Shown: positions 1 to 33,011 of the stretch, piece after piece | Numbering within the stretch: position 1 is the first letter of the stretch | Layout of the letters: each line of letters begins with the position of its first letter | The notes under the pieces: model-generated | The model's database searches: none | Seen by the model: the letters and a program-made list of their open reading frames with translations, nothing else | Told to the model about the DNA's origin: nothing | Program-made: the position numbers and the translations under genes | Source of the DNA: Acidobacteriales bacterium 13_1_40CM_3_55_5 | GTDB lineage: Bacteria > Acidobacteriota > Terriglobia > Terriglobales > Acidobacteriaceae | Reading direction: 5' to 3' | Length of the DNA stretch: 33,011 bases | Assembly (NCBI GenBank): GCA_001918935.1 | Contig: MNGW01000133.1 | Location: 13,514-46,524, forward strand

Positions 1-213
1 GTTGGCCTCGTCGTGCAGATAGAGGTTAGCTTCGACGCAACCGAACGATCTGGCCACGTCGTTCACAATCTGGTCGATGAGTTGATCCAAGTCTAGGATT
101 GACGTGATTTTCTGCGCCGCTTTTTGCAGCTTAAGCAAGTCCTCAACCTGCTCAATATGAAGCGGGCGAGCCACAGCGTGATCCAGTGGGGCTATGCGCG
201 TACTAGTCGCCAT
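1..213 (-). CDS. N-terminal fragment of a GAF-domain signalling protein (runs off the left edge)
   Basis: An open frame reads leftward from an ATG at 213 through the window edge without a stop, giving 71 residues. After a short polar leader, the segment with the pattern LLKLQKAAQKITSILDLDQL followed by a conserved Asp-Gln-Ile-Val helix is typical of the start of a GAF domain. In this family GAF domains are often followed by PP2C/SpoIIE phosphatase, GGDEF or histidine-kinase output domains, but the output lies outside the window, so the function is undetermined. It lies 50 bp downstream of rarA on the same strand and may be co-transcribed with it. The ATG is the first start in this frame and precedes a plausible domain boundary. 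Confidence 0.6.
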   Translation of the reverse strand, partial: MATSTRIAPLDHAVARPLHIEQVEDLLKLQKAAQKITSILDLDQLIDQIVNDVARSFGCVEANLYLHDEAN

Positions 214-263
214 AAGCTTAGCCTTCGGGGGATTCTACTAGTATGAGATGCCCAGCTGTATGT

Positions 264-1640
264 CTAAGATTCTGTTTTAGAATCCGGCTGCTTGGCGCTT
301 GAAGAGCGGGAACGGCGGCTTTTGATTTCCTCCAGACGCTGGCGAAGCTGTTTTTCCGCGCCTTCATTGGTGGGTTCGTAGTAGACGCGATTTCGTAGAT
401 TGTCTGGCAGGCACTGCATGTCCGCAACTTTTCCCTGCACGTCGTGGGCATACTGATAGCCTTGGCCGTATCCCAGGCCTTTCATTAATCCAGTTGGAGC
501 ATTGCGTAGATGAAGTGGGACGGGTTCTGCGGCGGTGCGTTCTACATCTTGCTGCACGGCGCCATAGGCCATGTACAGAGCGTTGGACTTAGGCGCGAGC
601 GCCAGATAGACCACGGCTTGGGCGAGCGCCAGGTTACCTTCTGGCATGCCAATAAAATCCACGGCATCCCGAGCCGCCATGCAAAGCGAGAGCGCGTTGG
701 GATCGGCAAGGCCGACGTCTTCCGCGGCCATGCGCACTACTCGACGCGCGACATACAGCGGGTCTTCACCGGCCTCCAGCATGCGTCCGAGCCAGTACAG
801 CGCGGCGTCAGGATCGCTGTTACGCACGGACTTATGCAGGGCTGAGATGAGGTTGTAATGCTCTTCGCCAGCTTTGTCATACAGCAAGATCCGTTTCTGT
901 ACGGCATCCTGAACCATTTCATCTGTGATCTCGACACCGAATTCCTTGCCCGAACGTCCGCGGGCCAACGTGGCGGCGACCTCCAGGACGTTGTAGGCGC
1001 TTCGGGCATCGCCACTGGAGTAGGAAGCAATCTTTTGGAGTACTTCTTGGGATGCTTTCAGCTTCATCGTCCCTAAGCCGCGTTCTTCATCGGCTAAAGC
1101 GCGCTTGAGCAGGAGGACGACTTGGTCCTCCGTCAACGGCTTGAGTACGTAGACCCGCGTCCGGGAAAGCAGAGCCGAAATGATTTCGAAGGAAGGGTTC
1201 TCGGTCGTCGCGCCAATTAGACGGATGTTGCCTTTTTCCACGTGAGGGAGAAATGCGTCCTGTTGGGCCTTATTGAAGCGATGGATTTCGTCAATAAAGA
1301 CGATGGTGCGCGTTCCATATTGCCGTCCTCGTTCAGCCTCCGCCATTACTTGTTTGATTTCTTTGATGCCGACGAGCACTGCTGAAAACTCGATGAACTC
1401 TGCCTTGGTCATATGCGCGATGATTTGCGCCAGCGTAGTTTTTCCGGTGCCAGGAGGTCCCCAGAAGATGAGCGAGCCGGTATCGTCGCGCTCGATTTGG
1501 GTGCGCAGGGGCTTGCCCGGGGCGACCAGGTGTTCCTGGCCGACAAATTCATCCAGCGTGCGAGGACGCATACGGTCGGCCAGTGGACGAGTTGTATCAC
1601 CGGGTTTGTCTGCCGGCGGGATGGATTGGAAAAGACTCAT
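264..1640 (-). CDS. rarA: Replication-associated recombination protein A (RarA/MgsA AAA+ ATPase)
   Basis: This 458-residue AAA+ ATPase matches the RarA/MgsA/Mgs1 family in length (E. coli RarA is about 447). Visible elements are Walker A GPPGTGKTT at residues 61-69, Walker B with IVFIDEIHRF around 113-122, sensor 1 GATTENPSF around 143-151 with a nearby arginine-finger candidate, and the family's C-terminal tetramerisation region including VYLALAPKSNA. Family members act at stalled replication forks, interacting with SSB and opening duplex DNA ends; they resemble clamp-loader subunits. The N-terminus contains the usual PLADRMRPRTLDEFVGQEHL pattern, which supports the start at 1640. No clear Shine-Dalgarno sequence is visible. 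It is transcribed towards the GAF-protein fragment at the left edge. Confidence 0.95.
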   Translation of the reverse strand: MSLFQSIPPADKPGDTTRPLADRMRPRTLDEFVGQEHLVAPGKPLRTQIERDDTGSLIFWGPPGTGKTTLAQIIAHMTKAEFIEFSAVLVGIKEIKQVMAEAERGRQYGTRTIVFIDEIHRFNKAQQDAFLPHVEKGNIRLIGATTENPSFEIISALLSRTRVYVLKPLTEDQVVLLLKRALADEERGLGTMKLKASQEVLQKIASYSSGDARSAYNVLEVAATLARGRSGKEFGVEITDEMVQDAVQKRILLYDKAGEEHYNLISALHKSVRNSDPDAALYWLGRMLEAGEDPLYVARRVVRMAAEDVGLADPNALSLCMAARDAVDFIGMPEGNLALAQAVVYLALAPKSNALYMAYGAVQQDVERTAAEPVPLHLRNAPTGLMKGLGYGQGYQYAHDVQGKVADMQCLPDNLRNRVYYEPTNEGAEKQLRQRLEEIKSRRSRSSSAKQPDSKTES

Positions 1641-1645
1641 GGGGA

Positions 1646-1744
1646 ATTGTCGATTGTCGATTTACGAAGGGTCAGACATTGGTGGTCGGCATTCGACGAT
1701 CGGAAATCGAAAATCGAAAATTTAAAATTTAAAATTTAAAATCA
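1646..1744. repeat. Two runs of degenerate tandem heptamers in the rarA/methyltransferase spacer
   Basis: Positions 1646-1666 read as three 7-mers (ATTGTCG, ATTGTCG, ATTTACG). Positions 1703-1744 read as six more (GAAATCG, AAAATCG, AAAATTT three times, AAAATCA). The last unit includes the methyltransferase stop codon. The phase is strictly 7 bp within each run, while the base composition differs from other heptamer runs in this window. It is AT-rich compared with its surroundings and encodes nothing recognisable. Confidence 0.75.
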
Positions 1745-2566
1745 TCCTCTCTTTCTTGCCGCCTCATACAGCACAATGCTGGCTGCTACACCAGCATTCA
1801 CCGACTCCACGCGCGGGGAGTGAGGAATGACTACCAACTCGTCCATCTGCGAAACCAGGTCCCGCGGCAATCCCGCACCTTCGCTGCCTATAAAGATGAC
1901 GAGGGGGCCGTCGAGCTTTGCCTGATTTAGTGGAACTCCTTTGTGGGACGAAGTACCGATCAGGCGCAGACCGTCCTCCCGAAAACGTGCCACGGCGTGG
2001 TTGAGCTTGGTTCGTGCCAGCGGCAGGCGAAAGACCGACCCGGCCGAGGCGCGAACCACTTTCGGATTGAAGGGGCTGACTGTCCCTTCACCCAGGACGA
2101 CCCCAGCCGCATCGAAAGCATCCGCTGAACGTAGTATTGTCCCCAGATTTCCAGGGTCCTGAACTCCCGCGATTGCCAGCAAAGGGCCGGATTTCGCCTT
2201 GGCCAAGACATCATCCAGCGAAAATTCCTTCCAGCGAACCAGCGCCGCCACTCCTTGTGGCGATTCGCTCGGCACAGCAGTTGCGAACAGCTTATCCGGT
2301 AGGAGCAGGGTTTCCACATGCTCGCCGATTTGTGGCAAAAGGCGCTCAGCCTTATTTTCTGCGGATTGGCTGAAGAAGACGGCGCGAAAACGCAGGCCGC
2401 TGCGGATCGCTTCTTCGAGGATTCGAGTGCCTTCGACCGCGCAATAGCCATCGGACGTAGGTTCGCCACGCGCGAAGGCCTTGCGCAGCTCCTTGACTAG
2501 GGCATTGTGTCGTCCCTCGATACGCCGCAGACGGCCCTGATGGCTAGCAGTGTTGGTAGTCTTCAC
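1742..2566 (-). CDS. TrmH/SpoU-family RNA 2'-O-ribose methyltransferase
   Basis: This 274-residue protein has the N-terminal substrate-binding region of SpoU-type enzymes (residues about 15-100, opening with RRIEGRHNALVKELRKAF) and the C-terminal SPOUT fold with its deep trefoil knot. The three family motifs are visible: motif 1 with DPGNLGTILRSADAFDAAGV, motif 2 with FIGSEGAGLP, and motif 3 with ESVNAGVAASIVLYEAA. The family transfers a methyl group from S-adenosylmethionine to ribose 2'-OH in rRNA or tRNA. RlmB-like 23S rRNA activity is possible, but the target cannot be fixed from sequence. The gene is divergent from tsaC, with a 149-bp spacer that would hold both promoters. Its last codon lies inside a heptamer repeat. 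Confidence 0.9.
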   Translation of the reverse strand: MKTTNTASHQGRLRRIEGRHNALVKELRKAFARGEPTSDGYCAVEGTRILEEAIRSGLRFRAVFFSQSAENKAERLLPQIGEHVETLLLPDKLFATAVPSESPQGVAALVRWKEFSLDDVLAKAKSGPLLAIAGVQDPGNLGTILRSADAFDAAGVVLGEGTVSPFNPKVVRASAGSVFRLPLARTKLNHAVARFREDGLRLIGTSSHKGVPLNQAKLDGPLVIFIGSEGAGLPRDLVSQMDELVVIPHSPRVESVNAGVAASIVLYEAARKRG

Positions 2567-2715
2567 TTCGCGAGGTCCCGGCGAAAATCATACTCGCGTT
2601 TGGATGGTGGTGCAGAAGGCCGCAAAGGTTTCTAAACTGCAATCTCGGTTTGCGGCGCTTCCTCGTGGTATGTTAGCGTTCGCGGTTTCGAGACGTTCTA
2701 TCAGAGGGAAGTGGT

Positions 2716-3363
2716 GTGCGCGCGGAAATTGTCAAGATTAATAGTCAGAAGCCGGAGTCATCGCTCATCCAGTATGCCGCCGACCAGATCCGAGCCGGCC
2801 AGGTATTGGGCATGCCCACGGACACTTTTTACGGGCTAGCCGCCGATCCGTTCAATTTGCGCGCGGTGGACCGGGTCTATGAGATCAAATCGCGGGCGCG
2901 GCACAAACCGCTGTCGTTGCTGATTGCCAGCACGGATGACGCCGAGGAGTTGGCCCAACCCCTACCGGACGAATTCTATGCGCTGGCGCGCCGTTTTTGG
3001 CCGGGTCCCTTGACCATCATTGTCCGAGCTTCTTCGCGGCTTCCGCTGAAAGTAACCGCCAACACCGGCAACGTTGCGCTGCGGGTTCCGAACTCCAAGA
3101 TTCCTTTGGCGGTGGTGCAGGCGGCGAGAATTCCCATCACCGCGACCTCCGCGAATCTGAGTGGCGCGGCGGAATGCACGACGGCGGAAGCGGTGCGCGA
3201 CCAACTACAAGAACGCATTTCGATCATTGTGGATGGCGGCACTTCACCGCGCGAAGTGGCGTCTACCATCGTGGACCTGACCGATGAGGAAGCACGCTGG
3301 CGCATCATGCGGGAAGGTGCGATTCCTGCCCCGGAGATTTCTGAGTTCTTCGCGCAAGGATGA
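2716..3363 (+). CDS. tsaC: L-threonylcarbamoyladenylate synthase (TsaC/Sua5/YrdC family)
   Basis: This 215-residue single-domain YrdC protein would make threonylcarbamoyl-AMP from threonine, bicarbonate and ATP, the first step of the t6A modification of ANN-decoding tRNAs. Family signatures are PTDTFYGLAADPFN near residue 35, the KSRARHKPLSLLIAS segment carrying the conserved Lys/Arg pair, and TSANLSG with the SxN motif. The start is a GTG at 2716, preceded by GAGGGA with about 6-nt spacing. It lacks the C-terminal Sua5 domain, so it is of the short bacterial type. The stop codon overlaps the start of the following ydcF-type gene (ATGA), indicating translational coupling. Confidence 0.93.
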   Translation: MRAEIVKINSQKPESSLIQYAADQIRAGQVLGMPTDTFYGLAADPFNLRAVDRVYEIKSRARHKPLSLLIASTDDAEELAQPLPDEFYALARRFWPGPLTIIVRASSRLPLKVTANTGNVALRVPNSKIPLAVVQAARIPITATSANLSGAAECTTAEAVRDQLQERISIIVDGGTSPREVASTIVDLTDEEARWRIMREGAIPAPEISEFFAQG

Positions 3364-3980
3364 TGGAATCCGCGCCCAACCGGCGTTTCCTTGGATACAA
3401 GTGGTTGCGGCTGCTGGCCCTGGCAGTTGCAGTCATGCTTATTTATCTGGCCTCGATTTGCCTCCACATACTTCAACAGGGCTCACAACAGGAAATTCAT
3501 CCCGCGGATGCGATCGTAGTCTTTGGCGCTGCTGAGTATGCAGGTCGCCCGTCCCCTGTATACCGGGCCCGGCTGGATCACGCTTTCGAACTTTTCAAGC
3601 GCGGCATCGCTCCGGTAGTCATCACCACCGGAGGGGCGGGTGAGGATCTCCACTTCACTGAAGGCGGCGTGGGGCACGACTACCTGATGCGTCGTGGGAT
3701 CGCTGAGCCGAACCTGATCGCCGAAACCCAAGGATCGGACACGGCGCAGTCCGCCGAACGGGTGGGAGTGATCATGCGCGCGAATCACATGCATAGTTGC
3801 ATTGCGGTCAGCGACGAATATCACGTGTTCCGTATTCGCAAACTGTTGGAGCGGCAAGGAGTGAAAGTGTGTGTCGCGCCCCGTCCCGATTCCCGCCCAC
3901 GTTCAGTTTGGCAGCGAGGGCTGGCAGTGCTGAGAGAAGCAGTGAGTTATATGGCGTGGCAGCTGCATATTCCAGGCTAG
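3360..3980 (+). CDS. YdcF-family (DUF218) membrane-anchored protein
   Basis: This 206-residue protein has an N-terminal membrane anchor (about residues 14-36, hydrophobic LLALAVAVMLIYLASICL) followed by a DUF218/YdcF fold. Family marks are ADAIVVFGAA, the Arg-Leu-Asp-His-Ala helix, VVITTGGAGED, a conserved Glu followed by SxxTxxxA-like spacing (ETQGSDTAQSAERV), and VSDEYHVFRIRKLL. Family members (SanA, ElyC, YdcF) are linked to envelope and peptidoglycan processes, but the biochemical activity is not settled. Starts at 3360 and 3363 are both possible (ATGATG). The first gives a 4-bp overlap with tsaC, while the AGG motif sits close to both. Topology predicts the domain outside the cytoplasmic membrane. 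Confidence 0.85.
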   Translation: MMESAPNRRFLGYKWLRLLALAVAVMLIYLASICLHILQQGSQQEIHPADAIVVFGAAEYAGRPSPVYRARLDHAFELFKRGIAPVVITTGGAGEDLHFTEGGVGHDYLMRRGIAEPNLIAETQGSDTAQSAERVGVIMRANHMHSCIAVSDEYHVFRIRKLLERQGVKVCVAPRPDSRPRSVWQRGLAVLREAVSYMAWQLHIPG

Positions 3981-4023
3981 AGTTTCTGGTTTCTAGTTTC
4001 CTGTTTCTAGAAACCGGAAACTC
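3980..4023. terminator. Bidirectional hairpin between convergent genes, built from tandem heptamers
   Basis: Arms at 3980-3994 and 4009-4023 are reverse complements except for one position that can form a G-U pair in RNA, with a 14-nt loop. The left arm and loop are four 7-mers (TTTCTGG, TTTCTAG, TTTCCTG, TTTCTAG) at 3983-4010. It lies exactly between the converging ydcF-type and DinB-type genes, so a terminator role in both directions is plausible. There is no long U tract, so intrinsic termination is uncertain. Confidence 0.5.
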
Positions 4024-4031
4024 AAACTTCG

Positions 4032-4556
4032 CTACCATCGCATCCGCTTCCTTAATTCCGTGACGTGGGCCACGTGATGCTGGCCGTGCCAGGAATAGAG
4101 TGCCAGGTTTTTTTCCAGCGGCACGACGCCAAGTTCTGGATGGCGGAAGCTTCTTTTCCAGTCTTCTGGCTTCAGAGAGCGCAATAAACGAACCCATCGT
4201 GTATGCAGTGATTCCAACAATGCCAGCGACACCTCCAGCGGGGTGGCCCGTGTGTCCGGCAGTTCCGCCCAGCGATCTTCCATATAAGGCTTGATGGTCG
4301 GCTGGTCTTCGGTAAGGGCAAGCTTGAAACGGACGTAGGCATTCAAATGGCTGTCGGGCAGGTGATGGACGACCTGCCGCACCGTCCAACCTCCATCGCG
4401 ATAAGGTGTTTCGATCTGCTGTGGCGAGAGGCCGTTGATCGCGGCTCGCAGAGCTGCCGGCGTCTGCTCGATTTCGCTGATAAATTTCTCTCGCTGTTTT
4501 TCATCCGGCGGACCACTGAACGCGAACTTGCCGATGGGATAACGGGGGTCGCTCAT
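4032..4556 (-). CDS. DinB/YfiT-like putative metal-dependent thiol transferase
   Basis: This 174-residue four-helix protein resembles Bacillus YfiT/BstA (DinB superfamily). It opens with DPRYPIGKFAFSG like YfiT. It carries the metal-ligand histidines in VRQVVHHLPDSHLN (around residue 65) and in the C-terminal WHGQHHVAHVTELR. YfiT-type proteins bind a divalent metal through a His triad; some conjugate bacillithiol to electrophiles, but bacillithiol use here is not shown. The start at 4556 is preferred over the in-frame ATG at 4568 because GGAGG (4566-4562 on the minus strand) sits 5 nt before it. It faces the ydcF-type gene convergently. Confidence 0.85.
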   Translation of the reverse strand: MSDPRYPIGKFAFSGPPDEKQREKFISEIEQTPAALRAAINGLSPQQIETPYRDGGWTVRQVVHHLPDSHLNAYVRFKLALTEDQPTIKPYMEDRWAELPDTRATPLEVSLALLESLHTRWVRLLRSLKPEDWKRSFRHPELGVVPLEKNLALYSWHGQHHVAHVTELRKRMRW

Positions 4557-4701
4557 TGTAGCCTCCATGGATAATTACAGCACATCAAGATGAACGAATG
4601 ACTTGAAAGCTGCTGAAAATATGATTGTAGGGCTGGTGTTCCGATGGCTCTTGCGGACGCAATTATAGAGTACGGGCAGGGGGGCGGGTTAAAGGCTTCA
4701 A

Positions 4702-4778
4702 CCACAAAGGACACGAAGGTACACGAATGAGATTCTGAGCGACTAAGATTCCTTCGGGTACCTTCGTGTCCTTTGTGG
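4702..4778. repeat. Perfect 21-bp inverted repeat (hairpin) in the spacer upstream of the DinB-like gene
   Basis: The arm at 4702-4722 (CCACAAAGGACACGAAGG, then TAC) is exactly complementary to 4758-4778, around a 35-nt loop. Four more base pairs form inside after one mismatch. The left arm itself has a loose period of about 9 bp (CCACAAAGG, ACACGAAGG, TACACGAAT). It lies in a 258-bp spacer between two minus-strand genes and could be a dispersed REP-like or folded RNA element. Confidence 0.8.
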
Positions 4779-4814
4779 CAAGTGGTTTGAGGTCGCTTAA
4801 CAGCGGGGGAATAA

Positions 4815-5603
4815 CTATCTAACCAACGCGAAAATGCGAACCGGGCCACCTGAGCCGCCTTCCAGCTTCATGGGAGCGACCACAACAATGCCTCCGTTGA
4901 CAGGAGCCTGCTCCAGATTCGCGACGTTTTCGAGGTGATAAAGACTGTGCGCGAGCGTGTACTGGTGCACGGCGAAATCTTTCGACGGACCGTAGTCGAT
5001 ACTGAGCGTGTCAATGCCCAGCCCCAGGACGTTGCGAGCTTCAACCAGAAATTTGGCCGCGTCCTCGGAATAACCGGGGAAATGCATGACGCCTTTGGCG
5101 TCGGCGTTGCGATAATTTTTTGCTGAATCCCATCGTGAATCCCATCCCGTGCGGGTGATGACCACGGCTCCAGGCGGAATATGGCCGTTTCCCTGTTCCC
5201 AGCGGGCGATGTCTTCGACCGAAATCTGATAATCGGGATTCTTCTTTACCTTTGCAGTAACGTCCAGCACCGCGAGAGGGGCAATTAGCCGCTCTGGAGG
5301 AATCTGGTCCACGGTCCAGGTTCCCTTGGCGAAGTGCGCCGGGGCATCGATGTGAGTGCCAAAATGTTCCGGCAAACAGATGTTGCGCAAGAAATATTTA
5401 TCCTTTTCGATGGTGGCGACCGTGGTTACCTGGTAAGCGGATTTTTGTGCTACATCGAAGGTGGGAACCTTTGCGTTCACCGAGTGGGTCAGATCCACAA
5501 TGGCACGAAAGCCCCCGGGCTGCGCTGCGTCCGTATGCCGCTGCGCGAACAGGAACAACGCTAATGCCAATACATAACCGATAACAAAAGTTTTGATCTT
5601 CAT
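4815..5603 (-). CDS. Secreted cyclase/kynurenine formamidase-like metal hydrolase
   Basis: This 262-residue protein belongs to the cyclase family (PF04199-type), which includes kynurenine formamidases and isatin hydrolases. The defining metal-binding motif is HFGTHIDAPAHF at residues 80-91. Further conserved segments are VVITRTGWD near 148 and the LGIDTLSIDYGPSKDFAVHQ region near 195-215, which carries an additional histidine. The first 27 residues form a signal peptide (hydrophobic YVLALALFLFA after a Lys-rich start), so the enzyme is probably exported. The substrate cannot be assigned. Export makes a role in tryptophan catabolism less likely than hydrolysis of an external cyclic amide or ester. 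No cofactor or pathway genes lie next to it. Confidence 0.88.
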   Translation of the reverse strand: MKIKTFVIGYVLALALFLFAQRHTDAAQPGGFRAIVDLTHSVNAKVPTFDVAQKSAYQVTTVATIEKDKYFLRNICLPEHFGTHIDAPAHFAKGTWTVDQIPPERLIAPLAVLDVTAKVKKNPDYQISVEDIARWEQGNGHIPPGAVVITRTGWDSRWDSAKNYRNADAKGVMHFPGYSEDAAKFLVEARNVLGLGIDTLSIDYGPSKDFAVHQYTLAHSLYHLENVANLEQAPVNGGIVVVAPMKLEGGSGGPVRIFALVR

Positions 5604-5788
5604 CAGTCTTCTAAGTAGATGCCAGTGTACCTTCCAGAGCTGCTCCTTTTATTCTGCTTTGCGAGGGGAGTTACCTCCAAGGAACTACAGGACATGCCCT
5701 TTGGAAATGGGAAAAAGAAACCGGAGCAAACGTTGGCGCAATAGAAAAGTTCGCGGATGACCTAGGTGGTGCGGAGAATGAATCCCGT

Positions 5789-6541
5789 TTATGCGCTCGC
5801 AATCACGAAAGCCAAAACCGCGGATAAGAGAGTGCTCAGAAAATTGACAGAATCGTTATTGAGAACCCCACGGCGTTGCAGCGATGCGCCCAAGTAGCTG
5901 TCAGCGAACATGCCGAGAACCGCCGCCACCGCCGAAATGCCCAACCACTTCCAAGGCAATAGGCCTCCGAGAACACAGACCAGGCTAACGAGCGTAGCGG
6001 CTGCAATACCGGCCAGATTCCCCTGCAGGCTTACGGCGCCGTCGATGCCGGCCGGAACTTGTTCCCAAGTTGTTATTAGACGAGCCTGATCGTTGCTGGC
6101 TTGTCCTACTTCGCTGGAAACCGTATCGGCGGCAGCCTCGGAAAGCGACGCAGCCGCAGCCAACAGAAAGATCGCGTTATTGCCGAGAAGCGCGTACAGA
6201 CCAACGCAGCCGACGGTTACGCCCAGATTTGCCAAAACTTGGGATGCGCTCCTGCCGTCTGGTTTTTCAGCAATCCGCAGTTGCAGTTTTCGCGAAGAAC
6301 CGAAGCGGGTCGTAACCCACGCCAAAATAAAGACAGATAGCAGAGCGGCGATGGCGCCAGGACCCGCATATAGGTAGAGCAAGAGACAGACGAGAGCTCC
6401 GGCCAACGCACCGGAGCGGCTGACGCCGCGGATGCAGCGGGCGACCGCGGTGAAGGCGATGGTGACTACAAGCGCTGGCCAAATTCGCGACGTCCCGGCC
6501 ATAACTGCGCAAACGTCAGTGGGCTTTGTTATGTCCAACAT
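5789..6541 (-). CDS. DUF92-family integral membrane protein
   Basis: This roughly 250-residue, highly hydrophobic protein has about five to six membrane spans. Glycine/alanine-rich DUF92 features are GALAGALVCLLLYLYAG, the WVTTRFGSSRKLQ loop, AAAASLSEAAADTVSSEVGQ, and a late GMFADSYLGASLQ segment. DUF92 relatives include plant VTE6, which phosphorylates phytyl phosphate, so a prenyl-phosphate kinase activity is possible but not demonstrated here. The start is uncertain: ATG at 6541, TTG at 6547 and ATG at 6502 are all in frame and none has a good Shine-Dalgarno sequence. It is divergent from the Ku gene. Confidence 0.8.
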   Translation of the reverse strand: MLDITKPTDVCAVMAGTSRIWPALVVTIAFTAVARCIRGVSRSGALAGALVCLLLYLYAGPGAIAALLSVFILAWVTTRFGSSRKLQLRIAEKPDGRSASQVLANLGVTVGCVGLYALLGNNAIFLLAAAASLSEAAADTVSSEVGQASNDQARLITTWEQVPAGIDGAVSLQGNLAGIAAATLVSLVCVLGGLLPWKWLGISAVAAVLGMFADSYLGASLQRRGVLNNDSVNFLSTLLSAVLAFVIASA

Positions 6542-6698
6542 TTTCAATCAATTGGGAGCAGCCGCTTCTCCCGGGCCCCTTGTCAGCACTAGTTATAGGT
6601 GTATGCGACGGCACGGCACTACTTCTGGTGCTTTGACTTTGGATTACCCCGATGATCTTCGTGCATCAAATGTCCGGTAGTAGTCTAAACTCACTAGC

Positions 6699-6715
6699 TT
6701 GGCACGGCTCTGGCG
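6699..6715 (+). promoter_or_regulatory. Candidate sigma-54-like -24/-12 promoter before Ku
   Basis: TTGGCACG at 6699-6706 matches the -24 consensus, and GG (6701-6702) is exactly 10 nt from GC (6713-6714). The -12 element reads TGGC rather than TTGC. A transcript would start about 12 nt downstream, leaving a leader of only about 15 nt before the Ku ATG. No TGAGAC-type half-site is seen nearby, so this may be chance. Confidence 0.3.
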
Positions 6716-6740
6716 CTGTTACCAGTTTGCGGGGTGAAGT

Positions 6741-7574
6741 ATGGCAGCTTCGGTTTGGTCTGGGTACCTTACCTTTGGTTTGATTTCCATGCCGGTGCGT
6801 CTGTTCTCAGGCGCTCGCAGTTCAAGCATCTCCTTCCACATGCTGCACCGCGATGATTTGCAGCGGATTAAGCAGCAACTTTACTGTCCTGCGGAGAATC
6901 GAGTAGTCGAACGGAGCGAGATTGTGAAGGGCTACGAGTATCGGAAGGACGAATACGTAGTCGTGGAACCGGAAGAGATCAAGAAGATCGAACCCAAGAC
7001 GGCGAAGACGATGGAGATTCTGGAATTCGTGAAGTCGAGCGACGTGGATCCCGTGTTCTTCGAATCGTCTTATTACATGGTTCCCGAAGAAGCTGGACGG
7101 CGGCCATACGCACTGCTGACCACGGCTCTGGAAAAAAGTGAATACGTTGCCATTGCCAAACTCACCATGCACAATCGCGAATACACAGTTTTTCTGCGGC
7201 CGCATGAAGGTGGACTCATGCTGCACACCATGTACTACGCCGAGGAGGTCCGCAAGGTTGAAGGGTTTGGCGCGCCGGATGTCGAACTCAAAGACGCCGA
7301 AGTAAAGGTGGCGCATCAGTTGATTGAGGCGCTGGCTGCGGGCTGGGATCCTGACAAATATCACGATACTTTTCAGGAGAATTTGAAGAAGCTTATCGAG
7401 ACCAAGCTGGAAGGCGGCACCATCGCCGAAGTGGAAAAGCCCAAGAAACTTGCTCCGGTGGTCGACCTGATGGCTGCATTAAAACAGAGCTTGGCCGACA
7501 TGGAAGGGAAGAAGAAGCCGGCAGCGACTACGGGGGTGGCGGCTTCGGGGAAAAAATCTCGGGCGCGGGGATGA
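6741..7574 (+). CDS. ku: Bacterial Ku protein of the non-homologous end-joining pathway
   Basis: This 277-residue protein is full-length for bacterial Ku. The start MAASVWSGYLTFGLISMPVR is nearly diagnostic, followed by the Ku beta-barrel core with HMLHRDDLQRIKQ, CPAENRVVERSEIVKGYEY, ESSYYMVPEE and MHNREYTVFLRPHEGGLMLH. The C-terminal tail after residue about 225 is Lys-rich and low-complexity, as expected for the DNA/LigD-interacting extension. Ku homodimers thread onto double-strand ends and recruit the multifunctional ligase LigD. No ligD is present in this window, so the partner must be elsewhere. The ATG at 6741 is preceded by GGGGTGAAG. Confidence 0.95.
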   Translation: MAASVWSGYLTFGLISMPVRLFSGARSSSISFHMLHRDDLQRIKQQLYCPAENRVVERSEIVKGYEYRKDEYVVVEPEEIKKIEPKTAKTMEILEFVKSSDVDPVFFESSYYMVPEEAGRRPYALLTTALEKSEYVAIAKLTMHNREYTVFLRPHEGGLMLHTMYYAEEVRKVEGFGAPDVELKDAEVKVAHQLIEALAAGWDPDKYHDTFQENLKKLIETKLEGGTIAEVEKPKKLAPVVDLMAALKQSLADMEGKKKPAATTGVAASGKKSRARG

Positions 7575-7581
7575 GAGGCAG

Positions 7582-7623
7582 CACTCAGCACTCAGCAATC
7601 CGCATTCAGCAATCAGCATTCAG
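7582..7623. repeat. Six degenerate tandem heptamers downstream of Ku
   Basis: Units in phase are CACTCAG, CACTCAG, CAATCCG, CATTCAG, CAATCAG and CATTCAG. The run begins about 7 bp after the Ku stop codon and encodes nothing recognisable. It is one of four heptamer runs in this window. Confidence 0.8.
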
Positions 7624-7841
7624 TAACCGTCGGCCTCAATATACGATGCGATCGTTCCAAACCCCTCTCTAGCGGATCCTGCAACTTAATGCGCCTGTCA
7701 CCGCATCCAGTCTCTTAACAGATCCTCGGAATATGTGTCGGACTGCAGGCGTGTCTCTGGCGCATATCTTCGCCAGCCGTTAGAATGAAAAATTCCTTTG
7801 AGAACTATGTGATCAGAGCGATTTCACAGGTAGAGGTGTTA

Positions 7842-9113
7842 ATGAGTCAGTTGCTAGTGGGCCGTTTAGGGGGGCTTCTCCTTCTCGCTCTGATTTGTAC
7901 CAGTTGCGGCGATACCTTCCGGCCTGTGGCTACGCCTATCTCGCCGCCGCCGCCCGATCCGTCCAGCTTTCACTACGCTTTGGTGATCAGCAGTAACGGT
8001 CCTTCGAATCCTGGATCGAGTACCAGGATTGACGTTTCCGGAGATACGAATGTGGGTGTCGCCAGACTCGGGCTCGGGCCGGTGCATGCAGCCCTGCTTC
8101 CGAATGCTGGGCGAGTTTACGTGGCCAACAGCCTGGAGAATTCGATCTCTTCCTATTCACCTACAGACGTCACATCGGTGACCACGGTGAGTTTGCCGGC
8201 TTCCGCCGTTCCTGTGTTTGTGCATACCACGCAGAATGACACGGTGTATGTCGCCAACGGCGACGTCATTCCTGGTAACACAGGCACCGTATCGGCGATT
8301 TCGACCGCCAGCAACGTAATTGCGAGCACGATTTCAGTGGGCACCAATCCGGTGGGTTTAGCCGAAACCCCAGATACAAAAAAACTTTACGTTGTGAACC
8401 AGGGCAGCGATTCCGTGACCAGCATCAATACGATCGACAAAACCGTGAATGCCACCCTTTCCACGGGAACATCGCCGGTCTGGGCGGTGGCAGGTTCCGA
8501 CAGCGCCAGAGTGTATGTACTGAACCAGGGAAGCGGAACAGTGTCGTCCATCGATACGTCATCGGAGGCATTCAGCAATGTATCGGTAGGGGCGGGCGGG
8601 AATTTCATGCTGTATGACAAGGGGCGGAATCGATTGTATCCGACATTATTGGCGACGATCGATTTGACGGCTGGAACAAGTCCGGCTTGCCCCGTGGTGT
8701 GCTCGCCAGTGTCAGTCGCGGTGTTGCCCGATGGCAGCCGGGCTTACGTGGTCAGCTATGTGTCGGGCAGCAACCCGCTCAGTTCACAAGTGACAGTGAT
8801 TGATACGCAGTCTTACACGGTGAGAAAAGTAATTCCCTTGAGTTCCGTGAATATCGATCTGGTCAACCCAACCGGCTGCGCCACCTCCCGCTTTCGATTG
8901 TTTACGGCAGCGGCTAGTGACGGTTCGAGAGTCTACATCTCCAATTGCGATGCGGGCGGCACGAAGATAATTCTCACGGCGACGGACACTTTGGTTCCCG
9001 ATCTAACCGGTAACCCTTTGCTCATCTCCGCGCCCGTCAGCTCCTTCACGCCCAGTGCCGCAGGGCAGCAGCCGCCGCCGCAGAATCCGGTGTTCATTCT
9101 GCCGGGGCCTTGA
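7842..9113 (+). CDS. YVTN-type beta-propeller lipoprotein
   Basis: This protein of about 423 residues begins with a lipoprotein-type signal (hydrophobic GGLLLLALICTSC), putting the modified Cys at about residue 22; the -3 position is Cys, which is unusual for a lipobox. A Pro-rich linker follows, then repeated propeller blades recognisable as RVYVANSLENSISSYSP, TVYVANGDVIPG, KLYVVNQGSDSVTSINT, RVYVLNQGSGTVSSIDT, RAYVVSYVSG and RVYISNCD. Such YVTN/NHL-like propellers are cell-surface or periplasmic binding scaffolds with varied ligands. An upstream in-frame ATG at 7785 would add 19 residues before the signal. The ATG at 7842 is preferred because GAGG lies 5 nt before it and it directly starts the signal peptide. 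Confidence 0.8.
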   Translation: MSQLLVGRLGGLLLLALICTSCGDTFRPVATPISPPPPDPSSFHYALVISSNGPSNPGSSTRIDVSGDTNVGVARLGLGPVHAALLPNAGRVYVANSLENSISSYSPTDVTSVTTVSLPASAVPVFVHTTQNDTVYVANGDVIPGNTGTVSAISTASNVIASTISVGTNPVGLAETPDTKKLYVVNQGSDSVTSINTIDKTVNATLSTGTSPVWAVAGSDSARVYVLNQGSGTVSSIDTSSEAFSNVSVGAGGNFMLYDKGRNRLYPTLLATIDLTAGTSPACPVVCSPVSVAVLPDGSRAYVVSYVSGSNPLSSQVTVIDTQSYTVRKVIPLSSVNIDLVNPTGCATSRFRLFTAAASDGSRVYISNCDAGGTKIILTATDTLVPDLTGNPLLISAPVSSFTPSAAGQQPPPQNPVFILPGP

Positions 9114-9175
9114 TTTTCTATTTTTTATCGAAGGGGATGACTAGTGGGATCCCTCCGTCAACAGCAGAATATCGC

Positions 9176-9676
9176 CTAATGTTTTGCGGCCGCTGCGAGC
9201 TCTCCCTGGCGGCGCCGGTTGTAGCGCAGGGCGATGTTCATGAAGACGTTTCCGCTGGCGGTTTCGAAGCAGATCACCAGAGCCTCAGTGTCTTCGCTGC
9301 TTTTAGATCCGTGCTCTGAAGTGTGTAGCACAGGAGGATGTACGCGGAAATGGAAGCCCTGATCGTTGAGTGCGGTGATCGCGTTTCCGGTTACCTGGTT
9401 CGCCAATTCGCAAACCGTTTCTCGCACTAGATCGTCCGACTCGGGCAGTTCGCTGGCGGCGAAGCGGCTGGCTACACGCACCGCTGTAGCTGGGTCGAGA
9501 TCAAAAATGATGCGCCCTTCGATGTCACCGGTCACCGAAATGAGCGCGGCAACTCCCTTGCGGCGATAGGCCTCTTCATCCATGCTGAGGTTTCCAATCG
9601 ACGTTGGAGACTGCAGTCCTTGCGCAAGCACCGCATCGGCGGCGTTAATGAAGGGCTGAATTAGCTCCATTTTCAT
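9176..9676 (-). CDS. cheX: CheX-like CheY-phosphate phosphatase
   Basis: This 166-residue protein has the CheC/CheX/FliY phosphatase fold. Helix residues E90 and N93, in VCELANQVTGNAI, form the ExxN catalytic motif that inserts into the CheY-phosphate active site in known CheX proteins. The pattern DIEGRIIFDLDPATAVRVAS fits the first half of the domain. Only one ExxN helix is obvious, which favours CheX over CheC. It is the last gene of the chemosensory operon and starts 2 bp after the cheY stop, so the phosphatase is made together with its probable substrate. An AGGAG sequence precedes the ATG at 9676. An alternative ATG two codons later is possible. Confidence 0.85.
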   Translation of the reverse strand: MKMELIQPFINAADAVLAQGLQSPTSIGNLSMDEEAYRRKGVAALISVTGDIEGRIIFDLDPATAVRVASRFAASELPESDDLVRETVCELANQVTGNAITALNDQGFHFRVHPPVLHTSEHGSKSSEDTEALVICFETASGNVFMNIALRYNRRRQGELAAAAKH

Positions 9677-9678
9677 TT

Positions 9679-10113
9679 TCAGGCTCCTGCGCCGGCGGCC
9701 ACGGTTCCATCTTCGCCCAAAACATACTTGATGACCTCGTACAGAACTTCCGGTTTCACTGGCTTCTGGACAAAGTGGCGGGCGCCGCGCTGAAGTGCGG
9801 CCACGATGTTTTCCTGATAGCCGACGGAAGACACCATCACAATGCGAGCTTCGGGATGTTGGCGCACGATTTTTTCCGCGGCCTCGATCCCTTCCATCTG
9901 CGGCATGGTGATGTCCATCAGCACAATATCGGGATGGGTGCGCTCGTATTCGGTTATGGCGGTCATGCCATCGCCTGCTTCTCCGGCAAGTTGACCGCCG
10001 AAGGTTTCGATCATGCGGGCGAGATTCTTGCGGGCGAAGACGGAATCGTCGACTACGAGGTAGCGGACGGGTTGGCCGTCTTTGCTGCGTTTAACGGGTG
10101 AAAACTGCTCCAT
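9679..10113 (-). CDS. cheY: CheY-type single-domain response regulator
   Basis: This 144-residue receiver has the acidic pair in VVDDSVFARK, phosphoacceptor Asp67 in DIVLMDITMP, the Thr/Ser switch region in MVSSVGYQ, and the conserved Lys in VQKPVKPEVL. There is no output domain. As the only free receiver in the chemosensory operon, it is the likely phosphorylation target of CheA and substrate of the adjacent CheX phosphatase. With no flagellar genes nearby, its output partner is unknown. A 156-bp spacer with three hairpins separates it from cheB, so it may be expressed at a different level from the upstream genes. GGAGGAG lies just before the start. Confidence 0.93.
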   Translation of the reverse strand: MEQFSPVKRSKDGQPVRYLVVDDSVFARKNLARMIETFGGQLAGEAGDGMTAITEYERTHPDIVLMDITMPQMEGIEAAEKIVRQHPEARIVMVSSVGYQENIVAALQRGARHFVQKPVKPEVLYEVIKYVLGEDGTVAAGAGA

Positions 10114-10156
10114 ATACTCCTCCTACTGATTTGAATCAAAATCTTCGGTTTATTTC

Positions 10157-10233
10157 GTCCCTCCGGGACTCGTTCTCTCTACTCCATACCCAGGGCTTAC
10201 GCCCTGGGCTAAACTCTTCCGCCCCTTCGGGGC
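10157..10233. repeat. Cluster of three short GC-rich hairpins (REP-like) between cheB and cheY
   Basis: Three perfect palindromes lie in a row: GTCCC-TCC-GGGAC (10157-10169), CCCAGGGC-TTAC-GCCCTGGG (10189-10208) and GCCCC-TTC-GGGGC (10221-10233). They fill most of the spacer within an otherwise compact operon. This resembles dispersed REP-type elements and could also act as an RNA stability or attenuation signal. Confidence 0.7.
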
Positions 10234-10269
10234 TTGATTCGACTAACTCCCCTGGCTCAGGAAATCAAA

Positions 10270-11382
10270 TTAGATTCGTCCTGCTCCTGCCGCTTTGTCG
10301 CCGGTCCCGGGTTCCGATATGCCGCCATTTTTTCGATCAACGGTGCACTGTGCTTGCAAGGTGTTGGCGAGCACCTCCAACCCAACGACGCGCACAGCGT
10401 AGCCACGATCAATGGCAGCTTTAGGCATGCCAAAAACTACGCAGGAATCTTCGCTCTGCGCAATGGTCATTCCGCCTGCGGCCTTGACCTCACCCATGCC
10501 TTGGGCTCCGTCGTCTCCCATGCCAGTCATCAGGACGGCCAGGCTTCTGGAGCCAAATTCCTCGGCCACACTTCGGAACAGAACGTCCACCGACGGACGG
10601 TGTCCGTTCACCCGTGGATCGTCGCTCAGCACTGCGACATCCCCAAGGGGCAAACGCTTGACCTTGAGATGTCGGCTCCCGGGGCAGATCAGAGCTCGTC
10701 CGGCCAGCAACCGATCGCCGGATTGTGCCTCCTTGATTCCAATGGCGCAGATTTCGTCCAGTCGCCGGGCAAACATTTCGGTGAATCCCTCAGGCATATG
10801 TTGCACCACTAAAATGCTTCCGGGAAAATCACCAGGTAACTGAGAGAGTACATATTGCAGCGCGTGAGGGCCGCCGGTAGAAACCCCGATGGCGACAACT
10901 CGCGAAACCAGCTTGCTCGCGTCGGGCAGGACTTTTTGCGCTCGCGTCAGGGTTTCCGGTACTGGCCTCATTTTCACTCCGCGACTCTGAGCCGCGGCCT
11001 TGATCTTGGTAATCAACTCCTGCGCAATTTGTGGCATGCGTGCCGAGACATCGTTGGGCTTGGCAACAAAATCGAAAGCGCCCATCGACAGCGCTTGCAG
11101 GGTAACGGAGGCGCCTTCGGTACTGTGTGAACTCACCACTATGACCGGGATTCGGTGCCGCCGCATGATTTCCTTGAGCATCTCCAAGCCACCCATGCCG
11201 GGCATATCCAGATCGAGGGTGACAACCTGGGGTTTCAGATCTTCAATTTTTTTCAGCCCGAAATTGCCATCCATGGCGGTGCCGACGACTTGGATAGAAC
11301 TGTCCGTCGCCAGGATCTGCGGAATCAGTTTGCGCATCAGCGCGGAATCGTCTACGACCAAAACTCTCACTGGAGGCGTCAT
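10270..11382 (-). CDS. cheB: Chemotaxis-type protein-glutamate methylesterase/deamidase CheB
   Basis: This 370-residue protein has an N-terminal receiver (residues 5-125; DDS acidic pair, phosphoacceptor Asp57 in VVTLDLDMPGM) joined by a linker to the C-terminal methylesterase. The catalytic triad is visible as Ser168 in AIGVSTGGP, His195 in VVQHMPEGF and Asp291 in TGMGDDGA. It removes methyl groups from glutamates, and deamidates glutamines, on methyl-accepting receptors when phosphorylated by CheA. The start overlaps the cheA stop by 4 bp, indicating coupling. The domain order and length are standard. Confidence 0.97.
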   Translation of the reverse strand: MTPPVRVLVVDDSALMRKLIPQILATDSSIQVVGTAMDGNFGLKKIEDLKPQVVTLDLDMPGMGGLEMLKEIMRRHRIPVIVVSSHSTEGASVTLQALSMGAFDFVAKPNDVSARMPQIAQELITKIKAAAQSRGVKMRPVPETLTRAQKVLPDASKLVSRVVAIGVSTGGPHALQYVLSQLPGDFPGSILVVQHMPEGFTEMFARRLDEICAIGIKEAQSGDRLLAGRALICPGSRHLKVKRLPLGDVAVLSDDPRVNGHRPSVDVLFRSVAEEFGSRSLAVLMTGMGDDGAQGMGEVKAAGGMTIAQSEDSCVVFGMPKAAIDRGYAVRVVGLEVLANTLQAQCTVDRKNGGISEPGTGDKAAGAGRI

Positions 11383-13535
11383 GGTTGTGCCTCCACGACG
11401 GGTCGGTGGGTTTGCGAGCGGTCTGCATGTGAGAGCAGGATGCCGGAAGCTACAGCACCAATTTGACCGGGACGAGAGTTCGCATAGCGCTCGACAATGG
11501 CAGGAAGATTCAAGATCAGCACCACCCGGCCATCGCCCAAAATGGATGCGCCACTGACTAAATCCGTCGAGACGGTCTGGTCATCCAGGGCTTTGATCAC
11601 TAATTCTTCTTCGCCCTCGAGCGCTTCGACGATCAGTCCCAGTTTGCTTTCACTAACCGTTATCACAAGCACGAAAATTTTCCCCGCCGCTTGTGCAGGT
11701 TGGGCTGAGGGACGGCCCAGCCGGACCAGCGGCAGCACCTGGTTGCGAAGTTGTAGAACTTCGTAGTTGTCCACCTGGTGTAAGTCAGATTCTTTGGCCC
11801 GCGCAATTTCCGCCACGGCGTTGAGCGGGATCGCATACAGCCGCCCCTCCACCCGGAATAGCAAGGCTTTGATGATGGCCAAAGTCAGGGGCAACTTTAG
11901 GCGAAAGGTTGTGCCCTGGCCAGGATGAGTTTCAATTTCTACGGTTCCTTTCAAGCGATGGAGAACGCTCTGCACGACGTCAAGGCCTACGCCACGTCCC
12001 GCGAGCTCGGTGATTTCGTCGGCTGTGCTGAATCCGGGGCGGAAAACCAGCGCAATAATATTTGCTTCACTCAGCCGCTCGGCTTCATCCACGCTGACAA
12101 TCTTTTTTTCCAACGCCTTGGATTTAACCTTTTGGGAATCGATTCCACTGCCGTCATCTTTGATCTCGACGATAACCTGATTGCCTTGGTGATAAGCATC
12201 CAGCCGAATGGTTCCGCGCGTTGGTTTTCCCAGACGGGCACGCTCTGCCGCGTTTTCAATGCCGTGACCGACCGCGTTGCGCACGAGATGAGTGAGCGGC
12301 TCGGCGATGGCGTCCAGCAGGCTTTTATCAAGATCGGTGTCTTGACCGCTTATGATCAGGTCAACCTCCTTGCCGCCTTGCTTCGCGACATCGCGGACCA
12401 TTCGCGGAAAGCGGCGGAACAGTTGCTCTACCGGGACCATTCGAATCTTCATTACCGAACGCTGCAGGTCATTCAATACGCGTGATTGAAAGGCCATGGC
12501 GTCGGCTACCCTGCCACGCATGGATTCCTTCGGCGAATGCTTGGTCAATTCCTGGAATGCTTGTTGCAGCATCGACTTCCCGATAATCAATTCTCCAACC
12601 AGATTCAGGACGTTATCGATGCGCTCGGCGTCAACGCGCAAAATGTTTTCTGCCACCGCCCCAAGGTGCAGATTTTCCCGACTCTCATACTCTTCTGCTG
12701 CGGACGTGAAGGTGTTTTTGGGGATGGGCTCACTGGAGATTCCATTGGGTTCTTTGGGCTTGTTCTCTGATGCCGCGCTTTTCTTTGATACTTTTCCTTT
12801 GATTGGCTCCACACCGGCTCGCGCGATCACCGTCGGAATACGGCACTTCGCCGTAACTTTTTCCATCGACAGGGGGCTGGCGAGTAGTAACTCCAATCGG
12901 TCAGTGTTCGCAGGCGAGTCGGTCTCAGGCCGTACGGCGACCACCTGACCCACTGCGCCGACGGCGTTCAGCAGAAGTTGTCGAGCAGCGATCGGCATGG
13001 CACAACGTGGGTCAATTTCCGCCTTGATGTGATAGACGCGTTTGCCTTGCTTCAATGCATTCTGAATTTCAAGCTTTTCATACTCGGTCCACTCGGCCTT
13101 CGCGGCTGAGGTTTTCGCGGCCTTCTTCTTTCCGCCCTTTTCGCTGGATGACGCTTTACCGAGTTGTTGGATCATCTTCCGCAGCGGTTCTGCTGACGGA
13201 AGCTTTGCCCGGCGGCGGTAAGCATTCAGCATGGACCCAAATATGTCCGCAGCAGTGAAGGCAACCTCCGCCAAGCCGGTGTGGGACGAAGCGGTTTCTA
13301 CAGCCAGTGCGTCCTCGAGCTCGTGTGCAGACTCGCTCAATTCGCGATAACCACAGGCGGCGGCGTCCCCTTTCAGGGTATGAACGGTGCGGCGGATGCT
13401 GCGCACGATTTCCGCATCGCCTGGATGCTTTTCCAGTTTCAGCGCTTCCTCATTCAGCGACTGCAAGAGTTCCTGCGCGGTTTCAAAAAACAACTCGCGC
13501 AATTCAGCTCCGCGTTCGTCAGAGAACTGAGTCAC
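11379..13535 (-). CDS. cheA: Chemosensory histidine kinase CheA
   Basis: This 718-residue CheA has an HPt (P1) domain with phospho-His52 in TVHTLKGDAAACG. A second small domain around residues 150-250 begins EYEKLEIQNALKQGKRVYHI and may be the P2/response-regulator-binding module. It is followed by P3 dimerisation (DAERIDNVLNLVGELIIGKS, about 300-330), P4 ATPase (N box near 416-427, G1 IKDDGSGID, G2 ELAGRGVGLDVVQ) and a CheW-like P5 domain near 560-700. One oddity is the N box, which reads HLVRNAVGHGIE: Gly423 replaces the Asp found in the usual RNxxDHGIE. It is coupled by 4-bp overlaps to cheR upstream and cheB downstream. Confidence 0.97.
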   Translation of the reverse strand: MTQFSDERGAELRELFFETAQELLQSLNEEALKLEKHPGDAEIVRSIRRTVHTLKGDAAACGYRELSESAHELEDALAVETASSHTGLAEVAFTAADIFGSMLNAYRRRAKLPSAEPLRKMIQQLGKASSSEKGGKKKAAKTSAAKAEWTEYEKLEIQNALKQGKRVYHIKAEIDPRCAMPIAARQLLLNAVGAVGQVVAVRPETDSPANTDRLELLLASPLSMEKVTAKCRIPTVIARAGVEPIKGKVSKKSAASENKPKEPNGISSEPIPKNTFTSAAEEYESRENLHLGAVAENILRVDAERIDNVLNLVGELIIGKSMLQQAFQELTKHSPKESMRGRVADAMAFQSRVLNDLQRSVMKIRMVPVEQLFRRFPRMVRDVAKQGGKEVDLIISGQDTDLDKSLLDAIAEPLTHLVRNAVGHGIENAAERARLGKPTRGTIRLDAYHQGNQVIVEIKDDGSGIDSQKVKSKALEKKIVSVDEAERLSEANIIALVFRPGFSTADEITELAGRGVGLDVVQSVLHRLKGTVEIETHPGQGTTFRLKLPLTLAIIKALLFRVEGRLYAIPLNAVAEIARAKESDLHQVDNYEVLQLRNQVLPLVRLGRPSAQPAQAAGKIFVLVITVSESKLGLIVEALEGEEELVIKALDDQTVSTDLVSGASILGDGRVVLILNLPAIVERYANSRPGQIGAVASGILLSHADRSQTHRPVVEAQP

Positions 13536-14446
13536 AGAGTCACCTCGACGCGCTGATAAGCGGTTCCACTGTTGCGGTGAACCATGGTGAACTGATCGGT
13601 CAGGCCCAGAAGGCTCTCGGCGTGTCCAACGAACAGATGGCCTTCGGGATTCAAGCAGCGTCCGAACTTTTCGATCAGGCGTTTTTGTTCGGCTTCGTCG
13701 AAGTACATCATCACATTGCGGCAGAAAATGATGTCGTTGCGCTGCGGCAGGTATTCCGTTTTCAGGTTGTGAAAGTCGAAATGGACCAACTCCTTCAACG
13801 CCTTCTTAACCACGTATCGCTCGCCCACTTTGTCGAAATAACGCAGGCGATAGCTGTAGTCCACTGCAGACATCTGGGTCTCGTTGTACGCACCTTCTTG
13901 CGCGGCCCGCAGCACTGAATAACTAATATCGCTGGCCAGAATTTCAACTTTCCAGGGAGAAGGAACCAGCGGCTTCGGCAAGGGCATATCCACCGGAAAA
14001 GAATTGCGAAGATAGTGATAGGACAAGGCATCGACCACCAGCATTGCAATCGTGTAAGGCTCCTGTCCGGTCGAGCAACCCGCGCTCCAGATGCGGACAG
14101 AGTAATCGCGGCGCTCCTGTTTACGGCGAAGCAGATGATCCAGAATGTATTTGTGAAATAGCTCGAGTTGGGCTTTATTGCGGAAAAAGCTGGTTTCGTT
14201 GACCGTAAGATTTTCTAGCAGACGGGCCAGTTCCTGTTTACCTTCGTGACTGATCAGCAGCCGATAGTAGCTGTAGAAAGAATCGAGCTGGCATTCCTTC
14301 AATCGTCGTTGCAGACGGTCCTGCAGAAAGTGAGTGCGACGGTCGTCGAAATGCATGCCGCATTCCTGATAGATAAGTGCCTGCAAGAGCTTCAGTTCGG
14401 CTTCGGTGAGTTGGACCGTCGCGCCCGATATGCCCAGTGTGCTCAT
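13532..14446 (-). CDS. cheR: Chemoreceptor glutamate methyltransferase CheR
   Basis: This 304-residue protein has the all-helical N-terminal CheR domain ending in the conserved NLTVNETSFFR segment. A Rossmann-type SAM domain follows, with RIWSAGCSTGQEPYTIAML (SAM-binding glycines) and the signature IIFCRNVMMYFD around residues 240-255. It methylates receptor glutamates and opposes CheB. No C-terminal TPR extension is present. It overlaps cheA by 4 bp and follows cheW by 32 bp. All hallmark residues are intact, unlike the second CheR at 25.5 kb. Confidence 0.96.
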   Translation of the reverse strand: MSTLGISGATVQLTEAELKLLQALIYQECGMHFDDRRTHFLQDRLQRRLKECQLDSFYSYYRLLISHEGKQELARLLENLTVNETSFFRNKAQLELFHKYILDHLLRRKQERRDYSVRIWSAGCSTGQEPYTIAMLVVDALSYHYLRNSFPVDMPLPKPLVPSPWKVEILASDISYSVLRAAQEGAYNETQMSAVDYSYRLRYFDKVGERYVVKKALKELVHFDFHNLKTEYLPQRNDIIFCRNVMMYFDEAEQKRLIEKFGRCLNPEGHLFVGHAESLLGLTDQFTMVHRNSGTAYQRVEVTL

Positions 14447-14478
14447 TCGTTCTCTTCTTCCCTTGCCAACTCGAAACG

Positions 14479-14979
14479 CTATTTCGCTGCCGCGCCGCGA
14501 GCATTGGTCGCAGGCTGCCGCTCTTCGACATCCGCAAGCGCCTGGTTCGGCCCGCTGTATTCGAGCAGCTTAGCCATGTCCAACAGCACAATCAGGCGTC
14601 CCTTGTACTTGCCAAGTCCGGTAACGCAATTTAATCGGCCTTCCCTGAATACTTGAGGAGCAGGCTCGACATCGCCTTCGGGAATCTTGAGCACTTCAGA
14701 AGCAGAATCCACAATCAGCCCGGAAAGACGCCCCTTATGTTCGACCACCAGAATGCGATGCCGCCTGGCCCGCGCGACTTTTTTCTGCCCGAAACGTTTG
14801 CGCAAATCGATGACCGAGACAATCTTGCCGCGCAGGTTGATGACGCCCTCGATGTAATCCGGCGCGTCCGGCACGGCCGTGATCTCCGGCACGCGCACGA
14901 TTTCATGCAAAGAGGTGATGGGCACGCCGTAAGTCTCGTGTCCCAGCTGAAACCCGACAATGTGCAGTTCGCGATTCAT
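14479..14979 (-). CDS. cheW: Chemosensory coupling protein CheW
   Basis: This 166-residue CheW has the typical opening VGFQLGHETYGVPITSLHEI, the IEGVINLRGKIVSVIDLRKR core signature near residues 43-62, and GLIVDSASEVLKIP in the second subdomain. The roughly 25 C-terminal residues (ATNARGAAAK end) are low-complexity. CheW bridges receptor tips and CheA P5 to form the signalling array. It starts 11 bp after the mcp stop, immediately following the receptor gene, which fits a dedicated receptor-CheW-CheA complex. Confidence 0.95.
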   Translation of the reverse strand: MNRELHIVGFQLGHETYGVPITSLHEIVRVPEITAVPDAPDYIEGVINLRGKIVSVIDLRKRFGQKKVARARRHRILVVEHKGRLSGLIVDSASEVLKIPEGDVEPAPQVFREGRLNCVTGLGKYKGRLIVLLDMAKLLEYSGPNQALADVEERQPATNARGAAAK

Positions 14980-14990
14980 GTGGATGATGA

Positions 14991-16982
14991 TCAGCCGCGA
15001 ACGCCAGCGGCTGCCTGCCGGGCATTGCCCTTAGTGCCTGTTTTGTCCTCGCGGCGTCCCATTATCCGTTCAATTTGTTCGAGCGCGAATCGATCCATGG
15101 AGTCCAGCAGTCCGCGCGACATCTTGGACATCTGCTCGGCTGAGGCCGCCAATTCCGTGGAACCGGAAGTTGTCTGCTGCACCAGTTCGCGCATGCGCTC
15201 CATGGCCTTGACCACGGCGTGTGCGCCTGATGCCTGTTCTTCTACGGCGGAGTTGATCTCGTGAGTAATTTCATTCAGCCGGGTGGTAGCTCTAGCGATT
15301 TGCGAAGAGCCATGGGACTGCTCATTGGTGGCAGCGCCGATTTCCTGCGCGAACTTATAAACTTCGGTGACCACGTTAGAGATCTTGCGCAGAGCCGCAT
15401 TCAATTCCTGGCCCAGACCCAATCCATCGTTGACGATGCCCGTGCTTCGATCCATGTTTTCTACCGCTTTGCGGGCTTCTTTTTGAATACTTTGAATCAG
15501 CTCGGAGATTTCTTTGGTGGACTGCGCCGATTTTTCCGCTAGTTTCCTGACCTCGTCGGCGACCACGGCAAAGCCCAAACCGTGCTCTCCGGCACGCGCC
15601 GCTTCGATGGCGGCGTTCAGGGCCAATAAGTTGGTCTGTTCGGCGAGATCGTCAATTACCTCGATGATCTTGCCGATATCATCCGCACGCTGACCGAGGG
15701 CATCGATTATTTCGCCGGAAGAGCGAATCGTGACGTTGATACGGTTCAACCCATCCGTAGCCTTTTCCATGGTGGTAATGCCGCTGTGCACCTCTTCTCT
15801 CGAACGATTGGAGATATCCAGCAGCACTTTGGCGGTATCCGCGACTCGTTGAATAGAAGCCACCATTTGATCGATTGACGCAGAGGTTTCGCTGACACTC
15901 GAAGCCTGCACCTGGGTGCTCTTCACCATGTTTTGTACGTTGACGCTCATCTCGTGCATGGTGCTGGTGACTTCGTCGATGGCGGACGCGGTTTGCAGGC
16001 TGATCTTTGCCGACTCGTCGGATGCCCCTGCGACCTGACTGGAGGCGCTTGCCACTTGGGAAGCAGCATCGCGGACGTTGAATACTAGACTCCTTAATCC
16101 CTCGATCATGCGGACAAAGGCATTGCCTAAAGTGTCGTCTTTGGAGCGGGGCTGAACTACGACATTGAGGTTGCCTCCCGCGATGGCTTCCGAAACGGTC
16201 GCCATCTCTTTGAGGTAAGTGACCATTTTGCTGAAAGTTCTAGCGAGTTCTCCGATTTCATCGTTACGCTTGATGTCGATCATGTGATCCAGATCGCCGG
16301 CATTGCCGATCTGTTGAGCCACCTTCATCAAGTTGCGCAGCGGCTCAGTAATCGATTTGGAGGTGGAGTAAGCGATCACAACACCCAAGGCCAGAGCGAT
16401 CAAGGTGCTGGTCAGGGCGACGAGGATGGTGGCGGTCTCGGCAGTGCCGTCGGACCTCCGTCGATCCTCGAGCATTTTCTTGTTTTCCTGATCGGCCAAT
16501 TCCAGGTATTGGGTGGCTGACCTTACCCACGAAGAAGCATCTTTCTGCAGATAAAAAATCTGCAGTTCTGCGACGGTTGCATTGCCTGCGTCAACTTCTT
16601 TGCGTTTTTCCACCAAAGGCAAGGCAAATTCTCTGGCCCAGTTCTGCTCGGTTTCGTGTACGTGGTCCAGGGCTACGCGTTCCTGTTCTGAGTTGGATAA
16701 TGCCCGGGTACTCTGCAGCTTCTCGGAAAGAATTTGAATACCGTCGTTCATGCGGTCGGCTTCGCGAGTGTCGCCGCTGAGCAGGTAGTTGCTCAGATAA
16801 AGGCGGTTTTGCATGATCTGAAATTTGACTTTATCGGTGGCGTCGGCCAGCGCCAGTGCCTGCGAGGCTGCAGCTTTGGCGCTGTGTTCCCGCTGGACAG
16901 CCACCAGATTGATCAGGAACAGCACCAACACCATCGCCAGGATGGCTCCGAAATTAACGTAAAGTTTCTTGCCAATCGTCAT
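14991..16982 (-). CDS. Methyl-accepting chemotaxis protein with periplasmic helical sensor and HAMP
   Basis: This 663-residue receptor has TM1 near residues 9-27, a periplasmic helical region (about 30-180, four-helix-bundle-like), TM2 near 186-206 ([19 protein letters not shown]), HAMP near 207-260, and a long cytoplasmic coiled coil. The hairpin-tip signature [19 protein letters not shown] sits near residue 450. It lacks a CheR-tethering C-terminal pentapeptide (it ends Ala-Gly-Val-Arg-Gly). It is the first gene of the chemosensory operon and the only receptor in the window. GGAGG precedes the ATG by 7 nt. The ligand is unknown. Its promoter appears to be the sigma-54-type element at 17137-17122. 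Confidence 0.96.
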
Positions 16983-17121
16983 CGCTGTTCCTCCGTGAAA
17001 CGAGTCGCCGCCGATCTAGTTCGTCGACCGGCCTGACGTAAACCCCTTAGTCGGAGGGCCCAATTCTCGGGCTTAGTGGTAAAGACACACATCCTCCCCC
17101 GCAGTAATGCTGTGCTCTAAG

Positions 17122-17137
17122 TGCAATGTCGTTGCCA
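17122..17137 (-). promoter_or_regulatory. Sigma-54-type (-24/-12) promoter for the chemosensory operon
   Basis: Read on the minus strand, the sequence is TGGCAACGACATTGCA. It has TGGC at -24, TTGCA at -12, and exactly 10 nt between the GG and GC dinucleotides. This is close to the consensus TGGCACG-N4-TTGCA. Transcription would start near 17111, giving a leader of about 130 nt before mcp. The TGAGAC half-site cluster lies about 95-145 bp upstream, a normal enhancer distance. Confidence 0.7.
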
Positions 17138-17231
17138 GCATCCCGCCAAGTACCCGGAATTCGTAAACAGGTTATAACTCATTGTCAACAAGCAGGTTGT
17201 CGCCTGGGACTTGAATGCAATCGACCCCACA

Positions 17232-17283
17232 GTGAGAGCGGAAACCGTCTCACAGTCCTGCCTTCCTCTCACTATGAGACGGT
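17232..17283. promoter_or_regulatory. Cluster of four TGAGAC/GTCTCA half-sites (putative enhancer for the NtrC-type activator)
   Basis: Half-sites are GTGAGA (17232-17237), CGTCTCAC (17247-17253 core), TCTCAC (17267-17272) and TGAGACGG (17275-17282). They form two inverted pairs, with 10-bp and 2-bp gaps. The inverted sequences ACCGTCTCA (17244-17252) and TGAGACGGT (17275-17283) are exact complements 31 bp apart. The cluster lies between two divergent sigma-54-like promoters, and the motif recurs at 23123-23145. Confidence 0.6.
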
Positions 17284-17327
17284 GGGAACGACATCGATAT
17301 GCCGAGGGGATTTCCCAAGTCGGCACC

Positions 17328-17343
17328 TGGAGCTTTATTTGCT
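17328..17343 (+). promoter_or_regulatory. Sigma-54-type (-24/-12) promoter for the kinase/NtrC operon
   Basis: TGGAGCTTTATTTGCT has TGG at -24 and TTGCT at -12, with exactly 10 nt between GG (17329-17330) and GC (17341-17342). Transcription would start near 17354, leaving a 75-nt leader. The half-site cluster ends about 45 bp upstream of the -24 element. The -24 box is weaker than that of the che promoter (TGGAG rather than TGGCA). Confidence 0.55.
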
Positions 17344-17352
17344 TGACTCAAA

Positions 17353-17382
17353 TTGAGATTAGAAGCTAATTTGCTGTATATT
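17353..17382 (+). promoter_or_regulatory. Alternative sigma-70-like promoter for the kinase gene
   Basis: TTGAGA (17353-17358) and TATATT (17377-17382) are separated by 18 bp. This would start transcription close to the kinase gene and could give basal expression alongside the sigma-54-type promoter. Chance AT-rich matching is not excluded. Confidence 0.3.
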
Positions 17383-17428
17383 CAAGTACTTGTAGTTCCA
17401 TGAGCTCTTTAAGTGCAGGGTCTAAGCC

Positions 17429-20400
17429 ATGCCAGCTGGAGATACGAGCGTCATGGAGGGAGCAACGCCACGGTTGGATGAGGCGTTTCAAAAGCTGCTC
17501 CTGCGATTCTCGGCTGCGGCAGCGAAAGGAATCGATGCTCCTGCGCTAATCCGTCTATTCTGCCGGGCTACACGGGAATTCTTTCGTGTGGATGGAACGT
17601 ACTTCTGGAGTGTGCTTTCTTCCTCCGAGATGGTTGGGACGGAAGCGGACGGTTTGCAGGCAGAATCCTTTCGAGGTAAACGCCTGAAGGCCAGTCAAAG
17701 CGCCGTGGCGCTGGAGGCGGTTCGGCTGCGCAAGACGGTCTATGTGAATCGCCTGGATCCCGCCCGCTACCCGTTGGCGGGCGAATTTCGTGCCCGATCT
17801 CTGATGGCGGCGCCGCTGGTGGTTTCGAACGAGGTAATTGGTGCGGCAGTGTTTTTGCATGCCTCGGACAGGGATTTCTTCTCCGAGGACTTATCAGCCA
17901 AGGCGACGATCCTGGCTGGTCAACTGGGCAGCTTATTGGAAGCCAGCCGTCTCTCTCAGGTTTCACGTGAGGAGCGCCGCCGCGCCGAAATCCTGGCCGA
18001 AGTGGCCCAGGCGATCCATTCCGTGCCGGCTGCGTCTGCTGTGGTCGAGGCCGTGGCGGATCGTCTGCGGGTCTTGCTGCGCACTCGCCTGGTATGCATC
18101 CTGTTACGCGAAGGAGGGGCATTCGGCCTGCGTGCCGTCTCGGCTGAATCGCCGCAACTGGCAGGATCAGTCCGTACCCGTCACGATCGCAAAGGTCTGC
18201 ATTTTGCCGCTGACCTGGCGATGCGCGCGATTGCTGCTGGCGAACCTATCAGCGTTGCAATCGATCCCAGCAGCCACGCTTTGGGAGACTTGGTGCCGGC
18301 GGGCATGCTGATCGCAGCTCCTTTCCGAACTTCAGTCAGCCAGGGTGCGGTGCTGGTCTACCCTCGCCAGGAGGGCGCTTTCAACGCGGAAGATAAGTCC
18401 TTGGTTTCCGCAGTGGCCGGTTTTGGCGCTGTCGCCATTGCCAATGCGGAGCTCTACGCCACTGCCCAGGCACAAGCGCATGAGCTGCATCAGTTGCTCG
18501 ATATCTCGTCCGAACTGGGATCGATCGGGCATCTCGATGAGTTCATGCAGCAATTCGTGCTGCGGGCCAGTGATTTCCTGGGTTTCAGCCGCGCTTTCAT
18601 AGGGTTGCTGGAAGATGGCGTTTTTCACCTGCGTTGGGGAACTGACAACGGGGTGGCCGATCCCATGGATCACGAGTTTCCCGAAGGCACCGCCCACCGA
18701 GCTTTGACCAACAAAGAGGTTTTTTGGACGGACGATCCCAAGAAGGTTCCCGACGCGAATCTGGAAATGATTGGCAAGTTGAAGGTACGGCAAATATTGG
18801 CCGTGCCGCTGCTGGGTAGCGATGGCCAGGTCTTAGGCATGTTTGGTGTACTCGATCGAGTGGACCGGCAGGGAATTTCTCAGGAGGATATTCGCCGCGC
18901 CCAGGTTTTAGCGGCGCAAGCAGCCATTGTGCTGGAGGTTACTCGCAATCTGGATCAGTCTGAGCAACATCGGCGCCGTGCCGAATCATTGATGGGCTTG
19001 GCCCTCGAATTGAATCCACTGCGCCGCCTTCCGGAATTCGCCAGGAGTTTTGTGGCCCGCGCCGCCGATATGATGGGCGCTCGCGGCGCAGCCTTGGTGG
19101 TCAAGCAGGATTCGGTCCTGGAAACCCTGGTGTTGTGGTCCGCCAGCAGCGACCTCCACCCGGAGATCTCGCTCTTGCGACGTTTCAGCCAAGCCGTGGG
19201 AGAAGCTTTATCCGGGCATCAGGATGCGATCATTTCCGCGCTGGCAACCGATCTTATCGGCCGGGAACTAGCTTTGGATTTGGAATGGAGCGAGTGCACC
19301 CTGGTGCGTCTGCTCGGCGCTACAGGAGAAATGGTTGGAGTACTTTGCCTTGGGGATCGCGGAAAGCCACTTACGGCGAATGACCAGCAACTTTTGCAAG
19401 CTATTGCCGGTCACGCTTCGGTTGCACTGGAGAATGCCCGTCTTTTCACTCACATGGAACAGGCGAACCGGCACTGGATCGAAATCTTCGACGCCATTAG
19501 CGATTTCATCGTGGCTCACGACGAATCTGGAAGCGTCCTGCGCGTAAACCGGTCGCTGGCAAACTTTATTGGGGTGCCACCGCAGGAATTGATTGGACTG
19601 AACATGTCCGCGCTGCTGGCAGTTGATAGCAGCGCGCCAGTTAACGTCTGCCCGTTTTGCCGCATGGGGAACGATGCCGCGGATGAGTACATCCATCCTG
19701 TGCTGGAACGCACCTACCTCGTGTCAAGCTCGCGCGTCCATGGCGCCGGCAACGAGGGCCCGCAAGTTATTCATGTGCTGAAAGACATCACCGATCGCCG
19801 TGAAGCGGAACGCCGCTACCGCGAGCTATTTGACAACGTCCAGGAAGGATTATTCTTTTCCACGCCGGATGGCCGTTTCGTCGAAGTGAACGATGCCCTG
19901 GTTCGCATGCTGGGCTATCGCAGCCGGGAAGAGTTGTTGCAAGTGGACATTCGTACCAAGATTTATGCTTCCCCCGAAAGACACCACGAATTCGCTGACG
20001 AGATGAACCAACACGGGGTGGTGCGCAACCGCGAGGAAACCCTTATCCGCCAGGATGGATCTGTAGTTCATGTCTTAATCAACGCGTTTGCGGTCCGCGA
20101 CACGCAAGATAGGATTTTGCAATACCGCGGTTTGATGCTCGATATCAGCGGTCTAAAGAGCTTCCAGGCAGAATTGCAGCGTGAACGCGACTTCTCCGGC
20201 AAAATTCTTAACAATACCCAGAGCTTGATCCTGGTAGTTGATACCGCGGGCTTAGTGAGCTACGGCAACCGGCGTTGGTATGACATGGGTTATGAGCAGC
20301 GGGAACTGCTGGGGAAACCGCTCGAAGATTTGGTCGCGCCTTCCCGACGCCAAGTCTTCAACGATGCGTTTAATGCAACTCTGGCGGGCAATCAGGTTGA

Positions 20401-21274
20401 CAATTTGGACGTTCAAATCCTGCGCGGTGACGGACGAGTGGGCCAATTCTCGGTCAACCTGAGCCCGATGCGGGACGAGCAAGGCAACATCACCAGCCTA
20501 GTAGTGGTCATGACGGATATCACCGACGCGGCTACTCTCCAGTCCAAGTTAATGCACGCGGAAAAGATGGCCGCTGTAGGCCAACTGGTTTCAGGTGTCG
20601 CTCACGAGGTCAATAACCCGCTTACCGCCATCCTGGGTTTTGCCGACCTGCTCATGGAAAATAGCGACGTTCCGGAAAGTGCGCGCAAAGATCTGCGCGT
20701 CATCCTGCAGGAGGCACAACGAACCAAGCAGATCGTCCAGAACCTCCTGAGCTTTGCCCGTCAGATGCCGCCGCACCGTAAGGCGGTGCAGGTGAATAGT
20801 ATTCTTCGTCGCACAGTTCAGTTGCGTGCTTATGACTTTCACAGCCATGGAGTCACGGTCATCGAGCGCCTGGAGCAAGATATCCCTCACGTAATCGGGG
20901 ATTCACAACAGCTCCAACAGGTATTCCTCAATATTCTGAATAATGCCTACGATGCGGTGCGTGAAACTGGCCGGCCGGCGCGCATCGAGCTCATGACTGC
21001 TGGGATGGGCAACGTTGTCGAGGTTTCATTCAAGGATAATGGTCACGGGATCACGCATTCGGACCGCATTTTCGATCCCTTCTTCACCACCAAAGAAGTG
21101 GGAAAGGGAACTGGTCTTGGCTTGAGCATTTGTTACGGAATTGTGCGGGAGCACGGGGGAGAGATTCTCTGTCATAACAATGTGGGCGACGAGGGAGCCA
21201 CCTTCGTCGTTCGCCTGCCGGCTTCATCAGAACCGGCCCCGGTCGGGATTGTTGCGGGAGTTATGCAATCATGA
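17429..21274 (+). CDS. Large soluble hybrid-sensor histidine kinase: four GAF, three PAS, HisKA, HATPase
   Basis: This 1281-residue protein has no membrane span. By eye there are four GAF-like modules (about 22-180, 190-345, 352-505, 515-672), then three PAS modules (about 676-790, 795-915, 918-1035), each followed by a PAC-like tail such as HVLKDITDRREAERRYRELF. The kinase core has phospho-His1059 in SGVAHEVNNPLTAILGFADL, an N box in QQVFLNILNNAYDAV, G1 DNGHGI and G2 GKGTGLGLSI. This HisKA type is typical of NtrB-like kinases that pair with sigma-54 activators. PAS1 includes a CPFC pair (around 735), a possible metal or redox site. It overlaps the next receiver gene by 4 bp. The start at 17429 is preferred; Met9 is an alternative. 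Confidence 0.93.
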   Translation: MPAGDTSVMEGATPRLDEAFQKLLLRFSAAAAKGIDAPALIRLFCRATREFFRVDGTYFWSVLSSSEMVGTEADGLQAESFRGKRLKASQSAVALEAVRLRKTVYVNRLDPARYPLAGEFRARSLMAAPLVVSNEVIGAAVFLHASDRDFFSEDLSAKATILAGQLGSLLEASRLSQVSREERRRAEILAEVAQAIHSVPAASAVVEAVADRLRVLLRTRLVCILLREGGAFGLRAVSAESPQLAGSVRTRHDRKGLHFAADLAMRAIAAGEPISVAIDPSSHALGDLVPAGMLIAAPFRTSVSQGAVLVYPRQEGAFNAEDKSLVSAVAGFGAVAIANAELYATAQAQAHELHQLLDISSELGSIGHLDEFMQQFVLRASDFLGFSRAFIGLLEDGVFHLRWGTDNGVADPMDHEFPEGTAHRALTNKEVFWTDDPKKVPDANLEMIGKLKVRQILAVPLLGSDGQVLGMFGVLDRVDRQGISQEDIRRAQVLAAQAAIVLEVTRNLDQSEQHRRRAESLMGLALELNPLRRLPEFARSFVARAADMMGARGAALVVKQDSVLETLVLWSASSDLHPEISLLRRFSQAVGEALSGHQDAIISALATDLIGRELALDLEWSECTLVRLLGATGEMVGVLCLGDRGKPLTANDQQLLQAIAGHASVALENARLFTHMEQANRHWIEIFDAISDFIVAHDESGSVLRVNRSLANFIGVPPQELIGLNMSALLAVDSSAPVNVCPFCRMGNDAADEYIHPVLERTYLVSSSRVHGAGNEGPQVIHVLKDITDRREAERRYRELFDNVQEGLFFSTPDGRFVEVNDALVRMLGYRSREELLQVDIRTKIYASPERHHEFADEMNQHGVVRNREETLIRQDGSVVHVLINAFAVRDTQDRILQYRGLMLDISGLKSFQAELQRERDFSGKILNNTQSLILVVDTAGLVSYGNRRWYDMGYEQRELLGKPLEDLVAPSRRQVFNDAFNATLAGNQVDNLDVQILRGDGRVGQFSVNLSPMRDEQGNITSLVVVMTDITDAATLQSKLMHAEKMAAVGQLVSGVAHEVNNPLTAILGFADLLMENSDVPESARKDLRVILQEAQRTKQIVQNLLSFARQMPPHRKAVQVNSILRRTVQLRAYDFHSHGVTVIERLEQDIPHVIGDSQQLQQVFLNILNNAYDAVRETGRPARIELMTAGMGNVVEVSFKDNGHGITHSDRIFDPFFTTKEVGKGTGLGLSICYGIVREHGGEILCHNNVGDEGATFVVRLPASSEPAPVGIVAGVMQS

Positions 21275-21672
21275 CACTGCCTTCCGCCAAACCAGAGGCC
21301 TTGCCGGTCCTGCTCATTGAGGACGAACCTGGTGTGATGGCTTACGTCCGCGCCACCCTGGAACGCAATGGCTACACTGTGGTGTGTGCTGAGTCTGGCG
21401 CGGAGGGCGTTCGAATATTGGAATCCGGAGAATTTCTGGGTGTGGTTTCCGATATGCGCACCCCCGGCGGCATAGATGGCGCGGATGTACACGCCTGGAT
21501 TTCGCAGCACCGTCCTGAGCTTATTTCACGGATTGTTTTCATCACCGGCGACATCGCCAGCGAGGACACTGTTTCCACGCTGCGACGAACCGGAGCACCC
21601 TGCGTGGAGAAACCCTTTCGAGTGCGGCAGTTCATTTCAGTGATCGAGAATGCTATGGGGAAGGCACTGTGA
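21271..21672 (+). CDS. Single-domain response regulator between kinase and NtrC-type activator
   Basis: This 133-residue receiver has the acidic pair in LLIEDEPGVM, phosphoacceptor Asp61 in GVVSDMRTPGGIDG, Thr in VFITGDIASEDT, and Lys in CVEKPFRVRQF. It has no output domain. It overlaps the kinase by 4 bp (ATGA) and the activator by 4 bp (GTGA), so all three are probably made in fixed proportion. It may be a phosphate sink, a phosphorelay intermediate, or a competitor of the activator for the kinase. The loop after Asp61 (RTPGGIDG) resembles receivers found in hybrid NtrB-type kinases, suggesting it derived from a detached hybrid receiver. Confidence 0.92.
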   Translation: MTLPSAKPEALPVLLIEDEPGVMAYVRATLERNGYTVVCAESGAEGVRILESGEFLGVVSDMRTPGGIDGADVHAWISQHRPELISRIVFITGDIASEDTVSTLRRTGAPCVEKPFRVRQFISVIENAMGKAL

Positions 21673-23084
21673 GTGATGACTTACGTATCCGCCTGCTGAT
21701 TGTGGATGACGAACAGAGCATCCGCAAACTGTGCATGACCGTGGGTGAGGCGCTCGGCTTTGCTTGTATAGAAGCGGATAGCGGCGAATCCGCTCTTGCC
21801 CTGCTCGAGGAGCAACCTGCTCATATCATTCTGACTGATATGGTCATGCCTAACATGTCCGGTCTCGAGTTTCTGGAACGCGTGAAAAAGCTGTTTCCTC
21901 GCACCGAAGTCGCGGTCATGACGGGTCACGGTTCAGTGGAAACCGCAGTGCAGGCGATGAAGCTCGGAGCTTACGATTACATCAGCAAACCCTTCTCCCC
22001 GCTTGAAGAGCTGCGCCTGTTCCTGCGACGCATGGCCGAAAAGATACGCTTGGTGGAAGAAAATCAGTTTCTGCGCGAACGCATGGATACAGAAACCGAG
22101 CTGCACGGAATTGTCGGCGCCTCGACCAAGATTCAGGATGTGCTGCGCATGATTTCGCGGCTGAAAGATACGCGAACTCCGGTTCTGATCGCGGGCGAGA
22201 GCGGTACAGGCAAAGAACTGGTTGCCCGCGCCATTCATTTCCGCGGCCCATTCGCCAATCGTCCATTTGTCGCGGTGGACTGCGGATCGCTGGTGCCGAC
22301 GTTGATCGAGAGTGAACTTTTCGGATACGAAAAAGGCGCATTCACCGGCGCATTGAAGTCGAAGACAGGATTATTCCAGTCGGCCAATGGAGGAACAATA
22401 TTTCTGGACGAAATCGGAGAACTACCGCTGGAACAGCAAGCCAAGCTGCTCCGTGTGTTGCAGGAAAAAGAAGTGCGCCCTGTGGGCAGCAATCAAAAAG
22501 TAAAAGTCGATGTGCGGATAATTGCCGCCACCAACCGCGATCTCGAGGCCGAATATCGCAATGGCACTTTCCGCAAAGATCTTTATTTCCGTCTTAACGT
22601 AGTCACTGTCCATCTTCCATCGTTGCGCGAGCGACGCTCCGATATCCCTATGCTGGCGCATTGGTTTCTTGATCGTTACGCTCCTGGCGATGACATCCAG
22701 GTGACCACTGCAGCTATGAAATGCCTGCTGCAATATGACTGGCCGGGGAATGTGCGCGAACTAGAGAACTCGATCGAACGCGCGGTTGCCTTGGGTGACC
22801 GTCGGACCATCGACATGAATGATCTGCCTCCCACCATTGCATCGGCATCTTCTTCCCCCGACTCCGGCTTGGAGTTACCCTCATCGAGTCTTAGTTCCAC
22901 CGATCTGGAAGACATTGAACGCGCCACTATCCAGAGAGTTTTCGAACAAGTGAAGGGTGATAAGGCCTTGGCGGGAAAGATGCTCGGCATCAGCCGTGCC
23001 ACGCTTTACCGGAAGCTGAAGCGCTATAACATTGGGCCGCGGCAGGCTCTTGCCGCACCACCTACCAGTCAAGCACTGCAATAA
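21669..23084 (+). CDS. NtrC-family sigma-54-dependent response regulator
   Basis: This 471-residue activator has a receiver (Asp57 in [13 protein letters not shown]), an AAA+ sigma-54 interaction domain, and a Fis-type helix-turn-helix. Walker A is GESGTGKE (176-183), the GAFTGA loop that contacts sigma-54 is intact (223-228), Walker B is [10 protein letters not shown] (about 242-251), and [17 protein letters not shown] lies near 362-380. The recognition helix region [19 protein letters not shown] lies near the C-terminus. It should remodel sigma-54 holoenzyme at -24/-12 promoters when phosphorylated, probably by the kinase two genes upstream. It starts at GTG 21669, preceded by GGGGAAGG. The flanking TGAGAC sites are its likely targets. 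Confidence 0.96.
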
Positions 23085-23122
23085 GCGAAGGGCCATCGGC
23101 GTCCAAATTCACGAAGAGAAGC

Positions 23123-23145
23123 TGAGACGAGTCTCACAGTGAGAC
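23123..23145. promoter_or_regulatory. Triple TGAGAC/GTCTCA half-site array upstream of the PilZ-like operon
   Basis: TGAGAC (23123-23128), GTCTCAC (23131-23137) and GTGAGAC (23139-23145) alternate in orientation. They form two overlapping palindromes, TGAGAC-GA-GTCTCA and GTCTCAC-A-GTGAGAC. The array lies 85-107 bp upstream of a sigma-54-like promoter and 39 bp after the NtrC-type stop. It matches the cluster at 17232-17283, supporting a common binding protein. A transcription-terminator hairpin is a less likely alternative, as no U tract follows. Confidence 0.65.
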
Positions 23146-23229
23146 ATTTGTAGCCTCTGTCCCGTGCGACCCGGATCAGTAGCTGTTTCTTAATCAATGT
23201 CTTAGAGGCGATTCAGAGTCCAGAGTCTT

Positions 23230-23245
23230 TGGCTGCGCTCGTGCA
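23230..23245 (+). promoter_or_regulatory. Sigma-54-like promoter before the PilZ-like operon
   Basis: TGGCTGCGCTCGTGCA carries TGGC at -24 and GTGCA at -12, with exactly 10 nt between GG (23231-23232) and GC (23243-23244). The -12 box differs from TTGCA at one base. Transcription would begin near 23257, about 70 nt before the TTG start of the next gene. Confidence 0.5.
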
Positions 23246-23326
23246 TTCCGTCTCTTGGGATCGGTCTGTATTCCCAGACGCAGTCAGATGATCGGTCCGC
23301 AGGATAACGCTCACATCGAGGTCTAG

Positions 23327-23677
23327 TTGCCCAGAGAAGCCACAGCACCGGGACGATCTTCCCGCGAAAGCTCAACTGCCAAGCTGGCGAAGTTCTTTCC
23401 GGATTCGACCCCACTTCGCATCGCCGTTTCTTTGACTCGGGTGGAAGGGAAAGGCGGAATTGCCAGCGAGAGCACGGTCATCGAATTCGGTACGCCGCAC
23501 GAGGTACTTTTCGCCTCGACATTGCCCCTGGAATTTGCCGACAAGCTGCGACTGCGTAATTCCGACGGCACGCTGGACGTCGAAGCATGCGTCGTGGCCC
23601 TGCAATATAACGGCTCACGAACCGCGGTGGCTGCACGCTTTACCCAAGAGGTCGCGAATTGGATCGTGAAACCATGA
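23327..23677 (+). CDS. PilZ-like small protein (divergent)
   Basis: This frame of about 116 residues has an early basic segment (RIAVSLTRVEGKGG) and a following beta-rich part: ESTVIEF, HEVLFASTLPLEFADKLRLR, EACVVALQYNGSRTAVAARF, then a terminal Trp-Ile-Val. This order of strands resembles PilZ domains, which bind cyclic di-GMP. However, the RxxxR and D/NxSxxG ligand motifs are not evident, so it may be a non-binding PilZ relative. The start is TTG at 23327 after GAGGT; no better start is seen, so the N-terminus is uncertain. It overlaps the next gene by 4 bp (ATGA), supporting reality and co-translation. Confidence 0.6.
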   Translation: MPREATAPGRSSRESSTAKLAKFFPDSTPLRIAVSLTRVEGKGGIASESTVIEFGTPHEVLFASTLPLEFADKLRLRNSDGTLDVEACVVALQYNGSRTAVAARFTQEVANWIVKP

Positions 23678-24678
23678 GTACCCTCCCGGAATCCGACGAA
23701 TCAGCAGCCGAGTGGCAGGAGTTGCTTCTCCTTTACCCCCTCTATTGCGCGCTCGACCGGGAGTTCGTAATCGAGTTTCCACGCTGTAGTGACCTGGAAG
23801 GCGGAGTAGAGGCTCCGACGCAAGAGTCTGTCGAGCAGGCCCAGCAATGGTTCGCGGACATGGATCAGCGCATACAAGTCCATCAATTGCGCCAATTCCT
23901 GCAAACCACCACTCTGACCAGCGAGAACGGCTTGCGCGCCATGCTTCAGCATTACTTGGGCAAGCTGCAGCGCAGCAGTTCTGATCGCGACAAGATCGAC
24001 TTCCTGCTGGTTCAATTCTTTTCCCATTGTGCACCTTCTCGCCTGCAAGATGAAGATGTCGAAATTGCATATGTGGCCCAGGTCCTCGAACCTATTTTTA
24101 GCACTGGCGATTTCAGCGCTCCCGATTGGCTGGCGCCGCTCGATGAATACCTGCGCGCCGCCAACGATTGTCGCAGCCTGAATGATTTGCTCACCGCGGG
24201 CATCCTGGAAAAGGGAAGAAAGCTAAAAGCCAACGCGGGGGAGAAATATTTCGTGCCCGGTGCGATGGTGGCCTTCACCCGCTTCAGTTTTCTGATGCGG
24301 CGTGTTTTCTTTCGCTTGATGCATCAAGATCTCAATTCCATTCTGGACGGCCTGCGCGAACTCGAGGTACGAGGCGTGAGCACCCTGGATTGCCGCCGCG
24401 CACAATTTTCCGCAGACGAGCCGATCGCTCGGCTGCGTATGATATGCCAATCGTGGAAGGTGATGTTTCACGCCGAATACTCTTCTGGGCAGCCACTGCG
24501 CATGCTGGTGGACCTTCGCGCGGTGATCAATGCAGCATTAGCGCGGACGCCGACGAGCGCCAGCGCTCGCACTAAGACCGCCGCGGCAGGCGTCAATTCT
24601 TCTGCCAGCAATTCGGAAGCGCCAGAGTTCGTGGTTTCCAGCGATTCTCCTGATCGGAAGGACGACGGCAGCGCATAG
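23674..24678 (+). CDS. Unrecognised, mostly helical protein in the chemosensory regulon
   Basis: This protein has 334 residues from the ATG at 23674, which overlaps the PilZ-like stop. I do not recognise a family. It appears soluble with no signal peptide or membrane span. Visible features are a Leu-rich N-terminal helix (WQELLLLYPLYCALDREFVI), several amphipathic helices (HQLRQFLQTTTLTSENGLRA; RFSFLMRRVFFRLMHQDLNS), and a low-complexity Ala/Ser/Thr tail after about residue 285. It has no obvious catalytic motif. Its position between PilZ-like and receiver-like genes, with tight spacing, implies a role as a scaffold or adaptor in the same signalling pathway; this is inference. The frame is strongly coding-like and long relative to chance. 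Confidence 0.8.
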   Translation: MSTLPESDESAAEWQELLLLYPLYCALDREFVIEFPRCSDLEGGVEAPTQESVEQAQQWFADMDQRIQVHQLRQFLQTTTLTSENGLRAMLQHYLGKLQRSSSDRDKIDFLLVQFFSHCAPSRLQDEDVEIAYVAQVLEPIFSTGDFSAPDWLAPLDEYLRAANDCRSLNDLLTAGILEKGRKLKANAGEKYFVPGAMVAFTRFSFLMRRVFFRLMHQDLNSILDGLRELEVRGVSTLDCRRAQFSADEPIARLRMICQSWKVMFHAEYSSGQPLRMLVDLRAVINAALARTPTSASARTKTAAAGVNSSASNSEAPEFVVSSDSPDRKDDGSA

Positions 24679-24703
24679 GAACCGGGTGTCATCAGGAACG
24701 GAG

Positions 24704-25393
24704 ATGAAAGTGGACTTGCGTACAGTATTGATCATTTCGGATGACCCGGAATTTGCGCGCACCATCATGGCCCGATGGCAAAGCGAAAATAACATGCCGT
24801 CGTTCACCGTCATGAAAGGTGATCTCTGCCAGAAGCTGGACGCCGATAGTTTCGAAGTAGCCATTGTGGGTGCGGTGCGGCCAACTGTTCTTGTCCCCGT
24901 TCTCAAGGCGCTCGAGCCCTTGCCGAAGCCCGTGTTGTTCATATGGGACGGTGGTCAGGCCGTAGAAACGGTGCGCGGATCTCAATTGCGAGCGATGGTT
25001 CTGCGTCAGCAGGCGGGCTGGTTGGATGCTCTGGTACTGGTCGTATCGGAAGCATTGCGGCACTGCGAAACGCTGGCTCGTGCCATCCGCGTTGAAGAAG
25101 CCAATGTCTTACTGAAGCGTCAGGCCACACTGGGTCGTTACATTCTGGAAATGCGGCACAGTTTGAATAATGCGCTCACCTCCGTGTTGGGCAACGCTGA
25201 GTTACTTTTGCTCGAACCGGAGACGCTCTCCGCGGGCGCGCGCTCACAGATCGAAACCGTCCGCAACATGGCTTTACGTATGCACGAAATCCTACAGCGC
25301 TTTTCTTCCCTGGAAAAAGAGCTGACCGTGATCGAGAGGCAAATAGAGAAGGCAAGTACATCGAAGGCCCTAAAAGCGGCCTCGACTACGTAA
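24704..25393 (+). CDS. Degenerate receiver fused to a kinase-type dimerisation (DHp) domain, no ATPase
   Basis: This protein has 229 residues. Residues 1-120 look like a receiver (TVLIISDDPEFARTIMARW, then FEVAIVGAVRP, VLFIWDGG), but the phosphoacceptor Asp is replaced at the end of beta-3 (VAIVGAV). Residues 145-215 match a HisKA dimerisation/phosphotransfer helix pair, with His152 in EMRHSLNNALTSVLGNAELL, closely resembling the H box of the upstream kinase (VAHEVNNPLTAILGFADL). No HATPase domain follows. It could be a phosphotransferase like Spo0B, or a phosphatase/decoy that binds receivers. ATG 24704 has AGGA 6 nt upstream; a GTG at 24686 is an alternative. Confidence 0.75.
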   Translation: MKVDLRTVLIISDDPEFARTIMARWQSENNMPSFTVMKGDLCQKLDADSFEVAIVGAVRPTVLVPVLKALEPLPKPVLFIWDGGQAVETVRGSQLRAMVLRQQAGWLDALVLVVSEALRHCETLARAIRVEEANVLLKRQATLGRYILEMRHSLNNALTSVLGNAELLLLEPETLSAGARSQIETVRNMALRMHEILQRFSSLEKELTVIERQIEKASTSKALKAASTT

Positions 25394-25473
25394 CACCTAA
25401 GAGATCGAACCCTCCCCCGACCTATTCCTAAGCAGAAGTGCATTTTGTCAGGTTGGTCCGCGAGGAGTGAGCA

Positions 25474-26332
25474 ATGAACAAGCTTTCGACCACTGTGGCG
25501 TTCCTGGAACACGAGCTCTCCGAAATCCGCCTGATTCTGGAGCGCAAAACGGGAGTCTTGATCCAGACACCGACCGAACAACTTTCCGAAATTGTTGCCG
25601 AGCATCTGGATGCGCGGCCACCCTTCCGCCACCAATCTGCTAGACCAGTTGCGGTCCTGTGATTCAGAGTGTGAAAGCCTGACCGAGCGATTGGTGGGTG
25701 GCGAGACCGGTTTCTTTCGCTGCCCGGCAGCCTTCGATTCCCTGGCCAAAGTAGTGATACTCGAATTACAGGCGCGCAAGGCTGCGGAGAATCCCCACAA
25801 CCTTCGTGTCTGGAGCGCGGGGTGCGCCACCGGCGAGGAGCCTTATTCCATCGCCATGTCTGTTTGCGACGCGGTGAACTGCAGCGCGGGCGCGTGGAAA
25901 GTCCACATTGTCGGCAGCGACATAAGACGGCACGCTCTGCAGGCAGCAGAACGCGGTCTTTATCCGCAGAGCGCGCTGCGGCACATTTCACGTGAGTTGG
26001 TGCAGACGTACTTCGCGAAGGTGGGACAACATCTCCTGGTGAAGCCCAGGCTGCGCAACCTGGTTACGTTTACGCCCATGAATTTGGTGGCGCCCACTTA
26101 TATTGGAAGGTTCGACTGCATTTTCTGCATGGATGTCTTGCCGCATTTCTCCACCGCCCAGCGTATCGCGCTGGTGCAGCGGTTACATCTTTATTTGGAA
26201 CCAGGCGGCTACCTTTTCCTGGGAGACGGGGAAAAGATTCCAGCGATGGACGTAACCTTCCACTATCACAAAAACGCAGATTACGTCCTGTATCAGAAAC
26301 CTCTGGCTGCGGCAGCAAAGGCGGGACGGTAA
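25474..26332 (+). pseudogene. Second CheR-type methyltransferase, split by an apparent frameshift
   Basis: An ATG at 25474 after GAGGAG starts a frame with a CheR-like helical N-terminus (FLEHELSEIRLILERKTGVL through IVAEHLDAR). It then runs into a stop at 25660-25662. The next frame carries the rest: SATNLLDQLRS, TERLVGGETGFFR, SAM motif VWSAGCATGEEPYSIAM, and the C-terminus to 26332. Changing frame at about 25612-25625 gives one continuous CheR of about 285 residues, the usual length. The usual CRNV-(L/M)-x-YF signature reads CMDVLPHF, so the active site is also divergent. It may be a real disrupted gene, a sequencing indel, or a recoded gene. It is the last gene of the PilZ-like operon. 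Confidence 0.75.
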
Positions 26333-26339
26333 AGGAAAA

Positions 26340-26395
26340 ATCTAAGAACTAAGAGCCAAGAAATAAGAACCAAGGACTAAGAACCAAGGGTTGAG
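26340..26395. repeat. Eight degenerate tandem heptamers between the second cheR and uvrB
   Basis: In-phase 7-mers are ATCTAAG, AACTAAG, AGCCAAG, AAATAAG, AACCAAG, GACTAAG, AACCAAG and GGTTGAG. They mostly share a terminal AAG. Two imperfect units follow. The run fills the spacer between convergent genes. Confidence 0.8.
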
Positions 26396-26431
26396 AAACC
26401 AAGGCCAAGAATTCAACGACCTTTCCGTCCT

Positions 26432-28423
26432 TCAGGCAAACAAAAACTCTTTCGTTCTCAATTCCTTGATTGTGTCTCTCAACTTGGCAGCCTTTTCGAA
26501 CTCGAACCGTTTCGCCGCTTCGCGCATATCGCTTTCGAGTTTGCCGATGTAAGCATCCAACTCTTCCTGAGACCGCAACTCCGGAATACCGTCAGCCTCG
26601 ATCGCGGTCAGATCGGCATAATCAGCTTCAATGACGCTAGCCAGCGACATTTCCAAGGGACGCACGATGGACTCCGGCGTGATCCCGTTGGCCAGGTTGT
26701 AGGATTCCTGAATGGCGCGCCTGCGATCGGTCTCATCGATAGCTTTCTTCATTGAATCCGTCATGACATCGGCATAGAGAATTGCCCGGCCATTCAGATT
26801 GCGCGCACAGCGGCCAATAGTTTGGATCAGCGATCCGCTGGAGCGCAGGAATCCTTCTTTATCTGCATCGAGAACCGCCACCAGGGAAACCTCGGGCAGA
26901 TCCAATCCTTCACGCAGCAGGTTGATCCCAATCAATACATCGAATTCACCTTTGCGCAGATCACGCAGAATTTTTACGCGCTCCAGAGTCTCGATTTCGG
27001 AGTGCATGTAACGGCACTTGACTCCGACCTCGCTGTAGTACTCGGCCAGATCCTCGGCCATACGTTTGGTGAGGGTAGTCACCAGCACTCTCTCGCCTCG
27101 CGAGACTCGTCCGCGAATCTCGTGCAGCAAATCGTCAATCTGTCCCTTCACCGGGTGCACTTCCACTGGCGGATCCACCAAGCCTGTAGGCCGGATGATC
27201 TGTTCGACGACGACTCCCGCTGATTTGGTCAACTCATAAGGTCCGGGAGTCGCCGAAACGTAAACAATCTGGTTCATACGATGTTCAAACTCTTCAAAGG
27301 TTAAAGGCCGGTTGTCGAGCGCGGAGGGCATGCGAAATCCATATTCGACAAGCGTCTCCTTGCGCGAGCGGTCGCCATGATACATGCCGTGCAATTGCGG
27401 TACGGTCTGGTGCGACTCGTCGATGAACATCAAGTAATCGCGGGGGAAATAATCCAGCAGCGTGGGTGGAGGCTCACCAGGCAACCGTCCGGTAAAGTGC
27501 CGCGAATAATTTTCGATGCCGTGACAATAGCCGACGGTCTTGATCATCTCCAAGTCGTACATGGTGCGCTGATGGACACGCTGCGATTCCACCAGCCGCC
27601 CTTGTTTTTCCAGTTCCACTTCCCACCACGCCAGCTCTTCGCGAATCGACTGCACCGCCGAAGCCTTGGTCTCGGGTTTCATCACGTAGTGCGTCTTCGG
27701 ATAGATCGGCAGCCGCATGTACTTCTGCTTTACCGTGCTAAATAGAGGATCGATTTGTGCCAGCGATTCAACCTCATCTCCCCACAATTCGATTCGGTAC
27801 GCCATATCGTCGTAGGTAGGGAAGACTTCGATCACATCACCCCGTACCCGGAACGTGCCGCGCCGGAAGTCGCCGTCCGTGCGCTCGTAGAGAATTTCCA
27901 CCAGCTTCCGGGTGATGTCCTCACGCTTGATCTTCTGGCCTTTTTCCAGAAACAGCAGCATCCCGTAATAAGCCTCGGGGGAGCCCAACCCATAGATGCA
28001 ACTCACCGACGACACTATGAGACAGTCACGACGTTCGAAGAGCGATCGCGTCGCCGACAAACGCAATTTGTCCAATTCGTCATTGATCGTGGATTCTTTC
28101 TCAATGTACAAATCCGCCGCCGGAACGTAGGCCTCCGGCTGGTAGTAGTCGTAATACGAGACAAAATATTCCACGGCATTGTGCGGAAAGAAACTCTTGA
28201 ACTCATGATAAAGCTGCGCTGCCAAAGTTTTATTGTGAGCCATAACGATGGTGGGCCGATTCACCCGCTCGATGAGCTTTGCCATCGTGTACGTTTTGCC
28301 TGATCCGGTCACTCCCAGCAGAACTTGGTGTTGCTCCCGGTCAAACACACCTCGAGTCAGGGATTCAATTGCCGTGGCTTGATCGCCACGAGGCTTGTAA
28401 TCACTGACTAATTTGAAGTCCAT
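26432..28423 (-). CDS. uvrB: Excinuclease ABC subunit B (UvrB)
   Basis: This 663-residue UvrB is near the standard length (E. coli 673). Walker A is GVTGSGKT (38-45), the DNA-clamping beta-hairpin region includes [12 protein letters not shown] near residue 92, helicase motif II is MFIDESHQ near 333, motif V-VI includes [20 protein letters not shown] and QTIGRCARN, and the C-terminal UVR domain begins near 625 ([20 protein letters not shown]). It verifies damage handed over by UvrA and recruits UvrC for dual incision in nucleotide excision repair. The open start [15 protein letters not shown] is typical. It is a single gene with no uvrA or uvrC nearby. A TATAAT lies about 105 nt upstream of the start. 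Confidence 0.98.
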
Positions 28424-28529
28424 AGAAAAACTGATGGCCTCTAGTGCAAGGTTTACTTGCTGAGTCGGGAAGTTCCAAACGCGGCACTCCCCTTCACAGA
28501 AGCGAATTTCACCGTCAGGCCATCTCTCG

Positions 28530-28535
28530 ATTATA
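28530..28535 (-). promoter_or_regulatory. Possible -10 element for uvrB
   Basis: A perfect TATAAT reads on the minus strand at 28535-28530. No convincing -35 box lies 16-18 bp upstream, and no familiar LexA box is visible. The leader would be about 100 nt. Confidence 0.3.
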
Positions 28536-28625
28536 CCGCCACTGAAGCAGGCTCATCGGGGGTGAACGTCAGAAGGAAGGCAAGAAAATTAATTCGTAGC
28601 GGGTGGTAATGTTTTTCGTTGAAGA

Positions 28626-30434
28626 CTACGGAAGCTTGAAGTTCACTATGATCTGAGTCTGGATTTCAACTGGTTCGTTATTGAGGTAGTAAGGCTTGTA
28701 CTTCCATTGCTTGACTGCCTCGACCGCGGCGCGCGCGAGCTGTGCATTGCCGCTGACGACTTTGACGTTGCTAATGTTGCCGTCTTTATTGATGGTCGCC
28801 TGAAGCTGCACTGGACCTTGTACTCGCATCTGACGTGCCTGCTCCGGATAGACGGGCTGAACCCGCTTGACCAGCAGGCCCTCGGAAACTCCTTGCGACA
28901 CTTTCAGCACCTGGGGCACCGATGTGGGCATATTCGCTGGAGTCGTGCTGATAATTCCGCCCAGGGCCTTGTCAGCCGTAGTGGCGGGAACAGCGAGAGC
29001 GGCGGGGGGCGGTTGCAAAGCATCTTGTGTAGCCGATCTGCGGACTGATACAGATGGCCCTTTTTTCACCACGATAGGTTCTGGAGTGCTCGACGGTACT
29101 TCTTGAACGGTCAGGCCCAGTTCATTACTCGTTTCAACCTCGTCTCCCCTGGTAATCGTAGTCTTGCCTGCAGAAGGTTTGCCTTCGGAAGCAGCCGCTG
29201 GTTGCTGGGGTTCCTGAATTTGACTCGCAAACGAACCAGTGTCTTGCTTTGCTGGAGCGATGTTCGACGAGGGAATCGTTACCGGAGAAGCAGTCTGAGG
29301 TGGCGCACTCTGTTCTTGTGTGGCTTGCGATGGGCTCGCTTTATGTGTTTTTGTCCAACCAACGTAGGCGCCCGCGATCAGCACTGTCGCTGCGGTCGCA
29401 ATCAGCAAAATTTTCATTCCGCCGCTGGCCTCGGATCCTTCCGGCTCGCGGATATCACTAAGATAGCTTTCGCGCCTGTAAGGTAGATACGACGTCTCCG
29501 ACGGCAACGCGGCTTCCACCATTTCGGACGCTTCGTGCGGTAACATCAATCTAAGCTCGGGATCTTTGCTGGCCGCTTTGGGGATCTCCTTAGCTGGTGC
29601 AGGTGCACTCGCGGCACCGTATGCGGAAGACATGCTGGTGCTTGGCCAGCTTTCTCTCATTTTTGTCTGGCTGGCTGCAAGCTGAGCGGTTTCCGCCTTG
29701 TTCAAATTGCCGGGATCATGGCTCTTGGCTGCAGTTTCGGCAGCGCGCCGCAGAGCCGAAGCCATGGGTTCAGCGAGAGGTTTGGAAATTGGTTGCCAGG
29801 GATATTGCTTTGGTGTCGCGAATTGGGGAGCCGGCACTTCGGGACTGCCAGCGTCCGGGACGGTATGCGGCATGGATTCCAGCAAGGCCGCATCGTCCGC
29901 GCCAGGCTCGGGTAACGGTTCTTTCTCTACTTCGAAAGCTGCCTCGGGTTCTTCCGGCCACGCCAGCGGCGATTTTTGTATTGGAGAAGATGCCGATAGA
30001 TGCGGGAGCTCCGCAGGTGTCTTGGAGGGCGCCGCAGCCGGCGCCACCGCCGGTTTGGCCGCTTCCGCTTTTCGGAGCAGACCGCGCGCTACGCGCAGCG
30101 TTCCTTTGGACTGCTCCACATTAATAGGTTTGGTCAGAACCAGATTGGCACCGATACGAAATGCCTTGGCGACGCCGGCCTGTCCTTCGACCAGCGCAAC
30201 CGAAAGCGAATTTTGATTGGACCCGGAATTACGGGCGCTCTTGAACAGCAGCGTGGCGTTCTGCTCATTGTCGCAATCCACGACAATCGCGTCGAAGTGT
30301 TTCGCCATCAACCGCTTGACTGCAGCGAAGGGTTCATTGCAGGACTCAACGCTGAATTCAACTTCACTCAAGACCTGGGTTACTACGTGAGCCGTCCGCT
30401 CGTCTGGACAGAACAATAGTGCCTGATAGCTCAT
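28626..30434 (-). CDS. Receiver-like domain fused through a membrane span to a TonB C-terminal domain
   Basis: This protein has 602 residues. Residues 1-115 resemble a receiver (ALLFCPDERTAHVV; Asp53 in AIVVDCDNEQN; Lys102 in VLTKPINVEQ), though the N-terminal acidic pair is reduced. A long Pro/Ala/Glu-rich region follows. A single membrane span (MKILLIATAATVLIAGAYVGW) lies around residues 340-365, then a second Pro/Ser/Gln-rich periplasmic linker. Residues about 515-602 form a TonB C-terminal domain (VKRVQPVYPEQARQMRVQG, AVEAVKQWKYKPYYLN). TonB proteins couple the proton-motive force to outer-membrane transporters. Here the usual short cytoplasmic N-terminus is a signalling-like domain, suggesting cytoplasmic control of, or information from, the TonB system. 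No exbB/exbD is adjacent. Confidence 0.85.
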   Translation of the reverse strand: MSYQALLFCPDERTAHVVTQVLSEVEFSVESCNEPFAAVKRLMAKHFDAIVVDCDNEQNATLLFKSARNSGSNQNSLSVALVEGQAGVAKAFRIGANLVLTKPINVEQSKGTLRVARGLLRKAEAAKPAVAPAAAPSKTPAELPHLSASSPIQKSPLAWPEEPEAAFEVEKEPLPEPGADDAALLESMPHTVPDAGSPEVPAPQFATPKQYPWQPISKPLAEPMASALRRAAETAAKSHDPGNLNKAETAQLAASQTKMRESWPSTSMSSAYGAASAPAPAKEIPKAASKDPELRLMLPHEASEMVEAALPSETSYLPYRRESYLSDIREPEGSEASGGMKILLIATAATVLIAGAYVGWTKTHKASPSQATQEQSAPPQTASPVTIPSSNIAPAKQDTGSFASQIQEPQQPAAASEGKPSAGKTTITRGDEVETSNELGLTVQEVPSSTPEPIVVKKGPSVSVRRSATQDALQPPPAALAVPATTADKALGGIISTTPANMPTSVPQVLKVSQGVSEGLLVKRVQPVYPEQARQMRVQGPVQLQATINKDGNISNVKVVSGNAQLARAAVEAVKQWKYKPYYLNNEPVEIQTQIIVNFKLP

Positions 30435-30546
30435 GAAGCAATCGTAGGTACACTCGAAATCTCCATCAAGTTACCAAGGTCATTGTTCGCGTGGGAAAGT
30501 TCAGAACTGGGGAAGCAGGGACAGGAACTTATGCTCGAATTGCAGA

Positions 30547-31968
30547 TTATCGTTTCGGCCGGTACACGTGTGTGCTGGTTCCGAAAAATACTTCCGCGGA
30601 TTCCATGATTGTTTCCGACAGCGTAGGGTGCGGATGGATGCTAAGCGCAATATCCTTCGCCTGCGCAGCCATCTCAATCGCAACCACACCTTCGGCAATC
30701 AGTTCTCCCGCCCCAACCCCCACGATACCCACTCCGAGAACGCGCTCACTTTGAGGATCCACAATGAGCTTGGTCATTCCGTCTGTGCGGTCGAGAGTCA
30801 CGGCCCGGCCCGAAGCTCCCCAGGGAAATCTGGCGACTTTGATCTCACGGCCTTCTTGTTGAGCCTGGGTTTCTGTGAGTCCGCACCAGGCGATTTCGGG
30901 ATCGGAAAATACGACGGCTGGAATGGCATTCGGCTCAAACGCTACTTTGTGTCCGACGATTGCTTCGACCGCAGTGCGTCCTTCGTGGGACGCCTTGTGA
31001 GCCAGCATCGGTTCACCTACCACGTCGCCGATTGCATAAATCGACGGATCAGCAGTCTGCAACTGCTTGTTGACTTGAATAAATCCGCGCTTTCCAACTT
31101 CAACTTTGGTTTTCTCCAGGCCAGGAATTTCAGAATTCGGCTTACGCCCAACTGATACCAAAACTTTGTCGAATACTTTTTCCCGCTCTTTGACATCTGG
31201 CCCGTCGAAAGTCACTCGGATTCCACCGGATTCCTCTTTCAGAGAGGCGACGGTGGTATTCACCAAAATCGAGTTGAACAATTTCTCCACACGCTTGTGC
31301 ACTGGGAGTACTAGGTCTCGATCGGCGCCGGGCAGCAGTCCAGGCAACATTTCGACGACCGACACCTTGGTTCCTAAAACGGCATAGACGGTGCCAAGCT
31401 CCAAGCCGATATATCCGCCCCCAATCACCAGCAAGCTGCCGGGCAAATCCGCTAAATCGAGCGCTCCAGTCGAATCCATCACGCGCGAGCTCTCAAGCTT
31501 TAGGCTGGGAATCACTGCCGGACGCGAGCCCGTAGCGATGATGATGCGATCGAATGTGAGTGTTTCCTCGCCGCCGCTCACCTTCGCCAGCCGCAGTGTG
31601 TTTGAGTTCTCAAAAGTGGCTCGAGCGCGGACATATTGCACCGAGCGCTGCTTGGACAACTGACCTAATCCGCCGGTCAGTTTCTTTACTACGCCTTCCT
31701 TCCAGGAACGCAGCCGGGCGAGATCAATCTTCGGCTCGCTGTATTCCACGCCCCACGCTTTTGCATGGCGGGACTCATCAATCACCTTGGCCACATGCAG
31801 CAATGCTTTCGAAGGAATACAGCCGCGGTACAGGCACACTCCGCCAGGATTCAGTTCCTCATCGATGAGCGTGATCTTCATTCCCAGATCGGCGGCAAGA
31901 AAGGCGGCGGCGTAGCCACCCGGTCCCGCCCCGATTACGGCAATGTTTAAGTTAGTTGTCTCGGCCAT
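30547..31968 (-). CDS. lpdA: Dihydrolipoamide dehydrogenase (E3)
   Basis: This 473-residue flavoprotein disulfide reductase has the FAD-binding motif IAVIGAGPGGYAAAFLA (residues 9-25), the redox-active pair Cys45/Cys50 in GGVCLYRGCIPSKALL, an NAD-binding LVIGGGYIGLELG near 180, the FAD-contacting IYAIGDV near 318, and the C-terminal catalytic His/Glu pair in HPHPTLSETIMESAEVFF. It reoxidises the dihydrolipoyl groups of E2, making NADH. It lies 8 bp after the E2 stop, so it is part of the same 2-oxoacid dehydrogenase operon. The CLYRGC spacing is CxxxxC as required. Confidence 0.97.
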   Translation of the reverse strand: MAETTNLNIAVIGAGPGGYAAAFLAADLGMKITLIDEELNPGGVCLYRGCIPSKALLHVAKVIDESRHAKAWGVEYSEPKIDLARLRSWKEGVVKKLTGGLGQLSKQRSVQYVRARATFENSNTLRLAKVSGGEETLTFDRIIIATGSRPAVIPSLKLESSRVMDSTGALDLADLPGSLLVIGGGYIGLELGTVYAVLGTKVSVVEMLPGLLPGADRDLVLPVHKRVEKLFNSILVNTTVASLKEESGGIRVTFDGPDVKEREKVFDKVLVSVGRKPNSEIPGLEKTKVEVGKRGFIQVNKQLQTADPSIYAIGDVVGEPMLAHKASHEGRTAVEAIVGHKVAFEPNAIPAVVFSDPEIAWCGLTETQAQQEGREIKVARFPWGASGRAVTLDRTDGMTKLIVDPQSERVLGVGIVGVGAGELIAEGVVAIEMAAQAKDIALSIHPHPTLSETIMESAEVFFGTSTHVYRPKR

Positions 31969-31976
31969 TGGCAGGC

Positions 31977-33011
31977 TTATCCCTGAACCGAGAGGAGGAA
32001 CGGTTGCTCTAATGCCTCTGCAATCCAGCGCAGGAATCGTGCCGCATCGGCGCCGTCGATCAGGCGATGGTCGTAAGAGAGTGAAAGCGGTAGTACTAAC
32101 CGAGGCTCAAACTTTCCGCTCATCCATACAGGTTCTGTACTCGAACGCGAGAGGCCGAGGATCGCAACTTCGGGATAATTGACGATAGGAGAAAATCCGG
32201 TGCCACCGATTCCGCCTAGGTTTGTGATAGTGAAAGTGCCCCCTTCCATTTCTGCGGGGCTTAGCTTTTTGTCTCGCGCTTTTTTGGAAAGGTGAGTCAG
32301 TTCGACTGCGAGCTCAACGATGTTCTTCTTATCCACATCATGGATAACCGGAACCAGCAGCCCTCGATCGGTGTCGACCGCAACCCCAATGTTGATGTAC
32401 TGCTTGTAGATGATTTCCTCTTTTGCCATGTCAATGCTGGCATTGAATTGAGGAAAAACTTTTAACGCTGAGGCGCACACCTTCAATGCGATGGCGGTCA
32501 CGGTCATCTTGCCGCCGGCTTCTTGTGCTTTGGGCGCGAAGCGGGCACGTAGGTGCTCGATCTCGGTGATGTCCGCCTTGTCTTGCTGGGTGACATGGGG
32601 AATGGTGGTCCATGCTTCCCACAAATGCTGCGCGGTCTTGCGCCGCACGCCGCGCATGGAAACGCGCTCGACCTTTCCCCACTTGGCGAAATCTGGCAGC
32701 GCAGACGCCGCCGAAGGACTTCCCGGCGCTTGCACTGCCGCGGTGAGCAATGCTTTCGAATGTGCTTTTACGTCATCTTCACTGATACGGCCACCGGGGC
32801 CGGTGCCCTTAACTTCATGGACGTCCACTCCCAGTTCGCGTGCCAATCGGCGGACGTGCGGCGCGGCGGGGACGGGTTCCCGATGTTCAGTGCCCGCCAC
32901 CTTGCCCAGCTGGGTAGGCATCGCAAACCCTGAGGGAGCTGATGGAGCTTGATCCCGGGGAAGCGCCTGTTCTTCAGTCTTACCTTCAGCTTTGATAGCG
33001 GCCTGAAAAGT
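31977..33011 (-). CDS. Dihydrolipoamide acyltransferase (E2), N-terminal part missing at window edge
   Basis: The frame is open from the stop at 31977 to the right edge, giving 344 residues. The Met encoded at 32921-32919 is internal, because the frame continues for 30 more codons of Ala/Pro/Glu-rich linker (e.g. DQAPSAPSG). A peripheral-subunit binding domain ([20 protein letters not shown], then [11 protein letters not shown]) precedes the catalytic domain, which ends with the active-site [10 protein letters not shown] and the usual [13 protein letters not shown]. The lipoyl domain or domains should lie upstream of the window. It transfers acyl groups to CoA in pyruvate, 2-oxoglutarate or branched-chain dehydrogenase complexes; E1 is not visible, so the substrate is open. 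Confidence 0.95.

Follow-up and report, generated by a model that had tools for sequence, protein, structure and literature searches.

In enteric bacteria, NtrC represses transcription of its own operon, glnALG. Autorepression by NtrC is also described for ntrBC of Caulobacter (PMC10274813). On the TOL plasmid of Pseudomonas putida, XylR activates the Ps promoter of xylS and represses its own divergent promoter Pr, from which xylR is transcribed (PMC3469447). For Geobacter, sigma-54 promoters were predicted upstream of che clusters in the section of the study considered here (PMC2577667). In Myxococcus xanthus, the Che3 chemosensory system, which is coupled to CrdS, controls phosphorylation of the NtrC-type protein CrdA (PMC3510030), and the NtrC-like regulator of the NmpRSTU system has pilR as its reported target (PMC6211767).

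We analysed a contig stretch of 33,011 nucleotides (the window) from a draft acidobacterial genome that is 74% complete, whose named close relatives include Candidatus Sulfotelmatobacter and Acidobacteriaceae MAGs. Here, a che operon and a kinase-receiver-NtrC operon diverge from a 446-bp intergenic region (Table 1). Judging from sequence comparisons, the NtrC-type protein probably activates two flanking chemosensory-related operons via sigma-54 while repressing the sigma-70 promoter from which it is itself transcribed. Such a scheme resembles the Pr/Ps pair, in which the sigma-54 activator likewise switches on a divergent promoter and turns down its own (PMC3469447). XylR, however, is an effector-binding catabolic regulator, whereas the present locus pairs an NtrC-type protein of the two-component kind with chemosensory operons, and places a separate operator across the -35 box. 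With NtrC autorepression it would share the pairing of a kinase with an NtrC-type protein, negative feedback on the own promoter and activation of sigma-54 targets; unlike in Caulobacter and enteric bacteria, these targets would be adjacent chemosensory operons instead of nitrogen genes, and the operator sequence differs. Sigma-54 promoters ahead of chemosensory operons are the trait common with Geobacter, although that section of the Geobacter account describes no adjacent activator, enhancer or autoregulation (PMC2577667). In the Che3-CrdS/CrdA case a chemosensory cluster is likewise coupled to a kinase and an NtrC-type regulator, but there the chemosensory system acts on the regulator, whereas our evidence concerns the regulator acting on chemosensory genes (PMC3510030). 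NmpRSTU is similar in that an NtrC-like regulator, accompanied by a kinase and a receiver, binds in front of its own operon and is linked to type IV pilus motility; its target is pilR, whereas a chemosensory operon is proposed here (PMC6211767). Our literature search yielded no study of chemosensory genes under sigma-54/NtrC control in Acidobacteriota and none of this exact combination; the novelty appears to lie in the combination and in its being conserved.

Table 1. Genes and predicted control elements of the locus (window coordinates)
Feature	Position	Strand	Details
Che operon, remaining genes	9176..14979	-	CheW, CheR, CheA, CheB, receiver, CheX (Pfam; same-strand order)
HAMP/MCP chemoreceptor	14991..16982	-	first che operon gene; Pfam MCPsignal, HAMP
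Sigma-54 (-24/-12) promoter of che operon	17122..17137	-	TGGCAACGACATTGCA; GG-N10-GC; 1 mismatch to consensus
O1, enhancer operator half-site	17247..17252		GTCTCA; exact match
O2, enhancer operator palindrome	17266..17280		CTCTCACTATGAGAC; one mismatch to GTCTCA-N3-TGAGAC
Sigma-70-type promoter of kinase-receiver-NtrC operon	17343..17372	+	TTGACT 17343-17348, 18-bp spacer, TAATTT 17367-17372
O3, third, weaker palindrome copy	17345..17359		GACTCAAATTGAGAT; overlaps -35 box; two mismatches; proposed autorepression site
GAF/PAS sensor histidine kinase	17429..21274	+	1281 aa (Pfam)
Single-domain receiver	21271..21672	+	Pfam Response_reg
NtrC-type sigma-54 activator	21669..23084	+	471 aa; receiver, AAA+, Fis-type HTH (Pfam)
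Second operator cluster	23123..23145		TGAGAC half-site and perfect palindrome GTCTCACAGTGAGAC (23131-23145); recurs in most relatives
IHF-like site	23192..23204	+	AATCAATGTCTTA; between operator and sigma-54-like promoter
Sigma-54-like promoter of downstream operon	23230..23245	+	TGGCTGCGCTCGTGCA; 3 mismatches when taken alone
Proposed second target operon	23327..25393	+	116-aa ORF, 339-aa ORF, 235-aa HisKA-like protein

The NtrC-type protein (21669-23084) has the traits of NtrC-family sigma-54 activators, namely a receiver, a Fis-type HTH and an AAA+ domain within which GAFTGA is visible in the translation, and its closest solved structures are NtrC-family regulators. Sigma-54 (rpoN) is encoded in the genome (Sigma54_DBD, 204.8 bits), as are further NtrC-family proteins. 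In nearly all relatives, a small TonB_C gene separates the chemoreceptor gene from the intergenic region. This gene is lost from the window; a remnant at 16983-17093 is recognisable only around the start codon.

About 30 related loci from a group of soil Acidobacteria have preserved the layout, and orthologs of the NtrC-type protein (65-96% identity) are co-inherited with the same che genes and kinase, which they adjoin wherever the contig permits. Since the comparison of 30 loci was anchored on the kinase promoter motif (TTGACT-type), the independent test is the count of the composite O3/promoter pattern across genomes. The O1-O2-O3 arrangement is also present in three named loci (L096, L098, L099) and two genomes (G310, G318) outside the set that defined this pattern, L098 having been let in by a relaxed pattern on account of a one-base variant of its promoter motif. 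The che sigma-54 site is exact in G310 and G318 and has 2-3 mismatches in the three other held-out loci. No che receptor was found in 14 family genomes without an NtrC ortholog; in a fifteenth such genome (G001), whose assembly is 67% complete, the receptor and the same promoter region are found on a contig that stops inside the kinase gene.

On the che side, the sigma-54 promoter that the initial annotation had placed on the minus strand at 17137-17122 is present with its GG-N10-GC spacing. Scored against TGGCAY-N5-TTGCW, a site of its quality turned up in 1.6% of cases when the intergenic region was shuffled by dinucleotides. A che-strand site with at most 1 mismatch occurs in 19/30 related loci, compared with 0.23 in shuffles, and matches the consensus exactly in 10 of the 30; allowing up to 3 mismatches at a fixed distance, 26/30 loci have it in the same place. 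This conservation argues for the proposed sigma-54 control of the che operon. Four of the 30 loci have neither the che sigma-54 site nor O1/O2 yet retain O3, as would be expected if O1/O2 serve the che operon and O3 the kinase promoter; because all of them fall into one unresolved clade, they possibly stand for few events. IHF-like sites on the che side are weakly enriched (6/30 loci vs 2.44 in shuffles), and none is claimed for the window.

A shared enhancer had been read from four TGAGAC/GTCTCA half-sites at 17232-17283. While a putative enhancer is indeed found in the intergenic region, it consists of the O1 half-site and the O2 palindrome: only the half-sites at 17247-17252 and 17275-17280 are exact, whereas TGAGAG (17233-17238) and CTCTCA (17266-17271, the left half of O2) each deviate by one base. 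The significant unit is the 15-bp palindrome GTCTCA-N3-TGAGAC. In the window, O2 was matched at no more than one mismatch in 0/2000 shuffles, and a palindrome with up to two mismatches stands upstream of O3 in 25/30 loci (0.34 in shuffles). In most relatives O1 and O2 are 28-34 bp apart, close to three turns of the helix, whereas the clade of the window has 19 bp instead of about 31. Both are located some 135-165 bp ahead of the predicted che start, near 17111, which is an ordinary distance for an enhancer. The check by conservation in relatives that had been suggested at the outset was thus passed by the che promoter and the operators.

A comparable set of elements follows the ntrC-type gene, where operator, IHF-like site and sigma-54-like site come in the same order in relatives. 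At the sigma-54-like position, TTTGG-N10-GTGCA recurs in most of them. The IHF-like pattern WATCAANNNNTTR was exact in 6/16 members of this downstream set (shuffles 0.05) and present with up to one mismatch in 14/16 (shuffles 1.06). In G007, the downstream operon is 7.4 kb away, yet the operator and the sigma-54-like site are retained. The first two ORFs of the downstream operon (116 and 339 aa; window 23327-24678) are conserved and matched no Pfam family; an assignment of the 116-aa ORF (23327-23677) as a PilZ protein was rejected, as the Pfam search gave it no support. Several relatives (L060, L063, L067, L069) have a third operator with a sigma-54-like site before a receiver-CheW-MCP (or CheW-MCP) operon, an operon that is missing from the window.

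The kinase operon is preceded by a sigma-70-type promoter, whose TTGACT is found in 30/30 loci and is followed after 17-18 bp by TAnnnT in nearly all of them, the loci being anchored on this motif. O3 is likewise present in 30/30; TCA-N3-TGAGA is nearly invariant, and the mismatches concern two palindrome positions in most loci, one of which is dictated by the -35 box. The composite pattern of O3 and sigma-70 promoter occurs once per module genome (23/23), with zero matches for the reversed control; G000 has it twice, owing to a second copy of the locus. Among 396 genomes drawn from the phylum, four contain it, including G310 and G318. The second copy in the draft genome (L003; G000:C1:1-9462) is a truncated che-kinase-NtrC locus of about 82-88% DNA identity, which may be a paralogue or a sibling-species contig binned into the assembly.

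The initial annotation had assigned a second sigma-54 promoter to this side (TGGAGCTTTATTTGCT, plus strand, 17328-17343), so that one enhancer would serve two divergent sigma-54 promoters, and the NtrC-type protein would activate its own operon via sigma-54. Both GG-N10-GC sequences exist in the window, and TTTGCT ahead of TTGACT recurs in some relatives. Against this, GG and GC of the plus-strand site coincide in 1/30 loci, that of the window alone, the closest copies (L003 and L085) have CC in place of the -12 GC, and the invariant sigma-70-type promoter adjoins the site. With 2 mismatches to the consensus it is one among 17 such sites in the 33-kb window and looks like a chance match; we regard a pair of sigma-54 promoters as very improbable. 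A GG-N10-GC match adjoining a conserved sigma-70-type promoter invites such a misreading, which is corrected here. The claim of positive autoregulation finds no support: an operator lies across the -35 box of the invariant sigma-70-type promoter, which points to autorepression. The kinase-operon start had been put at 17354, which is inside O3, whereas the -10 box predicts about 17379. As in the Pr/Ps type, the regulator promoter is, by its sequence, of the sigma-70 type and overlapped by an operator. O3 is centred near -28 and covers the -35 box and spacer, which is the position of a repressor. Conservation of O3 shows use but not direction, and with the same anatomy the O3-bound protein might instead activate or merely modulate the sigma-70-type promoter. 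We consider this unlikely, as the position over -35 box and spacer is typical of repressors and known cases of the same layout are autorepressed (XylR, PMC3469447; Caulobacter NtrC, PMC10274813).

Adjacency is no proof of binding, and another regulator, for example a second of the NtrC-family proteins encoded in the genome, might occupy the GTCTCA-N3-TGAGAC sites. The distribution of the sites makes this rather improbable. Exact palindromes were found in 12/23 genomes that have this NtrC gene vs 1/30 without (p = 5e-5, a Fisher value that counts loci, not events). Most of them belong to the cluster, where they stand ahead of the kinase gene, directly behind ntrC or, in some relatives, in front of the receiver-CheW-MCP operon. 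The paired site geometry is also as expected of an NtrC-type enhancer. The adjacent NtrC-type protein, already suggested initially, is therefore supported as the likely binder. Outside the cluster, palindromes with one mismatch are about as common as those of the reversed control and are no guide to a wider regulon. Two palindromes lie near genes named from translation only, L076 (G000:C141:13530-13544) near a UDP-glucose dehydrogenase-like gene and L070 (G026:C18:150535-150549) near a CpsB-like phosphatase gene; these polysaccharide-type genes are possible distant targets.

According to our proposal of activation combined with autorepression, a single NtrC-type activator would control transcription in both directions from the 446-bp intergenic region. 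Rightwards, the sigma-70-type promoter would serve the kinase-receiver-NtrC operon. The NtrC-type protein, once activated, presumably by phosphorylation, would assemble on O1/O2 and, by DNA looping, make sigma-54 RNA polymerase transcribe the che operon from the promoter at 17137-17122. The cluster at 23123-23145 would provide the same activation for the operon downstream of the ntrC-type gene. By binding O3 over its own -35 box, the protein would block sigma-70 polymerase, resulting in negative autoregulation. This is the simplest model for paired operators at an ordinary enhancer distance together with an O3 placed like a repressor site. Counting against it are the 19-bp O1-O2 spacing of the window's clade, the two deviations of O3 from the palindrome in most loci, the four loci without che sigma-54 site and O1/O2, and the further NtrC-family proteins of the genome. 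It would place the activation-plus-autorepression logic of catabolic and nitrogen regulators at a chemosensory cluster, in a compact local regulon. For the chemosensory systems of Acidobacteriota, a large phylum of soil bacteria, it offers a concrete operator (GTCTCA-N3-TGAGAC), a set of promoters and a testable wiring. A closed loop, in which the NtrC-type protein sets the amount of the array, limits itself and is tuned by the array or by the adjacent small receiver, is a speculative extension that we hold to be improbable; if true, a type-IV-pilus-linked sensory system would adjust its own abundance.

Genome co-occurrence ties the chemosensory cluster to type IV pili rather than flagella and suggests that the module is a type-IV-pilus-linked system. 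Across 33 genomes, whose relatedness confounds both counts, flagellin was found in 6/23 genomes with the module vs 10/10 without it (p = 9e-5), and PilT-type ATPases in 23/23 with the module vs 3/10 without.
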